A stretch of DNA of 64,000 nucleotides. It comes from Gracilibacillus ureilyticus (lineage in GTDB: Bacteria; Bacillota; Bacilli; Bacillales; Amphibacillaceae). The position numbers and the translations under genes were made by a program. Shown here in pieces: positions 1-64,000 of this stretch; the first letter of the stretch is position 1; the number at the start of each line of letters is the position of its first letter. The stretch is from the NCBI RefSeq assembly GCF_900111195.1, contig NZ_FOGL01000016.1:1-64000 (forward strand), read 5' to 3'. Under the pieces are notes generated by a model. The model had not been told where the DNA came from. It saw nothing but the letters and a program-made list of their open reading frames with translations, and ran no database searches.

Positions 1-69
1 GGACGATTACCCAAGAAGCCCCCACTTCAAGCAACCCGTAAGGGTGGTAAGTGGTGGGAGTAGTTCACC
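1..69 (+). mobile_element. Probable right end of an IS200/IS605-family element (TnpB side)
   Basis: Bases 15-60 form an imperfect hairpin: AAGCCCCCACTT is answered by AAGTGGTGGG, with a smaller stem (ACCCGTAAGGGT) inside. It is followed by GTAGTTCAC at about 61-69. This pattern (GAAGCCCCCAC stem, then a TTCAC end) is what I know from right ends of IS605-group elements in Bacilli. There the tnpB gene would lie to the left, outside the window, and the right end also forms the 3' end of the TnpB guide RNA. The neighbouring Spo0A-C gene runs into this hairpin on the opposite strand. I see only the end, so the element type is inference. Confidence 0.5.
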
Positions 70-815
70 ATGGTCTGTAATGATGCAATATTTTCGTCCA
101 TAAATCCAATATATGCTATTGCCTTATTTTTATCACATGGCACATGACTCTGAAACTTCTCCGTGTTACGCTGGCATACACCTATCACACGTTCCGCTTC
201 TTTGGCCAGTTCTGAATCATCTATGTCCGTTAGAACTGGTGAATTATTAGAAAGACTCAATTTCTCTTGCTTCTGATTCTTTTTATCTTTTATATAGTCG
301 ATCTGGCGTTGAATTTCTCCTCTCTTCTGTTCTTCATTTTCGATAGATGGGATATCTGCTTTAATCTGATTCACTAGTATTCCAATAAGTTCCGCATTTC
401 CAGGCTTCTCTTTTGAAAAATACCCGGTGGACCAGAACTCTCTATTCCCCCTGCTCCATGCCACTTCCACAGCATGGCGAATCGCACGCTCCACACGGCT
501 CGCTGTTGTGTTAAACATATTGGCCAATAACGGGTATAGAACCTTCGTAACTTCCCCTAATAGATCATTACGATAGTATGTAATCTGAACCGCTTCACTC
601 AAATACTTATATCCTTTAATATGCATAGTGATCCCCGTATTTTGGATTAATTCAGTAATTTTCTCTTCCAAATTTATTTCATTATTTTCTGGGGAATTTG
701 AATTCCGGGCTTCTGATTCTGCTGCGTTTTGTTTCAGTTCCTCCATCTCTTGTTTAAGCTGCTGTTGCTCATTCAATAATGTCTGTACCATTTCCTCTAG
801 CTGTTTACTTTGCAA
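27..815 (-). CDS. Orphan Spo0A C-terminal DNA-binding domain protein, probably truncated by an IS end
   Basis: About 262 residues. Residues ~1-50 are a charged, Gln/Glu-rich probable coiled coil. Residues ~50-125 match the Spo0A effector domain: HIKGYKYL, then NTTASRVERAIRHAVEVAWS, the recognition-helix region that reads 0A boxes. There is no receiver domain, so it cannot be a phosphorelay response regulator in the usual way. The C-terminal half is polar and unknown. I prefer TTG at 815 (GAGGTGA five bases upstream) over GTG at 824. The last ~12 residues are encoded by the hairpin of the putative IS605 end, so the native C-terminus was probably lost. It may act as a plasmid- or phage-borne 0A-box competitor, but that is inference. 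Confidence 0.8.
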   Translation of the reverse strand: MQSKQLEEMVQTLLNEQQQLKQEMEELKQNAAESEARNSNSPENNEINLEEKITELIQNTGITMHIKGYKYLSEAVQITYYRNDLLGEVTKVLYPLLANMFNTTASRVERAIRHAVEVAWSRGNREFWSTGYFSKEKPGNAELIGILVNQIKADIPSIENEEQKRGEIQRQIDYIKDKKNQKQEKLSLSNNSPVLTDIDDSELAKEAERVIGVCQRNTEKFQSHVPCDKNKAIAYIGFMDENIASLQTMVNYSHHLPPLRVA

Positions 816-824
816 TCCATTCAC

Positions 825-1243
825 CTCTGTTTTGATGGTTAGTTTTATTTTAGCAGAAGGAGGATTACTATTGTCAGTTTTGTTTCATGGAATTTTATTT
901 TAGCAAGTACAGTCACTAGAATAGGCCATCAACGTGCAGACTATATGCCAGAATATTAACCACTTGAAATACGAAAAGAGTTATGTTCAGGATATTTACG
1001 TAGTCATAATCGATGGGGGAATTTCATTTTAGGTGAACAGTATTCTTGTACTGTTCAACAAAATTTTCTGTTTAATATTATAACCTCTTATTCAACTAAA
1101 GCACCCGTTCGTATTATAAGGTTAACCAGAATTTACTGGTTGACCATTTTTTATATGGTCTTATCATACATGATCACTGATTGCCTTGTTCAACTCTAGC
1201 CACCCATTAGTTTAAGTGATGTATTTCACAATTGTTATTTCTA
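825..1243. other. Non-coding stretch with degenerate repeated hairpins
   Basis: No credible gene. Bases 1091-1109 carry TTCAACTAAAGCACCCGTT and 1189-1213 a weaker copy. Both resemble the complete hairpin at 7139-7165. Bases 1121-1147 hold a stem (GGTTAACCAG/CTGGTTGACC) followed by a T-rich run, terminator-like on the + strand. A short direct repeat of TTTTATTTTAGCA occurs around 842-855 and 892-905. Confidence 0.5.
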
Positions 1244-1874
1244 TTATCTACTTGTATAGGATATCCACCAAAAACATTGACCAATATGAACCTCTAGATC
1301 ATTGGAATAGGGTCTAAAGATATTTCTTAGCTCAGTTTCAGTATAATAATTTTTAATTATTTCGTATTTTGAACCATTTTCTAATGTCCTTTTTTTATAA
1401 GTTTTTTCATCATTTTCTTTTTTAATTAATGTACCTCCCAATGCTCGAAGGTACACATTATCGGCCATGAAGATTCTTGATCCTTTACCTAATTTTATAT
1501 GTAGTTGTTTTAAACATTCTTGTACTCTTGCTCTTGAGATATGGGAAAACCAAAAATTAGCTAAGCATGCATCAAAATTACCTGAGATTGATTCCAAGTT
1601 ATATGCATCACCTCGAAGGAAAGTAACTTTATTTGAGGGAATATCTTTTTCCTTTGCTATGGATAAGACTTCAGATGAAAAATCAATGGCTGTTATATGT
1701 TTGGCTTCTTGTTGCACAAATTGAGTCCAATACCCTGTACCACATGCTATTTCTATTTTTGAAAAATTCTTTCATGGTGTCCTGTATATTTATTTGCTCT
1801 TGTTGTCGTATGGGATCGTCCCTAAAATATACTCTTTCGTATTCTTTTGCTCGATCTGAATAATATAGTTTCAT
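1244..1874 (-). pseudogene. Class I SAM-dependent methyltransferase, frameshifted
   Basis: Two overlapping reading frames together make one ~210-residue methyltransferase. The first (from ATG 1874) encodes the N-terminus up to EFFKN. The frame then shifts inside the A/T runs at about 1751-1770. The other frame continues KIEIACGTGYWTQF, which is the SAM-binding motif I (GTG). Later blocks are AIDFSSE (acidic residue binding the ribose) and ANFWFSHI. The reconstructed length is normal for a Methyltransf_25/11-type enzyme. A homopolymer-linked one-base change could be a real mutation or a sequencing error. Substrate unknown. Confidence 0.8.
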
Positions 1875-2057
1875 ACTATATCTCCTCTCTCTACAAATTA
1901 ACTTATTTTAACAAAAATCAACTAGTTCTTCAATAAACGCAAAAATCGATAATCGTTTCAAATCAAATAATTACATCCTAATATTATCCTTTTTTATTTA
2001 TCAATATATAGATTTTTCTGATAAGATAAAAGGGTCTAGTCAAAGGAGGTATAAATT

Positions 2058-2387
2058 TTGAATGTTAATGAGTTTCAGGAATGGGTAAAAGCGTACTATA
2101 ATGAGAGAGGATGGTCAGAGTTAGATATTTTTATTCGAATTGGTTTTTTAACTGAGGAAACAGGGGAAGTTGCAAGAGCTATAAGAGCCCTTGAGATTGG
2201 TAGAGATAGACCAGATGAAAGTCCCAGACCATTAGCACACCAAAAACAAGAATTAGTAGAAGAACTTGGGGATGTACTAGGAAACCTTATAGTTATCGCT
2301 AACAATTATGATATTGCGCTTGAAGATATCTTTCAATCGCATCGCAAGAAATTAGATAAGCGTTATACAATATCAAATAAAGGATAA
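2058..2387 (+). CDS. MazG-like nucleotide pyrophosphohydrolase
   Basis: A 109-residue all-alpha NTP-PPase. Family members hydrolyse (d)NTPs to NMP and pyrophosphate for pool cleaning. The metal-binding pattern is visible: EETGE at ~31-35 and EELGDVLGN at ~77-85 (ExxE ... ExxD type). The single-domain length fits the short MazG-like proteins. The start is TTG at 2058, decided by AGGAGG at 2044-2049 with eight bases between; there is no ATG nearby. It is a stand-alone gene among accessory genes. Confidence 0.82.
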   Translation: MNVNEFQEWVKAYYNERGWSELDIFIRIGFLTEETGEVARAIRALEIGRDRPDESPRPLAHQKQELVEELGDVLGNLIVIANNYDIALEDIFQSHRKKLDKRYTISNKG

Positions 2388-3212
2388 GGTTGGTGTTTTT
2401 CCAACCAGATTCTACAACTGAAGAAGACTTGCCTATAATGAGTCCACACTCTGTTAATATTAGATCTTATTACTGATCTTACAGTATGGAATATGATTGG
2501 ATGGGGGATATAGCAGAAGATGAAGTAAGATTAAGATTTACTTATACGATGCCTTCGGACACAGATGAAAATGTAAAAGCTTGCATATATATAGCAGGAA
2601 ATCAAATCGACCACAATGGAGAAACATATTCTACTAGTTACGATGAAGTGACAAATTGGCGAGTAGATAATATGGAATATAAATTAGAAACAGGACCACC
2701 CGAAGTGATAACTTGGTCCCCTATAGATGGTATAGGTACAGAATCCGGGAAATTTAAGTTAGCTTGGAGCTATTCTATTTCAAAATTTGGTGTTGGTGGT
2801 AGTTTTAGTTATACAAATCCAAAGCAAATCGATTTAAATCCGAATGATATTACTTTGTATTTTAGGTTTCATTTTAGGTGGACGGAATTGGTACTTAGAG
2901 AATCAAATTAATGATTCAAAGGTTACTCAATATCATAACTGAATAGCAGAGTTAAAAAATACAAATTATTATTTAAATAAGTCACTAGATGAAGAGATCG
3001 GCGCATCGAATGATACGATAAAAGCGGTTCATATGGACCCATCATTAAATGTATTATTACATAATCTTCATGCAAATATATTAGATCCCAAAATAGAACG
3101 TTTGAAAATTAATTCACCTAATCCAGATGATATTAGAGACGCAATTGATAAAATTGATGACATATTGGGCCGTTACCCTAACCTAAGGACATTGATAAGA
3201 TTAATGAAGTAG
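2381..3212 (+). pseudogene. Decayed gene of unknown function
   Basis: A reading frame runs from about 2381, hits TGA at 2474-2476, and resumes in the same frame as a 141-residue stretch (ATG 2486 to TAA 2911) that looks beta-rich (WSPIDG, SYSISKFGVGGSFSY). A second coding-like stretch in another frame runs from ~2943 to TAG 3210-3212 (~89 codons; includes NPDDIRDAIDKIDDILGR) without a start. The two parts are most simply one gene broken by a stop and a frameshift. I do not recognise the family. The intact 141-codon part could still be expressed, but there is no good ribosome site before 2486. Confidence 0.5.
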
Positions 3213-3465
3213 ATACAAGCCCTTACAACTAATGGTATCTTAGGGGATAAAGGTAAAGAGTGGGATCGTCTTTAACCATCCTTCCCCTTATTTTTTCTTG
3301 AACTAAACGCACTTCTTTCATGCATAATGTCGCCGTTTCTTGTTCCAGATAAGCTCCCAATAGTTTAAGTGAAAAAAATCACAAGGTTTTAGTGCCATCG
3401 CATTTCGAATAGCTTATAAATTTAATCATTAATCTGATATAATTTATATAAAGGTGGTGTTCCTT

Positions 3466-3660
3466 ATGTTAGAAGAACAAAACAATGAACCTAAAAGAAA
3501 ATATGAATGGTTAAGTAAGTGGGCTAAAATGACTGGTGAACGGGCTAGAATTGACGCAAAAGTAAATAACACATATATCGTATATGAAAAAGACGGTAAG
3601 CTTGTAAAGGAATATCCTAATGGTGACATTGCTCCTCTAAAAAAAGACGGTGATTCTTAA
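3466..3660 (+). CDS. Putative antitoxin of a zeta-type toxin-antitoxin pair
   Basis: A 64-residue acidic/basic mixed protein (MLEEQNNEPKRKYEW...). ATG 3466 is preferred over GTG 3454 because AAGGTGG sits eight bases upstream of it. Its stop overlaps the toxin start as TAATG (3658-3662), so the two are translationally coupled. Small genes in this position before zeta-like kinases are typically antitoxins. The residues VYEKDGKLVKEYPNGDI resemble a KDGKxxREYPDG-like tail common in such partners. Function is inferred from position. Confidence 0.65.
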   Translation: MLEEQNNEPKRKYEWLSKWAKMTGERARIDAKVNNTYIVYEKDGKLVKEYPNGDIAPLKKDGDS

Positions 3661-4250
3661 TGCACAACCACAAACCAATATTTTTTGTATTTGCAGGGAA
3701 TAACGGAAGTGGTAAAAGCACGTTACGTAGTTTAATAATTGATAAAATTGGTGTTGATATTAACATTGATCCAGATGCTATTGCTCGAAGAATCGATTCA
3801 GAAAATCCTGAGGATAAAAGAGTATCAGCAGGAAAAGAAGTTATCAAATCCGTCAATAGTTACATTAAAGAGGGCAAAGATTTTTCAATAGAGACAACAC
3901 TTGCTGGTAAAAATGCTATCAAACAAATGCAAAAAGCCAAAGAGATGGGTTATGAAATAACGATGTTTTATGTTGCATTAAGCAATGTCAACCAAAACAT
4001 TGAAAGGGTTGCAATGAGAGTAAAGAATGGTGGTCATCACATTCCTACTGAGGATATTATCAGAAGAAATAAGACATCATTTAAACATCTCTATGACTAT
4101 GCCTACCTGATTGACAACCTTGTTTTAATTGACAATAGTGAGGATGATGGGGAAATTGTACTTGAAATAAATAATGGAAAAATTACTTTCGAATCAACAG
4201 ATTTACCCCACTGGTCACGCCCTATTCAAAAACAGTATAGAAAGTATTAA
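3660..4250 (+). CDS. Zeta toxin-family P-loop kinase
   Basis: A 196-residue protein of the zeta/COG4185 type. Known zeta toxins phosphorylate UDP-N-acetylglucosamine and block wall synthesis; short relatives may have other targets. Walker A is GNNGSGKST at ~14-22. INIDPDAIA at ~37-45 holds the Asp used in substrate binding. SIETTLAG at ~77-84 and an Arg-rich lid (ERVAMRVKNGGHHIP) follow. It is the second gene of a coupled pair with the small gene before it. It stops nine bases before the left end of an IS256-like element but looks full length. Confidence 0.82.
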   Translation: MHNHKPIFFVFAGNNGSGKSTLRSLIIDKIGVDINIDPDAIARRIDSENPEDKRVSAGKEVIKSVNSYIKEGKDFSIETTLAGKNAIKQMQKAKEMGYEITMFYVALSNVNQNIERVAMRVKNGGHHIPTEDIIRRNKTSFKHLYDYAYLIDNLVLIDNSEDDGEIVLEINNGKITFESTDLPHWSRPIQKQYRKY

Positions 4251-4419
4251 GCTTAAGGGGTCTGCGTAAAATCTTGTGTAAGTAATATTCTACAATCCTC
4301 GCAAGGCGAGTAATAATAGGTATGAAAAAATACAACATGGCAATAATATTATTGCCTTTTACCATAAAACAGGATAGGGCTATGCAGAAGTGCAACCCGA
4401 GCGGTTTTATGGCTTTTAC

Positions 4420-4460
4420 ACTAAAACGGACGGACTAGATCTGTTCGTTTTAGTGTTCGT
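4420..4460. repeat. Dyad inside the IS256-like element
   Basis: ACACTAAAACGGACGG is answered by CTGTTCGTTTTAGTGT (13 of 16 paired), a strong stem in the unusually long non-coding left part of the element. There is no clear T-run for a terminator. It may be a remnant of another insertion. Confidence 0.5.
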
Positions 4461-4511
4461 TTTAGGGAAAAAATGCGATAAACTTCAGGGGTTTGGGGAC
4501 AGAGTTCCCAA

Positions 4512-5710
4512 TTACGATGTTTGATTTAATATCTCAAGCTGGCTCAAGATCATGTCCCAGTTACGATAACGCATGGTCCATTTTTTCGTAATATTCTGAG
4601 ATGCCAAATAGAGCATTTTTCTTAAGCTATCATCATTAGGGAAAACAGACTTTGTTTTGGTCACCTTTCTAAACTGACGATGTAATCCTTCGATGACATT
4701 GGTAGTATATATTATTCTCCTGATTTCTGTGGGATATGCAAAGAAAGTAGCTAAAATATCCCAGTTTTCTTCCCATGATTTAACGGCAGTCGGATACTCT
4801 TTCCCCCATTTTTCTTTATATTCCACTAGTCTTTCCATCCCCGATTCTTCGTTAATAGATGTATAGATTAATTTTAAGTCGGCGATAAACTCTTTTAAGT
4901 GTTTATAAGAAACATATTTCGTACTGGAACGAATCTGGTGAATGATACAACTTGAATACCAGCGAAAGGGTACACAGCTTGAATAGCTTCTCTAAAACCT
5001 GTTAGCCCGTCAATGCAGAACAGATTAACCGTTTGAACGCCTCTTGTTTTCAAATCGTTCAGTACACCTAACCAAAACTTACTACTTTCATTTCCACCAA
5101 CCCATATACCTAAAATTTCTTTGTAACCTTCATTGTTAATTCCTAATACCACATAGGCAGCCTTCGAGACAATTTGGTGGTTATCCCGAATTTTATAATG
5201 AATAGCGTCCATGAAAATAAAAGGATAATAGGCTTCCAGGGGACGGCTTTGCCACTCATTTACTTGCGGCATAATCTTTTCACTAATTTTGCTTACTAGC
5301 TCTGAAGAAATCTCAATATCATAGAGATCCTTGACTTGTTCCTTGATATCCCTTGTTGACATCCCATGAGCATAAAGAGAGAGGATTTTTTCTTCCAGTC
5401 CGTCCACATTTCTTTGGTATTTGTCCAAAATTTGTGGTTCATACGAGCCATTTCTGTCTCTAGGAACGTTTACTTCCACTTCGCCAAATTGTGTTTTCAG
5501 TTTCCGTTTTGTTGAACCATTCCGATAATTATTAGGTGTATCCTCTCGGCGTTGGTGCTTTTCATAACCCAGTTGCTCATCCATTTCACAATGAAGGACT
5601 TCTTCCAATACATCAGAAAACATTCCTTTAATCGTTTCCATGATTTGATCGGTGCTCGTGAATTTTTGTTCCTTTACCATTTCTCTGATTAATTCCTTTG
5701 GTAATTTCAT
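4512..5710 (-). pseudogene. IS256-family transposase, frameshifted
   Basis: The start is ATG 5710, behind AAGGAGG. The first frame gives ~270 residues of a mutator/IS256 transposase with two of the DDE residues (FIFMDAIHYK and FCIDGLTGF). After IQAVYP the frame is lost at about 4940-4950. Another frame continues CIIHQIRSSTKYVSYKHLKE and joins the downstream part with TTNVIEGLHRQFRK, which carries the catalytic Glu. The rejoined length of ~399 residues is normal. A single-base loss explains it, so the copy should not transpose unless frameshifting occurs. Confidence 0.92.
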
Positions 5711-5806
5711 GTCGAAAAAACCTCCTTGGCTAAGATTATTTATCCTAATTCTCGCCAAGGAGGATTGATTTTAAACTTATTTACACAACTTTTTCCGCAC
5801 TCTCCG

Positions 5807-6203
5807 TTTACAATTAAACTAGAAATGAAAGTACTTTCCTCTGTTTCCGTACATTAGATAAATACCGACTAGCCACTGTTTGCAGGGGATCATCCATGCT
5901 GCGACATGAAAACTTCTATCTACTTATTTGTTTCTTTTGTTGCTAGTGATAAATTCTGTAATTCTATATTAAAAGAACCCTGCAACATTCGTTACACACT
6001 AATTCCCACGTATGTTTTTGATTTACCTACACAACAGGAACAGGAGAAACATTAGACACCTTCTATTGGATGTACAACATTTGAAATAATCTGGACTGGA
6101 ATTATTCGCATTTTTTATCCATATTCTTTAATGATTTATTATTTTGATATGAGTATGCTTGAAGCTTCAGTAAAAGTAAGACTTTGATCAAGCTGAAATA
6201 CGA
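5807..6203. other. Intergenic region without visible features
   Basis: No open frame with a ribosome site, and no strong hairpin. It separates the IS256-like element from the LprI-like lipoprotein. Confidence 0.5.
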
Positions 6204-6761
6204 TTATTTCATATATTTCTCCACTAATTCAAACGCTCTTTCTTCAGTAAAATCATTCACATCTCTTGCACGTTCTAAAGGATCCTTTGTCTCGCCTTCT
6301 GGGGTAGTCATTTTTGCCGTAGTCAACAGTTGCTTCCTCCATTCTTGTTGTTCTTGTTTCAGTTGTTCCATTTCATCTGCTGGAAGCTGCTTTTCAAGGA
6401 TTCCGTAAACTTCATTTAATAAATCCTCCCACACATCAAATCGATCGGTTTCTGCTAATACCAACCCAAAGGTTGAATCATCTTCAGGATTGTTTCGCTG
6501 TTCTTCCATTTCCCTTTTTGTTTCATTTAATTTCTTAAGATATTCTTCCTTCGTACTCTTGGCGGAATTTGCAGTGTCTTCTTCTTTATCCTGTTCATTG
6601 TTTTTCGTGTCCGCAGAATCTTCTTTAGTAACCTTGGCTGCGTCATTGTTATCTGATTGATTTTCCGACGCGGAACTTGAATTGTCAGTTGAATTACAAG
6701 CAACCAATATTGCTAATAATACTGTTAACATCCCCAATAGAATTTTTCGATTATTTTTCAT
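6204..6761 (-). CDS. LprI-like (DUF1311) lipoprotein
   Basis: 185 residues. Residues 1-22 form a lipoprotein signal ending in the lipobox LVAC (Cys ~22), so the protein should be anchored to the outer face of the membrane. A Ser/Asn/Asp/Glu-rich linker (~23-75) follows. The C-terminal helical part contains EEYLKKLNETKREME and LKQEQQEWRKQL, matching the helical hairpin of LprI/YecT-type (DUF1311) proteins. Some relatives inhibit lysozyme; the role here is unknown. It stands alone. Confidence 0.72.
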   Translation of the reverse strand: MKNNRKILLGMLTVLLAILVACNSTDNSSSASENQSDNNDAAKVTKEDSADTKNNEQDKEEDTANSAKSTKEEYLKKLNETKREMEEQRNNPEDDSTFGLVLAETDRFDVWEDLLNEVYGILEKQLPADEMEQLKQEQQEWRKQLLTTAKMTTPEGETKDPLERARDVNDFTEERAFELVEKYMK

Positions 6762-7058
6762 TTCAATTCAACCTTTCTCTACCGTGTTCTAAACTTTATG
6801 AGTTGCTCCAACACTTATTTTAACATTAAATTCCAAAAGTTCCACTAAAAAAAGGAAATGACAGTAAATGATTTAGTTCTATGCCTTTTAGTTAGAATTT
6901 AATTTAATATCCTATGGAACTAAATCCCCCTTAACCTAAATGAATAACTTCAAAACATCATACTTTCTAACTTAAAAGCATACCAAAATACGATATTCTT
7001 AATTCTAATTTATCCAATTACAGAAGTAATCTATTCCAAATTGAGAGTTTTCAATAAT

Positions 7059-7091
7059 AAAAGCTGATTACATAGAATGCAATCAGCTTTT
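7059..7091 (-). terminator. Probable terminator downstream of the VOC gene
   Basis: Perfect 11-bp arms AAAAGCTGATT / AATCAGCTTTT with an 11-base loop. On the minus strand the stem is followed by TTATTATT. It would end transcription coming from the VOC-protein gene. Confidence 0.6.
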
Positions 7092-7138
7092 AATGGGGTC
7101 CTGTGAAGCAAAAAGGACTGTTACTTTACTTCTTACTC

Positions 7139-7165
7139 TTTCAACTAAGCACCCGCTAGTTGAAA
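7139..7165. repeat. Repeat hairpin TTTCAACTA-N9-TAGTTGAAA
   Basis: Perfect 9-bp arms around the loop AGCACCCGC. Degenerate relatives are seen at 1091-1109 and 1189-1213, and possibly at 3298-3316. It looks like a dispersed element rather than a gene-specific terminator. Confidence 0.55.
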
Positions 7166-7291
7166 AATTCTTCATCTTTATATGGGTGAGACCAATGTAA
7201 AGTTGGTCTTATTTCCTCCAATATTGAAAATACACCGTCGTGCAGTTTTACTAGTACCTTCTTGGCAGCAGGTAATAATTCATCGAATCAA

Positions 7292-7753
7292 TTATCCTAT
7301 TTGATTTGTTGCATCAAGAAATTTACTTGCCTCACTATTGAACTTCCACATTACTCCAAATTTATCGACTAACATGCCAAAACTTGCTGACCATGGCATA
7401 GAAGATATCGGCATGATCACAGTACCACCTTCGGAAAGCTTTTCAAAAATTCGCTTATTCATTTCTGGCTCGGCATCAATAATACTGATCAGTGCGGCAT
7501 TCCCATTGGTGATGGTGCCTGTCGCAGCTTGCATAAACGGCGGAACATCTGAGAGCATTAAAATGCTCCCTGAAAACTCAATCCGCGATTCCATAATCAT
7601 GTTTTGTTCCTCTTCCGATAAAGGGGCATTTGGATCTTGGCCAAAATCCCCAAACCTCACCATTTTCACACTTGTTGCTGATAAAGCCTTTCCATAAAAG
7701 TCCAACGCTTCTTCTGCTCTTCCATTAAATTGTAGATAAGTTATTGCTTTCAT
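7292..7753 (-). CDS. VOC-superfamily protein (PhnB/3-demethylubiquinone-methyltransferase-like fold)
   Basis: 153 residues. The PhnB-type pattern starts AITYLQFNGRAEEALDFY and has MLSDVPPF in the middle and WSASFGMLVDKFGVMW near the end, the two halves of a paired beta-alpha-beta-beta-beta fold. These proteins usually bind small substrates or resistance ligands, and the exact reaction is not predictable. ATG 7753 has GGAGGG upstream. It is divergent from a WYL-domain regulator across 75 bases, which suggests that regulator controls it. Confidence 0.8.
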   Translation of the reverse strand: MKAITYLQFNGRAEEALDFYGKALSATSVKMVRFGDFGQDPNAPLSEEEQNMIMESRIEFSGSILMLSDVPPFMQAATGTITNGNAALISIIDAEPEMNKRIFEKLSEGGTVIMPISSMPWSASFGMLVDKFGVMWKFNSEASKFLDATNQIG

Positions 7754-7796
7754 ATTTTTCCCTCCTTTTCATATTTGAAGTATAATAGGGAATAGG

Positions 7797-7812
7797 CGAC
7801 ATATGTAGGTCG
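7797..7812. promoter_or_regulatory. Candidate operator and promoter between VOC and WYL genes
   Basis: CGACATATGTAGGTCG has inverted CGAC/GTCG ends. It lies just downstream of a TATAAT (7781-7786) that can serve as -10 for the WYL gene. A regulator bound here would affect its own promoter and the divergent VOC gene. Inferred from symmetry and position only. Confidence 0.4.
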
Positions 7813-7828
7813 TATATTGGAGGGTATT

Positions 7829-8737
7829 ATGAAAAAAATTGAGCGACTAATTTCAATTGTGATGATTTTACTACAGAAAAAGGTAGTATCCGCATCAGAA
7901 TTCAGCCGGCTTTTTCATGTCACGAAACGAACGATTCAACGTGATATGGAAACATTAAATTATGCAAACATCCCTATTTATGCGGAACATGGTACTAACG
8001 GGGGATATGCCCTAATGGAAGAGTATAAATTCGATAAACGGTTACTAAATCATAAGGATATCGAAAATATACTTGTAGCTTTAGGTGGCTTTGAAGGACT
8101 GATTACCAACCAGGATATTAAAACGACCATTCAAAAAATCAAAGGAATGACTAGCTTAGATATTTCTCCAATACTTGATGTAACTTTCTATGATTGGCCG
8201 GGAAGAAGCCAAATTAACGAAGAAATCTTATTTATCAGGCAAGCAATTGAAAAGAATTGGTTATTAACATTTGAATATGTGGATCAAATAGGAAACAAAA
8301 CGGACAGACTCGTAGAACCCTATAAGTTACATTTTAGGGAGTTGCATTGGTATCTTTTTGGTTATAGTATAGAACGGGAAGATTATCGAACATTTAAGTT
8401 AACGAGGATATTAAATATTCAAAAGGGCGGTTTTTTTGTTCCAAGGACTGATCAGGAATTTCAGCACAAGAAACAGTCCAATGAACAGAAAAAGGGAGTT
8501 AATGTACATCTCTCGATAGATGCTGCGGTACGGGATCAATTTATCGAAAGATACGGGAAAGAGGCCGTTACAAAAGAATCAACAGGAAATTACCTTGCAA
8601 CAATTGAATTGCCTGAGAATCAATATGCCTATCAATTTTTAGCCGGCTTTGGTAATAAAGTAAAAATTATTAAGCCAGAAAGTTTTATTGCGAAATATGT
8701 AATATTTTTGGAAGAAGCAGTGAAACTTTACAAATAA
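7829..8737 (+). CDS. YafY-type HTH transcriptional regulator with WYL domain
   Basis: 302 residues from ATG 7829; the apparent earlier TTG at 7817 is part of the ribosome site TTGGAGGG. The N-terminal winged helix-turn-helix (~1-60) contains VSASEFSRLFHVTKRTIQRD. The WYL domain (~130-210) contains ELHWYLFGYS and RTFKLTRI, thought to bind nucleic-acid or nucleotide ligands. A WCX-type C-terminal extension follows. It is a likely autoregulator and regulator of the divergent VOC gene. Confidence 0.88.
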   Translation: MKKIERLISIVMILLQKKVVSASEFSRLFHVTKRTIQRDMETLNYANIPIYAEHGTNGGYALMEEYKFDKRLLNHKDIENILVALGGFEGLITNQDIKTTIQKIKGMTSLDISPILDVTFYDWPGRSQINEEILFIRQAIEKNWLLTFEYVDQIGNKTDRLVEPYKLHFRELHWYLFGYSIEREDYRTFKLTRILNIQKGGFFVPRTDQEFQHKKQSNEQKKGVNVHLSIDAAVRDQFIERYGKEAVTKESTGNYLATIELPENQYAYQFLAGFGNKVKIIKPESFIAKYVIFLEEAVKLYK

Positions 8738-8788
8738 AGTCTTAATACATATCAGATATGAAAAAAGACGATTATACGGAGGTGGCAT

Positions 8789-9091
8789 ATGAGAGTCTTA
8801 TTAGAGTTAGTGAGGATTATTCTTATATTTGGTATTCTTGGTGGCATTCTCAGCCAATTGCTTAAGAATGTCTATTTAGCATTTGGTATGGATGCATACA
8901 ATTACGGTTGGATAGGTTATATCGCCATTCTTATTTTTCTTTTTGTTCTATATAGAAATAAATGGCAGTTCAGTGGCTGGTATAAAGGAAAAGGGCGGGA
9001 AAAACTTCCGAAAAAAGTATCACAAGTGCTTACATTTGTTGTAATTATCCTACTATTATCTCCTCCTGTTATAAGCATCGTAATGAGTTGA
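8789..9091 (+). CDS. Small membrane protein, function unknown
   Basis: 100 residues with about three hydrophobic segments (~4-24, ~42-57, ~78-97) and a basic, aromatic loop (NKWQFSGWYKGKGREKLPKK) that should face the cytoplasm. Start ATG 8789 with GGAGGT seven bases upstream. It follows the WYL gene by 51 bases and could be its operon partner. It is closed by a strong terminator. I do not recognise the family. Confidence 0.7.
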   Translation: MRVLLELVRIILIFGILGGILSQLLKNVYLAFGMDAYNYGWIGYIAILIFLFVLYRNKWQFSGWYKGKGREKLPKKVSQVLTFVVIILLLSPPVISIVMS

Positions 9092-9103
9092 GAGTATGGT
9101 GAC

Positions 9104-9146
9104 AATAAGGGAAAGTCCCATTAAACAGGAGTTTCCCTTATTTTTA
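9104..9146 (+). terminator. Rho-independent terminator
   Basis: Perfect 11-bp stem AATAAGGGAAA / TTTCCCTTATT with a 17-base loop, followed by TTTTT. It ends the WYL/small membrane protein transcript. Confidence 0.85.
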
Positions 9147-9198
9147 AAAACGAACAAATTTTTTCAGAGCCTGTACATTAACGTAACGGAACAGCAGG

Positions 9199-9726
9199 TT
9201 ACTCCTCGTCTGTTAATAACTCAATTTTGAAAATACTTGTTATCCCAGTGCGATCGGTTAATAGTGTGACGGAGATCAAATCACCTTCTGACAAATCTGA
9301 TAGCTGGATAACCGTATCCTGGCGGTATATCGTCACTTCTCCCCATACATCATATTGAAACTCACCTTGGTAATTCTCATCATTGAGGGGAATGCCGTCA
9401 ACCACTATAGATCTCTCGCCAATCTCTTTTACTTCTGCATAGTATGTCTGAATATCAGAATGCTGCAGCACCCATGCATCTTCTTCGTAATCTTTATACG
9501 CATTGATATATCCCGCATAATAGCTGATCAATATACCAATAATTAAAACAATTATGGTCATCACAATAGCAACTCTGTATGGAGGAACCATGGAAGTGCG
9601 CTTGCCCCCGGTTGTTTCTAAAGCCTTATTGATATGCCGTTTATAGACTTGAAAATAAACAATAACCGTAGCGACTAATATAAGTAGAATTGCAAACAGT
9701 CCGTATATGTAAATAGGAAAACCCAT
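9199..9726 (-). CDS. Two-TM membrane protein co-transcribed with a LytTR regulator
   Basis: 175 residues with two membrane segments (~4-26 and ~52-74) separated by a short basic loop, then a ~100-residue domain probably outside the cell, rich in beta strands (IVVDGIPLND, DTVIQLSDL). ATG 9726 has GAGGAGG upstream and begins 13 bases after the LytTR gene stop, so they form an operon. LytTR regulators often travel with a membrane partner that restrains them. This one does not look like the common DUF3021 partner. Role inferred from context. Confidence 0.68.
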   Translation of the reverse strand: MGFPIYIYGLFAILLILVATVIVYFQVYKRHINKALETTGGKRTSMVPPYRVAIVMTIIVLIIGILISYYAGYINAYKDYEEDAWVLQHSDIQTYYAEVKEIGERSIVVDGIPLNDENYQGEFQYDVWGEVTIYRQDTVIQLSDLSEGDLISVTLLTDRTGITSIFKIELLTDEE

Positions 9727-9739
9727 ATGATTGCCTCCT

Positions 9740-10192
9740 CTAAATTCCGAAATATTCTTTAAAAATATGGTAATAGGTCCTTGTTACATCAACACTTTTT
9801 CCATTAGACATTGTAAGGATAAACTTTGACGAAAGAGTAGGTTTAATTCGTTTCACCTTATTTCTTGCAATAACAACAGAGTTACTTATACGCAAAAATT
9901 CTGTTGGGTCTAGCAAACTGACAATTCGGTATAATCGGTCGGTAGCTTGATATTGTGATTCTTGCGTTTGTACCTCAACTGTATGACCGAACGATTCGAT
10001 ACAAACAATATCCTCTACCGGTAAAATGATCCGCGCATTTGTTCCTTTTTCTCTCACAGTCAGATTATCGATGAAGCTGTTGGTTTCACTTAATACCAAG
10101 TCGGCAGTATCATCTATTTCAATCCCTCGTTCTTCGAGTGCTGATTTGATTTCCTCATAACGCTCATTACTAATGTCAAGTTTGATTTTCAA
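9740..10192 (-). CDS. LytTR-domain DNA-binding regulator
   Basis: 150 residues from TTG 10192, chosen because AAGGAGG lies six bases upstream; the longer frame starting at ATG 10270 has no such site. The N-terminal ~50 residues are a helical domain (NERYEEIKSALEERGIEI). Residues ~50-150 form a LytTR domain, with IVCIESFGHTVEVQT and FLRISNSVVIARNKVKRI as hallmark blocks. There is no receiver domain. It should bind DNA repeats, perhaps its own promoter, together with the downstream membrane protein. Confidence 0.85.
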   Translation of the reverse strand: MKIKLDISNERYEEIKSALEERGIEIDDTADLVLSETNSFIDNLTVREKGTNARIILPVEDIVCIESFGHTVEVQTQESQYQATDRLYRIVSLLDPTEFLRISNSVVIARNKVKRIKPTLSSKFILTMSNGKSVDVTRTYYHIFKEYFGI

Positions 10193-10339
10193 ATTGCAGC
10201 CTCCTTTCATTCCTTGTGAAAGATACCCTTGGTTCAAAAGTAGTATAACCATCGGATTTTCGTATTTCAATATAAGAGGAACACTTTACAGATATAGATA
10301 CATAGATTACACAATATGGTGGATAACCAGCAAAATAAA

Positions 10340-10363
10340 AGACACCCTGTTTTCAGGATGTCT
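10340..10363 (-). terminator. Terminator of the nuclease-like gene
   Basis: GACACCCTG / CAGGATGTC stem with a TTTT loop. On the minus strand it is followed by TTTTATTTTG. It lies just past the stop of the gene at 10369. Confidence 0.65.
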
Positions 10364-10368
10364 TCGTA

Positions 10369-11184
10369 TTAAACAAGATGCTTCAATGTCTTCTTTTCAA
10401 TCTCTTTTAGAATTTCTTCATAGTAATTCTTCCTTGGTTCCGATAAGCTATTTAAAAAATGAGATATATGAATAAGTTCTGTTTTTGGTGTTACCATTCT
10501 TTTATATTCGAGTTGAGATGTCTTTCTAAGATATATAATTGATAGCTTCTCAATATGCGGCTCGTATTTTTGTATCGTTTCAGAATTAAACACTGTATGC
10601 TCACTTAATTTCGCATCTACCCAATGAGTTTTACTTAATATAAAATCAGGCTGGCATCCTTTTATGCCAGAATCATATTTAGTAAAAGAGACCTTCACTT
10701 CTTCCAGCAGTTCTCCCACCAATGTCTCGAATTCCCTGCCCAATTCCGAATATATTAATACTAATGGCTTTTTCCTTGGCTTCCAATGCGCGTACTTACG
10801 TACCAATTTATATTCTCTGAAAAATTTTTCAGGCGTCTTAAAGTATTTCACTAAATAATCAAATAGAAATGGGTGTTTTTGTAGTATATCCTCGTCTGAT
10901 GCTTTTCCCTTTTCTTCTATGATTTCCTGGATCATATCTGGAACAGAAATATTATTTAAGCCTACATTTTCAAAAATTACTTGCATAATATAATGACGGC
11001 CATTTAGCTCCAGCCATTTTCGCCCAAATGGAATGGCATTATGGGAACCAATAACAACTGAAGAAAGTTCCACTACCTCGTCTAATGACATTCGATTAAC
11101 TTCATCCAATGATAGAGTTAACTCTTTAGGATTGATATGAAGGAAGCGGTTGTTAGTGTATAATTCATGTGATGTGTTTTCCAA
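10369..11184 (-). CDS. Uncharacterised protein with a PD-(D/E)XK-like nuclease motif
   Basis: 271 residues; start TTG 11184 (GGGAGGG upstream) with TATAAT-type promoter bases 5' of it. The N-terminal half is helical. From ~150 the order is GREFETLVGELLEE, then CQPDFIL and WVDAKLS (about residues 175-195). This fits the core E...PD...(D)xK of restriction-like endonucleases. It is flanked by its own promoter and terminator, so it is a single-gene unit. It could be a solitary restriction or repair enzyme. The motif is convincing by eye but no family is recognised. Confidence 0.6.
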   Translation of the reverse strand: MENTSHELYTNNRFLHINPKELTLSLDEVNRMSLDEVVELSSVVIGSHNAIPFGRKWLELNGRHYIMQVIFENVGLNNISVPDMIQEIIEEKGKASDEDILQKHPFLFDYLVKYFKTPEKFFREYKLVRKYAHWKPRKKPLVLIYSELGREFETLVGELLEEVKVSFTKYDSGIKGCQPDFILSKTHWVDAKLSEHTVFNSETIQKYEPHIEKLSIIYLRKTSQLEYKRMVTPKTELIHISHFLNSLSEPRKNYYEEILKEIEKKTLKHLV

Positions 11185-11327
11185 ATTACTCCCTCCCGAA
11201 CCTCTATTATAGCATGTTCCCTCTTCATTCTTTTAAGAAAGTATTTCCAATATCTTGCTTGATCAACTCGTTCTTTGCAATAAGCGGACGATTCAAAAGT
11301 ATAATGATACAGCCCGGCCCCCATGAG

Positions 11328-11365
11328 AAAGGTACGTTAATGATATCATCAACGTACCTTTTTGA
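11328..11365. terminator. Hairpin downstream of the VWA lipoprotein
   Basis: Arms AAAGGTACGTT / AACGTACCTTT are perfect and the loop contains TGATATCATC, itself a palindrome. The T-run is better on the + strand than on the minus strand, so termination of the minus-strand gene is only probable. Confidence 0.5.
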
Positions 11366-11366
11366 A

Positions 11367-12752
11367 CTACTCATTTTTCAAATTATCCCGCTCTTCGCTT
11401 GCCTTATCGCGAATTTCATTTCTTAAATCTAAACCTTTACTTATTAATTCCTTCCGATATGAAAAAGAAGTGTTAAATAAATATGATCTTAAACCGCGTT
11501 GTCTTTTTGATGCTTCAAAAGGCCGTATCTCTAAATCACTCTCTACTTCGCTTAATTGTTCATTCCAGTATGCTGCAATTTCCTCTATCCGCTCTCGCTC
11601 TATTTTCGCAAGCTCCCTTGCTTCTTTTTCTGTATCAAATAAGGCATTAACTCTTTCACTCTGTGATTCGATATAGTGGCTTACATTCTCATTAGACCAA
11701 CTTTGCCATTCTGAACGGAGGTCTCGTTTCGCCTGCTCAAAATACCTTTGTAATTCTTCTTTTGAATCGACTGTTGAATATTCACCATTTCCGGCTTCTG
11801 CAACTTCCTTAAGTGCATCTTGACCTTCATCGTCCAAGTCAAAGCCAATAATATTAACAATTGCTTCTATCTCTGATTGATTCAGACTTTTAGCCGTTTC
11901 AACAGGATCCCCATCACATGTTTCCATACCATCACTAACAATATAAATAATATTGTTCACATTTTCCCCTGTCTGGTCTTTTAAGTCATTCATCGCTTCT
12001 TCCATCGACTTTGCTAACGGGGTCCAGCCAGCTGGAGAAAATTGCTCTAGCGAAGCTGTAAATTCTTCTTGATTAAATTCCCCAAGCGGATAAATTTGTT
12101 CCGAACTACTGCAGGATAATTCCCAATCGGCTGGATCACTTGTACCTTTGTGCCCGTATACACGCAAGGAAACTTGGGCTTCTTCTGGAAGCTCTTCAAC
12201 AAAAGATTGTACTGCATCTTTTGCTAATTCCATCTTACTAATACCGTCTATCTCTCCTTCCATACTTCCGCTTGAGTCAAGTAGAATCTGGACATTCATT
12301 TTTGGACCGACTACCCCTTCTGGTGTACTTAGCTCCCCATCAGGTTGTGCAGTTGGTGTATCATAGGAAGTATCGACATCTTGCATTGCTTCATAGAAAA
12401 AACGGTAATCCTCTGCAATCAAAGAAATAAATCGATAATAATAGTCATCCTTTGATTCCCCTGATGGAAATCCTTCGATCTCTTTCTTTATTGCCTCCAA
12501 ATCATAATTGTCCCCACTATAGGGTCCAGGTTCCAGTTGCACCATTTCCTCAGGATCCTCTGTGACATACTGTAAATAATTGTCATTAGTAACTTGTTTC
12601 GCTTCAGCATTAGCCGTTTCTGTGCTTTCATTATTTGATTCCATGTTTTCGGTCTGTTCTTCATTCTCCTGATTATTTGTATCATTAGAACAACCTGCAA
12701 TAAAAAGAATGCAGATAATTAACCCATAACCTAACAGTCTGCTAATTTTCAT
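11367..12752 (-). CDS. VWA-domain lipoprotein
   Basis: 461 residues from ATG 12752 (AAGGGAG upstream; the frame extends to 12833 without a ribosome site). The lipobox is FIAGC. A Glu/Asn-rich linker precedes a von Willebrand A domain. Its metal site (MIDAS) is DSSGSM, with TPLAKS and SDGMETCDGD as further metal and loop motifs. Two Cys pairs are likely outside the cell. The helical C-terminus (ERVNALFDTEKEARELAK) resembles a coiled coil. A paralogue lies at 56053. VWA lipoproteins usually bind other proteins at the surface; the partner is unknown. Confidence 0.85.
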   Translation of the reverse strand: MKISRLLGYGLIICILFIAGCSNDTNNQENEEQTENMESNNESTETANAEAKQVTNDNYLQYVTEDPEEMVQLEPGPYSGDNYDLEAIKKEIEGFPSGESKDDYYYRFISLIAEDYRFFYEAMQDVDTSYDTPTAQPDGELSTPEGVVGPKMNVQILLDSSGSMEGEIDGISKMELAKDAVQSFVEELPEEAQVSLRVYGHKGTSDPADWELSCSSSEQIYPLGEFNQEEFTASLEQFSPAGWTPLAKSMEEAMNDLKDQTGENVNNIIYIVSDGMETCDGDPVETAKSLNQSEIEAIVNIIGFDLDDEGQDALKEVAEAGNGEYSTVDSKEELQRYFEQAKRDLRSEWQSWSNENVSHYIESQSERVNALFDTEKEARELAKIERERIEEIAAYWNEQLSEVESDLEIRPFEASKRQRGLRSYLFNTSFSYRKELISKGLDLRNEIRDKASEERDNLKNE

Positions 12753-13118
12753 CTTATACTCCCTTCCAGCGAATCCTGAATCAACTTTAATATTAAAATT
12801 TTCAGATGGATTTTTTCGAATTGAGTATAACACAAAAACGCAGATGTATTAGTTAAAAATGGAAAATATGGTTCCTAACAACTATCGAAAGGGAGGAAAG
12901 AGGTCTCTGTTATAGGTCTATTTCCATAATAAAGATCATTCATTTATTAAGAGGTCGATAGCCATAAAACATTGCTAAAAACAAACCAGTACCGCTTATT
13001 GCTATGTAAACTTGAAAAGCGTCTTTTCACAAGTTGAAATTGATTGCACTTCAATTAACCAACAGGTTTAATCCCCATTTTGAAGGGCTGCTAATAGATA
13101 ATTGATTATTGCTAAATA
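12753..13118. other. Region without an intact gene
   Basis: Mostly featureless. On the minus strand, 12949-13017 reads as a short hydrophobic tail ending LNK and a stop (QVYIAISGTGLFLAMFYGYR), which could be the last membrane helix of a lost gene. Very weak evidence. Confidence 0.3.
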
Positions 13119-13226
13119 TCGGGAGGATTCACAGAAGAGGTTTACAGGCTGTTAGAAGCTTTCAGTGCATTAGTACACCAGGTCGCCAATTCACTATTAG
13201 AACAAAATTTCCCTGAAACATTACAT
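13119..13226 (+). pseudogene. Fragment of a second copy of the HNH (sulfur-binding type) endonuclease gene
   Basis: Reads GGFTEEVYRLLEAFSALV then HQVANSLLEQNFPETLH. The intact gene at 15770 has GGFTEEVYKLLESDDALV and DQVANLLLEQHFTETLH (its residues ~106-140). The DNA also matches (GGAGGATTCACAGAAGA in both). The fragment is on the + strand while the intact gene is on the minus strand, and nothing recognisable flanks it. It is a relic of a duplicated or replaced restriction module. Confidence 0.85.
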
Positions 13227-13452
13227 TTAAGTTTCGGCCATTCATTAGTGCTCGATGTGTTGATTAGTGATTTCTTTCACCTGATTTCTACCAAGAGCGT
13301 TGAAGATATCTGAATTTTCATTTAGTCAGTGCGCTTCATCTGTTATTAACACTTCTTATTCATTTGATTCGGTATATGAGTGATCCTTTATATTGGTTTT
13401 CGATATGATTCTAAGACAGAAGCATTAGACAGATGTTCAAAAAGCAGAATGG
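13227..13452. other. Region without an intact gene, after the HNH relic
   Basis: The frame of the relic stays open to a TGA near 13311 but no longer resembles the intact HNH gene. No other gene or hairpin is seen. Confidence 0.35.
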
Positions 13453-13453
13453 A

Positions 13454-13480
13454 AAAAAGTGTTGTTCTCATACCACTTTA
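13454..13480 (-). terminator. Terminator overlapping the Sel1 gene stop
   Basis: AAAGTGG / CACTTTT arms around a ~10-base loop. On the minus strand it is followed by TTCCATTCTGCTTTTT. The stem includes the stop codon of the gene at 13478. Confidence 0.5.
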
Positions 13481-14473
13481 TAATTCTTTTAACCGCTCCT
13501 TTGCCTGAGCATCTCCTTTTAAAGCAGCTTTTTGATACCACGATTTCGCTTTTTTCAAATTAACGGGAGTGCCGATCCCTAACTCATAACAAAGACCAAG
13601 ATTAAATTCTCCATAAGAGTCCCCTCTATCAGCAGCCATTTGATACCACGATATCGCTTCCTCCCCCTGGCCTAAATCGACTGCCTCATGCCCTAAGCGA
13701 TTTGCTGCAAACATATCACCATGAAGGGCGGATTCCGTAAACCAACGCTTAGATTCTTCCTTGTCCACTTCTGTCCCAACCCCATTTTCATACATATAGC
13801 CAAGTGTGTACATTGCTTCCGGTACGCCTTTAGCAGCTGCTTGCTTGAAAAGTTTCAGCGCTTTTTCTTCATTCTTCTCCACATACTCCCCACGTAAATA
13901 CATATCCGCATAATTGTTTAGTGCGTCCCCATGGCCCAATTCTGCAGCTTTTTTATAATAATAATAAGTTTTTTCAAGATCTTGTTCGACAACTTTACCC
14001 ATAAAATATTCATTCCCCAGCCAATAAAGGGCATCCGAACTACCAGCCTCGCCTGCTACTTTGAACCAGTCAAAAGCCCATTCATCACGCTCCATTGATT
14101 TATAAAAATGACCAAGTTCGAGCTGTGTATCTAAATCGCCTTCTAAGGCTTTTTGATACAGCGAGATAACTTCCTCTTCTTCCTTTTCATTGATATAAAT
14201 TACCGCTGGATCGTTGGTAGGATTGATTATTTCAGATAATATAATTTCTAAATCACGTATTAAAATAAATTTATATTTCTCCTGAAAGGTAGTTACATGC
14301 TCTAACTGCGTATACAGGATATGAATATCATCAGGGAGGTTACTTTTTAAAGCAACACATTCTTTTAAGATCAAAGAAAGTTCATCAATAAAATGATCAC
14401 TTGCAGTTAGGTTTCCTAGCCTTTCAGCAGCTTTCGTATAACCGTTTTTAGATAATTCTTGTTTTAAATCCAC
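13478..14473 (-). CDS. Sel1-like repeat (SLR) protein
   Basis: 331 residues, probably cytoplasmic (no signal). Residues ~1-105 are a helical, unrecognised domain. From ~107 to the end there are about six Sel1-type TPR repeats of 36 residues, for example ALNNYADMYLRGEYVEKNEE and AMYTLGYMYENGVGTEVDKE. Such solenoids scaffold protein complexes. It stands next to the restriction region but shares no operon with it. Partner unknown. Confidence 0.85.
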   Translation of the reverse strand: MDLKQELSKNGYTKAAERLGNLTASDHFIDELSLILKECVALKSNLPDDIHILYTQLEHVTTFQEKYKFILIRDLEIILSEIINPTNDPAVIYINEKEEEEVISLYQKALEGDLDTQLELGHFYKSMERDEWAFDWFKVAGEAGSSDALYWLGNEYFMGKVVEQDLEKTYYYYKKAAELGHGDALNNYADMYLRGEYVEKNEEKALKLFKQAAAKGVPEAMYTLGYMYENGVGTEVDKEESKRWFTESALHGDMFAANRLGHEAVDLGQGEEAISWYQMAADRGDSYGEFNLGLCYELGIGTPVNLKKAKSWYQKAALKGDAQAKERLKEL

Positions 14474-14957
14474 TTGTAAGACACCTTTCTATTATCTAAT
14501 TTAGGTAGAGTATCTCATATTTTATTGTTTAAGCATAGTATATGGCCAATCCCATTCAGTTATATGGAATCATTCGCGTATTTGCCTAGGAGTTTAAAAG
14601 GCTTTTTAAAGTTCTCGAATATTGGTCTCGTTAAATATCCTTCATGTGAAAAACCCGGGTTGTAGTAGATAGATATTGGTGCGCTTGTTGGAAAAGCATG
14701 TATATCAATGTGGAGAAATACTTATGGGAGGTTTATGGTGAAAAGTTAATCGATGTATAACTGCTTCTTTTCGCACTTCATAGCGGGCTCCACCTTCAAG
14801 GCAATTTGATTTGATAATATTTAGGGTGATCCAGTGAAGTGTTTAATTCTGTCTACTTCTATTATTTTAAATTTGTAACCATGTACAAAAGCAGCCAATA
14901 TTGCCATCGTCTTCTTTGTAATTTTATAAGAATCCATCAAGATAAACACTTGCATTA
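14474..14957. other. Intergenic region without visible features
   Basis: No credible gene, hairpin or repeat found. It separates the Sel1 gene from the XRE regulator. Confidence 0.5.
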
Positions 14958-15233
14958 TCAAGATTGTTTATTCTGTTTTTCTAATTCGCGGGTAATTTTT
15001 TCTGATAATTCATCTATGGAGAAATCTAAAACTTGTGATAAATCTCTTATAACAGAGAAATGGGGATCTGGGTAGTGCCCTCTTTCTATCTTTCCGTAGT
15101 GCTTTTCATTAAGACCTATTTGTTCAGCGACATATTCCTGTGTCCACTTCGGATCATTATCTTTCAGCTTTTCTCTGTATGCTCTGATGCATGAACCTAA
15201 TATAATACCATTCATTTCACGCTTTACTGGCAA
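14958..15233 (-). CDS. XRE-family HTH regulator
   Basis: 91 residues; start TTG 15233 with GAGGGG eight bases upstream. The Cro/CI-type helix-turn-helix spans ~12-70, with WTQEYVAEQIGLNEKHYGKI as the core helices. The C-terminus DFSIDELSEKITRELEKQ would dimerise. It is last on the minus strand after the restriction operon and a small protein, and may control them. The start could alternatively be ATG at 15215. Confidence 0.82.
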   Translation of the reverse strand: MPVKREMNGIILGSCIRAYREKLKDNDPKWTQEYVAEQIGLNEKHYGKIERGHYPDPHFSVIRDLSQVLDFSIDELSEKITRELEKQNKQS

Positions 15234-15427
15234 GGAAAATACCCCTCATAACTTTTTAACCTCATTATCAGTTAATCAGGAATATGTGAACACACAATTA
15301 ACCACTTATTGGATTTTAACGTGGACAAGGAGCGATAATTTTGGTGTTCTAAAAAGTCACAAAAAAAAAGAACCTGATTGGCTCATTCGCAGATAGGAGA
15401 TTTCACCCTTACCACCCTACAAGTAAT

Positions 15428-15604
15428 TTATTTGTTTAATTTCCATACTCCAGCTCCAGGTACAACAACTGTTCCAGAATGACGAAGGTACGTTTTTGCG
15501 GTTTTCTCTCCAAGTAACCCTTCTTTCATTTTACGGTTAACTTCTTGTTTATAAGTTTGATACAGATCTTCTAATTGTTTAATAAATTCCTGTGTTACCC
15601 TCAC
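15428..15604 (-). CDS. 58-residue small protein between the HNH nuclease and the XRE regulator
   Basis: Start GTG 15604 with AAAGGAG about eight bases upstream, stop TAA 15428-15430. The N-terminus EFIKQLEDLYQTYKQEVNRK is a strong amphipathic helix. LGEKTAKTYLRHSGTVVVPG and a final VWKLNK follow. The codon pattern and ribosome site support a real gene. It follows the type IV restriction operon on the same strand. I do not recognise a family. It might be an accessory or regulator of the restriction genes, which is inference from position. Confidence 0.65.
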   Translation of the reverse strand: MRVTQEFIKQLEDLYQTYKQEVNRKMKEGLLGEKTAKTYLRHSGTVVVPGAGVWKLNK

Positions 15605-15769
15605 TATTACAACTCCTTTTTACTTTTAAGCATATTATAATTAGAAATGAAAAATTTGCGCAAGTAATCGATTAGTGTGATGAATGTTGTGTTTTTGATG
15701 TATTTTCAAAACAGTGTGAGTACCTTGTGGTCATATGGAATATAAACCCAACCACTCTCTTCTTAAATC

Positions 15770-16639
15770 TTATACTACGCTCTCTACATTGCCTTTATAG
15801 ACTTCTCTTATATGCCAATAGATAAATTGCTCATTTGGCAAGTAACTATTTTGAAATGGTTTGCGAATATATTGTTGATCATAGCGCTTCACCAATTCAT
15901 CAAAAGTTCCCTTTCCGACCGCTTTTTCAGATACATGGATTTTATAATCCGAAGTGATAGCAAATACTCCTCTATCAAATAATCCATGATGCAATGAACA
16001 TAATGCCAATCCGTTCTCTTCCGTATCAGGCCCACCAATATTGTGCCACTTAATATGTGCAGCTTCTAAGCCGATCAGTTGCTGATTCAACTTCACCTGA
16101 AAGCCGCAGATCGCACATTGATGTTGATAGGCACTCAAGACTTTCGCTCTGAATTCCGGGTCTCTTTTTCTTTTTCTATAATACGTCAACTGCAAACCGA
16201 CTACTTGTAATATCTCGTTATGTAAGGTTTCAGTAAAATGCTGCTCCAGTAATAAATTGGCGACTTGATCGACTAGTGCATCATCAGATTCTAACAGCTT
16301 GTAGACTTCTTCTGTGAATCCTCCTGATACATGATAGTCAATTAATGATTTGTTAAAGGAATCACTCATTAGAACTGGTTTATCCAATTCCCAAATGCCA
16401 TCCCTTTCTAATCTTACAAAAGGCTGTTCCGGATGATAAGATTTCCGTTTCGGACCATATTCTATTAATAATTCTACTAACTTCGGTTTTGCATTGGCGT
16501 ATAAGAAACGCTTCTGACGAGTTAACTGCCATTGCCCTAATGCATATAAAATCAGTAGTGGTTTATGTGGTGCTCGTTGATCTCCTTTTTTCCAAACTGC
16601 CAAATTGGATATGCGCTCTAATAATTCAGACTTATTCAC
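15770..16639 (-). CDS. HNH restriction endonuclease with sulfur-binding-type N-terminal domain
   Basis: 289 residues. The N-terminal ~140 residues carry RAPHKPLLILYALG (22-35), the hallmark of the sulfur-binding domain of ScoMcrA-type enzymes that recognise phosphorothioate-modified DNA. The HNH domain at ~165-235 has CAIC (175-178), AAHIKWHN (193-200), Asn209 and CSLHH (214-218), giving a zinc-bound beta-beta-alpha-metal nuclease. ATG 16639 overlaps the McrC-like stop by ATGA, so translation is coupled. Known relatives cut foreign modified DNA. Dependence on phosphorothioation here is a family-based expectation. Confidence 0.85.
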   Translation of the reverse strand: MNKSELLERISNLAVWKKGDQRAPHKPLLILYALGQWQLTRQKRFLYANAKPKLVELLIEYGPKRKSYHPEQPFVRLERDGIWELDKPVLMSDSFNKSLIDYHVSGGFTEEVYKLLESDDALVDQVANLLLEQHFTETLHNEILQVVGLQLTYYRKRKRDPEFRAKVLSAYQHQCAICGFQVKLNQQLIGLEAAHIKWHNIGGPDTEENGLALCSLHHGLFDRGVFAITSDYKIHVSEKAVGKGTFDELVKRYDQQYIRKPFQNSYLPNEQFIYWHIREVYKGNVESVV

Positions 16640-17913
16640 AGGTGAGACCTCCTATTACTCCTACTTAGAACCTTTACCATCCCAAAGCTTCCATTATCAA
16701 ATTCAACCTGATCTAAACACAACATTCCTTGAACCGTCACATCACTATTCAATAAGTACCTTCCTTTACGATCCTTTACCAAATAAAGATACTCAACCAG
16801 TTCTTCTAATCCCGTAGTTGCATACTCCACCCTTGATGTATTTTTTACTTCACCAATGGTCAGCTTCGTTAATTTATTTGTAATTTGATCATACGATTCG
16901 ATAAGGAAATCTGGTCTCCCTCGCCATAAATGACTAGTAACATTACGTCCAAATATACGTTGTGCTAAATCTTTGGTTGCGTCTAACGATTGAACTTTTT
17001 GCTTTAGGTAGGCATGCCCACTACCTTCAATGTCACTGGTTGGTATATGAAAAATGACAGAATCAGAGCCACTTGAATCATGGTACAAGTGATGGATATG
17101 AGAATCATCCTCCCATGTTGCTACTTTATTCTGTCCACCGTCCATTAGATGTAATTGACTCTTTTCTGTATTTTGCTTAATGATCTGAATAATCCAATAT
17201 AGTTCAAATAAGACATCTTGATTTTCTGGTGCAATAAAGGTTTCACGGAGTAAAATTTTTAAATCCTCTTCGTTGTACTGACCTTTAATTATTTTGCGAT
17301 AGGATACTAATAATTGGGCTGCTTCACGATATAATCGATTTCTATGATTCTGTGTTTTTTGAACGGTGCGGTCACTAACATGTGCTGAATGGACTCGCTG
17401 TAAATAGATATTGTGCTTACATGCGTATTCTATATTGGATTTTAACTCTTGCCATTCTGTGAACCATGCAGCCTTTTCAAATCCCTTCAGATAGGAATCC
17501 TGAAAAAGAAGTCTGTAAAGTATCCCTAGTAATTCCTTCAATACTAGATTTTCTGGTGTATCGTAAGAACGAACACTTTCATTCGTTGAAAAGATGGTCC
17601 GATCTTTATGATTTCTAGCTAAACGATGCTTCGTTGTTTCCGCCCAATCAATTTCTCCTCTTACTTCCCCGATATTTGTTTCTGTACATGTAGCTGTTGT
17701 GGTTTTAAAATGCTTGAGTAAAAAAGGTAATCTTTGAACAAAAGTCTTTGTTTCCTTTAATAATAGAAAACGTATCGTTAATAATTGTTGCAGATTAGAG
17801 ATGTTCACATTCGTTTTTGATAAAAAGGAGTTAATTCTTACATTTCCTGATTTCAAATAACCATGGAGAAACCCAGAAATCTCCTCTAAAATTTCCTCTT
17901 CTTTTTCACTCAT
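16636..17913 (-). CDS. mcrC: McrC-like restriction subunit (PD-(D/E)XK nuclease)
   Basis: 425 residues. The N-terminal half is helical and includes GEVRGEIDW, comparable to the RGxIDW block of the DUF2357/McrC group. The nuclease core lies at ~332-355: RPDFLIES, then LTIGEVKNT, giving the D...ExK catalytic set. In McrBC systems this subunit cuts DNA and stimulates the McrB GTPase. ATG 17913 overlaps the McrB-like stop by four bases. It shares only the general layout with E. coli McrC, so a distant subfamily is likely. Confidence 0.82.
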   Translation of the reverse strand: MSEKEEEILEEISGFLHGYLKSGNVRINSFLSKTNVNISNLQQLLTIRFLLLKETKTFVQRLPFLLKHFKTTTATCTETNIGEVRGEIDWAETTKHRLARNHKDRTIFSTNESVRSYDTPENLVLKELLGILYRLLFQDSYLKGFEKAAWFTEWQELKSNIEYACKHNIYLQRVHSAHVSDRTVQKTQNHRNRLYREAAQLLVSYRKIIKGQYNEEDLKILLRETFIAPENQDVLFELYWIIQIIKQNTEKSQLHLMDGGQNKVATWEDDSHIHHLYHDSSGSDSVIFHIPTSDIEGSGHAYLKQKVQSLDATKDLAQRIFGRNVTSHLWRGRPDFLIESYDQITNKLTKLTIGEVKNTSRVEYATTGLEELVEYLYLVKDRKGRYLLNSDVTVQGMLCLDQVEFDNGSFGMVKVLSRSNRRSHL

Positions 17914-19745
17914 TCCAGTCCACCAGCTTCAAAAAAGTCATTCACAAAGTCTGTTAGATATTCTTTATCAATGATTGCGTCCGTTTGTTCGTCAAGTTTG
18001 GTGATAAATTCATTCATTTTGTATATTGGTAACCCTTCAAACTGTGGCAACACATATAAGATCATCGCTGACGTAAAATCATCATTGAACTGTGTATGCT
18101 TTGCAATGTCTGAAACGATAGCTGGTCCATTTTTTCGATAGCTATTAATAAGTTTCCATATACTCGTTAATGTATCCACATTTGGATAGGTATCCATGTT
18201 CCAAGCATCTAAATACTTCTCGACTAAGTTCGGCGTAATATTTTTTGGTATGGTAACGGGAATAAAAGCGAAACGACGCATAAACGCATAACTCATTTCA
18301 TATAATGAAGCTTTATCAACCGTATTCATGGTTGCGATAATCCGCCAGTCATTCGGAATGACATAAGTATGATCATTGGTTTCAAAATCCTTTTCCTTAC
18401 CTTGGGCTTTCATCACGATAGAATGACCATTTTCTGATTCAAAAGGTAGTGTTATTTCATCCCCTGTTAAAACAGAAAATAAAGAACCAAACGCTTTATC
18501 GATATCGGCTCGATTAATCTCATCAATAATCAACCATTTATTTGTGGGCTGATTGGTAGTTGTATCCTTGACGCACTTTAAGAAGATTCCTTCATTAAAA
18601 TGTAAGTTGCCATCTTTGTCTGGCATATATCCACCAATCGTTTCATAAGTTGACCAATTAGACGATGCCGTTACCATCGATGATTGAACCTGATACATGT
18701 CGCAAATTTTGCTCGCTAGCTTCGACTTCCCTGTGCCTGGAGGACCTGTTAGAATGATATGTTTTCCATTCTGAATAGAAGTCATTACTTGATTAAGTAG
18801 AAGATCAACATTTTCAAATACTAATCCTTCCAGTTCCTTTTCAATGCTATCAATATTCACATCGAATATATCGATTTCCTGCCCATTCGTAACGTTTTCT
18901 GGATTTATAGGTGGGTTTGACTTAATTTTTTCCTCTTGCCAAACCTCCGCAATTTCAGGTGTTTTATAAAAATTAATTTGCTCATCTGGAGATTGCTCTT
19001 GAAGTTTTTCTCTAATCATTAGAAGCTGTTCATCGGTATCTTCAACGGAAGAATCTGTTATATATGAAGAAAATGCCTTTACAATTTTCCCTTTATGTCC
19101 CCAACTAGCAATCGATTCAAAGTATTCAGGTAGCAACAAGTGTAAAAATATATGTAGTGTTTGTACGCGCTTGCCAAGTCTTTGTCGGATATCATCCACA
19201 TGTCGTTTCAATTGTTTTGGATCATGTAATATTTCTTTTCGAATATCTAATGAGAGTCCTTTTAGCTTTTCTACAGCTAGAAATAGAAAGGATATTTCGA
19301 AATATTTGCTAGTATTATAGAAAGTCCCAGTAGCCCCAAGTCCGTACTTTAACGCCTCAAACACTTCTAAAGAAGGATCAATTTTTATTCGTCCCCATGA
19401 AGCGATCATTTCCAGCTTTTCCATCTTCGTTTTATAACTCACTGATCCTCTATAAGGAAACAAATAATAGATAAACATTATTTCGATCGCAAATTTATAG
19501 ACGCTTTCGGACTCATTTTCCAGTTGCTTTTTCAACTTGTCATCGAAACTGTTACCTGAAGCGTCTGGGTTTTCTATAAATATTGCTCGAAAGCGGTTCA
19601 TATTTTGCTCTGTCCAAATGTGTTCTTCGTCCCAAATGATGGACTTATTATCTAGTAAACACTTATTCTTCCATTTTTCCGCTGTGTTATAGATTGTTTT
19701 TCTGTCGTCTGTGTGATTTTCGAAGTATATAGCCAATTTTTTCAC
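17910..19745 (-). CDS. mcrB: McrB-like AAA+ NTPase of a type IV restriction system
   Basis: 611 residues. The helical N-terminal ~300 residues include HLLLPEYFESIASWGHKGKI, a block common in McrB-family proteins and thought to act in target sensing. The AAA+ module follows: Walker A GPPGTGKSK at ~334-342, Walker B/DEINRAD at ~405-411, and MNTVDKASLYEM at ~471-482, where McrB proteins carry the GTP-specific MNTxDR-type motif. FMRRFAF holds the arginine finger. It is the first gene of the operon. It probably forms the hexamer that translocates DNA and activates the McrC-like nuclease. Confidence 0.87.
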   Translation of the reverse strand: MKKLAIYFENHTDDRKTIYNTAEKWKNKCLLDNKSIIWDEEHIWTEQNMNRFRAIFIENPDASGNSFDDKLKKQLENESESVYKFAIEIMFIYYLFPYRGSVSYKTKMEKLEMIASWGRIKIDPSLEVFEALKYGLGATGTFYNTSKYFEISFLFLAVEKLKGLSLDIRKEILHDPKQLKRHVDDIRQRLGKRVQTLHIFLHLLLPEYFESIASWGHKGKIVKAFSSYITDSSVEDTDEQLLMIREKLQEQSPDEQINFYKTPEIAEVWQEEKIKSNPPINPENVTNGQEIDIFDVNIDSIEKELEGLVFENVDLLLNQVMTSIQNGKHIILTGPPGTGKSKLASKICDMYQVQSSMVTASSNWSTYETIGGYMPDKDGNLHFNEGIFLKCVKDTTTNQPTNKWLIIDEINRADIDKAFGSLFSVLTGDEITLPFESENGHSIVMKAQGKEKDFETNDHTYVIPNDWRIIATMNTVDKASLYEMSYAFMRRFAFIPVTIPKNITPNLVEKYLDAWNMDTYPNVDTLTSIWKLINSYRKNGPAIVSDIAKHTQFNDDFTSAMILYVLPQFEGLPIYKMNEFITKLDEQTDAIIDKEYLTDFVNDFFEAGGLE

Positions 19746-19883
19746 CCTTTTTGTCTGAATATAAGTTTGTGATATTCATAATTGTACCATTAATAAAGGA
19801 CGTATTCTTTAATCAGATATCTGTATGGTTTGAATGACTTTTCACCCTAATGTCACGTTTGGGAATAACGAAAATAAAATACG

Positions 19884-19911
19884 TTACATAATATCGAATT
19901 AGTGCTATAAT
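19884..19911 (+). promoter_or_regulatory. Sigma-A-type promoter of the AbiE pair
   Basis: TTACAT (19884-19889), a 16-base spacer and a perfect TATAAT (19906-19911), 24 bases before the GTG start. It lies in the 190-base gap that also must contain the promoter of the divergent McrBC-type operon. Confidence 0.65.
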
Positions 19912-19934
19912 AAAGGTGTCAGGAGGGATGTAAG

Positions 19935-20570
19935 GTGAATAAGCTTTATGAAGTTATTATAAAAGAATATGGATACGATGAGCCTGTATTTACAAAGGAA
20001 TTAAAAAAACGAATAAATATGTCAGATGAGGCCTTACGTCAAAATGTGAAAAGATTATCTGATATAGGTGATTTGATTAAAGTCAAAAACGGTATTTATT
20101 ATCTCCCAAGAGCTAGTAATATATTAAAGAAACCCCGTGTAAACATAGATAAAGTAATAAGAAGGAGATATATTAAACCGATTGATAAGAATGTAATCGG
20201 CTATATTAGTGGCACTAATTTTGCGAATCAACTTGGTTTAACTTCACAAACTGCAAGTGTGCCTACCATCGTAACAAATGAAGCAGGAAGACTTGAATAC
20301 GAAGTCACGTTTGGAAAAAAGGTCGTGAAGCTAAAGAAGCCAAGAATAAGAATTGATGAGCAGAATTATAAGCTGTTACAAGTATTGGACTTATTAAATG
20401 ATTATGATCGCGTAAGTGAAATTCCATTAGAAAAAGGGTCAAGCTTGATCAAAAAGTATTTACAAAATTCCAATATCACCATCAGCGAATTAAATCAACA
20501 CCTAAAAAAATATCCAAGGAGAACATTGGAAAATGTAATAGAAATGGAGCTTTACAATGAATTTGCATGA
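19935..20570 (+). CDS. AbiEi-type antitoxin/transcriptional regulator (DUF6088-like)
   Basis: 211 residues from GTG 19935 (AGGAGGG seven bases upstream). The N-terminal winged helix (~1-60, with DEALRQNVKRLSDIGDLIKV and GIYYLP) binds DNA. The middle domain with IGYISGTNFANQLGLTSQTA matches the DUF6088/AbiEi C-terminal fold. In AbiE systems this protein represses the operon and neutralises AbiEii without direct binding. Its end overlaps the toxin start by 14 bases. Confidence 0.82.
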   Translation: MNKLYEVIIKEYGYDEPVFTKELKKRINMSDEALRQNVKRLSDIGDLIKVKNGIYYLPRASNILKKPRVNIDKVIRRRYIKPIDKNVIGYISGTNFANQLGLTSQTASVPTIVTNEAGRLEYEVTFGKKVVKLKKPRIRIDEQNYKLLQVLDLLNDYDRVSEIPLEKGSSLIKKYLQNSNITISELNQHLKKYPRRTLENVIEMELYNEFA

Positions 20571-21546
20571 AAATAAGAAAGTGTTCGGGGAAGTCATTGA
20601 AGCTGCAGCAGATGAATTTAACTTACAATCTTTTCAGGTGGAAAAAGATTATTATGTTTCGCTATTGTTGAAAAATTTGCAAGAGGTCGTGCCTAATCTA
20701 GTTTTCAAAGGAGGGACCTCTCTTTCAAAGTGTTACGATGTCATCCATCGCTTTTCTGAAGATATTGATCTGACCATTAATTTTGAAGGAGATAAATTAA
20801 CGAGTGGTCCATTAAGAAGACATCAAAAATCATTGATTCAATTAATTACAGAAACAATAGAAAAACTAGATTTCACTTTATTAAATGATGAGCAAGATGA
20901 ACCAATACGTTCAAAAAGGCACTTCAATAAATATAGGATAGGTTATAATCGAACGTATCAGGAGGAAGCCGATTTTCAAATGTTAGATCACATCCTCATT
21001 GAAACCAGTCTTGGCTTTAAACCCTTTCCGTGCGAAATAAAGCTCGTTAGTAATTACATAACCAAATTTTTAGAAAAAGAAAATATAACTTATTTGATTG
21101 ATGAGTATAATATGCATCCTTTTTCTATGAGTATTCAGTCAATTGATCGAACGTTTTTGGACAAGCTATTTGCGGTATGTGACTACCACCATGACAAGGA
21201 TTATATCCGAAAGTCCAGACATATTTATGATATTCATATGATTTATCAAAGCGGATTAATAGATTCGACGAACTTAGCCTCTCTGACGAGCCAAATAATA
21301 GAAACAAGAAGGATGGGAAAGAAAACATACTCCTGTGAGGCTGGTTATAGACCGCGAGAGGTAATGCAAGAAATAATCGATGATGAAGTTTTTATAGAAG
21401 ATTATGAAACAAATACAAAGGAATTTCTATCAAAGTATGTTGCCTATGAGACATCTATTAATTCTTTGCAAGAGATTGTTACTAGGGGTTGGTTACCTGA
21501 AGAAATTCCTGAGGATGTAACTAGTCTTGTAACAAATTTAATTTAG
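20557..21546 (+). CDS. AbiEii-type nucleotidyltransferase toxin
   Basis: 329 residues. The nucleotidyltransferase core is GGTSLSK at ~52-58 followed by FSEDIDLTI at ~66-74, i.e. the hGGT...DxD metal-binding set of AbiEii/MenT-type enzymes, some of which add nucleotides to tRNA. A Lys-containing block (FLDKLFAVCD) and C-terminal helices follow. The gene overlaps the antitoxin by 14 bases, typical of AbiE. Likely role: abortive infection or plasmid/island stabilisation. Confidence 0.87.
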   Translation: MNLHENKKVFGEVIEAAADEFNLQSFQVEKDYYVSLLLKNLQEVVPNLVFKGGTSLSKCYDVIHRFSEDIDLTINFEGDKLTSGPLRRHQKSLIQLITETIEKLDFTLLNDEQDEPIRSKRHFNKYRIGYNRTYQEEADFQMLDHILIETSLGFKPFPCEIKLVSNYITKFLEKENITYLIDEYNMHPFSMSIQSIDRTFLDKLFAVCDYHHDKDYIRKSRHIYDIHMIYQSGLIDSTNLASLTSQIIETRRMGKKTYSCEAGYRPREVMQEIIDDEVFIEDYETNTKEFLSKYVAYETSINSLQEIVTRGWLPEEIPEDVTSLVTNLI

Positions 21547-21796
21547 TTAAAGCTGGGAGTTGGCTAGAATTAAAAGGGTTAGAAATTCATCACTTTCTAA
21601 AATCGATCCTACCATAAAGTTGAGTAAACGAAATTTAAAATTCTTTACTTCCATGTACGATTATTCATAAAAATGGTACAATTTACTAATAAACAAAGGA
21701 AATCTTAAGTCTAGGAAGCTTTATAACTTGCTTACAAGTATATGGATCTACCCCGAATCTCTCTATGTCTATTAAAAACTCAACTTATAAAAAGAG

Positions 21797-24700
21797 GTGA
21801 GAACCATACTTCACCAAGGTCTATACGAACAAATCGTAAACAAAGAACTAAAAAAAGCTCTATTAATGCTAGAAGACGACAAATTTAATATTAGTAAAGA
21901 AAAACTAGATGTAGAAGAAGCCAGCAAAAAGTTATCCAGCTATATTACAGATGTAACTCGAAAAGCATTAACAATGCTGCGTGAAAAATCCAAGAAAGAC
22001 AAATCTCTAATAAATCAAATAAAAGTATGTAATAAGATTATTCGTTACTTAAGCAAAACACTAGACGAAGAAACATTAGCATTGCTTGAAATTCAAGAAG
22101 AGGGTGAAGTTCTAACTTCTTTGTATGAAAAGTTAAATACAGCAAGCAGTCTACATCCTGGAGATGAACCGATTCGACCACTTACTTCTTTATCAGAAAC
22201 ATCCTTATTTACCGGATCTAAAAGTGAGCCAAATATGGTAAATGAATTGAAAAAGGAAATTGCAAGTTCAAATAAGGTTCAAATGCTAGTCTCGTTTATT
22301 AAATGGAGTGGTCTACGAATTATTTATGACGAATTAAAACAATTCACCGATCGTGGTGGGGAACTTCAAATTATTTCGACCTCCTATATGGGTGCCACAG
22401 ACTATAAAGCAATCAATGAATTGAGTAAATTACATAACACGAAAATCAAGCTATCTTATAATGTGAAAGTGACACGTCTTCATGCTAAAGCGTATATTTT
22501 TAAGCGTGATACGAATTTTAGTACCGCTTATATCGGTTCATCTAACCTATCTAATCCTGCCTTGACCTCTGGATTAGAATGGAATTTAAAGATCACGGAA
22601 AAAGAATCATTTGATGTCATGAAAAAAGTGGATGCTACCTTTGATTCTTACTGGAATGATGAAGAGTTCATTCTGTTTGATCCAACTAAGCAAGAGGATC
22701 ATGATGTGTTAAAAGAATCTTTACGTCCGTATCGTGCAGAAGGGAATCATTTTGCGACCTTTGATATTCGCCCTTTTCCATATCAACAGGAAGTGCTTGA
22801 TAAATTACAGGCAGAACGAGAAGTACATCATCATCATAAAAATTTAATTGTTGCTGCTACTGGTGTCGGGAAAACAGTAATTTCTGCTTTTGATTATAAA
22901 CGCTTTTTAGAAAAGAATGGACGCCCTGCAAGACTCTTGTTTGTTGCGCATCGAAAAGAGATATTAAAACAAGCATTGGAAACTTTTCGTCATATTCTAA
23001 AAGATTTTAATTTTGGTGAATTATTATTTGGTGGAGTTCGACCTCAATCGATTGATCACCTTTTCATTACGATCGACAGTCTGAACAGTAAAGAATTATT
23101 TGAACACACTTCAAGTGATTTCTATGATTATATTGTTGTTGATGAATTTCATCATGCCGCAGCAGCTTCCTACCAAAAACTATTAGATTACTATTCTCCA
23201 AAAATACTATTAGGATTGACGGCTACACCTGAACGTATGGATGGTAAATGTGTGATCAATTATTTTGATGGACGAATTGCTGCTGAAATCCGCCTTACGG
23301 AAGCCATTGATCGAAAGCTACTTAGTCCGTTTCAATATTTTGGTGTTACGGATACGGTTGATTTATCCAAAGTGAAATTCACAAGAAAGGGCTATGATCT
23401 CAAAGAATTAGAAAATGTTTATACCCATAATACCAAACGTGTTCAGCAAATTATCCATAGTGTAAACAAATATGTGACAGACATCGATACCGTAAAAGGG
23501 TTAGGTTTTTGTGTCAGTGTAGAGCATGCGAAGTATATGGCAAAGCAATTTAATGATCACGGCATTCCAAGTCTGGCATTGGACGGAAACACGCATCACG
23601 AGATACGCGATAATGCGAAGAATTTACTGAAAAAAGGGGACATCACTTTCATCTTTGTAGTGGACCTTTACAATGAAGGGGTCGATATTCCTCAGGTAAA
23701 TACGATCTTATTTTTGCGACCTACGGAGAGATTAACGGTATTTTTGCAGCAACTAGGTCGAGGGCTTCGCCTGCATGATGATAAAGAATGTTTAACGGTA
23801 CTTGATTTTATCGGACAAGCGCATAAGGAATATAAGTTTGAAGACAAATTTCGAGCATTAATTGGACGCTCTCGTCATGCGATTAAACATTATGTGGAAA
23901 ATGGATTCTCTACTTTGCCACGAGGGAGTTTTATTCAATTAGAGAAGCAGGCAAAAGATTATGTGTTAAGGAATATTAAGACGATTAAGAATTCGAAGCA
24001 AAATATCTTGATGAAACTGGAGAACTTTACCCATCACACAAGTCAGAAGTTAACGCTCGTCAATTTTTTGGAATTTTATCAACTGACAGCTTATGACTTT
24101 TATGGGCGGAGTGGAGATCGTTCCTTTTATCGTCTGTTAGTAGAAGCCGGACTATATAACGACTTCCATTATGATGAGGAGAAAGATATAACGAAACGTC
24201 TTCCTTATTTATTACACATAAATTCTGAGCATTTGTTAAGCTTTTATTTGCGGTATTTAGAGGATGGGGAAGTACGTAATCAAGAAGAGCAAGCTATGCT
24301 CAATATGTTATATTACACTATTTACCGTAAAAGTCCTGAAAAATTGGAAGTTGCTTCGATTGCAGAAGGTTTACATGAGGTATTACGAAGTAGTGAGATG
24401 AAGAAAGAAATCCAAGCCATCTTCACGTATAATTACCGTCATTTAGAACTAGTGGAAAAATCACATGATCTATCTTTCACTACGCCATTACGTGTTCATT
24501 CTAGTTATTCCACCGATCAAGTTTTGGCTGCTTTAGGTTATTATAATGAAGAGCGGCGTCCTGAGTTTCGGGAAGGTGCCATTCATCTCAAGGATAAAAA
24601 GGCAGATGTCTTTTTCATCACGTTAAATAAATCGGATAAAGATTTTTCGCCTTCTACGATGTATGATGATTATGCAATGAATGAGTGGTTATTTCATTGG

Positions 24701-24952
24701 CAGTCGCAAAGCAGAACATCAGTTACCTCAGAAACCGCTAAGCGCTATATTCATCATCGCGAGCGCAATCATAAAATCCTGTTGTTTGTGCGAGAATACC
24801 GACAAGAGAATGGCTATGCGGCTCCGTTTACTTTCTTAGGCACTACTGAGTATGTAAGGCACTCTGGAAGTAAACCGGTTAGTTTTGTTTGGAAGCTTCA
24901 TGAAAAAATGCCAGCAAAGCTTATAGTACAGTCGAATAAGAATATTTTATAA
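21797..24952 (+). CDS. PLD nuclease-SF2 helicase-DUF3427-type protein, copy 1
   Basis: Up to 1051 residues. An extra N-terminal helical region (~1-140) precedes a phospholipase-D-type nuclease domain with HAKAYIF at ~232 and IGSSNLS. The SF2 helicase has Walker A AATGVGKT at ~355, VVDEFHH (Walker B) at ~448, GLTATPERMD, and motif VI QQLGRGLR. The C-terminal ~350 residues are the DUF3427 type. The only standard start, GTG 21797, has no ribosome site. AGAGGTG would instead place ATA 21806 as start, so the start codon is odd or mutated. Probably a DNA-defence enzyme. Confidence 0.85.
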   Translation: MRTILHQGLYEQIVNKELKKALLMLEDDKFNISKEKLDVEEASKKLSSYITDVTRKALTMLREKSKKDKSLINQIKVCNKIIRYLSKTLDEETLALLEIQEEGEVLTSLYEKLNTASSLHPGDEPIRPLTSLSETSLFTGSKSEPNMVNELKKEIASSNKVQMLVSFIKWSGLRIIYDELKQFTDRGGELQIISTSYMGATDYKAINELSKLHNTKIKLSYNVKVTRLHAKAYIFKRDTNFSTAYIGSSNLSNPALTSGLEWNLKITEKESFDVMKKVDATFDSYWNDEEFILFDPTKQEDHDVLKESLRPYRAEGNHFATFDIRPFPYQQEVLDKLQAEREVHHHHKNLIVAATGVGKTVISAFDYKRFLEKNGRPARLLFVAHRKEILKQALETFRHILKDFNFGELLFGGVRPQSIDHLFITIDSLNSKELFEHTSSDFYDYIVVDEFHHAAAASYQKLLDYYSPKILLGLTATPERMDGKCVINYFDGRIAAEIRLTEAIDRKLLSPFQYFGVTDTVDLSKVKFTRKGYDLKELENVYTHNTKRVQQIIHSVNKYVTDIDTVKGLGFCVSVEHAKYMAKQFNDHGIPSLALDGNTHHEIRDNAKNLLKKGDITFIFVVDLYNEGVDIPQVNTILFLRPTERLTVFLQQLGRGLRLHDDKECLTVLDFIGQAHKEYKFEDKFRALIGRSRHAIKHYVENGFSTLPRGSFIQLEKQAKDYVLRNIKTIKNSKQNILMKLENFTHHTSQKLTLVNFLEFYQLTAYDFYGRSGDRSFYRLLVEAGLYNDFHYDEEKDITKRLPYLLHINSEHLLSFYLRYLEDGEVRNQEEQAMLNMLYYTIYRKSPEKLEVASIAEGLHEVLRSSEMKKEIQAIFTYNYRHLELVEKSHDLSFTTPLRVHSSYSTDQVLAALGYYNEERRPEFREGAIHLKDKKADVFFITLNKSDKDFSPSTMYDDYAMNEWLFHWQSQSRTSVTSETAKRYIHHRERNHKILLFVREYRQENGYAAPFTFLGTTEYVRHSGSKPVSFVWKLHEKMPAKLIVQSNKNIL

Positions 24953-25011
24953 ATAATGAATTGATTAGTGGGTGTAGTAAACACCAGGCTTATCAGTAAA
25001 TTGATGTAATT

Positions 25012-25055
25012 GAAGGTATTCCTCGTGCTAAGAGAAAATACCTTTTAACTTTTTT
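25012..25055 (+). terminator. Terminator of helicase copy 1
   Basis: AAGGTATT / AATACCTT stem with a 16-base loop, followed by TTAACTTTTTT. It lies 60 bases past the stop. Confidence 0.6.
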
Positions 25056-25300
25056 GATTTTTTCAACAGCAGGTATCTGTAGGTGCCCACACTATCGAAT
25101 CTAAATATTCTTTGGAAAGGCGTAATAATTCTTCATGTTCGCTTGCTTTAGGTGTACCTTTAAAATGGTAGATCAAATCAAATGATGTGTAAATGAATAA
25201 TAAAAGTATCATATTCATGTGTATGTTTACAGATGATCTCATGGATTGCTACCGCTGTTTCACATAGACTAAACCCTTTATCTCCTAGCCCGCAACCCAA
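25052..25300 (-). pseudogene. Decayed MutT-type NUDIX gene
   Basis: On the minus strand the pieces HTHEYDTFIIHL and then, in another frame, GTPKASEHEELLRLSKEYL and DSIVWAPTD line up with NTHEYEKFIINL, GTPVATEHAKLIWLPKENL and DSIIWAPAD of the intact MutT gene at 25346. After a further one-base shift the end reads PAVEKI (intact: PAVKEI). The NUDIX box is ruined (GDKGFSLCETAV...). At least two frameshifts are present. It points away from the intact copy and towards helicase copy 1. Confidence 0.85.
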
Positions 25301-25345
25301 ATAAATGCTATCATTAAATAAAACAATCAAACGCGGAGGATAACG

Positions 25346-25756
25346 ATGAAAAAAACCGTAAAAGTTGTAGCTGCCATAATAGAAAACAACCAAAATGAAA
25401 TTCTTTGCGCCTTACGTTCCCACCAAATGTCCATTCCAAACAAATGGGAGTTCCCTGGTGGGAAAGTAGAGGAAGGCGAAAACTACCAAGAAGCTCTTGA
25501 AAGGGAAATTAGTGAAGAACTGAAATGTAAAATTAAAGCTGGTGATATTATCAATGATAATACGCATGAGTACGAAAAATTTATCATAAACTTAATTTCT
25601 ATTGAAGCCAAAATCGTTGAAGGTACACCAGTTGCAACAGAGCATGCAAAGCTAATCTGGTTGCCAAAGGAAAACCTAGATTCGATTATTTGGGCACCTG
25701 CAGATATCCCAGCAGTTAAGGAAATAATGCAAGCAAATGAAGGAGCACCCCAGTAG
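25346..25756 (+). CDS. MutT-type NUDIX hydrolase
   Basis: 136 residues. The NUDIX box GKVEEGENYQEALEREISEEL spans ~38-58 with every catalytic Glu in place (GX5EX7REUXEEXGU pattern, slightly relaxed at the end). The N-terminus VVAAIIENNQNEILCALR and WEFPGGK match 8-oxo-dGTP diphosphatases of the MutT group, which cleave oxidised dGTP to the monophosphate. It converges on helicase copy 2 with a shared terminator. The pairing with PLD-helicases occurs twice here, so it may serve that system rather than housekeeping. Confidence 0.87.
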   Translation: MKKTVKVVAAIIENNQNEILCALRSHQMSIPNKWEFPGGKVEEGENYQEALEREISEELKCKIKAGDIINDNTHEYEKFIINLISIEAKIVEGTPVATEHAKLIWLPKENLDSIIWAPADIPAVKEIMQANEGAPQ

Positions 25757-25766
25757 TGCTCCTTCA
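25739..25766. terminator. Bidirectional terminator between MutT and helicase copy 2
   Basis: Perfect 10-bp stem GAAGGAGCAC / GTGCTCCTTC with a 7-base loop; it overlaps the MutT stop. It serves two convergent genes. Confidence 0.7.
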
Positions 25767-25776
25767 ATAAATCACC

Positions 25777-28599
25777 CTACACCTTCTCTGTAAATTCAGT
25801 ATATAGTCTAGCTGGCACTTCATTTTCCAGTTCTATTTTAACCTGTATAGGTTGTTCTCCTTTGTAATCCACTGTGTTCCCTTTTCCAATATAAATAAAT
25901 GGTTCCGTCTTACCTGTTTCAATTTGCTTATATTTTCTTACAAACAAATGCAAGTTGATGCCTCTGTCCTGATTGAAAATGATATTTTTCCCACGATCAG
26001 ATGACTGTTTCGTATTATTCGGTGTTTCCCATTGGAAGAACTTCTGATCTAGAAACATATCATTATAATTAATGCTTTCTTTTATATCCTCTTCTTTATG
26101 CAGATCAACAAAAAGGAAATATTCGTTCTCATTTGCTAGTAATCCTTGTCCTCTAAAAGAAGTGTGTATCTTCCGCAAATTGGATAACAATGCGGCATCA
26201 ATCATTTGATATTGTTCATATAGCTTAAATGATGGCACACCATAGTATTTATTCTTAAACTCCTTTCTATAACGGAAAATACCATAATGAATAATATCTT
26301 CAATAAATTTTTGCATTTGATCGTTTTGTGTGATCACCTGAAGAAAGTCATCTGTTTTGGTCAAAACTCCATCTTCATGGCTACATAACTTAAGCTTGTT
26401 CTTGAGCTGTACACTATCATAGAAATCCTGATTTAAGCATTGGAATGCGTGCAGCACACTATCATCATCTACAAATTCAATTTCTTTTAATATCTCTTGT
26501 TTTGCTTGCGACAAAGAAATTGACTTATGTGTTAACAAGTAACGTAGTATAACGAACTCATAAATCCTTTTTAAAGGTAGCATACTTGATAATTCTTTTA
26601 GCACCCCTTCAAATTTTTCATCATATAACAATACTTTTAACTGATCGTCCTTTTCCACTTTCGCAACAAAGCCTAAATAGGTCTTCGCCTTATCGATAAA
26701 TTTCACAGGATCTGGTGCACCATCATATTTTAAATAATCCATTAAATATAATGGCGCTCTTCCGCTGTTTAGTTTTTTAAATTCAAAGTACTCTTCCTTC
26801 AAATATTTCATCGAGTTGAAATTTTCTTGATCAATCTGTGCTAAAATTCGCTCTTGGGAGATTTCATCTAATTGGATATGTGTGTTCCCAGGTATATTGG
26901 CGAACCCTGTGGAGATGGCCACTTTAATACTTTCTTTGTCATAATATCTGTTACCATTAAGAGCTAGGGCAATTAAGAAAGTTTTACTATGGTTACCGAT
27001 AAAATCAAGAACAGTTAGAAAGCTTTTCATCGGATGTTTACGCAACCCCCTCCCTAACTGTTGAATAAAGACAATCGGTGAATTGGTTGGTCTTAGCATT
27101 AACACTGTGTTAATTGATGGGATATCGACACCCTCATTGAAAATATCAACTGTAAAAATAACCGATAATGGGTCACTTTCATCTTCTAATCGTTTTATGT
27201 AACTGTCGCGTTTGATGATCGAATCCGTACCATCTAAGGCGACACTCTCATATCCTCTATTATTATACTCTTCTGCCATATAAGCAGCATGCTCTCTACT
27301 TACACAGAAACCAATACATTTCCGTTTCTCTGTATCATGGCCATAAAACTCCATATTTTCAATAATAAAATCTACACGTTCATTGACCTTTAATCTTTTC
27401 GTTACTTCCGTTATATCATCAATATCGACATCACTAAGATCGACTCCTTCAATATCGGTGACGCCAAAATAATGGAATGGAATGACTAATTCTTCTTCTA
27501 GTGCCTCATGTAAGCGAACTTCTAATGCGACATTGTTATCAAATAGATCGAAGACATTATGATTATCTGCACGCTCAGGGGTTGCTGTCATACCAAGTGT
27601 GAATGTAGGCTGAAAGTATTCCATCACTTTTTGATAACTAGGGCTAGTTGCATGATGGGCCTCGTCATAGATAATATAATCAAATGTAGTCGGATCAAAT
27701 GCTAAATAGGAGTTGGACATTGTCTGAATCGTAGCAAATAAATAATTAGCATCTGTATCTTTTCGGTTACCAGTCATTAATCCAAATGTTATTTTTTCAT
27801 TAGGTAATAGTGACTCATAGGTATCTTTTGCTTTGCGCAATATTTCTTCTCTATGTACAAGAAATAGCAGTCTTTTTGGCTTCACATTTTTCACATCAAA
27901 TGCTGACATGTAAGTCTTCCCTGTACCTGTTGCGGCAATAACCAATGCTTTTGATTCACCAAAGCCTCGAAGTCTATCTAAATTTTCTATCGCTCTTCGT
28001 TGCATATTGTTAGGTATAATATAACTTCCTTTTTCAGCAACGAATTGTCTCTTTGATGTGATGATATTTTCCATGCTTTGCAATAGCTCTTCATATCTTG
28101 TAAGAAAATCTTGATCTGCTACCGTACTTTGCTCCCATAGGCTCTCATATTCTTTTAATACTTGTTTAATGAATTGATCTTCATGCTTGGAGATAATCTC
28201 CACATTCCATTCGACGTTACTTTTTAACGCGCTTTGTGTAATATTGGATGAGCCAATAATCACTTTATAGAAATTTTCATATTCAAAAATATAAGATTTA
28301 GTATGAAAACCTATTTCTCGCTCATCTGTCACAAACACTTTCAAATCAATATTTTCAAACGTATTTATTTTTTCTAATGATTTGGTGTCAGTGAAATTGA
28401 GATAGGTGGATGTTATAATTTTCCCTTTAATTCCTTTTTTGCCGGCTTGCTTGATCGGATCAAGCAGTAACTGAAGCCCACTGAAATTTATAAATGCTAC
28501 ACTAAAGTAAAAGCGTTCACACTCCTGAATGCTTTGTGCTAATTCTTTTAGTAGGTTTCCCGTATCGGAATTGGTGATTAACCTTTTGTCTATGTTCAT
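25777..28599 (-). CDS. PLD nuclease-SF2 helicase-DUF3427-type protein, copy 2
   Basis: 940 residues from ATG 28599 (GGGGG seven bases upstream). The PLD-type nuclease domain comes first, with FHTKSYIF at ~98-105 and IGSSNIT. Then comes an SF2 helicase with Walker A AATGTGKT (~223), YDEAHH (~312), GMTATPERAD and QQLGRGLR. The DUF3427-type C-terminus has LHLFVRKY and a PARLYTEF ending. It lacks the ~140-residue N-terminal extension of copy 1 and is strongly diverged from it. It probably unwinds and cuts foreign DNA, which is inference. Confidence 0.88.
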   Translation of the reverse strand: MNIDKRLITNSDTGNLLKELAQSIQECERFYFSVAFINFSGLQLLLDPIKQAGKKGIKGKIITSTYLNFTDTKSLEKINTFENIDLKVFVTDEREIGFHTKSYIFEYENFYKVIIGSSNITQSALKSNVEWNVEIISKHEDQFIKQVLKEYESLWEQSTVADQDFLTRYEELLQSMENIITSKRQFVAEKGSYIIPNNMQRRAIENLDRLRGFGESKALVIAATGTGKTYMSAFDVKNVKPKRLLFLVHREEILRKAKDTYESLLPNEKITFGLMTGNRKDTDANYLFATIQTMSNSYLAFDPTTFDYIIYDEAHHATSPSYQKVMEYFQPTFTLGMTATPERADNHNVFDLFDNNVALEVRLHEALEEELVIPFHYFGVTDIEGVDLSDVDIDDITEVTKRLKVNERVDFIIENMEFYGHDTEKRKCIGFCVSREHAAYMAEEYNNRGYESVALDGTDSIIKRDSYIKRLEDESDPLSVIFTVDIFNEGVDIPSINTVLMLRPTNSPIVFIQQLGRGLRKHPMKSFLTVLDFIGNHSKTFLIALALNGNRYYDKESIKVAISTGFANIPGNTHIQLDEISQERILAQIDQENFNSMKYLKEEYFEFKKLNSGRAPLYLMDYLKYDGAPDPVKFIDKAKTYLGFVAKVEKDDQLKVLLYDEKFEGVLKELSSMLPLKRIYEFVILRYLLTHKSISLSQAKQEILKEIEFVDDDSVLHAFQCLNQDFYDSVQLKNKLKLCSHEDGVLTKTDDFLQVITQNDQMQKFIEDIIHYGIFRYRKEFKNKYYGVPSFKLYEQYQMIDAALLSNLRKIHTSFRGQGLLANENEYFLFVDLHKEEDIKESINYNDMFLDQKFFQWETPNNTKQSSDRGKNIIFNQDRGINLHLFVRKYKQIETGKTEPFIYIGKGNTVDYKGEQPIQVKIELENEVPARLYTEFTEKV

Positions 28600-28671
28600 C
28601 TGTATGCCCCCTAGATACAAACACTTCTAATAAAATATCTATTTTTTTAGTATACTATAGTCCTAGATCAA

Positions 28672-29952
28672 TTAAATCAATATCTTTTTTCTTTCATTAC
28701 TATAATTTATTAATTCAGTATTGCCCAAAACCCCCAACACTAACTTCCCCGTCTCATAACTCCCAAAATAATCTACCATTTCATCCTCCGTATGCTCCCA
28801 AATATACCCTGCTGACAAATTCACAGTTGGCACTCCAACTCTCGCATAATTCCGTGCATCACTGCTCCCGCCTTCTACCATCTTCCAATCTGGCATACCT
28901 AATTTTCTCCCTGCTTCTTCAAACAACTCGCCATATGCCTCAGGGCAAAATGACTCGACTCCAGCAAATGATGTAACAATATCACGGGTATTTCTCCTGT
29001 CAACGACGATTGCTGCATCAACATCTTCCAGGAAACTCCGGTCCATTTCACTTGATCCTACACAGCCTATTTCTTCTTTTACTGTAAAGGCGACTTTAAT
29101 CGTTCCGCGGAAATTGGTTCGCTCGATTTTTCTTAACACTTCTAATATGATCGCAATTCCTGCCCTGTCATCTGCACCTAGTATTCCTTCTGAGCTGGTT
29201 AGTGTTGTGCCATTTTCGATAATCTCTCTATCCTTTGCAAAAGCTTCTACTGTATCTAAATGAGCGGATAACAGGATGGTTGGACCCTCTCCACAGTAGC
29301 GATAGCCTAATAGATTACCAGCTCGGTCGTGAAATAAAACATCCATCAAACGGTTTAATTTCGCTTTTACATATTGGCGGATCTTCCGCTCATTTCCGCT
29401 TTGTCCGTTAATCGATAACAGTTGCAGCAATTCCCGCTTTAATGTCTGTGCAGCATAATAATCTATACTGGATGGATCTTTGTATACTTGATAAAGTATT
29501 TCTGCAAAATCTAGTAAATCATCCTGATTCTGATAAGTTATTGTCAGACGCTTACCTGAGAGTGTCATTTTTAATGAAGCAGGCATGATCGTCTCCAACA
29601 TTTCTTTTTGTTTAAAAGTTAATGGTTTTTCTAAATAGATAACTGCTGGCCGCTTGTTATGACCGTCACAGCTCATCGTTGTATGAATTCCGAGTGCATT
29701 GAACCAGCGTGTGATGCCGCGGACATGGGAATCGATTTCGACTAATGGCAGTGACTGCATATGCGGATCTACACTTCCCTCTCTGCCATATAATCTCACT
29801 TCATCACATGTAGCGATCACTTCGATTATCTCATGGTCATTCTGTACCTCTTTTGCTACAATTAACTTGGCTATTGTTGCATAATCATTCGTCATTTTCA
29901 CATCATTCATTTCAAGTCCATGTCTCATTAATAATTTTTCTACTGATTTCAT
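28672..29952 (-). CDS. M20/M42-type zinc metallopeptidase with an N-terminal extra domain
   Basis: 426 residues from ATG 29952 (AAAGGAG upstream; the longer frame reaches into the promoter region). Residues ~1-150 form an extra domain (REGSVDPHMQSLP, then TTMSCDGHNKRPAV). The peptidase part follows. Its metal ligands are LSAHLDTVE (His), GADDRAG (bridging Asp), KEEIGCVG (catalytic Glu pair), DRRNTRD (Asp) and WEHTEDE (His). It is probably a cytoplasmic amino- or di/tripeptidase. The first ~86 codons and the upstream DNA are repeated at 48.2-48.6 kb. Confidence 0.82.
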   Translation of the reverse strand: MKSVEKLLMRHGLEMNDVKMTNDYATIAKLIVAKEVQNDHEIIEVIATCDEVRLYGREGSVDPHMQSLPLVEIDSHVRGITRWFNALGIHTTMSCDGHNKRPAVIYLEKPLTFKQKEMLETIMPASLKMTLSGKRLTITYQNQDDLLDFAEILYQVYKDPSSIDYYAAQTLKRELLQLLSINGQSGNERKIRQYVKAKLNRLMDVLFHDRAGNLLGYRYCGEGPTILLSAHLDTVEAFAKDREIIENGTTLTSSEGILGADDRAGIAIILEVLRKIERTNFRGTIKVAFTVKEEIGCVGSSEMDRSFLEDVDAAIVVDRRNTRDIVTSFAGVESFCPEAYGELFEEAGRKLGMPDWKMVEGGSSDARNYARVGVPTVNLSAGYIWEHTEDEMVDYFGSYETGKLVLGVLGNTELINYSNERKKILI

Positions 29953-30019
29953 TTGATCAGCTCCTTTTGATTTGTTAATGATAGTGTACCGAATGAAGTG
30001 TGCAAGGCCTGCACAGTTG
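29680..30019. repeat. Segmental repeat, copy A (peptidase 5' end and control region)
   Basis: Covers the first ~90 codons of the peptidase and the whole divergent spacer. By eye it differs from copy B (48246-48587) at only about a dozen positions. It is in direct orientation relative to copy B. Confidence 0.9.
29999..30015. promoter_or_regulatory. Candidate operator TGTGCA-N5-TGCACA
   Basis: Perfect inverted repeat TGTGCA AGGCC TGCACA in the spacer between the peptidase and TPR genes. The copy-B version at 48567-48583 keeps both arms and differs in the centre (CGGCC). It is a good size for a dimeric regulator. The binding protein is unknown. Confidence 0.45.
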
Positions 30020-30038
30020 GAGAATGGGGGGGTTTTTG

Positions 30039-30974
30039 ATGGAACAAGTTCTAGCTCCAAACAAGAAATTGAGTGAATTGGAGAAAAAGCGGAAAGACGC
30101 AATAAAAGCTAAAGATAAAGCCAAAACAGAACACTACCGTAGTGAACTGGTCAAGTTTTATGTCCAGTATGGCTCTGTTTTAAAAACAGATGTAAAAAAT
30201 GACCGAGAGGCACTGAAATACCTTGAGCGTGCACTAAGGTATGAAGAAAACCATGCATTAGCGAACTACCGTTATGCCCACATTATGTATAAACAAGGAG
30301 AATTTGTAATGGCGCTAAGCCACTTTCAGAAAGCTATAGACTCCCATGTGGAACCTCTAAATGACACATTGATGCAAATAACATATCTATACATGGCTGA
30401 TGCCTCATTGAAAGTGGCAAGAGAAGCATTAGATAACAGTGAAACGTCTGAAGGAATTGGCTCACTTGATGAGGCAAAGATCCAGAAACTGCGGGAGAAA
30501 TTATCGATACCGGATTTTTTCCAATTAGAGAAGGCATGGTTCCGTAAACTAACCGGTACCGAAGAAGAGTTAATTGATACAGTTCAATATGATTTATTAT
30601 GTGAGGAAACAATCCATAATCCAAACCTTGTTATATTAGCAAACAAAGACACTGAAATCCATTTGATATATCAAGGAATTACTTCAGAGCCATTAGAAAA
30701 CAGTACCTATCGAGTACTGTACTTCGTTTTAAAGTCGAGGGAATTTATAGACAATAAAACAATATGTGAAAAAATCAATCTATCCATAGAGACAGAGGAA
30801 ACAAACGAAAGCGGCATAAGAACCGCGTTTACCCGGATAAGAGAGAAGATCCCTTTTTGGGAGCATATATTAGAACAAAGAAAAAATGGCCGTAGAACTG
30901 AGCATCGTTTGCGAGATGGAATGAAAGTTGTATTTGTGACAGAGGCTGGGGAGATATTGCCGGATGATGTATAA
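30039..30974 (+). CDS. TPR-repeat protein with a probable winged-helix C-terminus
   Basis: 311 residues from ATG 30039 (GGGGGG run seven bases upstream). The N-terminus is highly charged and helical (LSELEKKRKDAIKAKDKAK). TPR-type repeats at ~45-110 include ALKYLERALRYEENHALANY and ALSHFQKAI. The C-terminal ~100 residues (TYRVLYFVLKSREFIDNKTI, IRTAFTRIREKIPFW, HRLRDGMKV) look like a winged helix of the OmpR/transcriptional type. It may be a regulator or scaffold. It is divergent from the peptidase. Confidence 0.7.
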   Translation: MEQVLAPNKKLSELEKKRKDAIKAKDKAKTEHYRSELVKFYVQYGSVLKTDVKNDREALKYLERALRYEENHALANYRYAHIMYKQGEFVMALSHFQKAIDSHVEPLNDTLMQITYLYMADASLKVAREALDNSETSEGIGSLDEAKIQKLREKLSIPDFFQLEKAWFRKLTGTEEELIDTVQYDLLCEETIHNPNLVILANKDTEIHLIYQGITSEPLENSTYRVLYFVLKSREFIDNKTICEKINLSIETEETNESGIRTAFTRIREKIPFWEHILEQRKNGRRTEHRLRDGMKVVFVTEAGEILPDDV

Positions 30975-31216
30975 GCAAAGTCCTTACTGTTGAACGAAAT
31001 TTTAGCAGTTTTCTATTTAGCGAGGATTTTTAACTGCCTTTTTTCAATAATCAGATTTGATTATAATTAGAAGGGAGAATTTCTTCATTTCAGGTTACTA
31101 TCTATCAGCTCGTCCTTCCGTAACAGTTTCTTACTACTAATTCAACATGAATGGGTGAGCGTATATCTTCAAATGAACGACCTGTACCATACTTGAAGTG
31201 GATACAAACAAAAAAA

Positions 31217-31242
31217 GAGTCTGTACGTTGTGTAACAGACTC
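31217..31242 (-). terminator. Terminator of the CYTH-like secreted protein gene
   Basis: Perfect 8-bp stem GAGTCTGT / ACAGACTC. On the minus strand it is followed directly by seven T. Confidence 0.85.
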
Positions 31243-31253
31243 CCTATGCTATG

Positions 31254-32048
31254 TTAGCGATCCATGACAAACCCTGATTTAGATGTTTGAATATCGCTTA
31301 ACCAACCTTCTTCACTTAATTTGTTAAACCATGCTGCTTCGATTTGATCTGCTTCTGCTGGATCATCTGTTTTCGTTGAGATTTCTGTAACAGTCTCACC
31401 TTTGTAAGACCAAATTTCCACATCTGCCTCAAAGCCTAGGAACTCTCCTTCATACGTGTGTGCTAATGCAGGACCATAAGGAATGGAATTGCTTAATGTT
31501 TCACGATACCAATCTTCGTCATCCCATCTGCGGTACTTTTTCGGCGCTTCTTCTTGGAATAAACTAATGGCATACTGTGGATCAATTAGATCAAAGCGTA
31601 ATAGATCATTCTTTTTAAATTTCTCTTTTCGACTGATGGAGAAGCTATCGTTTCCTTCTTTACGATCATTTTCAAATTTGTAATTGGACATATCATTGTG
31701 GAAGCCTTTTTCACTTGCTTCGGCAATTGCATCTGAAACAGCTACATTAGGGAATACTTTTTTATACGTAATATTTGTCTTTTTGTCACTAGCATAAACA
31801 CGCAGACGATGAATATAGCCTAACTGACGAAATTCCTGATCAGGTGTATCAAAATAGTACACTTTTAAATCTTCGTCATGTTCTGCAGCGAAAATATCCA
31901 GCATGTCGAACGCACTTGAAAAAGCATCTAAATCAAGGTTGAATTTAATTTCATAACCAGGTTCAATATCACTTGCTGCATACGATGGGGTAGCAACACC
32001 TATGACGACACTCAACAATAACGTTAACAATAACATCACTTTTTTCAT
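31254..32048 (-). CDS. Secreted protein with a CYTH-like domain
   Basis: 264 residues. Residues 1-24 are a Sec signal ending PSYAAS, with cleavage after YA or AA. The mature part starts YEIKFNLDL (the ExK opening of CYTH domains). It continues VYYFDTPDQEFRQLGYIHRLRVY and TNITYKK, the usual yFDTpd...LRxR...KK order of the triphosphate tunnel fold. Classical CYTH enzymes are cytoplasmic, so an exported one is unusual. It could bind or hydrolyse polyphosphate-like ligands outside the cell. ATG 32048 has GGAGGG upstream. Own terminator, so a single-gene unit. Confidence 0.6.
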   Translation of the reverse strand: MKKVMLLLTLLLSVVIGVATPSYAASDIEPGYEIKFNLDLDAFSSAFDMLDIFAAEHDEDLKVYYFDTPDQEFRQLGYIHRLRVYASDKKTNITYKKVFPNVAVSDAIAEASEKGFHNDMSNYKFENDRKEGNDSFSISRKEKFKKNDLLRFDLIDPQYAISLFQEEAPKKYRRWDDEDWYRETLSNSIPYGPALAHTYEGEFLGFEADVEIWSYKGETVTEISTKTDDPAEADQIEAAWFNKLSEEGWLSDIQTSKSGFVMDR

Positions 32049-32106
32049 TTAAATTCCCTCCGTTTTTACCACTTTATAAACATTCGGCATAAGCTCTGAT
32101 AGAAGT

Positions 32107-33171
32107 TCACTTTACCTGTAATGAGTCTAGTATCTTCTCCAAATCTGCTTGTTTACTATGGAAAAAAATAAACTCTTCTGCATCAATTGTTCGCATTAAT
32201 GTTTGCACGTCTTCTAAATCAGGATGTGATTTATAAAAGGGGGATTGTTCATCCTCATATATAGACGTATTTACTTCATGAAACCCTTTTGGCTTACCTC
32301 TTAATAAGTAAATACCAGGCTTCCTTGTTTTTTGGTAGCTTTCCAGACGATTACTTTGCAGCATTGCTTCTAATTGAACCAGTCTCTCATTGTTTATGTT
32401 ATCTGAGTGCTCCAGATAGTTGTATAAATGTTGATGTAGCGAATCGTCGATTATGAACGCTCTGTCTGGAAGTTTATAAAAAAGGGAAAAGAGTAAATCA
32501 CAAGCTTTACCAGATATCGTAATTGGGATCAGATACTTTTCCATTGGATTTGTCACATGTTGCAATATATTCTTAATACTTTTATGATAGGGCATTGTTT
32601 GTGCAGCATGGCCACTATCTATTAGCGCAACATCATACGAATGGATAACAGGTTTATCTGTAACTAGTAGTGGAGATGCAAGTGCAATATCCCCTGAGTA
32701 AAATAGTGTTTGCTCACCTATTTGTATGATATACCAGACACTGCCAAGCATATGGCCACTGTAACCCCAAGTAATCGATAAGTTTTCGGTTAACATGATT
32801 CGTTTCCCTCTTGTGCTTTTAGCAAAAGGGTGAAAAGAAAGCTTGTCGATAGCAGTAATTCCCAGCTTATCTTGCCAATTTCTCATAATAGCAGGCATTT
32901 GTTCGAAACTAGCTTCACTCATCCATATATCACCTGTAAAACCTTTTGCTGCAAGGAGTGGAAGTGCCCCGACATGGTCATTATGAACATGTGAAATAAA
33001 TACAGCTTGAATGGAATGTGCCACTTCCTCTGTAATAGATGGATATATTTCCGGTTTTCCATTTCGTACACCACAATCAAGCAAAATGCGTTTGTCGGAT
33101 TGCTGGTCTGTTACTAAAAAGCAATTTCGACCATACTCTCCCACTCCCCCAAGGGCACAAACTTCTAACAT
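32107..33171 (-). CDS. MBL-fold metallohydrolase of the ABC transporter operon
   Basis: 354 residues. The metallo-beta-lactamase fold has SHVHNDHVGALPL (HxHxDH at ~60-65), GYSGHMLGSVWY (His) and YSGDIAL (Asp), which bind two metals. GGVGEYGRNCFL at the start and the SGH...GS block resemble the RNase J/CPSF branch, but the length excludes a full beta-CASP RNase. The start overlaps the permease stop (TAATG), so it is the last gene of the transporter operon and may process the imported compound or its ester. Confidence 0.78.
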   Translation of the reverse strand: MLEVCALGGVGEYGRNCFLVTDQQSDKRILLDCGVRNGKPEIYPSITEEVAHSIQAVFISHVHNDHVGALPLLAAKGFTGDIWMSEASFEQMPAIMRNWQDKLGITAIDKLSFHPFAKSTRGKRIMLTENLSITWGYSGHMLGSVWYIIQIGEQTLFYSGDIALASPLLVTDKPVIHSYDVALIDSGHAAQTMPYHKSIKNILQHVTNPMEKYLIPITISGKACDLLFSLFYKLPDRAFIIDDSLHQHLYNYLEHSDNINNERLVQLEAMLQSNRLESYQKTRKPGIYLLRGKPKGFHEVNTSIYEDEQSPFYKSHPDLEDVQTLMRTIDAEEFIFFHSKQADLEKILDSLQVK

Positions 33172-34823
33172 TAGTTTGTGCGTAGTGCCTTTCGTTGCAA
33201 GAGTTCAATCAAAAAGATACAAAGGATGGTTAGTAGTACGGTGATGACAGCCATTGCCATACCTTTTGATACGTCACCTTGTTCAAATTGACTAAAAATG
33301 AAAGTGGCACTCGTTTCAACTGATGGAGGGAGTATAAGTAAAGAACCAACTAGTTCACGCATAGAAATAATAAAGGTCATCATCCATCCAGCTAAAATAC
33401 CTTGTCCTAAAAGCGGAAGCCAGATTTTTAATAAAATGATCCAACTATTTTGAGCAAAGACTGCATTTGATTGATGAATGGATGGGTGTAACTGTGACAG
33501 AGCTGACTTGGTATATTGGACGGAATAAGGTAAAAACAACACAATATACGTCACAATCGGCATCCAGCTCGTATTATAGATAGTTGCAGGAAGCCAAGCT
33601 GCATTCCAAAACAGGATGAGTCCTACGACAAAGACAATTCCAGGAATGATATTGGACAACAAGCTTGTAACATCGAGAAACTGTTGTGGTTTCCTTTTAC
33701 CATCTTGAATATATAACGCCGCACAGAATCCAATTGTTACTGCAATTGTCGAAGCAACAAAGGCAAAATTAATACTGTTCATTAATGCTTGAAAGCTGGA
33801 AGAACCTATTGTAAAAAGATCTGTATAATGACTAAAAGTTATATTACTCAGACTAAGAGCTTCACCGCGAACCTTTAATAAAGAAGTAGCAATGATCGAA
33901 AAATATGGGACACCAATTGATAACCCTAATATGATCAACACATATCCTGATGAAACGATACGGATGATGAGCGAATCTTTCATTTGGTTCGCATTGGTTG
34001 ATTTACCTGAAAGTGTCCCGTAAGAATGTTTACGACTTATCACATTTTGGATATACCAGATAAGCATACAAACACTTAATAAGATAAGGGATAAGCTTGT
34101 AGCGGCAGAAATGTTAATCGGCCAATGAGATAGATAGCCGTGAATTTCTGTTGTAAAGACATCATAGCCAATCCTTTTACCGAATGTGGCAGGTGTACCG
34201 AACTCTGCTAATGTCTTGATGAAAATAAGTAAAGCTGCCATTACATAACTTGAGATTAATAGTGGCAAAATGGCACGTATCCAGTTCATAATCGGATGAC
34301 CACCATAAATTAATGTTGCATCCTGAAAAGACCCATCAATTCTCAGCAAGGCATTCTTTAACATTAAATAAAGAAATGGATAGAGATGCATACTCATGAT
34401 AAACACCATTCCCGCTACACTGAAAAAAGTAAACGGCGCATCTGCTTGAAATATTTGTTCATAATAGCCATTGTGCTGCATGAACAGTATCCAACCCATA
34501 GAACCAATGTAAGGTGGTGTCATAAATGGAATAGTAAAGATAATATCTAACCAGTCATATTTTGCCAGAATTGTTTTTGTTCTAATAATGGCTAAAGGTA
34601 ATGCGATACATGTTGTTAATGCAATTACGTAAAGGCCAAGCAATAACGAGTTTTGCATTGTTTTGAAAATACTATTATTCTGCAGCACAGATAGCATGGA
34701 ATCGAATGACAGACTGCCATCTTCCAAGAATGTATAGCCGATAACCGCAAGAAGCGGTGCTACAGCTAAAATACTAAGTATAATAAACAAAGCCGTAAAA
34801 GGTGCATGTCTACGTACAATCAT
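33171..34823 (-). CDS. ABC transporter permease, fused double domain (FbpB/PhnU-V type)
   Basis: 550 residues with about 12 membrane helices. Two permease domains are joined in one chain, each with an EAA-type loop (ATLIYGGHPIMNWIRAILPL and AVFAQNSWIILLKIWLPLLG). This architecture is typical for Fe(III) and 2-aminoethylphosphonate importers. It is the third gene of the operon, after the ATPase and the binding protein. ATG 34823 has GGAGG upstream. Confidence 0.85.
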   Translation of the reverse strand: MIVRRHAPFTALFIILSILAVAPLLAVIGYTFLEDGSLSFDSMLSVLQNNSIFKTMQNSLLLGLYVIALTTCIALPLAIIRTKTILAKYDWLDIIFTIPFMTPPYIGSMGWILFMQHNGYYEQIFQADAPFTFFSVAGMVFIMSMHLYPFLYLMLKNALLRIDGSFQDATLIYGGHPIMNWIRAILPLLISSYVMAALLIFIKTLAEFGTPATFGKRIGYDVFTTEIHGYLSHWPINISAATSLSLILLSVCMLIWYIQNVISRKHSYGTLSGKSTNANQMKDSLIIRIVSSGYVLIILGLSIGVPYFSIIATSLLKVRGEALSLSNITFSHYTDLFTIGSSSFQALMNSINFAFVASTIAVTIGFCAALYIQDGKRKPQQFLDVTSLLSNIIPGIVFVVGLILFWNAAWLPATIYNTSWMPIVTYIVLFLPYSVQYTKSALSQLHPSIHQSNAVFAQNSWIILLKIWLPLLGQGILAGWMMTFIISMRELVGSLLILPPSVETSATFIFSQFEQGDVSKGMAMAVITVLLTILCIFLIELLQRKALRTN

Positions 34824-34862
34824 ACGTATTCCTCCAGTAAGTTACTTCATCATATAGACGTC

Positions 34863-35879
34863 TTACTCCATTGATGTGAATTTGTTTAGTGTTTCAGTTT
34901 GCTTATTTTCGATATCATCTAAGTCTAGTGGAAGTGTTGGGATTTCACTTAATGCTGCACGATCATTTAATTCAATAGCATCGTTACCAGGTAAAATATA
35001 TGCATCTGCAATCAATTGTTGCGCTGTATCAGATAATAAGAAATCAATATATTTTTTCGCACCTTCTACGTTGTGCGCATCTGCTAAAATTGCGGCAGCA
35101 CGCGGACTGATAACTGTACCACTTTCTGGATAGTAAATATCAACAGGCTCTCCATCATTTTTCGCTTTATATGTCATATAGTCCACAGCTGATACAACAA
35201 CATCTTTGTCTCCAGTAATTACAGAGTTTAATGCTTCTTTGTTCGCACCTGCGATTAGTAAATCATTGTCTAACCAGCTCTGTACTGTATCCCAACCATC
35301 ATCTGTTTGATTGGTTAATCCATATAGAAAGTCGACAGCAGATCCGGAAGATGTCGGGTCAGGCATCGCAACACGTCCTTGCCATTCCGGGTCACTGAAA
35401 TCATTCCAATCAGCATCGATAGCATCTACTTGATTGGTGTTATATGCAACACCAAGAGCAGCTGCACTATATCCATAATAATAGTGGTCTGGGTCACTCC
35501 ACTCAGCATTGATGCTTTCCCCATTTTCTGCTTCATATGCTTGTAATTTTTCTTCGGATTTTAATCCTTCCATAGATGGTACAGAAGCAAGTACAACAAC
35601 ATCAGCTACTGGATTGTTTGATTCAGCCTCTAATCTTGATAAAATTTTACCTGTCGTACTTTGGAACATTTCTACCTTAATACCGGTTTCTTCTTCAAAT
35701 GCTTCTTGGATATTTTCTGCCAGTCCACCAGGTCCTGCTGAATAAACTGTGATCGTATTCTCGTCTGTTGAAGAGTCTTTCTCAGCACCTGAGGCTTCAT
35801 CATTGTTAGCTCCACAAGCACCTAATAGTAATGTTGATGCAAAAATTCCTGACAATAACGTTAATTTTAATTTTTTCAT
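34863..35879 (-). CDS. ABC transporter substrate-binding lipoprotein (Fe3+/2-aminoethylphosphonate type)
   Basis: 338 residues. The lipobox is LLLGAC (Cys ~22). The mature part begins with ITVYSAGPGGLAENIQEAFE and contains TTGKILSRLEAE and FSDPEWQGRVAMPDPTSSGS, the layout of the FbpA/PhnS cluster of periplasmic-binding-like proteins. Ligands in this cluster include ferric iron and aminoethylphosphonate, and sequence alone does not decide. Coupled closely with the ATPase (3-base gap). Confidence 0.83.
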   Translation of the reverse strand: MKKLKLTLLSGIFASTLLLGACGANNDEASGAEKDSSTDENTITVYSAGPGGLAENIQEAFEEETGIKVEMFQSTTGKILSRLEAESNNPVADVVVLASVPSMEGLKSEEKLQAYEAENGESINAEWSDPDHYYYGYSAAALGVAYNTNQVDAIDADWNDFSDPEWQGRVAMPDPTSSGSAVDFLYGLTNQTDDGWDTVQSWLDNDLLIAGANKEALNSVITGDKDVVVSAVDYMTYKAKNDGEPVDIYYPESGTVISPRAAAILADAHNVEGAKKYIDFLLSDTAQQLIADAYILPGNDAIELNDRAALSEIPTLPLDLDDIENKQTETLNKFTSME

Positions 35880-35882
35880 TTG

Positions 35883-36851
35883 TTACGCCTCCTGTTTTTG
35901 TAATGAATGAATGGTATTTTCTTCGATATAAAGCTTGATCCTTTCCCCTTGCATATGTGGATGATGATCATAGAACTTCCACAATAGTCCGTTTGTTTCA
36001 ACAAAGATGAGATAACGATCACCTTCATACATGCATTTTCTTACAACCGCAGATCTCGTTGTTGTATTGGCTTGCGGGTATAGATGGACATGTTCAGGAC
36101 GAATCATTCTTTCTTGTTCTTCCAGCCAATTCGTTTTGCCAATAAAGTTAGCAACAAAAGAGTTATTAGGAGAATGATAAATTTCTTCAGGTGTACCTGT
36201 TTGGACTACTTCTCCACTATTCATGACAATTATGCTGTCAGACATTGCCATTGCTTCTGTTTGATCATGTGTCACAAAGATAGCTTTTGAACCAATCGAC
36301 TGTACGATCGTTAGTATCTCTTCACGCATTTCTTCACGAAGAATCGCATCAAGTGCACTAAGCGCCTCATCAAACAAAATCAGTTTTGGATTAACAGCGA
36401 TTGCTCGAGCTAATGCGACACGTTGCTGTTGTCCTCCAGATAGTTCTCCTGGCTTCATTTTCGCCTTTTGTTCCAGCTTCACTTTCTTTAATGCATCATG
36501 AACGATCTCTGTTCGCTCAGACTTTGATACTTTCCCTCTTAGTCCAAAAGCAACATTGTCAAAAACAGTCATGTGTGGCCATAGTCCAAAATCTTGAAAT
36601 ACCATGGCGATTTCTCGTCTGTTTGGTTTTACATTCACTTTTTGTGACTGAGAGAAAATCTGTGTGTCATCAAAATAAATTTCGCCAGCTGTTGGTTCTG
36701 TTAGTCCTGCTAACATTTTCAGCAGAGTAGTTTTACCACAGCCTGATTGACCGAGAATCGTTACAAATCTATCTTCTATGGTTAGATCAATCGGCTTTAC
36801 TGCTTGGACATTTCCGTATTTTTTCTCGACCCCTTTTAAATGAATTTTCAT
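35883..36851 (-). CDS. ABC transporter ATP-binding protein (FbpC/PotA type)
   Basis: 322 residues. Walker A GQSGCGKTT at ~34-42, Q-loop VFQDFGLWPHM, signature LSGGQQQRVALARA at ~137-150, Walker B LILFDEALSALD and the H-loop FVTHDQTEA. A C-terminal TOBE-like domain of ~90 residues follows. First gene of the four-gene operon (ATPase, binding protein, permease, MBL protein), divergent from a LysR regulator. Confidence 0.87.
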   Translation of the reverse strand: MKIHLKGVEKKYGNVQAVKPIDLTIEDRFVTILGQSGCGKTTLLKMLAGLTEPTAGEIYFDDTQIFSQSQKVNVKPNRREIAMVFQDFGLWPHMTVFDNVAFGLRGKVSKSERTEIVHDALKKVKLEQKAKMKPGELSGGQQQRVALARAIAVNPKLILFDEALSALDAILREEMREEILTIVQSIGSKAIFVTHDQTEAMAMSDSIIVMNSGEVVQTGTPEEIYHSPNNSFVANFIGKTNWLEEQERMIRPEHVHLYPQANTTTRSAVVRKCMYEGDRYLIFVETNGLLWKFYDHHPHMQGERIKLYIEENTIHSLQKQEA

Positions 36852-36987
36852 GATATCCTCTCCTTACTTATTAGTTTAGAGAAGAAATGTTTAGCAAATA
36901 TTAACTAACTGTTAACAATAAATTAAAATAAATCTGATAGAATCATCATACTGTTAGAAAAAATCTAAAATACTTTAGGGTGATAAA

Positions 36988-37866
36988 GTGAATATACAAA
37001 AATTAAATGTATTTATATCATTAGTAGAAACGAGAAAAATGACCGATACGGCTAAATTATTAGGTTTATCAACACCAACCGTTTCTTTTCATATTAAATC
37101 GTTAGAGGAAGACTATGGGATTAAGCTTTTTCGTACAAATGCAGGTGGCTATCGGCTGACAGATGCCGGAGAAATGCTCTACCATTATGCGAAGCAATTA
37201 AGTCAAACGAATCAAGCATTGGAAAAAAGTGTGGCAGATTATAAAAATGGGGAAAAAGGTGCTCTGAAGCTTGGTGCAAGTGGTGTTCCAGCACAATTGT
37301 TCATGCCAGAATTAATTCACCAATTAGCGGAAAGCTATCCTAAAGTGAAAGTTTCTTTAGATGTAAAAACAGCTCCAGATATAGAAAGAAGACTGTTACT
37401 ACAAGAACTAGATTGTGGCTTAATTATGGAAACAGGGAATAAGGAGCAAGACCTGATCTATGAGCCAGTTACGAGCGATAAGATTGTACTAGCCTTTAGT
37501 AAGGAACATTCATTTAACGGAAAAAACATTTTAGAGGAGAATGACTTGTACAATCAAACTTTACTAGTCCATCGTTTATCAAGTTCAACAGGTCGCTTCT
37601 CTCAATCATGGCTACAAGAGAAAAAGTTAAGAATGGAAATGATCCAACTAGATTCTGTTTCAACAATTATTAAGATGTTGTCATATGGAAAGGCGGTTGC
37701 ACTTATCTCTAAACGATTAATCGAAAATGAAACGCATCTATCCTATATAGAATTTCAAAATCAGGATTTAGAAAGACAAATTCATTTCGTTTATCACTGT
37801 AATTTATGGATGAGTGGGCCATTTCAATATTTTAAGGAGCTTGTAACTAACTTAAGGGAGAGTTAG
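36988..37866 (+). CDS. LysR-family transcriptional regulator
   Basis: 292 residues from GTG 36988 (AGGGTGA upstream). Winged HTH at ~1-60 (MTDTAKLLGLSTPTVSFHIK). The periplasmic-binding-like ligand domain occupies ~90-290. It is divergent from the ABC operon across 136 bases, the classical LysR arrangement, so it probably controls the transporter in response to the imported compound or a derivative. Confidence 0.87.
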   Translation: MNIQKLNVFISLVETRKMTDTAKLLGLSTPTVSFHIKSLEEDYGIKLFRTNAGGYRLTDAGEMLYHYAKQLSQTNQALEKSVADYKNGEKGALKLGASGVPAQLFMPELIHQLAESYPKVKVSLDVKTAPDIERRLLLQELDCGLIMETGNKEQDLIYEPVTSDKIVLAFSKEHSFNGKNILEENDLYNQTLLVHRLSSSTGRFSQSWLQEKKLRMEMIQLDSVSTIIKMLSYGKAVALISKRLIENETHLSYIEFQNQDLERQIHFVYHCNLWMSGPFQYFKELVTNLRES

Positions 37867-38127
37867 ATCTTGAAATACAGGGACGGTCTCCCGTTTCACT
37901 CTTAGAAATTGCAACAGAAGAACCTTCCTCTGTTTCAATTGCTGACTTCGAAATAACGATGATCCGTATGAAATTTCTATAATGGTACCGCTTCATACAC
38001 CCGAAGTTCCAAATGATCATTCGATTTATGCTTAAGGATGAACGTAACACTGCTCTCAGCTTTTTTGCTCTATTTAATTCACTGTTTCAGTTTTTGGAGA
38101 TGGTGGTTTGTTCAGTTATCTAAAAAA
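37867..38127. other. Region without a confident gene
   Basis: On the minus strand some short stretches look coding-like in different frames (TFILKHKSNDHLELRVYEAV, then a shift). This might be a relic, but no family is recognised and stops interrupt it. Confidence 0.3.
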
Positions 38128-38156
38128 GAGTGAGCTATAATCACAACAGCCCACTC
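38128..38156 (-). terminator. Terminator of the L-fucose operon
   Basis: GAGTGAGCT / AGCCCACTC stem with one mismatch. On the minus strand it is followed by TTTTTT. It lies just past the fucI stop. Confidence 0.75.
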
Positions 38157-38182
38157 CTCCAATTTACTACTATATCATCCCA

Positions 38183-39970
38183 TTACCGATACAATGGTCC
38201 ATAAGTTTGACAAGCCCGGTAATCAGCACTCTCAGAGTCTTTGGTGCCAAACATGTTCCAAGCGCTTGGCCTGAATGTTTTTTCCTCATCTACATTATGC
38301 ATATTAACCGGAATTCGTAACATGGAAGCTAATGTAATTAAATCAGCTCCAATATGACCATAACTCATCGAACAGTGATTTGCTCCCCAATTATTCATCA
38401 CGCTATAAACATCGCGGAATGCCCCTTCTCCAGTCAGGTTAGGTACGAACCATGTAGTCGGCCAGGTAGGATCTGTGCGATTGTTTAATATTTCATGGAC
38501 TTCACCCGGTAACTCCACTGTATAGCCTTCTGCTACTTGCAATACTGGACCTAATCCTTTGACTAAATTAAGGCGTGCAATCGTTACTGGCATATCTCCT
38601 TTTGTTTTAAAGTTACTGGAAAAGCCGCCGCCCCGGAAATATTCGGTATTTGCCGGACGCCATTTTGTTGCCTGTAAGCATTTCTCTGTTTCTTCTTCTG
38701 TAATGTTCCAAAATGGTTTCATGGCTGGTTTTCCATCTAACTCCTGCTCACCTGTTCCATCTAATGCCGCTGATCCAGAGTTTATCAAGTGAATAATACC
38801 ATTCTCTGCTTTTCCTTCTAATTGGTGCTCCGTTACCCTTTTGACTGCATCTGGACTCCAATATGTTCGAACATCTGCGAAAACTTGCGCTGTATTCGTC
38901 AGTAAGTGGCCGAATAACATTGTAACAGCATTTAATGAATCATTTTCCGTTGCCACAATATATGGAGCACGGATACCGTTCCAGTCAAACGAAGAGTTCA
39001 GCATTGCCTCCATAAAATCTCCATTTGGAAAATGATCGGTCCATTGGCGCTGACCTTGAAACCCTGAGGCAATCGCATGATGGCCCATTGCTTCTTCTTC
39101 ATAGCCTAATTCGCTTAGTTTAGGATTCCCTTCCATTAGATCGCGCGTAATGATCATCATTTTAATATTCATCTTGAGGTCCTCATTTTTTTGTTCTGCT
39201 GTGCGTTGGTTTTCTGCTGAATTAATATCAGAGCCAATCGAACAGTTTTCCTTTACCCAGGCGTAGGCTTGCTCGAATTCTTCCTTATCATAAATCTCTT
39301 CATTAATCCGTCGAGTCAATTCAGTCATATCAACATATTCATTGCGCATGCCTAAATAATCCTGGAAGAAGTCTTCATTCACCATACTGCCTGCTATCCC
39401 CATCGATACAGAGCCGATGGATAAATAAGATTTATCTTTTAGCATTGCAACAACCAGACCTGACCTTGCGAAGCTGAGTAACTTTTCCTGTACATCGGAC
39501 GGAATAGAATCATCAGCAATATCCTGTACCTCATGGCCGTATATTCCGAAAGCAGGGATCCCTTTCTGATTATGGGCCGCTAACACGGCAGCTAAATAAA
39601 CAGCACCTGGCCGTTCTGTTCCATTAAATCCCCAAATCGCATTTGGTCTTTGCGGATCCATATCCATTGTTTCCGAACCATAACACCAGCACGGCGTCAC
39701 TGTAATAGTCACACCTACATTCTCCTGATCAAACTTCGCCTTTGCTTGCGCTGCCTCCGCTACACCGCCAATACACGTATCTGCAATCACTGTTTGTACC
39801 TTTTCCCCATTATTGTAGCGCAATTGTTCTGATAAAAAAGATGCGACAGTCTTTGCCATGTTCAGCGTTTTCTCCTCTAATGACTCCCGGACACCTTTCC
39901 TTCTCCCATCAATCGTCGGTCTAATTCCTATCTTTGGCATAGTTGCTATGAATCGTTTGTTTGCAGTCAT
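38183..39970 (-). CDS. fucI: L-fucose isomerase
   Basis: 595 residues from ATG 39970 (AAGGAGG eight bases upstream), near the 591 of E. coli FucI. It converts L-fucose to L-fuculose with Mn2+. Recognisable blocks are [20 protein letters not shown] at the N-terminus, [15 protein letters not shown], the metal-site region [13 protein letters not shown], and the C-terminal [14 protein letters not shown]. It also acts on D-arabinose in many species. Last gene of the operon fucU-fucA-kinase-fucI, after the LacI gene. Confidence 0.95.
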
Positions 39971-39998
39971 ACATAACTCCTCCTTCATTATTTATTGA

Positions 39999-41468
39999 TT
40001 ATTCCACATAATGTACAAAGCGTTGATAAGCTTCTTTCCATTCGAGTTGTGCTGCTGGATGATAGTGTTTTACGGAAAAAGAGTGCTTTACGATTTTCCT
40101 TGCCTCCTGAATATTCTGTATTTCTCCTAAAGCTATCCATTGACCAATCGCATTTCCAATCGAGCTAGCTTCGACCGGGCCTGCTACCACCTCTCGATTA
40201 GTAGCATCGGCTGTCAATTGACATAGATTCGTATTACGAATGGCGCCGCCCCCCATATGGATGCGTGTTACTCTTTTGCCGGTTAGTTTTTCTAACCTTT
40301 TAATAACCCAGCAATATTTCATTGCTAAGCTTTCCAGAATACACCTAATGATTTCCCCTCTCGTTTCGGGTACAGGTTGGGCTGTTTCCTGACAGTAGAC
40401 TTGAATTTCCTTAACCATATTTTCCGGACTGAAAAATCTGCTGTCATCCGGATTGATAAAGGAACGAAAGGATGCTGACTTTTGAAAAAGCATATTTTCC
40501 TTTTCAAAATCTGTGCTGATCCCCTCTCTTTCCCATATCACTCGACATTGCTGCAAGAGCCACATTCCCATATTATTTTTCTGAAGGCGATATTTACCGT
40601 CTATCGTAGCTTCATTGGTAAATCCCCAATCATATGCATCACTTGTTGTCACAGGGTAATCAACAGGTACACCAATCAGCACCCAAGTGCCACAACTCAT
40701 AAATACAGACTGATCATCTTCTAACGGAAGTGCGGCTACTGCACAGGCAGTATCGTGACCAGCCACATTAATCACCTTAACAGGGTCCATTTGCAATTCA
40801 TTATTAATCGAGGGTAACGTTTCACCAACGATTGTAAGCGTTTTCTTAATTGGCGCTAATAAATCTGCTGGTATCTCTAACACTTCGAGAATAAGCTTTT
40901 CCCATTTCATTTCACCAGCTGCTAACAGTTGGGTTGTCGAACTAATTGTAAACTCATTATTTTTTTCCCCGCTGAACAAATAAGCTAATAAGTTCGGCGT
41001 CAGCAATAAGGTATCAGCCTTATCCAGCAATTCAGGGTAGTATTGTTTGATTCCGTATAATTGAAAGATTGTATTAATAGAAGCTGTCTCCACACCTGTC
41101 CGTGCGAATAATTCCGCTGAAGAGATTTTTTCTAACACCCGTTCCATCCCTTCCGCATTTTTCGTATTCCGGTAACTATAAGGATTGGCTAATAGCTCTC
41201 CTGTATTTGAAAGCAGGCCAAAGTCCACACCCCAAGTATCAATGCCCATGCTCTCCACTTTGTTATAGCCCTTTTGAATACTAATTTGCATCGCTTTTTT
41301 CATTTCGGTGAAAATGTTTAGTATATCCCAGTAGTAATTTCCTGTTACGTATACAGGTTGGTTTGAAAAGCGATAGATTTCTTCCTGGTGCATTTTCTCC
41401 CCATCAAACGCATTTAACATTAACCTTCCATTTGAAGCCCCTATATCAAATGCCCATACTCTCTTCAT
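39999..41468 (-). CDS. FGGY-family sugar kinase, likely L-fuculokinase (RhaB-like)
   Basis: 489 residues from ATG 41468 (GGGAGG six bases upstream). FGGY kinase with FDIGASNGR at the phosphate-binding start, GIDTWGVDFGLL, VAGHDTACAVAA and GGGAIRNTNLCQL. Sequence blocks resemble rhamnulokinase (RhaB) more than E. coli FucK. Its place between the aldolase and fucI says it phosphorylates L-fuculose to L-fuculose 1-phosphate. Rhamnulose as a substrate cannot be excluded. Confidence 0.85.
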   Translation of the reverse strand: MKRVWAFDIGASNGRLMLNAFDGEKMHQEEIYRFSNQPVYVTGNYYWDILNIFTEMKKAMQISIQKGYNKVESMGIDTWGVDFGLLSNTGELLANPYSYRNTKNAEGMERVLEKISSAELFARTGVETASINTIFQLYGIKQYYPELLDKADTLLLTPNLLAYLFSGEKNNEFTISSTTQLLAAGEMKWEKLILEVLEIPADLLAPIKKTLTIVGETLPSINNELQMDPVKVINVAGHDTACAVAALPLEDDQSVFMSCGTWVLIGVPVDYPVTTSDAYDWGFTNEATIDGKYRLQKNNMGMWLLQQCRVIWEREGISTDFEKENMLFQKSASFRSFINPDDSRFFSPENMVKEIQVYCQETAQPVPETRGEIIRCILESLAMKYCWVIKRLEKLTGKRVTRIHMGGGAIRNTNLCQLTADATNREVVAGPVEASSIGNAIGQWIALGEIQNIQEARKIVKHSFSVKHYHPAAQLEWKEAYQRFVHYVE

Positions 41469-41498
41469 TTCCATCCTCCCTACTAACCCGCCAATCTA

Positions 41499-42149
41499 CT
41501 ATTGTGTATCTTTCAATAGTTTCGCTCGGTATTTTTCACTGGAAAGGTTTTGTAAATCTTCACATTCCTCATTACTTAAAATTCTGGGAGTACCTACCGA
41601 ACAGGAAACCGTATATACCTTAGCCGCTTCCTCTGTTAACTGCAGGAAAAAGTACGCCTCTTTCATCGTTTTTCCCACTGTTAATACCCCATGGTTACGC
41701 ATTACCACAACATCAGTCCCATCGATGACTTCCGCAACAGCATCGGCTAAAACGTGAGTAGTCGGGATCAAATAATCCAAATAGCTGACTTTTTTTATCA
41801 TGGCAGGGAAATCCGGGAACATGCTTGGTATCTCTTTACCTGCAGAAGAAACACCTACCGAATAAGTTGGATGTGCATGCAGTACAGAATCAATTTCTGG
41901 TCTTCTTCTGAAACACTCTAAATGCATCAGCACCTCTGACGAAGGCTTTAAATCACTTAAAACTTCTCCTGTTTCTATATTCACTTTAACCCACTGGTCT
42001 TCTTCTATTTCCTGCAGATCAAAGCCACTTGGGGATATATACATAAACTTCCCATCTCTTTGGCTTAAATTACCTCCAGCACCTACGACAAGTCCTGATG
42101 TCACTAGCTTCTTAGCAAACTCCCCCAGCTGTTCTTTAACTTTAGACAT
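41499..42149 (-). CDS. fucA: L-fuculose-1-phosphate aldolase
   Basis: 216 residues, class II aldolase/AraD-FucA family. It splits L-fuculose 1-phosphate into dihydroxyacetone phosphate and L-lactaldehyde. GAGGNLSQR (~23-31) binds phosphate, SSE at 70-72 holds the catalytic Glu, HAHPT (His91, His93) and the later RNHGVLTVG supply the zinc ligands. Length matches E. coli FucA (215). The C-terminus carries an extra Cys/Glu-rich stretch (EECEDL) not needed for catalysis. No lactaldehyde reductase gene is in the window. Confidence 0.9.
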   Translation of the reverse strand: MSKVKEQLGEFAKKLVTSGLVVGAGGNLSQRDGKFMYISPSGFDLQEIEEDQWVKVNIETGEVLSDLKPSSEVLMHLECFRRRPEIDSVLHAHPTYSVGVSSAGKEIPSMFPDFPAMIKKVSYLDYLIPTTHVLADAVAEVIDGTDVVVMRNHGVLTVGKTMKEAYFFLQLTEEAAKVYTVSCSVGTPRILSNEECEDLQNLSSEKYRAKLLKDTQ

Positions 42150-42174
42150 ACACTTTCCTCCCTCTATTTTGAAA

Positions 42175-42606
42175 TTATTCGATTACACCTTTCTTCAAAA
42201 TGATATTGGCATATAATGCTTTTTCACTTGTTGCTATAATGGCATAAGCCTTCTTTGATCTTTCGTAAAAATCAAATCGTTCTTCATAACTAATCTTATC
42301 TTCTGAAACCTGGTAGTCGTTCAATATATCGCCGTAGGTTTTCCAAATGTCAGGTTGATTTTCTTTGTCAGGGTTTACTACCTGCATTAATGTAATCGGT
42401 TGCTCTACAAATGTATCAATTGGGAAAAGCTGCATTATGGCTGCCAATAATTCCGGTATGTTGTGTCCGTCACACCGAACCAATCGTTTAGCATAATTGG
42501 CTGCAGGGAAATTCCCGTCAGCTAACACAATCTCGTCTCCATGCCCCATCTCATGAAGGATTTTCAATAATTCAGGGGATATAATATTAGGTATATTTTT
42601 TAACAT
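42175..42606 (-). CDS. fucU: L-fucose mutarotase, RbsD/FucU family
   Basis: 143 residues. Typical opening LLKILHEMGHGDEIVLADGNFPA with the catalytic His and Asp, then RCDGHNIPELLAAI, and YERFDFYERSKKAYAIIATS near the end. It interconverts alpha- and beta-L-fucose so that the isomerase gets its preferred anomer. It lies 25 bases from the LacI gene and 25 from fucA. Confidence 0.92.
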   Translation of the reverse strand: MLKNIPNIISPELLKILHEMGHGDEIVLADGNFPAANYAKRLVRCDGHNIPELLAAIMQLFPIDTFVEQPITLMQVVNPDKENQPDIWKTYGDILNDYQVSEDKISYEERFDFYERSKKAYAIIATSEKALYANIILKKGVIE

Positions 42607-42631
42607 GAGAGTACACTCCTCTATACTTCAT

Positions 42632-43651
42632 CTATATCTTACTCGTCGATTTACGTATATGAATGTCCGGTGGCAAAATGATTCTTCTTTCCTTTTCTAC
42701 TTTTTTCTCTTCCACTCTTTCAACCAGATATTGAACACCTATTCTTCCAAATTGATTAGCAGGCTGTGCAGCAACAGTAAAAAATGGATCAAAGTAAACA
42801 ACAGGTTCCACTTCATCAAAACACACAACTGAAATATCCTGTGGAACATGGAAACCTAATTCTTTCAATGCCTGAATAACACTGATTGCAATAAAGTTGT
42901 TGGCTGCAAAAATAGCAGTGGGGCGTTTTTCTTTATTATGGTTCATCAGATGCTGAATAATATTTTTTGCATCGCCTGATTGTACATTTTTAAAATCAAT
43001 CTCTGATATATAATGTTCGTGTACTGGTAAATCATTTAATTTCAATGTTTCAAGATACCCACGCTGCCGGTCCCGTGCTGTGGAAACATTTGACGGACCA
43101 TTTATCAGTGCAATGTTTTTGTGCCCATAGTTGATTAAATGTTCGATCAATTTCCGGCTGCCTTCATAACTATCACCTATTACATAATCACCTGCAAAAT
43201 CTTTTATCGTCCTGTCCAGTAGTACTACAGGAATGTTGTGTTGTTTTAACCGGTTAATTTGGGCGATGGTTTTGTCACTAGTAGGTGCGATTAATACGCC
43301 GTCTACCCTTGCTGAGAGCATCATATCAATATAAGTATTTTCTTTTTCAAAATCTTCGTCTGTATTTGCTATTAATACCCGGTAACCCAATTCCACAGCA
43401 GCATCTTCTGCACCTCTGGCAATCTTGGAGAAAAACGGATTAGCTATATCTGTAAGAATTAATCCTAGTGTTTTTGTTTTGTTTGATGTTAAGCTTCTTG
43501 CCGCAGAATTCGGTACATAGCCTAAATCTTTTATCGCTTTTTCTACTTTTTCTCTTGTTGTTATCTTAATGTTTCCCGAATTATTAATTACTCTTGAAAC
43601 AGTCATTGGAGAAACATTTGCCTTTTTCGCAATATCGTATATCGTTACCAT
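42632..43651 (-). CDS. LacI-family regulator of the fucose divergon
   Basis: 339 residues. N-terminal HTH IYDIAKKANVSPMTVSRVIN and hinge helix VPNSAARSL. The rest is a sugar-binding core of the RbsR/CcpA type (TLGLILTDIANPFFSKIA, DGVLIAP, NGPSNVSTARDRQRGYLE). First gene of the minus-strand operon, facing the RbsA-type gene over 553 bases that contain similar palindromes. Most likely a repressor released by L-fucose or a catabolite. Confidence 0.88.
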   Translation of the reverse strand: MVTIYDIAKKANVSPMTVSRVINNSGNIKITTREKVEKAIKDLGYVPNSAARSLTSNKTKTLGLILTDIANPFFSKIARGAEDAAVELGYRVLIANTDEDFEKENTYIDMMLSARVDGVLIAPTSDKTIAQINRLKQHNIPVVLLDRTIKDFAGDYVIGDSYEGSRKLIEHLINYGHKNIALINGPSNVSTARDRQRGYLETLKLNDLPVHEHYISEIDFKNVQSGDAKNIIQHLMNHNKEKRPTAIFAANNFIAISVIQALKELGFHVPQDISVVCFDEVEPVVYFDPFFTVAAQPANQFGRIGVQYLVERVEEKKVEKERRIILPPDIHIRKSTSKI

Positions 43652-43687
43652 TTACTCGACCTCTTTTTTATTAGCTTTGGTGGTTAT

Positions 43688-43705
43688 AATGATATCGGTA
43701 TCATT
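43688..43705. promoter_or_regulatory. LacI-type operator 1
   Basis: AATGATATCGGTATCATT is an 18-bp palindrome with a single mismatched pair and a central CG, as LacI-family sites have. It lies 37 bases upstream of the lacI-type start, so it would give autoregulation of the minus-strand operon. Confidence 0.65.
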
Positions 43706-43856
43706 TTATTTTTGCAAGCATTTTCTTTATTTTTCTTTCACATAAATACTAATAAACCACTACCATAACAACATTTAATACAATATAAAAATGGAGGGAC
43801 TTGCAGGGAAGTTCAAAATAATCATTGACACCCTACCACCCATGTGATAATTTTGT

Positions 43857-43868
43857 GTTACCGGTAAC
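43857..43868. promoter_or_regulatory. LacI-type operator 2
   Basis: GTTACCGGTAAC is a perfect 12-bp palindrome with central CG, within TGTTACCGGTAACC. It is similar to site 1 (TGATATCGGTATCA) and overlaps the edge of a cre-like site. Confidence 0.6.
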
Positions 43869-43882
43869 CGAAAGCGCTATCA
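43869..43882. promoter_or_regulatory. CcpA cre-like site
   Basis: CGAAAGCGCTATCA matches the cre consensus TGWAANCGNTNWCA at every fixed position except the first base. It suggests carbon catabolite repression of the fucose genes, acting between the two arms. Confidence 0.55.
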
Positions 43883-44100
43883 TATTTCTTGAGAATATAA
43901 ATATGACTGTATGATCAACTTTAATGATTGAAAGGTACATTGGAAACAGTGTGGGACAGCGACTCTTTTAAATAGCTTTGGGAGTAGTCGTTACTAATTA
44001 TCCCCCTTAATTATGCTTGTTTTATGCCCGATGAATTAGATAGAACTGAATCCAGTGAACTTCTCTATGCAAAACAGGGGATTTTTTAACCTGCCTCGAT

Positions 44101-44116
44101 ATGTTAGCGGTATCAG
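44101..44116. promoter_or_regulatory. LacI-type operator 3
   Basis: ATGTTAGCGGTATCAG is a less symmetric relative of sites 1 and 2, about 90 bases before the transporter ATPase start. It probably controls the + strand arm. Confidence 0.5.
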
Positions 44117-44204
44117 TAATTTAAACTATCTGTTTTAAAAAGTTAATTTTCATAATGAACATCATACGTAACAAATAAGATCCTTAGAAGAAAGGAGCGA
44201 AAAT

Positions 44205-45695
44205 ATGTCTGGTAAAATACTTGAGATGAAGAACATTTCGAAAACCTTCCCTGGTGTTAAAGCCCTGTCAAATGTTCTTTTAGACCTTTATCCCGGTGAG
44301 GTACTAGCTCTTATTGGAGAAAATGGTGCAGGAAAATCAACCTTAATGAAAATCCTGACCGGAATATATCAAAAAGACGCAGGGCATATATTTTATAATA
44401 ATCAGGAAATAGCCCCAACTAATCCGAAAGAAGCCCAGGAGTTAGGTATTAATATTATTCATCAGGAATTAAACCTCATGCCAGATTTAACCGTTGCAGA
44501 GAATATTTTTATCGGACGGGAACCAAGAGACTTTTTAAATTTCTTCTTAAATAATAAAGAACTGAATCAGAAAGCAGAAGCTCTATTCGAACGATTAAAT
44601 ATTAAACTAAACCCCCGCACCAAGATTTCTAAGCTAACTGTAGCCAAACAGCAAATGGTGGAAATTGCAAAAGCATTATCCTTTAATGCTAAAGTCCTTA
44701 TTATGGATGAGCCCACTGCCGCATTAACAGATAAAGAGATTAACACATTATTCAATATCATTAATTGGTTAAAAAATGAAGGCGTTTCCATCATCTATAT
44801 CTCTCACAGAATGGAAGAATTGAAACGTATTTCTGATCGAATCACTGTCATGCGTGATGGAGAATACATCGACACTTTACCCACTGAAACAACTGAAATG
44901 AAGCAGGTTGTTTCCTTAATGGTCGGGAGAGAAATCAAGATAGAGCAAAAAACTTCTAATCCAGATACATTCACAGAGACAATCCTTGAAGTAAACAATC
45001 TAAATAATCATTACCTGAAAGATGTATCATTTCATCTCAGGAAAGGTGAAATACTCGGTTTCGCCGGTTTAGTTGGTGCAGGAAGGACAGAAGTAGCCAG
45101 AGCCATTTTTGGAGCAGATTCATTTACTGGTGAAATTATTATTAATGGCAGCAAGGTTTCGATTAAACAACCCGTCGATGCCGTTAATCATGGGATAGGA
45201 TATTTATCTGAAGACAGAAAACGTTATGGGCTTATGCTTGATATGACTGTAAAAGAAAACATCGCTATTTCCTCTTTAAGTAAATATACGATGGCTTCTT
45301 TTGTTAAACCTTCTAACATAAAGAAGGATGCAGAGGAATACTCTACAAAATTAAAAGTGAAAACTCCGAGTGTCAATCAACGGGTTAAGCTATTATCTGG
45401 CGGGAATCAGCAGAAGGTTGTTATTGCAAAATGGTTATTAAAGAATTCTGATATTCTGATTTTTGATGAACCTACCAGAGGTATCGATGTAGGGGCAAAG
45501 CAGGAAATTTATGAATTACTAGAATCACTGGCAAAGGAAGGGAAATCCATTATGATGATTTCTTCTGAATTGCCGGAGGTATTAAGACTTAGTGACCGTA
45601 TCATGGTAATGAATGAAGGGCGTATAACCGGTGAGCTATTAAGCAAAGACGCAGATCAGAAGAGAATTATGGAGCTTGCCACTAAACATTATTAA
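44205..45695 (+). CDS. Sugar ABC transporter ATPase with two ABC domains (RbsA/XylG type)
   Basis: 496 residues from ATG 44205 (AAAGGAGCG upstream). Domain 1 has Walker A GENGAGKST (~38-46), LIMDEPTAALT and a poor signature (KLTVAKQQ). Domain 2 has the degenerate GLVGAGRTE and a good LSGGNQQKVVIAKW, FDEPTRGIDVG. This asymmetry is normal for RbsA. It powers import of a monosaccharide, here very likely L-fucose. First gene of the + strand arm. Confidence 0.92.
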   Translation: MSGKILEMKNISKTFPGVKALSNVLLDLYPGEVLALIGENGAGKSTLMKILTGIYQKDAGHIFYNNQEIAPTNPKEAQELGINIIHQELNLMPDLTVAENIFIGREPRDFLNFFLNNKELNQKAEALFERLNIKLNPRTKISKLTVAKQQMVEIAKALSFNAKVLIMDEPTAALTDKEINTLFNIINWLKNEGVSIIYISHRMEELKRISDRITVMRDGEYIDTLPTETTEMKQVVSLMVGREIKIEQKTSNPDTFTETILEVNNLNNHYLKDVSFHLRKGEILGFAGLVGAGRTEVARAIFGADSFTGEIIINGSKVSIKQPVDAVNHGIGYLSEDRKRYGLMLDMTVKENIAISSLSKYTMASFVKPSNIKKDAEEYSTKLKVKTPSVNQRVKLLSGGNQQKVVIAKWLLKNSDILIFDEPTRGIDVGAKQEIYELLESLAKEGKSIMMISSELPEVLRLSDRIMVMNEGRITGELLSKDADQKRIMELATKHY

Positions 45696-45717
45696 AGTTT
45701 TAGGGGAGTGAGTAGCA

Positions 45718-46713
45718 ATGTCAGTAACATTAATAAGTACTAAAACAGAGAGTAATAAGAAGATCCTTAGCAGTACAGAAGCCTTACAGCAAATTCTGGC
45801 TTTTGCCAGTTTGATCATTTTAATTATCTTTTTCTCATTGGCATCTGAAAACTTTTTAAGCTGGTCTAATATTGAAGGTATATTGTTATCGACAACTGTA
45901 ATTGGCATTTTAGCGTTAGGTACAACATTTGTCATTATTACCGGCGGCATTGATTTGTCAATTGGTACAGGGATGACACTAACGTCTGTGATGACAGGGG
46001 TATTTATCGTCTTCTTAGGGTTACCAGTCATTATGGGAATTATAGGTGGCATTTTAATGGGTGCCTTAATTGGTTTTATTTCCGGTTTTTCAGTATCGGT
46101 ACTGAAGATTCCTCCCTTCATAGCAACACTGGCAATGATGATGATTGCCGAGGGCTTATCATTGGTCATTTCCGGGGCATCCCCGATATATTTCAGCGAT
46201 GTAGAGGGCTTTAATTTAATTGCTCTTGGTTCTATATCCCCGGTATTATCAATCCCTAATGCTGTTTTAATATTCTTTTTAATGGTAATTATCGGCTGGA
46301 TTCTATTGTCAAAAACCATTGTCGGCCGTTATACGTTTTCCATCGGGAGCAACGAGGAAGCAACTCGATTATCAGGTATAAACGTGAAAAAGTGGAAAAT
46401 GATTATATACACGATAGCCGGGTGCTTCACCGGGGTAGCTGGTGTGATTATGGCCTCAAGACTAAATTCCGCCCAACCTTCATTAGGAATGGGATATGAA
46501 TTGGAAGCAATCGCCGCTGTAGTTATTGGCGGAACATCTTTAAGCGGCGGGAAAGGATCCCTGATTGGCACTTTAATTGGGGCATTAATTATGAGTGTCC
46601 TTACAAACGGTTTGCGCATCATGTCTATCCCGCAGGAATGGCAAACAGTCGTTATTGGTCTGGTAATTCTGTTAGCTGTATATTTTGATATGCTGCGCAA
46701 AAAAGGCGAATAA
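45718..46713 (+). CDS. Sugar ABC transporter permease (RbsC type)
   Basis: 331 residues, around 8-10 membrane helices. RbsC/XylH hallmark blocks are FVIITGGIDLSIG (~75-87), PPFIATLAMMMIAEGL and AVVIGGTSLSGGKGSLIGT near the C-terminus. ATG 45718 has GGGGAGTGAG upstream and lies 22 bases after the ATPase stop. It forms the membrane channel with the ATPase. Confidence 0.92.
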   Translation: MSVTLISTKTESNKKILSSTEALQQILAFASLIILIIFFSLASENFLSWSNIEGILLSTTVIGILALGTTFVIITGGIDLSIGTGMTLTSVMTGVFIVFLGLPVIMGIIGGILMGALIGFISGFSVSVLKIPPFIATLAMMMIAEGLSLVISGASPIYFSDVEGFNLIALGSISPVLSIPNAVLIFFLMVIIGWILLSKTIVGRYTFSIGSNEEATRLSGINVKKWKMIIYTIAGCFTGVAGVIMASRLNSAQPSLGMGYELEAIAAVVIGGTSLSGGKGSLIGTLIGALIMSVLTNGLRIMSIPQEWQTVVIGLVILLAVYFDMLRKKGE

Positions 46714-46782
46714 CCAAATAGTTCACGGACTTAACTCAATGGAGTTATTTCATACATTAAATATTTATAAAGGGGAGATTTG

Positions 46783-47844
46783 ATGAACAGAAAGTTTTTA
46801 GCATTGGTGATTATGGTTTCGTCTCTTGTGTTTGTTTTAGCAGCATGCGGCGGGGACTCTACAGAGACAGGTTCAAATGATAGTGGATCAGACAACACAC
46901 AAAACGAAGAAAACAATGAAAGCTCAGGGGAATCAGCAACTACTGATAATGAAGACGGCGAAACTTCTGAGGACAAACCTTATGTAGCTATTATCTCCAA
47001 AGGGTTCCAGCATCAATTCTGGCAAGCAGTTCAAAGAGGTGCTGAAAAAGCAGCTGAGGAATTTAATGTAGAAATCACTTTTGAGGGTCCTGACAATGAA
47101 TCACAAGTGGATAAACAAATTGAAATGCTACAAACAGCTTTAGATAAAAATCCAGACGCTATCGGCTTTGCTGCATTGGATTCTCAGGCAGCTGCACCAT
47201 TACTTGAGAATGCAAAAGAAAAAGATATTCCTGTAATTGCGTTTGACTCTGGGGTGAACAGCGATATCCCGGTTACTACTGCTTCGACTGATAATTACGC
47301 AGCTGCAGCCGAGGCAGCACATAAGATGGCTGAATTAATTGGTGAAGAAGGCAAAGTTGCATTAGTAGTACATGACCAAGTATCTGTTACCGGTGTACAG
47401 CGACGTGATGGATTTATAGAAACAATGGAGAAGGAATATCCCAATATCGAAATTGCAGATACGCAATATGGCGGGGGAGATCACTTAGAATCTACTAACT
47501 TAGCAAAAGCAATGATGCAGGCGCATCCAGATTTAGCAGGGATTTACGGCACAAATGAAGGATCTGCTATCGGTGTGGTGAACGCCGTTAGAGAACTTGG
47601 TAAAGAAAGTGAAGTAACGATTGTCGGCTTTGACTCAGGTAAGCAACAAATTGATGCTATTAAGGACGGAGTTATGGCGGGTGCCATTACACAAAACCCA
47701 GAAGGAATTGGTTATGAAACTGTAAAAGCTGCAGTAGACACATTGAATGGCAAAGAAGTACCTGAAACTATTGATACAGGGTTCTACTGGTATGATGCTG
47801 ATAACATCGATAGTGAAGAAATTCAAGCTGCTATATATGAATAG
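46783..47844 (+). CDS. Sugar-binding lipoprotein (RbsB type)
   Basis: 353 residues from ATG 46783 (AGGGGAG upstream; TTG 46780 is too close to it). Lipobox VLAAC (Cys ~22), then a long acidic Ser/Glu/Asn linker, then a type I periplasmic-binding fold with YVAIISKGFQHQFWQAVQRG, DKQIEMLQTALDKNPDAIGF and IVGFDSGKQQIDAIKDG. The Phe/Trp-rich start and FDSG are typical ligand contacts. Likely binds L-fucose outside the membrane. Confidence 0.9.
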   Translation: MNRKFLALVIMVSSLVFVLAACGGDSTETGSNDSGSDNTQNEENNESSGESATTDNEDGETSEDKPYVAIISKGFQHQFWQAVQRGAEKAAEEFNVEITFEGPDNESQVDKQIEMLQTALDKNPDAIGFAALDSQAAAPLLENAKEKDIPVIAFDSGVNSDIPVTTASTDNYAAAAEAAHKMAELIGEEGKVALVVHDQVSVTGVQRRDGFIETMEKEYPNIEIADTQYGGGDHLESTNLAKAMMQAHPDLAGIYGTNEGSAIGVVNAVRELGKESEVTIVGFDSGKQQIDAIKDGVMAGAITQNPEGIGYETVKAAVDTLNGKEVPETIDTGFYWYDADNIDSEEIQAAIYE

Positions 47845-48220
47845 TAATTCCTCCAGCACAGGTCAGCTATAATAAGTGTGTGTTCAGAAGTTACCGGATT
47901 AAACTTCTCTCCTTAAGATAGAATTAGCGTACGGTTAAGTAATTTCGTCAGCTTTTAAGTACGCTAAAACAGCTTGCTGATAATTTGGTGACTTTTTGAT
48001 ACACACTTTAGTACATTTAGTACTAGTGTACAGCATTTCATCCATATGCATTGGAGGAGCGGAGATAATAAGCCCGTTTAAGTCGGAACGTTTTTATCCT
48101 TTCCTTTCAAACCATTCAACTTATCATCCTCAAAAACTTTCTTGCTATATTCATAATCTCTTAATAACCAAAATCATCCCAGAATATCACCCTTCCTATC
48201 CTCCCTAACACAACGTATGA
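47845..48220. other. Intergenic region with one dyad
   Basis: TTAGCGTAC (47924-47932) and GTACGCTAA (47959-47967) form a perfect 9-bp stem with a long loop, perhaps ending the transporter operon, but there is no T-run. Otherwise featureless. Confidence 0.4.
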
Positions 48221-48520
48221 CTAATAATTGGACCCACCACTCACCTTTGTGCAAATTCCCAGTGCATTGAACCAGCGTGTGATGCCGCGAACATGGGAAT
48301 CGATTTCGACTAATGGCAGTGCCTGCATATGCGGATCTACACTGCCCTCTCTGCCATATAACCTCACTTCATCACATGTAGTGATCACTTCGATTATCTC
48401 ATGGTCATTCTGTACCTCTTTTGCTACAATTAACTCGGCTATTGTTGCATAATCATTCGTCATTTCCACATTATTCATTTCAAGTCCATGTCTCACTAAT
48501 AATTTTTCTACTGATTTCAT
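48221..48520 (-). pseudogene. Truncated 5' fragment of the M20/M42 peptidase gene
   Basis: Encodes 99 residues. The first ~90 match the peptidase at 28672 (REGSVDPHMQALP, ITRWFNALGI) with a few substitutions; the last ten (CTKVSGGSNY) are out of register. There are no peptidase active-site residues. The ribosome site is kept, so a short peptide may be made, but no enzyme. Confidence 0.9.
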
Positions 48521-48587
48521 TTGATCAGCTCCTTTTGATTTGTTAATGATAGTGTACTGAATGAAGTGTGCACGGCCTGCACAGTTG
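48246..48587. repeat. Segmental repeat, copy B
   Basis: Nearly identical to 29680-30019: 5' end of the peptidase gene, its ribosome site, the divergent spacer and the TGTGCA-N5-TGCACA palindrome (48567-48583). Homology stops sharply at both ends, within the peptidase gene on the left and at GCACAGTTG on the right. Confidence 0.9.
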
Positions 48588-48645
48588 CGGGAAGTTGTTA
48601 TATCGTTTTGATAAGACGTTATTGCTGGAACAGGGGGAGTTACTT

Positions 48646-49848
48646 TTGGAAACGAATACTATCATCACTACAGCATTGAAGATTCATCACATTACCGATT
48701 TGAATACATATATTCTGACATCAGATAATGAGCTGGTTTTTTCCCGGGAAATGATAGAACTTCCTTCTTTTATGCCTGGGGGAAATCACGAGGATCTTTT
48801 TCAGATTTGCGAGAGGGTTGCTCCCCTTAACAGTCGATTGTTTATTTATCACAATGAATGGAACTTGCAGTATTTAGTTCATCCTTTTACCCTTGATCAA
48901 CCTTACCTTGTTGTCATTGGACCATATTTGAGTTTGACTCCTGATGTTTATCATTTAATGAGAAAATATAAGCTGACTAATCAGGAAAGCAATCATTTAA
49001 GGCAAATGCTTAACCAGATCCAGGTGTTAAGTGAGGATAAAGTCAGCAGTTATTCCGCTGTTCTGCAGATGTTCGAGCAATTATTTCATACGGAAAACAA
49101 CCCGATGAGAATAGAGGCGGTACAGGACGACAAGGCAAACAAGAAGACGGCAAGCAAGCAGACTTTTAACGAAGACGGGGAACTGATCAAGTTACGATAC
49201 AAGCTGGAATTGGAGTTGACTCACACGATCGAACAGGGAGATAAGAAGAAAGCGAAGAAAATGCATCAATCCAATGAAGGGTTATTTTCTTTTACCGAAC
49301 GGTTGCCTAATCAGCCGTTAAGAAGGCTGAAGAACAACTTGGTTATCTTTAATACGTTATTAAGGTCAGCGGCAGGCCGCAGGAAAGTTCCGGTTATATT
49401 AATTCATCGTATTTCGGAAAAATTTGCTTTTCAAATCGAGAATACCAACCAGTTATATAAACTGCAGGATATACAGGAGAACATGATTGAGGAATACTGT
49501 GATCTGATCCATGCTAATTCCTTGAACGAGTATTCGAACCTGACCAAAACAGTGATTGAATATCTGATGCTTTTCTATAATAAAAAGATCGATCATGCCG
49601 AATTAGCTGACCTTTGCTTCACACATCCGAGCCACTTAGCCCGAAAGTTCAAACAGGAAACAAACAGGACGATTACTGCCTACCAGCAGATGCTCCGAAT
49701 GAATGAGGCGAAGTTTTTGCTGAAAAATGAGAGGATATCCATTGAAGAAATTGCCTGGCTTGTTGGTTATGAGGATTCTTCCTATTTCGCACGGGTGTTT
49801 AAAAAGGAAGTTGGCTGCAGCCCTACTCAGTACAGGGAGGAACCTTAG
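48646..49848 (+). CDS. AraC-family transcriptional regulator
   Basis: 400 residues from TTG 48646 (GGGGGAG six bases upstream; the frame is open back into repeat copy B). The N-terminal ~280 residues are a sensor region without a recognised fold (PSFMPGGNHEDLFQICERVA). The C-terminal ~100 residues are a double HTH: HAELADLCFTHPSHLARKFK and ISIEEIAWLVGYEDSSYFAR, ending in GCSPTQYR. It lies downstream of the fucose transporter genes, behind a duplicated promoter region. Targets unknown. Confidence 0.85.
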   Translation: METNTIITTALKIHHITDLNTYILTSDNELVFSREMIELPSFMPGGNHEDLFQICERVAPLNSRLFIYHNEWNLQYLVHPFTLDQPYLVVIGPYLSLTPDVYHLMRKYKLTNQESNHLRQMLNQIQVLSEDKVSSYSAVLQMFEQLFHTENNPMRIEAVQDDKANKKTASKQTFNEDGELIKLRYKLELELTHTIEQGDKKKAKKMHQSNEGLFSFTERLPNQPLRRLKNNLVIFNTLLRSAAGRRKVPVILIHRISEKFAFQIENTNQLYKLQDIQENMIEEYCDLIHANSLNEYSNLTKTVIEYLMLFYNKKIDHAELADLCFTHPSHLARKFKQETNRTITAYQQMLRMNEAKFLLKNERISIEEIAWLVGYEDSSYFARVFKKEVGCSPTQYREEP

Positions 49849-50085
49849 GAAAAAAGCTAAAATCATTTAGAACTCAAATAAAATAGCATAGCATATCCCA
49901 TGGCTTTTTTAGCCTTGTGATTAACACACAAGACAACCGGGAAATGCTAGCAAGTTGCTAATTATTGTGATTTCCACCTCCACATATCTATATTCTATGT
50001 TGGTAAGAGTATATTTTCCATTATATGATATAAGTAAAGAGTGATGGTATAATAAGAGTATAAAACATTAGGGGCGGTGAAAGTT

Positions 50086-50346
50086 ATGAAGTGGGCGGAG
50101 GTTAGACAATTGTATCCGAATCAATTTGTCAAAGTAAAAGCGTTATCGTCTCATATTGAAAATGACCAAGAGTTTATTGAAGAAGTTGCGGTAATAAAAC
50201 CTGTACCCGACGAACTAGCAACAAAGGAATTGTTAAAATCAAAAGGTGATGAATTAGTATATCATACAGCTCATGAAAACATCATACTTGAAGTTCGGCA
50301 AGATGTTGGTTTAAGGAGATTCGACTATAATGAAAATCAAATATAA
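50086..50346 (+). CDS. Small conserved-looking protein next to an aspartyl protease gene
   Basis: 86 residues from ATG 50086 (GGGGCGGTG upstream; an in-frame GTG at 50077 lies inside it). Reads MKWAEVRQLYPNQFVKVKAL with a later LEVRQDVGLRR. It overlaps the start of the following retropepsin-like remnant by 17 bases. I believe such genes accompany small aspartyl proteases in Bacilli. Function unknown. Confidence 0.65.
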   Translation: MKWAEVRQLYPNQFVKVKALSSHIENDQEFIEEVAVIKPVPDELATKELLKSKGDELVYHTAHENIILEVRQDVGLRRFDYNENQI

Positions 50347-50449
50347 GTATGGTTTGCTTTTAGCAGACATTACCTTAACATTTAACGGTAAAAATAAAGT
50401 GATTGAGAATATGGTAATAGATACAGGAGCAGCCAAAATGTCAGCTTAG
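50330..50449 (+). pseudogene. Retropepsin-like aspartyl protease, truncated
   Basis: 39 codons: MKIKYKYGLLLADITLTFNG and MVIDTGAAKMSA then a stop. VIDTGAA is the active-site motif of retroviral-type aspartyl proteases, normally followed by ~90 more residues. The gene is cut right after the catalytic motif. The ribosome site AAGGAG lies inside the preceding gene. Confidence 0.75.
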
Positions 50450-50461
50450 TAGATACATAAT

Positions 50462-50933
50462 CCAGCTCTTAGGGCGGAGCTGATCATCTCGGCTTCTTAA
50501 TGTCGTCTCTTTAGGTGTAGGGACATTAACTGGTGTAATAATAATTGGAATGCTGAGAAACATAAAATCCAGAGGTTCAGCTGTTATGATTATTGCTATA
50601 CTTTTGGGGGTTTTCTGGTCCTTTGTTGGGTGGGCTCCTGAATATTTATACCTTACAGCTCTCTTTTTGTTTTTCAGTGGAATTTTTGTGGGGATGATAA
50701 ACGTACTAGCAGTTACATTAGTTCAAGTGCATTCTCCTCCAGAAGCAATTGGAAGGGTAATGAGTCTGCAACTATTAGGTTCTACAGGAATCCAGCCTAT
50801 AACATTTTTAGTGGTAGGATGGTTGTTAGAAATTATCTCGCCAACTCTTTTATTCCTTTTAAGCGGAATTTTACTTATTGTTACTGCAGTAATTAGTTTA
50901 TTCTTCAAAGATATTCGCGCATCTGATAAATGA
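50462..50933 (+). pseudogene. C-terminal fragment of an MFS transporter
   Basis: The 127-codon frame (50550-50933) holds the last helices of an MFS pump (GVFWSFVGWAPEY, PPEAIGRVMSLQLLGSTG, LFFKDIRASDK). Upstream, GADHLGFLMSSL in one frame and SLGVGTLTGVIIIG in another are the preceding conserved blocks, separated by a frameshift near 50510. The N-terminal ~250 residues are missing. The fragment abuts the truncated protease, which suggests one deletion removed both halves. Confidence 0.8.
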
Positions 50934-51566
50934 ATGGAGCACACCAGCAAGAGGTTGTTATTGCAATTAGAAAATGCCAAGAAACCGTGGCAAACAGCTA
51001 TTTTGGAAAAGAGTATAATTGGAAGAAACATATAAGATACTAATCTCCTAATAGAATTTAATAAATTCTACTCTATTTGGTGTTCAAGTTTTGTTCAATC
51101 TCTGTAAAGATATGTTCACCACAGTTCTAGACCCTGAGAATTTACATGCTTCTTTCATGCCCTATAATTAACAAAACCCTCTAGTCCTTTAAGGAATAGA
51201 GGGTAAGTATCTGTTGAGACTCTCTTTGACTCATCATACTAAACCCGTTAATTTTCACATCAATAACTCACAGATTAGTATAGAAATATTATCATCTTAC
51301 TCAAAGATTAAATTAAAAATTTAAACTGAGGAATTCGCCGATTGAGGAATAAATCATCACTTCCTTTCCCATCTTCCCCATTCCATACGGAAAAAAACAA
51401 GAAAACTAGGCTGAGCACTCTTTTATGACCGTCGTTCCGACACCGTTTTTGTCTATCATAACGGAGCCGTTTCCTATTATTCCACCAGAGAGTTTCGTGG
51501 ATTATTAAAGGCCTAAAATGGCGCATTGTGCTGGTTAGCAGTACAGTGATTAGCTAAAAAATAATT
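50934..51566. other. Non-coding region with dyads
   Basis: No credible gene. ACCCTCTAGTCCTT at 51176 pairs with AAGGAATAGAGGGT ending at 51205, followed on the minus strand by TTTTG. The rest is featureless. Confidence 0.4.
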
Positions 51567-51606
51567 AAAACACCACCCTAAATTAATCCTATTCAGGTGG
51601 TGTTTT
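51567..51606 (-). terminator. Terminator of the chemoreceptor gene
   Basis: Perfect 11-bp stem AAAACACCACC / GGTGGTGTTTT with an 18-base loop, directly past the stop. Confidence 0.8.
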
Positions 51607-51610
51607 CAAA

Positions 51611-53656
51611 TTATATTTTAAATTTCGCCATTTCTTCCTGTAATTCTTGAGCCATTACAGATAATGATTCTGCAGCTCTGGCAATTTCAGCCATCATAGA
51701 TACTTGTTCCTCTGTTGTAGCTGATACATTTACGGCATGGTTACTAGTGTTACTAGAATAATCTTGTACCTCTGCTGATAAGTCATGAACAGATTTCATT
51801 TCGCTTAAGTTAGTAGTCATGTCGTTAGTTAACTCATTCATTTTTGAAGATAAGCTATAAATAGAAGCAGTGATACTTTCAAAGGATTTACCTGAAGTTT
51901 CCACTGATTGAATGCCCTCTGTAGCAATATGTTGACTTTGTTCCATCATTGTAACAGATTGTGAGACTACCTGTTGTATATCATTTGTCATATCATTAAT
52001 CTCTTTGGAAGCTTGTCCTGTCTGCTCTGCTAACTTTCGGACTTCTTCTGCAACTACTGAAAAACCTTTACCAGATTCTCCTGCTCTAGCCGCTTCAATT
52101 GCTGCATTAAGTGCAAGTAAGTTTGTTTGTTCTGTAATATCAGTAATTAATTTCGCCATTTCTCCAATTTTATCAGATTTTTTATCCAGTTCATAAATTT
52201 TTTGAGAGGAAGCTCTAATTTGTTGTTCCAATTCCCGTATTGTATCTACAACCTCTTTAACAATTTTACTACCATCCTCAGCAATATGCGTTGTGTCATC
52301 TGCATCTTTATTCATACTTTCAAACGACTTTGCCATCTTTTCTAGACGATGATGCATGTTTGCACTAGATGCTGAAAGCTTGCTTGAAATATCATGTTGA
52401 GAGGTAGCATTGTCAGCTACTTCCTGAATAGAGTTCGCAACTTCATCTACAGAGGAGTTAATTTCTTCTGAACTTGCCGAAAGTTGCTCGGAAGTGGATG
52501 CAACATGCGATATGTTATCTTCTATACTTTTTAGCATGTTCTGTAATGATTGAACAGAATTATTTAAATAACGACTCATTTGGCCAATTTCGTCTTTTGA
52601 GACTGAATTGCTTCTGTTCGTTAAATCTCCTGTAGCCAGTATTTCTAGATGACCGTTTAACTCTTTTGTTGATTTAGATAAAGATCTGCCGATAAAAAAG
52701 ACTATAAGAACAATTAAGATAATAAGAACTACACTTATGATTATCAATTGCTGTAGTAAATGAGGCAGAGAAGCATATAATTCATCAGTAGGAGCAAACA
52801 ATAATACCTTCCATCCAACATTAGGCAATGCTTGATAATGTATTTCATATTTTTTACCATTCACTTCTGAAAGCATGTTCCCTTTATCATTCTCTAAAAG
52901 ACTAGTTACACTTTCCTGTTCATTCATTACTTCTGCCAGTTTAGTGTTTAACACTTCTTCTTTTTCAGGATAGCTGAGCAAATTTCCGTTTTCATCTATA
53001 AGTACTGCATAGCCTGTTTCTTCAACTTGTATTGCGGAAATTATTGATTGAATAGAATCTAAAACATAATCACTGGTAATGACACCTTGTTTCTGATTTG
53101 AATTATCATAAAATGCTAATGCAGTTGTAATAAATGTCTGATCTAAAGTGTCATCATAATAAGGGGTGGTCCAAATAGGGGATTCAGCTTCTAACCCTGA
53201 AATATACCAGTCTATTGACGGATAATCGTAGGAAGGTTCTTCATATTCATCCGTATAGACAAGATTATCACCATCCTTATAAACATAAGGACCAAAATAC
53301 TCTTCATCCTCGTTATGGCCATATGGCTCATACCAAACTCCTATTCCATAAGAGGCCTCATTTATGGGAAGTAATCCTTTAAAATAACTTTCGAACTGTT
53401 CTCTTGTCATGTTACTATCTTGTGATTGCAGCATAGCTTTTGTTGTTAATAAGTTCTGTTCGTGTGTCGTTAATTCCTTCGTTATTTGCTCTGTCGTTTG
53501 ACTTAACTTAGCATCCATTTGTTCGTTTATCGCCTTATTTAACTCAGCAGAGGCATTTTGGTAACTTAAAAAAGTTAGTATAGTTAAAAATAAAGCGATA
53601 AACGGCACGAGGACCATAATCTTCCAAAAAATAGATAAATCATTAAATTTTTTCAA
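51611..53656 (-). CDS. Methyl-accepting chemotaxis protein with a Cache sensor
   Basis: 681 residues. TM1 ~13-35; an extracellular double-Cache domain (~36-295) with [27 protein letters not shown] and [18 protein letters not shown]2 ~298-320; HAMP ~322-375. The signalling domain has the hairpin tip [20 protein letters not shown]. It should pass attractant signals to CheA/CheW. The ligand cannot be told, though Cache domains of this type often bind amino or organic acids. Single-gene unit. Confidence 0.92.
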
Positions 53657-54019
53657 AAAATCCCTACTTTCTAGTTTTTCTAAAGATGTCTACAATAATA
53701 CTATTTTACCACATTTTAAGTAATACCACAATAAAAAAATAGTTATAAAGAACTATTTACGATTATATGTTGTGCTTTCTTAAAATAATTTTCTCGCAAA
53801 ACTATTCTTCCTTCGTTTCAAAGTGAAACATGAGAACCATTGCCATGTTTCCAAGTGATAAATAAAGACTTTTAACCATTATATTTGTCTAAACACGCCT
53901 TGTTTAACTAACATCTGAGTATGGAAAATATGTAGAACAATGTAGAAAAATGTCGATTTATATATAAGTGCTGTGTTATATTAAATAAGCGATAGTGAAT
54001 GTTAAAAGAGGGACTGCGT
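53657..54019. other. Divergent spacer between chemoreceptor and diguanylate cyclase
   Basis: AT-rich, with a TAAAAT-type -10 towards the chemoreceptor. No riboswitch or operator recognised. Confidence 0.4.
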
Positions 54020-55189
54020 ATGATCAAATCTATTTTTCTAATTGTATCTATGAATTTTTTAACACTATTTCTTTTTTATCAAATATATTTTAAATTTTTT
54101 AGCCAGTTAAAAACCAAAGCATTGAAGCACATTATCTTGGGTGTGGGATTTGGTCTTGTTCAATACATTTTTTATCAGTTTCCGATCACGGTCTCAATAT
54201 CTGATGGACCTGTATTTTTTGGCGGTACTACCTTTATAACTGCAGCGGTTTACGGCGGAGGAATAGCTACATTCATTGCCGCCATAATTGGAAATATGTT
54301 GAGGATAAACAAATTGGAGTTGGATACGAGACCTCCTGGGTTTCAGAGGAGTGATCCGTTTCAGTCATTTGATGGGAGTAATTTAACCTACACGGAACTA
54401 GATAAAGGTATGGAACAAATAATCAATCACCAGATGAATGAAATGCTGTTATTTGCTGTATTAGTAGCAATATCTTTTAAATTTTTAAAATGGAAACCTT
54501 GGAAAATATGGTTATTACTTAATTTGCTTTTTCAGTTAATGTTGGTAATTTTGCAGGATGAAGACATTACTTTTTCTCTAATTCGTGCATTTATAGAGAT
54601 TGGTGGAGGAGCTTTACTTTTCTATTTTATATCTTATATGTACAAATCCCATCATTTACAGAAGAAGCTGGAGCATAATGCATATACAGATAGTTTAACA
54701 GGAACTTTCAACGTTCGTTATTTTAAAGAGAACTTTCAAAAGTTATTTCAAAAGGCACAAAAAAAGCAAATGACGCTCGTTTTATGTATTCTGGATATAG
54801 ATTACTTTAAACGAATTAATGATACATACGGTCATCTTATAGGGGACAAAATATTGGAAGAATTGGCCAATAAGTTGGAAGAATCTTTTTCTAAAGATGG
54901 AATTGTATCTCGTAATGGTGGAGAAGAATTCACTATTCTTATGAGCAAGTCAGACTATCATACTATCCAAAGTCAAGTTGAATCCTTTCACGAAGAGATT
55001 GAGCATTATGAATTTCTATCTGCTCAAGATGTTGGACCTATCCATATCACGATATCAATGGGAATAGTTTTGTATGATGAAAGTATACACACTACGGAGG
55101 AGATGTATGATTTGGCTGATAAAGCGTTATATACTGCCAAGGAGCGAGGTAGAAATCAAGCTTGCTATGCTGATATGGTATTAAATTAA
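54020..55189 (+). CDS. Membrane-bound diguanylate cyclase (5TM-GGDEF)
   Basis: 389 residues from ATG 54020 (AGAGGG upstream; ATG 53999 has none). Residues ~1-200 are about six membrane helices resembling a 5TM-type sensor, with a polar insert DTRPPGFQRSDPF. The GGDEF domain at ~225-385 has DSLTGTFNVRYF, DIDYFKRINDTYGH and the active-site variant NGGEEF. It is therefore expected to make c-di-GMP. I see no RxxD inhibitory site in the usual place. Its neighbour is a chemoreceptor, so both may tune motility. Confidence 0.88.
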   Translation: MIKSIFLIVSMNFLTLFLFYQIYFKFFSQLKTKALKHIILGVGFGLVQYIFYQFPITVSISDGPVFFGGTTFITAAVYGGGIATFIAAIIGNMLRINKLELDTRPPGFQRSDPFQSFDGSNLTYTELDKGMEQIINHQMNEMLLFAVLVAISFKFLKWKPWKIWLLLNLLFQLMLVILQDEDITFSLIRAFIEIGGGALLFYFISYMYKSHHLQKKLEHNAYTDSLTGTFNVRYFKENFQKLFQKAQKKQMTLVLCILDIDYFKRINDTYGHLIGDKILEELANKLEESFSKDGIVSRNGGEEFTILMSKSDYHTIQSQVESFHEEIEHYEFLSAQDVGPIHITISMGIVLYDESIHTTEEMYDLADKALYTAKERGRNQACYADMVLN

Positions 55190-55294
55190 CTTAGTCAGGG
55201 TCAGGCAGCTATTCAGAGGAAATTATACAGTTTCAAGAGATCGATTGGATATGGTTAGTGAATAGCCCTTTAGGGGACGGTTCATATTTATGAA

Positions 55295-55329
55295 AGAAAA
55301 ATAACCACTCGCTGTGTGGTTATTTTTCT
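55295..55329. terminator. Bidirectional terminator
   Basis: Perfect 14-bp stem AGAAAAATAACCAC / GTGGTTATTTTTCT with a 7-base loop and A/T runs on both sides. It lies between the convergent cyclase and 206-residue membrane protein genes. Confidence 0.85.
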
Positions 55330-55379
55330 GAATGAAACGACAGAAATAATAGATTCTCCTACATAATATAACTGCCACC

Positions 55380-56000
55380 TTACATAACGACAAAAGCAAT
55401 ATTCGGCAGGATGAAAAAGACTCCATTAATAGCCAGACCCCAGATGGTGAATTTCTTATACATTCTCTTTTGAAAGATCCCGCCAATCCCAAGGCCAAAG
55501 CCTAATAAGCTTAATAATAGCACAACAAATGCAATATCTGTTGCAACGGTATAGTCACCAATTAGCATTACAAATATAATAGCAAGAAACAGCTGAATCA
55601 TAGCTATAGCAAACGAAATCATTCCAATAACCGAGTATTCTTTCTCTTTTGTGGTCTCCGGGTTCTTGTGATAGCTAAAAGATGCCCTCATCCCTTTAAT
55701 ATATATATAACCAAATAGAATAGCTACAAAAATACCCGCTGCCCCTGCCATTGATATCGTAACAATTTGAGCGATGATAAAATAAATGACCAGCATAACA
55801 CCTGCCACTCTGCTCCTCATCTTCACACCTACCGCTAAACAGCCAAAAATGGCAGCATCAATATAAGAGTAAGCCGATAGACCAAGAAGATCTTTATCTA
55901 ACCAAAGCAAAACGGTAATAACAATAGCCATAAAGCCTGCCTGGAAAAAGGCCACTCCACTCGCATTATTCATCGCCTTCATTGCTTGTTCATTGTCCAT
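55380..56000 (-). CDS. Polytopic membrane protein, function unknown
   Basis: 206 residues from ATG 56000 (AAGGAG eight bases upstream). About six hydrophobic helices. Cytoplasmic piece SYHKNPETTKEKEYS in the middle. The C-terminus LLSLLGFGLGIGGIFQKRMY and FTIWGLAINGVFFILPN is repeated in a fragment at 59497. It follows the VWA lipoprotein by 52 bases, so they form an operon. Family not recognised. Confidence 0.72.
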   Translation of the reverse strand: MDNEQAMKAMNNASGVAFFQAGFMAIVITVLLWLDKDLLGLSAYSYIDAAIFGCLAVGVKMRSRVAGVMLVIYFIIAQIVTISMAGAAGIFVAILFGYIYIKGMRASFSYHKNPETTKEKEYSVIGMISFAIAMIQLFLAIIFVMLIGDYTVATDIAFVVLLLSLLGFGLGIGGIFQKRMYKKFTIWGLAINGVFFILPNIAFVVM

Positions 56001-56052
56001 TTTCCCATCTCCTTCAAACATTCGAGTGCAGCAGGCCTGAAAATAAAAACAA

Positions 56053-57426
56053 TTAATTGTTTGCTGCTTGCTCTCTCATTTCATCCAGCAGCTCTTTTGT
56101 TTTTTCTTTTTCTTCTGCAACCTTGTCTTTAAGTGATTGTTTCTTCTCATCATTCAATTGGTCAATTTTCTCTAATCGTTCTTCAAGTAAATTCATTACT
56201 TCTTCTGCTGTTTCTTCTGTAATAACTTCTTCCCGCTTTAGACTATTCAACCCATCACGCAACAGCTTATTCTCATCACCGACCACATCTCCAAAGAAAG
56301 AGGCAATCGAATCAACTTCTTTATTCTTATGAATCGCATCCCATGTCAGGTCCACACCTTCTGTTGCACGCCACATTGAACGGTCTACAGATTCTCTTGC
56401 ATTTGTTATATTTTCATTAGCAATCTCAAATATCTCTTTACCTGAATTAACATTCGTAAAAGTACCACCACCAGCTTCTGCCACTTTCTTTAGCTGGACC
56501 TGTGCTTCGTTTCCTACGTTAAAACCAATTATATTAACTGCTGTTGCGATGCCTGAATCATGTAATTCCTTGGCAGCTGCAACAGGGTCACCACCACAGG
56601 TTTCTTCTCCGTCACTTATGATGTACACAATATTCTCTACATTCTCTCCTGAATCTGACTGCAAATCATTTTTCGCAGCCAAAATAGAACTCGCCAGCGG
56701 TGTCCATCCAGCTGGTTCGAATTGACTTAATGCATCTTTGAATGTTTGCTCATCATATGTACTTAATGGATAAACAACATCGGTGCTCTCACATGATATT
56801 TTTCTCTTTTCTTCACTTCCATCACCTACATGACCATAAACTCGCAGTAATACCTTCGTTTCTTCCGGCTGATCAGCTACAAATTGCTGCAGTGCTTCCT
56901 TCGCTGCTTTCATTTTAACTTCTCCACCAACAGCCGCTCCCATACTTCCACTTGCATCTAATAATAAAGCAATCTGCTTCTCTTTTACTTCTTCTTCATC
57001 TGAATCATCACCTTCACCTACAGGCGCATCTGATGCAATAAAAGATGGGTTAAACTCCTCATATTTCTTTAAAGCTTCCGAATAATCCGCCGCTAACCAC
57101 TGAACAAGGTGGTTATATGTTTCGTTTGCGGTTAAATCCTCCGGTAAATTTTCTATCGCTTGTTTCCATTCTTCACTGTCCATGTCTTCTATTGCAACCA
57201 GTTCCCCTGGTCCTTCATTTATCATATCTTCAGGTTCTGTGGCTGCCTCTGGAGCGGTCATCACCTCTACTGCTTCTTCATCTTCCGCTTCGCTATTCAC
57301 TTCTTCTTCCGGATTGCTCTCCTGATCCTCATTCTCGTTTCCTTTTGCCGAATCATCATTAGAACAGCCGATTACTGCAGCTGCCAGTAAGAGAATGGTT
57401 AGAAAAAAGATAATTTGCCGTTTCAT
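56053..57426 (-). CDS. VWA-domain lipoprotein, paralogue of the one at 11367
   Basis: 457 residues from ATG 57426 (AGGAGG six bases upstream). Lipobox VIGC near residue 20, acidic linker, then a VWA domain with a complete MIDAS: DASGSM, TPLASS, SDGEETCGGD. Cys residues match the paralogue (KISCEST). The C-terminal helices (EEVMNLLEERLEKIDQLNDE) are coiled-coil-like. In operon with a downstream membrane protein and preceded by the small membrane protein array. Probably a surface protein-protein contact module. Confidence 0.87.
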   Translation of the reverse strand: MKRQIIFFLTILLLAAAVIGCSNDDSAKGNENEDQESNPEEEVNSEAEDEEAVEVMTAPEAATEPEDMINEGPGELVAIEDMDSEEWKQAIENLPEDLTANETYNHLVQWLAADYSEALKKYEEFNPSFIASDAPVGEGDDSDEEEVKEKQIALLLDASGSMGAAVGGEVKMKAAKEALQQFVADQPEETKVLLRVYGHVGDGSEEKRKISCESTDVVYPLSTYDEQTFKDALSQFEPAGWTPLASSILAAKNDLQSDSGENVENIVYIISDGEETCGGDPVAAAKELHDSGIATAVNIIGFNVGNEAQVQLKKVAEAGGGTFTNVNSGKEIFEIANENITNARESVDRSMWRATEGVDLTWDAIHKNKEVDSIASFFGDVVGDENKLLRDGLNSLKREEVITEETAEEVMNLLEERLEKIDQLNDEKKQSLKDKVAEEKEKTKELLDEMREQAANN

Positions 57427-57522
57427 CATTTACCTCCTTTAAAAAATAGTAATCTCGTACTTTAAAGTAATAATATGTAAAAAGTAGAGCGAAAAATAAA
57501 GCGATACTTTGATTATGGTATT

Positions 57523-57858
57523 TCACTTGTTCGTTACCATGTTATTTAACCAGCCAGTTTCTCTGAAAAAGTGCGATATCTCTAATAAAGTAAAGAGAAT
57601 CAGAAGAGAAACGATTGTGTATAGGACAGTCTTAGCATTCATTTTGTTGCCCATCATGGACCTCATCATTCCTAAGAAAGTGATAAAAAATAAAACACCA
57701 CATACTGAAAAAACAATAGCACGTTAGACTGGATCAGCATCCACTACCATAAAACCTCTTGGCGTATTTTCACCTAGGATAAAAGTAAATCCAAACATTA
57801 TTAATAAACCAATTACACAGCAAGTTACGGTTAGTTTTTTCCATGTGGCATTGGACAA
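57523..57858 (-). pseudogene. Small membrane protein of the array, 111-residue type, with in-frame stop
   Basis: From TTG 57858 it reads MSNATWKKLTV, FILGENTPRGFMVVDADPV, then TAA at 57724-57726. It continues in frame with MMRSMMGNKMNAKTVL, HFFRETGWLNNMV. It is closely related to the intact gene at 58733. One point mutation separates it from a full gene. Confidence 0.85.
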
Positions 57859-57928
57859 TGTGATCACCATCCGTACTAATTTATCATCTTACACTGGCAT
57901 TACCAACACAGCAACTTCAATGAAAAAT

Positions 57929-58243
57929 CTAATAAACAAAGCTTCTCATCAGAAGAACAGTGATAACAATTACTACAAAAAACAATATTGTAGATAAGAA
58001 TGTTTGAATGTTTACTTTTCCATCATTTCGCATAGCTAATTCTGCAATTGGCCAAAAAATAATTGATACAGCGATTAATGCTAATAATTCATATAGAAAG
58101 ATGGAATCTGTAGGCAATGTTTCCTTAGTGATTATGATTTCACCGTTTAAACGATATCCATACCAATAGAACAATATTAGAATAGAGCCTATACATATTG
58201 CAATCGCAACCTACTGCAAGTTAAGCCACGTTTTTACTTTCAT
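57929..58243 (-). pseudogene. Small membrane protein starting MKVKTW, with in-frame stop
   Basis: ATG 58243 has AAAGGAGCG upstream. It reads MKVKTWLNLQ, then TAG at 58211-58213, then VAIAICIGSILILFYWYGYR and two further hydrophobic segments to residue ~104. A single base change (CAG to TAG) would explain it. Its 5' end matches the start of the chimeric fragment at 59497. Confidence 0.8.
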
Positions 58244-58273
58244 TTATACGCTCCTTTACATTTCCTCTATCTA

Positions 58274-58555
58274 TCATAAAAACCTGTCAACAACTCTGGT
58301 CATAGCATATGCCGCTATCATAAAGCAGACAGTATACCATAAGGCTTTTAGAACATTTCCTTCTGTTTTTTCTCTATATCTAACGAATATACCGAAGCCA
58401 CAGCACAAAAAAAGGATCCCAAGTAAAACAATACCTATTGGAGTAGTTTTTACTTCATATGGGTTATCAAAATAAAAAACAACTATTACGCTAAATATTA
58501 AAAGACTTATTATCATACTTACTCGGCTCAATTTCCTCCATGTATCTTCGGACAT
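58274..58555 (-). CDS. Small membrane protein, 93-residue type, member C
   Basis: 93 residues: MSEDTWRKLSRV, three hydrophobic segments (~9-28, ~38-55, ~70-86), a short loop FDNPYEVKTTPIG probably outside, and YREKTEGN inside. It shares length, MSxxTW start, NPY/DPY loop and YREKT motif with the genes at 59771 and 60149. Its upstream region (TCTCTCCTAACTATTTATAA) is repeated before them. Function unknown; intact. Confidence 0.75.
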   Translation of the reverse strand: MSEDTWRKLSRVSMIISLLIFSVIVVFYFDNPYEVKTTPIGIVLLGILFLCCGFGIFVRYREKTEGNVLKALWYTVCFMIAAYAMTRVVDRFL

Positions 58556-58606
58556 TTATACTCTCTCCTAACTATTTATAAAAACTGTAAAAAGAAGTTT
58601 TTAAGC

Positions 58607-58729
58607 TTAGTAGCACATTAAAGGAAAATGTTTAGTACAATCAACACAATATTTAAACAAATAAAAGCCCAACAGCATCATACATACAACAGTTATAAAG
58701 GTTAGCCTGTTAATTGTACTCTCTTTCAT
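58607..58729 (-). CDS. Possible 40-residue membrane peptide
   Basis: ATG 58729 lies four bases after the stop of the 111-residue gene, so it could be translationally coupled. It reads MKESTINRLTFITVVCMMLL then a second hydrophobic-to-polar stretch with three Cys. No strong ribosome site of its own. It could be chance. Confidence 0.35.
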   Translation of the reverse strand: MKESTINRLTFITVVCMMLLGFYLFKYCVDCTKHFPLMCY

Positions 58730-58732
58730 ATT

Positions 58733-59068
58733 CTACCTATCCGTAACCATATTATATAACCAGCCAGTTTCTCTAAAAAAGTGTGATATTTCTAATAAAG
58801 TAAAGAGAATCAAAAGAGATACGATTGTGTATAGGACAGTCTTAGCATTCATTTTGTTCCCCATCATGGACCTCATTATTCCTAATAGTGTGATAAACCC
58901 TAAAATACTAATAATTGGGACCAAAACGGCAAGTAAGACAGGATCAGCATCAACTACCGTAAAACCTCTTGGCGTATTCTCACCTAATATAAAAATACCT
59001 CCAAACATTACCAACATTGCAGTTACACCTGAATATACCGTTAGTTTTTTCCATGTTGAATTTGACAA
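58733..59068 (-). CDS. Small membrane protein, 111-residue type, intact
   Basis: 111 residues from TTG 59068, chosen because AAGGTGA lies upstream and the resulting MSNSTWKKL start matches the paralogues; GTG 59077 overlaps that ribosome site. Four hydrophobic segments. Outside loop GENTPRGFTVVDADP, inside RSMMGNKMNAK. C-terminus HFFRETGWLYNMV. It is the functional partner copy of the pseudogene at 57523. No known family recognised. Confidence 0.75.
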   Translation of the reverse strand: MSNSTWKKLTVYSGVTAMLVMFGGIFILGENTPRGFTVVDADPVLLAVLVPIISILGFITLLGIMRSMMGNKMNAKTVLYTIVSLLILFTLLEISHFFRETGWLYNMVTDR

Positions 59069-59275
59069 ATTGATCACCTTCTATACTAATCTATTCACCG
59101 CATACTTCCATGTCATTACCAACGCTATGAATTATGTGAACAACGGCAGCAGTTTTCGTATCTTGTTAAGGTAGTCTCCTATACTAGAGGGATTAGCAAT
59201 CTTTGAATATACTATATTAAAATGTACAGTAAATATGTTTTTAATATAAAAAGCCAAAACCATCCCCATGTTTCC

Positions 59276-59455
59276 TCAAAGTACTTTATTCACAATTATG
59301 ACGACGATGAAAATACCTGCCAAAGCCAATGCAGTATACCAGAATGTTTTTAGAGTTACTCCTTCTGTTTTTTCTCTATACTTAACAAAAAAGACGAAAG
59401 CACAACAAAACGTTAATAATCCTATTAAAAATTTCCCTGCAATAGCTCCCCTCAT
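59276..59455 (-). CDS. Truncated 59-residue member of the 93-residue family
   Basis: Reads MRGAIAGKFLIGLLTFCCAF, then KYREKTEGVTLKTFWYTALA and a last helix. It corresponds to the C-terminal two thirds of the 93-residue proteins (YREKTGGVTLKTFWYV in the gene at 60149), and the first helix and NPY loop are missing. AGGA before ATG 59455 is a weak ribosome site. It may be a relic or a short active form. Confidence 0.55.
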   Translation of the reverse strand: MRGAIAGKFLIGLLTFCCAFVFFVKYREKTEGVTLKTFWYTALALAGIFIVVIIVNKVL

Positions 59456-59496
59456 TTTGTCCTACTGTATCGAAAAAGACTCTTTTATTCTAACCT

Positions 59497-59709
59497 TTAA
59501 ATATTGATTACCAATGCTTTATTGCGTTCCATAACGACAAAATCAATATTCGGCAGGATGAAAAAAACTCCATGAATAGCCAGACCCCATATGGTGAATT
59601 TCTTATTCGTTCTCTTTTGATAGATTCCGCCAACTCCAAGGCCAAAGCCTAATAAACTTAATAATATCGCAACGATTCGCTGCGGGTTATACCACGCCTT
59701 TACGGTCAT
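59497..59709 (-). pseudogene. Chimeric fragment: MKVKTW-type start joined to the tail of the 206-residue membrane protein
   Basis: The first ~15 codons (MTVKAWYNPQRIVAI) match the start of the gene at 58243 (MKVKTWLNLQ-VAIAI), also in DNA. From LLSLLGFGLGVGGIYQKR to LPNIDFVVM it matches the C-terminus of the protein at 55380. It looks like a deletion or recombination product between two array genes. It is still an open frame of ~70 codons. Confidence 0.8.
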
Positions 59710-59770
59710 CTGCATGCATCTTTATCTTTCATTTCTCACTGTTTGAGCAATTAAGCCAATATAGTGTTCC

Positions 59771-60052
59771 CTAGAAAAATCTGTTAACAATTATTGTCAT
59801 GATGTATGCTGCCACTAGAAAACTAATTACATACCAAACCGCCTTAATGGTGATTCCTCCTGTTTTTTCTCTGTAATTGAAAAGTAAGCCAATTACAGCA
59901 CTAATAAGGATAATTCCTAAACAAACAATACCTAGAGGACTGGATTTTATCTGATATGGATCTTCGTAGAAAACAGCAAACATTATTCCAATAGTTAAAA
60001 AAGCTATTGTACTAGATACTCTTTCTAGGTTTTTCCACATTTTATCAGACAT
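59771..60052 (-). CDS. Small membrane protein, 93-residue type, member B
   Basis: 93 residues: MSDKMWKNLERV, EDPYQIKSSPLG loop, NYREKTGGITIK, and WYVISFLVAAYIMTIIVNRF at the end. It is nearly identical in its last ~25 residues to the gene at 60149, which points to recent duplication or gene conversion. Three membrane segments. Intact; function unknown. Confidence 0.75.
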   Translation of the reverse strand: MSDKMWKNLERVSSTIAFLTIGIMFAVFYEDPYQIKSSPLGIVCLGIILISAVIGLLFNYREKTGGITIKAVWYVISFLVAAYIMTIIVNRFF

Positions 60053-60148
60053 AAATTCTCTCCTGACTATTTATAAAAACTGGATTAATAACTTATCGGC
60101 AAAGTGGTTCGTCCCTTTCACCAGTCTAGCTTATGATCTGCATATCTA

Positions 60149-60430
60149 TTAGAAAAACCGGTCAACAATTATCGTCATGATATATGCTGCCACTAGAAAA
60201 CTGATAACATACCAAAACGTTTTTAAAGTGACTCCTCCCGTTTTTTCTCTGTAATTAACAAATATTCCGAAGACACCGCAAATAAGGGCTGTTCCTGACA
60301 AAGCTAAGCCTAATGGACTGGATTTTATTTTATATGGTTCTTCAAAGAAAACAACAACCATTATGCCGACTGTTAAAAGGGCTATCGCAGTAGCTGCTCC
60401 CCTTAATTTTCTCCACGTTTTATCAGACAT
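60149..60430 (-). CDS. Small membrane protein, 93-residue type, member A
   Basis: 93 residues: MSDKTWRKLRGA, EEPYKIKSSPLG loop, NYREKTGGVTLK, and WYVISFLVAAYIMTIIVDRF at the end. First gene of the array in the direction of transcription. The DNA just upstream (TTTTTAAGCTTAGTAGC at ~60470) is repeated downstream of the 111-residue gene near 58600, marking the duplicated unit. Function unknown. Confidence 0.75.
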   Translation of the reverse strand: MSDKTWRKLRGAATAIALLTVGIMVVVFFEEPYKIKSSPLGLALSGTALICGVFGIFVNYREKTGGVTLKTFWYVISFLVAAYIMTIIVDRFF

Positions 60431-61002
60431 CTAATCTCTCCTAACTATCTATAAAAGCTGTAAAGTGAAGTTTTTAAGCTTAGTAGCGCATTAAAGGAGA
60501 TAGTATAACCAAAATAGTAGAACAAAAAAAACCAAGTTATAACTGAATACACGTTTCGTTTTTTACTTATGACCTCTATACTAACCCACTTGCCTAATAC
60601 CTTCCTGCATTACTCTATGAATATACAAAAGGTTCAATAAATTGGCAAATCTGTGGTAATAGTCGTCACTCATGATAGTTTAGACATTTGAATGAATCTA
60701 TAACCAGAATAAGGAATTTAAATAGTGACAAATTCCTCCCTTGTGGTGTAAAGCCCTAAACCTTCTAGTGATCCTTGGTTTTTCAAGGGACCTTTTCACC
60801 ATTTTTTCAAAACTTTTCTTTTATTAGGAAATAATAGACTCAAATAGTTCTCTCCCCCGTTAAGCGTAGGCTGTTTCGCAATATGTTTTATCTGGATAGA
60901 GTAAGTAAAATGCGGGTTTCCTTTTGGATGCAAAATTCATAATGGATAAAAAAGAAAGAAAAGTGATGATAATAACACCACAGGGGAGAACTATCACGAT
61001 CT
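60431..61002. other. Non-coding leader region of the membrane protein array
   Basis: The first ~70 bases repeat the block found at 58556-58630. A small stem (TCCTTG...CAAGGGA) lies near 60770-60792. Around 60960-61000 GTGAT...ATCAC, followed on the minus strand by T-rich DNA, could end the ytxJ transcript. No gene. Confidence 0.4.
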
Positions 61003-61350
61003 TTACATAACTTTATAAACCGCTTCCCTTATGCGATGTTCTGTTATTTTCCAGTGAGAGGTGTTCCATACGATTTGTTGTTTATCTATGAGAAATATTT
61101 GAGGAGATTTATGAGTAATGTGTGTATCCTTTGCAATCTCATTGGATACGTTTCTGCTTTCAATAACTTTTACCAAATAGCAATCTATTTTCTTTGTTTC
61201 GCTCTGCTGGAAAGCTTTTACCTGCTTGAAGGCTCGAGCACTAATCATACAGGAAGTGCTATGTTTATACACTAAGATCGGCGAGTCCATTGAATGTTTC
61301 CATACAGTTTGCCAATCTTCAACTGTTGTCAATTCATTGATATTCTCCAT
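61003..61350 (-). CDS. ytxJ: YtxJ-type monothiol bacilliredoxin
   Basis: 115 residues, thioredoxin-like fold. YtxJ (BrxC) removes bacillithiol from proteins. The active-site block reads YKHSTSCMISARAF, with one Cys (~34). Relatives usually have CPIS here; the Pro is replaced by Met, which is odd and may alter reactivity. SPQIFLIDKQQIVWNTSHW gives the cis-Pro and the conserved tail. ATG 61350 has AAGGAGG upstream. Cytoplasmic. Confidence 0.87.
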   Translation of the reverse strand: MENINELTTVEDWQTVWKHSMDSPILVYKHSTSCMISARAFKQVKAFQQSETKKIDCYLVKVIESRNVSNEIAKDTHITHKSPQIFLIDKQQIVWNTSHWKITEHRIREAVYKVM

Positions 61351-61373
61351 TTTATTCCTCCTTGAATTTAATT

Positions 61374-61541
61374 TTATTTTTCCTGCTGTTGGCTCCGTTT
61401 GTCTAAAATAGAACCAAAGATTAAACCGACCACTATACCGATGGCAATACTAACAGCTACCTGATTAACAGCTACTCCTACACTTGTACCGATCGCTACA
61501 CCAAGAGCAATTCCGAATCCGCGATTTTTTGATCTTCTCAT
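61374..61541 (-). CDS. Small Gly-rich membrane protein (glycine-zipper-like)
   Basis: 55 residues from ATG 61541 (GGAGGAG upstream; ATG 61559 overlaps it). Basic start RRSKNRGFG, then two hydrophobic Gly/Ala-rich segments (IALGVAIGTSVGVAV and SIAIGIVVGLIFGSIL) and a polar tail. It precedes ytxJ by 23 bases and is likely co-transcribed. Function unknown. Confidence 0.65.
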   Translation of the reverse strand: MRRSKNRGFGIALGVAIGTSVGVAVNQVAVSIAIGIVVGLIFGSILDKRSQQQEK

Positions 61542-61705
61542 ATGATTGTTCTCCTCCATTTTTAGCGTGAATGAAATGACACTTAAATTAAGTACGTTTT
61601 ATGGAACGTATATGTTTCATATTTCTGCTTCTGGTGCGTACTCTGTTCTGGACAATGTGTACAATCTACTTAATTGAAAGAGCTGATTTAGGAGATATAA
61701 AATAA

Positions 61706-62404
61706 TTACTTTTTAACTTTCATCAAACTTGCCCAAAGAAAATTTTCTCCAAATAACTCATTTGGTTGTTCAACTTTCTTCATACTTCTAAACTCTTCAA
61801 TTGTAAAATCATTTTTAAATATTTCTTTCAATCTTAATTCTGAATATCCAATACCGCCTTTCAAGCTATTTTGTTTGTACACATCCCAATCTGGGGTATC
61901 TAAAGCTCCATTGGTGTTAAAACAAACAAGCCCCAGATATCCTCCTTTTTTGAGGGCACTTTTAATTATTTCTAAGTATGTTATACGGCGATGTGGTGCT
62001 AGATGATGAAACATTCCACAATCGTAAATTAGATCATAAGAATGCGGCTCAAATTTAAAATCAAACAAAGAAACACAGTGAAACTTAATATTGACACCCT
62101 CTTCATCCGCTCTTTCTTTTGCCCAATCAATTGCTTTTTCAGATATATCTAATGCCTCTACGGAACACCCTTGCTTTGCCATATAAATAGCATTTCTCCC
62201 GGGTCCAGAACCTAACTCTAAAACCTTGTTAGGAGAAAGTGAATTACTAAAATATTCAACTAAGTTTTCATCAGGTCCTTTCACCTTGAAAAATGGGATA
62301 TCTTTCGTTCTGTCTTCATAAAAATTCTCCCAAAATTGTTTTGGTTCTCTTAGTGAATCATCTAACATTTCTAATAAATCTTCATAATTCCGTATACTCT
62401 TCAC
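61706..62404 (-). CDS. Class I SAM-dependent methyltransferase
   Basis: 232 residues from GTG 62404 (GGGAGGG upstream), or up to 240 from ATG 62428. N-terminal helical cap FWENFYEDRTKDIPFF. SAM motif I is VLELGSGPGRN (~85-95), followed by ALDISEKAIDWA (ribose-binding Asp) and IYDCGMFHHL. The layout resembles thiopurine or tellurite-type small-molecule methyltransferases. Substrate unknown. Single gene. Confidence 0.85.
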   Translation of the reverse strand: MKSIRNYEDLLEMLDDSLREPKQFWENFYEDRTKDIPFFKVKGPDENLVEYFSNSLSPNKVLELGSGPGRNAIYMAKQGCSVEALDISEKAIDWAKERADEEGVNIKFHCVSLFDFKFEPHSYDLIYDCGMFHHLAPHRRITYLEIIKSALKKGGYLGLVCFNTNGALDTPDWDVYKQNSLKGGIGYSELRLKEIFKNDFTIEEFRSMKKVEQPNELFGENFLWASLMKVKK

Positions 62405-62611
62405 TACATAAATCCCTCCCATATGCATTCCAATTATCTACATAATTTTATTTTATAGTAATTTACCCATCCGAGAAAGCCCTTTCAACATTGTCTAAAT
62501 TTATAATTGTAATCCTTCGCTCTCATCATACAAGAGTGCAACTTGAATGAAATTTAGTAGGTATATAATTTACAAGCCAACCATTTATAATCAACTTATA
62601 TCAATTATTAA

Positions 62612-62641
62612 ACCATTGTTGAGAAAAATCCCAACAATGGT
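62612..62641 (-). terminator. Terminator of the FixH/PepSY operon
   Basis: Perfect 10-bp stem ACCATTGTTG / CAACAATGGT. On the minus strand it is followed by TTAATAATT. Confidence 0.65.
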
Positions 62642-62683
62642 AGTGCGGAGGTTTCAATATTATATTCAGATTAGCGCAGCATA

Positions 62684-63154
62684 CTAGTGATGGCTTTCCT
62701 CCGTCTGGTTTTCCACTTTTGCACCACTTTGTAAAAATTCCAGTTCATTTTCAGAGAGTTCTCCAACAACAAATTGTTTTTGGGGCATGATGAGGGAACC
62801 GTTATTGCCAGCATGAACTTTAATATAATACAAGCCGTCCCTATTTATTCTTTTACTTATTTGATAAATTCCATTTCCAATCTCATTAGCCTCTTCCATA
62901 CCATATTTGATGGAGCCATCCTGTTTCCAGATTTCAAAATGAACAAAATCAGCATCCTCCACTTCCGCACCTTCCTGTTGAAGAATAACTTCAAATGTGG
63001 ACAGTTCCGTATGTGACAATGTTTCTGGTATGATAATATCGGCAACTAACGGATTTTCCTGTTTGTATCTTTTTTCTACTTCTGGTTCAAGTGAACATGC
63101 ACTTAATATTGTGGCAGTGAGAACGAGCAATAAAATAACTGCATTTTTTTTCAC
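62684..63154 (-). CDS. FixH/YtkA-like lipoprotein
   Basis: 156 residues. Lipobox ILSAC (Cys ~20). The mature part is an immunoglobulin-like FixH/YtkA domain: PLVADIIIP, VHFEIWKQDGS, GNGIYQISKRINRDGLYYIK, HAGNNGSLIMPQKQF. The tail is His-rich (EESHH). YtkA/FixH-type proteins act outside the membrane, some with copper delivery to oxidases. It lies 27 bases after the PepSY gene, so same operon. Confidence 0.8.
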   Translation of the reverse strand: MKKNAVILLLVLTATILSACSLEPEVEKRYKQENPLVADIIIPETLSHTELSTFEVILQQEGAEVEDADFVHFEIWKQDGSIKYGMEEANEIGNGIYQISKRINRDGLYYIKVHAGNNGSLIMPQKQFVVGELSENELEFLQSGAKVENQTEESHH

Positions 63155-63181
63155 ATGGAAGACTCCTTTAGTATTTGTAAA

Positions 63182-64000
63182 TTATGCATTCAAGAACCTG
63201 TTTACAGCAGGAATTCTTTGAACAATGAGCAAGTCCAGTAACCAGACACTAATTACAGACAGTCCAACTAACGGAAAGATAATTCCTAAGCCAATTATTA
63301 AAAGGAGTAATGGCCCCTGTTTCTTCAGGCTGGGGGCTTTTGGTGCGCCCATCTCTTTCGTCGGCTTCCGTTTTATCCACATATAAAAACCGGTACAGAC
63401 TACAAGAATAATACCTAAACAGATTAATAGACTGAGAAATTGATTAACTATTCCAAATTCTGTACCTTTATGCAAGGTTATGCCTAATGCAACAATCTGT
63501 GCAACCTTCCCATAATTCTCATAACGGTAGTCTGCCAGAACTGCACCAGAGTACTGGTCAATATGAATCGTTGCTTCATCCTTCACTTTTGGCGGATTGA
63601 CAGACAATGTATATACCCCGTCTTTTTCGCTTGGGATAGTAATCGTATAGTTTGGGTGCATTCCTTCACGATTAGCAATTTCGACAACATCATCTATAGG
63701 TAACGGAATGAAGCCTTGAAGCTTTGAAGTGGGAACATCTAATTTCTCTGCAGCCCACGGGACTTCCGCTATATCTTCTGTTTTAACCGTAGATGAAGGT
63801 GCACTTCCTAACCATGTAGAAGGTGGATAACCTAATCCGCTGTTTGTTGCAATTGCCTGAAAATTGTTTCCCCAAAAACCCGACCAGGGTAAGCCTGTGA
63901 TGATGAGAAAAAACATGCCCGCTGCTATCCAGAATGCCGGCACGGCATGCAGGTCTCTTCGGAGAATTTTATGACCTTTTTTAAACCTCGGAATTAATAC
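63182..64000 (-). CDS. PepSY-associated membrane protein, 5' end outside the window
   Basis: Partial gene; the frame is open to the window edge. LRRDLHAVPAFWIAAGMFFL with GLPWSGFWG is the classic PepSY_TM block (His in a membrane helix). A PepSY domain outside the membrane follows (YTLSVNPPKVKDEATIHIDQ, GAVLADYRYENYGK). Then come the second block LGITLHKGTEFGIVNQFL and two more helices. Family members are linked to metal or heme reduction. Co-transcribed with the FixH-like gene. Confidence 0.87.
   Translation of the reverse strand, partial: VLIPRFKKGHKILRRDLHAVPAFWIAAGMFFLIITGLPWSGFWGNNFQAIATNSGLGYPPSTWLGSAPSSTVKTEDIAEVPWAAEKLDVPTSKLQGFIPLPIDDVVEIANREGMHPNYTITIPSEKDGVYTLSVNPPKVKDEATIHIDQYSGAVLADYRYENYGKVAQIVALGITLHKGTEFGIVNQFLSLLICLGIILVVCTGFYMWIKRKPTKEMGAPKAPSLKKQGPLLLLIIGLGIIFPLVGLSVISVWLLDLLIVQRIPAVNRFLNA

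Follow-up and report, generated by a model that had tools for sequence, protein, structure and literature searches.

The window analysed here is a stretch of 64,000 nucleotides from Gracilibacillus ureilyticus (contig NZ_FOGL01000016.1, positions 1 to 64,000), and its segment from 21797 to 28599 carries two genes for PLD-type nuclease-helicases together with Nudix (MutT) genes. All three open frames lie where the original prediction had placed them, and the layout that it described, in which each helicase gene converges on a MutT gene of its own, is real, as are the orientations. The features are as follows.

21797–24952, forward strand: helicase copy 1, open frame of 1051 aa, with predicted PLD nuclease, SF2 motor and DUF3427/SRA-like reader domains and about 140 extra N-terminal residues
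25075–25252, reverse strand: Nudix remnant, C-terminal half in two frames, located by tblastn
25346–25756, forward strand: intact Nudix hydrolase gene, open frame of 136 aa, PADLOC PDC-S07 match, the partner of copy 2
25738–25766, no strand: 12-pair hairpin between the convergent stop codons
28599–25777, reverse strand: helicase copy 2, 940 aa with an ATG at 28599, a predicted modification-dependent restriction enzyme of the SauUSI type that lacks the N-terminal extension

The start of copy 2 at 28620 in the list of open reading frames is merely the first TTG. The stop codons of the intact Nudix gene and copy 2 are 20 bases apart, and the hairpin between them is possibly a terminator shared by the two genes; terminator-like matches in the region around it numbered 2 against a shuffle mean of 1.8, which is no excess.

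Judged by domains and motifs, both PLD-helicases are SauUSI-type enzymes, i.e., type IV, modified-cytosine-dependent restriction enzymes. The original prediction, which had rightly seen two diverged defence-type enzymes side by side, missed this point. SauUSI of Staphylococcus aureus (PDB 7clg) likewise carries a PLD nuclease, an SF2 motor and a DUF3427/SRA-like reader in a single chain; it cuts DNA with 5-methyl- or 5-hydroxymethyl-cytosine and is a barrier to gene transfer. Copy 1 matched PADLOC mREase_IV (PDLC03659, 786 bits), the Pfam families PLDc_2, ResIII and DUF3427, and 7clg (E 6e-89). For copy 2, the matches were to mREase_IV (PDLC03658, 553 bits), DUF3427 (221 bits) and 7clg (E 1.2e-164). 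The nuclease motif HxK ... GSSN, the SF2 translocase motifs (Walker A, DExH in the form of DEFH in copy 1 and DEAH in copy 2, and QQLGRGLR) and a DUF3427 reader domain above cut-off are present in both. The N-terminal extension is found in copy 1 only. In an alignment of sequences, not of folds, the SauUSI pocket residues Phe841, Asp858 and Trp868 are conserved in both copies, whereas at Tyr831, the residue proposed to contact the methyl group, copy 1 has Ala and copy 2 has Leu. The same Tyr is also missing from 11/63 and 24/78 relatives, and Trp868 is replaced by Ala in 17 of the 78 enzymes of the wide sample. Because Tyr831 is not kept, we claim the SauUSI family for the two copies and not an exact m5C specificity. 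ATP-dependent cleavage restricted to modified DNA is predicted for both, and the exact modification that either may recognise is likewise a matter of prediction. As expected for a host of a SauUSI-type enzyme, no C5 methylase (PF00145) was found among the matches listed at E 1e-10 for the window genome.

The intact Nudix protein, the sole strong match found in the window genome (one match at E <= 1e-30), gave 170.6 bits with PDLC04899. It belongs by profile match to the same family as PADLOC PDC-S07, which is a separate phage-defence candidate, whereas in most of the cases counted here the context is a pair with the enzyme. Its matches in the PDB were 5x1x (E 4e-34), 3gwy (E 3.6e-18; 37% identity across 129 residues) and NudG (2rrk, E 4.6e-18), and an AlphaFold2 model (pLDDT 94) predicts a Nudix fold. 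The Nudix box GX5EX7REUXEEXGU is represented by G39, E45, R53, E54, E57 and E58, with the final G replaced by K60, and its catalytic residues are nearly invariant across the Nudix proteins aligned. Asp120, conserved in 165 of the 167 Nudix proteins aligned, matches up with an Asp of 3gwy, NudG and MutT2 (5zrc), a position that we take to serve base recognition as Asp118 of NudG and Asn119 of MutT do. Tyr76 is conserved in 167/167 proteins. In E. coli NudG (Orf135, 2rrk) and mycobacterial MutT2 (5zro, with 5mdCTP), which are known as stand-alone housekeeping enzymes, Val or Asn is found instead. The window protein was below the cut-offs of the equivalog models for NudG (NF007834, 97.4 bits against 156) and MutT (TIGR00586, 73.3 against 97.9).

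The protein 3gwy, Bacteroides fragilis Q5LBB1, shares the common Nudix subfamily, Tyr76 and Asp120 with the window protein and is 56% identical to one enzyme-linked Nudix protein. Its kcat/Km, as given in the available part of the report, is 4.8e6 M-1 s-1 on 5-Me-dCTP and 4.4e6 on 5-MeOH-dCTP (PMC5158307). From this kinship, we infer that 5-Me-dCTP may be a substrate of the window Nudix. The original prediction had MutT perhaps destroying a modified or oxidised nucleotide or a signal. A modified nucleotide fits best, since the assayed relatives hydrolyse 5-methyl- and 5-hydroxymethyl-dCTP, and no specific evidence was found for an oxidised nucleotide or a signal.

The decayed, left-pointing MutT gene was recovered by tblastn as two pieces, 25252–25181 (24 aa, 83% identical) and 25164–25075 (30 aa, 70%), at E about 1.5e-19, and thus one of the two pairs has lost its MutT as predicted. 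The search recovered nothing of residues 1–62, which include the Nudix box. The best match is the Nudix protein at a locus of a same-genus relative (L056), at which the helicase shares 95% identity with copy 1; the window's own intact Nudix scored 42 bits against the remnant, whereas the highest score among 100 codon shuffles was 20.4 bits. The remnant is probably the former partner of copy 1.

The mirror-image arrangement itself was not borne out as a conserved module. Copies 1 and 2 are 30% identical and the longest inverted repeat reported is 41 nt at 73%, and a recent inverted duplication was therefore rejected as the origin of the pair. The mirror layout was not met at any other locus fetched, and the same two kinds of pair stand in tandem, in one orientation, in a genome of the same genus (G027, locus L032). 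Gene order also varies. At 68 loci of the wide set, Nudix was upstream on the same strand in 28, downstream and convergent in 21, and downstream on the same strand in 19, so that convergence is one of three gene orders. The mirror image was rejected as a unit on these grounds and is incidental, the actual unit being one enzyme with one Nudix gene.

The pairing was counted with Nudix within 6 kb of the enzyme as the criterion. In 159 family genomes, 60 of 66 enzymes had such a Nudix (excluding four DUF3427 matches below 90 bits and a second piece from G153), and the Nudix was present in 62/64 genomes with the enzyme vs 12/95 without (p 3.5e-29, kinship ignored). Of the Nudix rows flagged with an internal stop, the two that were fetched, from G065 and G169, have full-length frames. 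In the class-wide sample, Nudix was near 97 of 124 enzymes (leaving out eleven matches below 88 bits and a second piece from G419), and in 102/122 genomes with the enzyme vs 43/276 without (p 2e-39, kinship ignored). In a many-phyla collection, the best 80 loci had Nudix at 68, and 5 had both flanks sequenced yet no Nudix. The pairing thus extends over bacteria and archaea, in several phyla. The predicted enrichment of Nudix genes beside DUF3427 helicases was found in all three samples, which supports MutT as a functional partner, with no single orientation prevailing (convergent in 21/68).

The two kinds of enzyme were not alike in this respect. In the class sample, 92 of 99 SauUSI-like enzymes had a Nudix, as against 5 of the 25 enzymes of copy 1's kind, window copy 1 being among the 5. 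Because the other 20 of the 25 (14/19 among full-length frames) were without it, the Nudix is not obligatory there. Within the family, 16 of 19 of copy 1's kind had one, window copy 1 left out, and this kind pairs with Nudix chiefly within this bacterial family and far less in the class. At 13 Nudix-less loci of copy 1's kind, no common neighbour was found as a substitute partner; leaving aside the enzyme itself, there were only small or paralogous families in scattered occurrence. Two genomes, G364 and G434, have intact canonical enzymes and no Nudix at E 1e-30. A paralogous PLD-helicase without DUF3427, present in 12/159 family genomes, served as a small control; where it occurred without a nearby enzyme–Nudix pair (G011, G012, G013, G016, G137), no strong Nudix was seen by eye within 6 kb among the matches listed.

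Shared mobility in defence islands would be another source of such linkage, with the Nudix as a general house-cleaner acting on CTP/dCTP, 5-hydroxy-dCTP or 8-oxo-dGTP. NudG-like enzymes do use several nucleotides, since NudG and MutT2 also accept CTP or dCTP according to the available parts of the sources; the Nudix occurs without the enzyme in 54 genomes (12 family and 43 class, one common), and in five genomes of one genus it occupies a common site amid metabolic genes (L072–L075, L080). However, the genes are direct neighbours in three gene orders across phyla and often overlap or are no more than 120 bp apart (-47 to 114 bp in 34 upstream cases), and by BLAST clustering of neighbours at the best 80 loci Nudix was found at 63 and the next family at 9. 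In addition, inspection by eye placed no methylase match (PF02384 or PF01555) within 10 kb of any of 15 unlinked family Nudix genes. We consider this explanation quite unlikely.

Among the matches listed, unlinked family Nudix genes had a C5 methylase within 10 kb at 6 of 15 places vs 0/70 for the next-best listed Nudix (p 1e-5). In the class sample this was the case at 1 of 52 places (G287 lay outside the methylase search), and combined the count was 7/67 vs 0/70 (p 0.006, among the matches listed). A direct link between the unlinked Nudix and m5C restriction-modification, which had seemed strong in the family, was not borne out by the class sample and was rejected. Two of the six places (G010, G061) have remnants of SauUSI-type genes, and the association may therefore be partly a leftover. 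The N6 control PF02384 gave none within 10 kb by eye in the class sample, the nearest being at 10.1 kb (G546). A C5 methylase was listed in 18/57 genomes with an intact SauUSI-type gene vs 70/102 others (p 1e-5 among the matches listed, kinship ignored), seven broken or split enzyme cases having been placed in the second group by hand.

A Nudix acting as a direct subunit or regulator, e.g., a nucleotide sensor switching the motor, would fit the ten SauUSI-like loci of one genus at which the two genes overlap or are at most 4 bases apart. This is highly improbable, because enzyme partners were exchanged on the Nudix tree, the Nudix box keeps its catalytic residues almost without exception, and SauUSI by itself cleaved DNA in vitro, as described in the available part of its structure paper (PMC7913695). 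Across the tree built from 59 Nudix proteins of the family, there was one change of gene order against about 9 changes in the kind of enzyme partner, the latter a parsimony count on a tree with weak support for 28 of 57 inner branches; the well-supported branches force 3 changes for either convergent group. In a wider FastTree tree of 171 rows, gene order changed 13 times and enzyme kind 12 times.

Which gene breaks was also recorded. The enzyme was broken and the Nudix intact at 8 loci, with short enzyme frames beside Nudix in G391, G392, G419 and G526 left out, and the reverse was found in the window only, an exception in which a second, intact Nudix is present. This bears on the idea that the Nudix is a second weapon, which destroys phage-made 5-hydroxymethyl- or 5-methyl-dCTP while the enzyme cuts finished phage DNA, so that the phage is hit at both pool and DNA. 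The same pairing and substrate evidence applies to it, and the Nudix family is a phage-defence candidate in PADLOC. On its own, however, it predicts neither that the enzyme should be the broken gene (8 loci vs 1) nor that canonical enzymes without Nudix should be rare, and we regard it as unlikely.

We modestly favour a two-gene type IV system, composed of a SauUSI-type enzyme and a Nudix that clears modified dCTP for self-protection. This reading builds on the pairing, its breadth, the kinship to assayed 5-Me-dCTP hydrolases, the partner exchange and the choice of the broken gene, all of which are observed, and with the helicases being SauUSI-type, their Nudix partner gains a specific logic. 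Breakdown of foreign modified DNA, or phage kinases, would supply 5-modified dCTP, which polymerases accept; once in the chromosome, it would make the host bear the mark that its own enzyme attacks. By converting 5-modified dCTP to the monophosphate, the Nudix would keep the host's own DNA free of the mark, and we infer that this is its role. It would be an immunity gene acting on the metabolite behind the target, with no need to bind the enzyme. In the window, copy 2 retains its partner while that of copy 1 has decayed, a loss that would be tolerable if one diffusible Nudix activity serves both enzymes.

Such a pair is also found in S. aureus, in a record in which a gene whose product is identical to 7clg across 302 aa is directly preceded, on the same strand, by a Nudix gene whose product is identical to 5x1x across 128 aa. 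In the accessible parts of the literature SauUSI is handled as a one-gene system, and the available part of its structure paper makes no mention of a Nudix partner (PMC7913695). The sole prior notice found is a figure legend on Streptococcus in which homologues of MutT are noted next to those of SauUSI (PMC7641849), and no paper explaining the pair was found in the open-licence PMC literature. The PDC-S07 model also matches E. coli at E <= 1e-30, and counts such as the 99.06% of Enterobacter genomes given in the available part of one paper (PMC12851794) therefore probably represent NudG.

More tentatively, modified-cytosine restriction enzymes in general could travel with the Nudix as a metabolic antidote, by which the mark stays meaningful as foreign. 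If true, this would be a toxin–antitoxin logic in which the antidote does not bind the toxin but eliminates the target's precursor, and it would hold for SauUSI of Staphylococcus aureus as well as for related enzymes of archaea and of several bacterial phyla. The second gene, being conserved and having a substrate that can be predicted, makes it testable how cells that destroy modified-cytosine DNA escape self-harm during the salvage of modified nucleotides.

Two SauUSI-type restriction enzymes, copy 1 and copy 2, form the end of a dense island of modification-dependent defence (14958-28620), and an intact Nudix gene lies between them.

Features of the island
15770-16639: phosphorothioate-dependent SBD-HNH enzyme (NF045808, 360 bits; cut-off 180)
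16636-17913: unnamed 425 aa neighbour of the McrB-like protein
17910-19745: McrB-like AAA protein (61 bits to the McrB model; cut-off 637)
19935-21546: AbiEi/AbiEii
21797-24952, plus strand: copy 1 (PLD nuclease, SF2 motor, DUF3427 domain)
25346-25756, plus strand: intact Nudix hydrolase, MutT (PADLOC family PDC-S07, 170.6 bits)
28599-25777, minus strand: copy 2 (PLD nuclease, SF2 motor, DUF3427 domain)

The nuclease and motor motifs searched for were found in both copies, and the top PADLOC model for each was 'type IV methyl-directed restriction enzyme' (786 bits for copy 1, 553 bits for copy 2). The closest solved structure for both was PDB 7clg (E 6e-89 and 1.2e-164, respectively), which, from its fit with PMC7913695, we take to be SauUSI. 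The AlphaFold2 model of the window Nudix had a mean pLDDT of 94. The decayed, left-pointing MutT gene proposed in the original prediction was recovered as two C-terminal pieces, and its nearest relative is a Nudix from another genome of the same genus, where it adjoins an enzyme that shares 95% identity with copy 1 (L056). The PADLOC model PDLC04899 (PDC-S07) also matched five control genomes, E. coli among them, at E 1e-30 or better, so the housekeeping gene nudG has probably been counted in published PDC-S07 tallies.

The original prediction would have lost its ground if NUDIX genes were not enriched beside such helicases, and the enrichment was very strong. DUF3427 was detected in 67 of the 159 genomes of the family sample, and a Nudix lay within 6 kb of 60 of the 66 matches above 90 bits, a count that includes copy 1, credited with the Nudix of copy 2, and G115, whose Nudix is truncated where the contig stops. 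The six misses include one split gene and one contig end (G003, G116), in both of which the Nudix adjoins the other part. By genome, the Nudix was present in 62/64 with the enzyme versus 12/95 without it. In the class sample (398 genomes, of which 7, judged by identifier, also belong to the family sample), a Nudix adjoined 97 of 124 matches: 60/66 with DUF3427 above 200 bits, 32/33 at 120-200 and 5/25 below 120, the kind that copy 1 belongs to, with copy 1 itself among the 5; 19 of these 25 enzymes had a full-length frame. In a wide set, the best 80 of at least 575 confirmed loci (one genome per species, favouring relatives of the 14 queries, every one an enzyme from the window's family), 68 had a Nudix, located upstream on the same strand (28), downstream and convergent (21) or downstream on the same strand (19), and each other neighbour family occurred at 9 or fewer of the 80. 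Seven of the 12 misses had less than 1 kb of sequence to one or both sides; the other five (L086, L129, L135, L140, L159) were sequenced on both sides. Among open-licence PMC papers, the only mention found of the pairing was a figure legend placing MutT homologues next to SauUSI homologues in Streptococcus, with no explanation in that passage (PMC7641849).

The pair also occurs in Staphylococcus aureus. In the record NZ_CP077890.1, a Nudix identical to PDB 5x1x over 128 residues lies directly upstream, on the same strand, of a gene identical to 7clg over 302 residues, a match that comes in pieces with no gene listed over it in PLSDB. In all 10 genomes of one genus (g76) in which the enzyme is 58-76% identical to the S. 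aureus SauUSI segment, the two genes overlap or are at most 4 bases apart. Two plasmids, both typed mobilizable, carry the pair as well.

Asp858, Trp868 and Phe841, proposed as holders of the flipped base in a passage on SauUSI (PMC7913695), are conserved in both copies. Tyr831, the proposed methyl-group contact, is replaced by Ala in copy 1 and Leu in copy 2. Both copies are likely to read some form of modified cytosine. Enzymes of copy 1's kind have Val or Ala at position 831 (31/32) and Glu at 829 (30/32), and this may explain the frequent absence of a Nudix beside them.

Several other genes were observed in these neighbourhoods. A pyrophosphohydrolase of about 112 aa, MazG-like and annotated 'nucleotide pyrophosphohydrolase' at L206, lies near the pair at eight loci (L018, L106, L115, L139, L148, L162, L192, L206), in most of them with a DUF2075-like helicase, and at L082 beside broken remains of both enzyme and Nudix; it is a second nucleotide-cleaning enzyme, unrelated to the Nudix. 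Some SauUSI-type genes adjoin a PLD-helicase that lacks DUF3427 and is about 810 aa long (at 1509-3935 in L009; also in L023, L048, L163 and others); this helicase occurs in 12/159 family genomes. Unlinked Nudix genes (L067, L068, L069, L076) adjoin a MutH/Sau3AI-type enzyme, a C5 methylase, DISARM DrmA/DrmB or a Vsr endonuclease, the last with a C5 methylase at a distance of 3.6 kb.

In the family sample, every genome with an intact canonical enzyme (full-length frame and DUF3427 above 200 bits) also has a Nudix, and in the class sample two such enzymes are without one (G364, G434), as against 12 and 43 Nudix-only genomes, respectively (54 in all). This asymmetry argues for self-protection, in which the Nudix would clear modified dCTP so that the cell's own DNA escapes the enzyme. 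The same is argued by which gene is usually broken: the enzyme was broken or a stub beside an intact Nudix at eight loci (G010, G027, G030, G035, G036, G052, G061, G377; sequencing or assembly error could mimic the breaks in G035 and G052), the reverse was seen in the window only, and both genes were broken in G008. A search of 25 Nudix-less loci for Nudix remnants gave weak short matches and none convincing; the match at L165 reached 5e-11 but fell outside the Nudix part of the query. In G010, G030, G036 and G061, the intact Nudix beside the broken enzyme gene has a C5 methylase gene no more than 4.3 kb away, in keeping with own-DNA methylation being incompatible with a SauUSI-type enzyme.

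Self-protection is further argued by the exchange of enzyme partners on the Nudix tree. Among 59 enzyme-linked family proteins and an outgroup, with many branches weak, gene order switches once and enzyme kind about 9 times; in a wider tree they switch 13 and 12 times. Such exchange is easier to reconcile with an enzyme that acts via a small molecule than with a subunit bound to its partner. The window holds roughly 6,700 SCNGS sequences per Mb, and at this density one modified cytosine per 10,000, randomly incorporated, would leave about five target strands marked in each genome.
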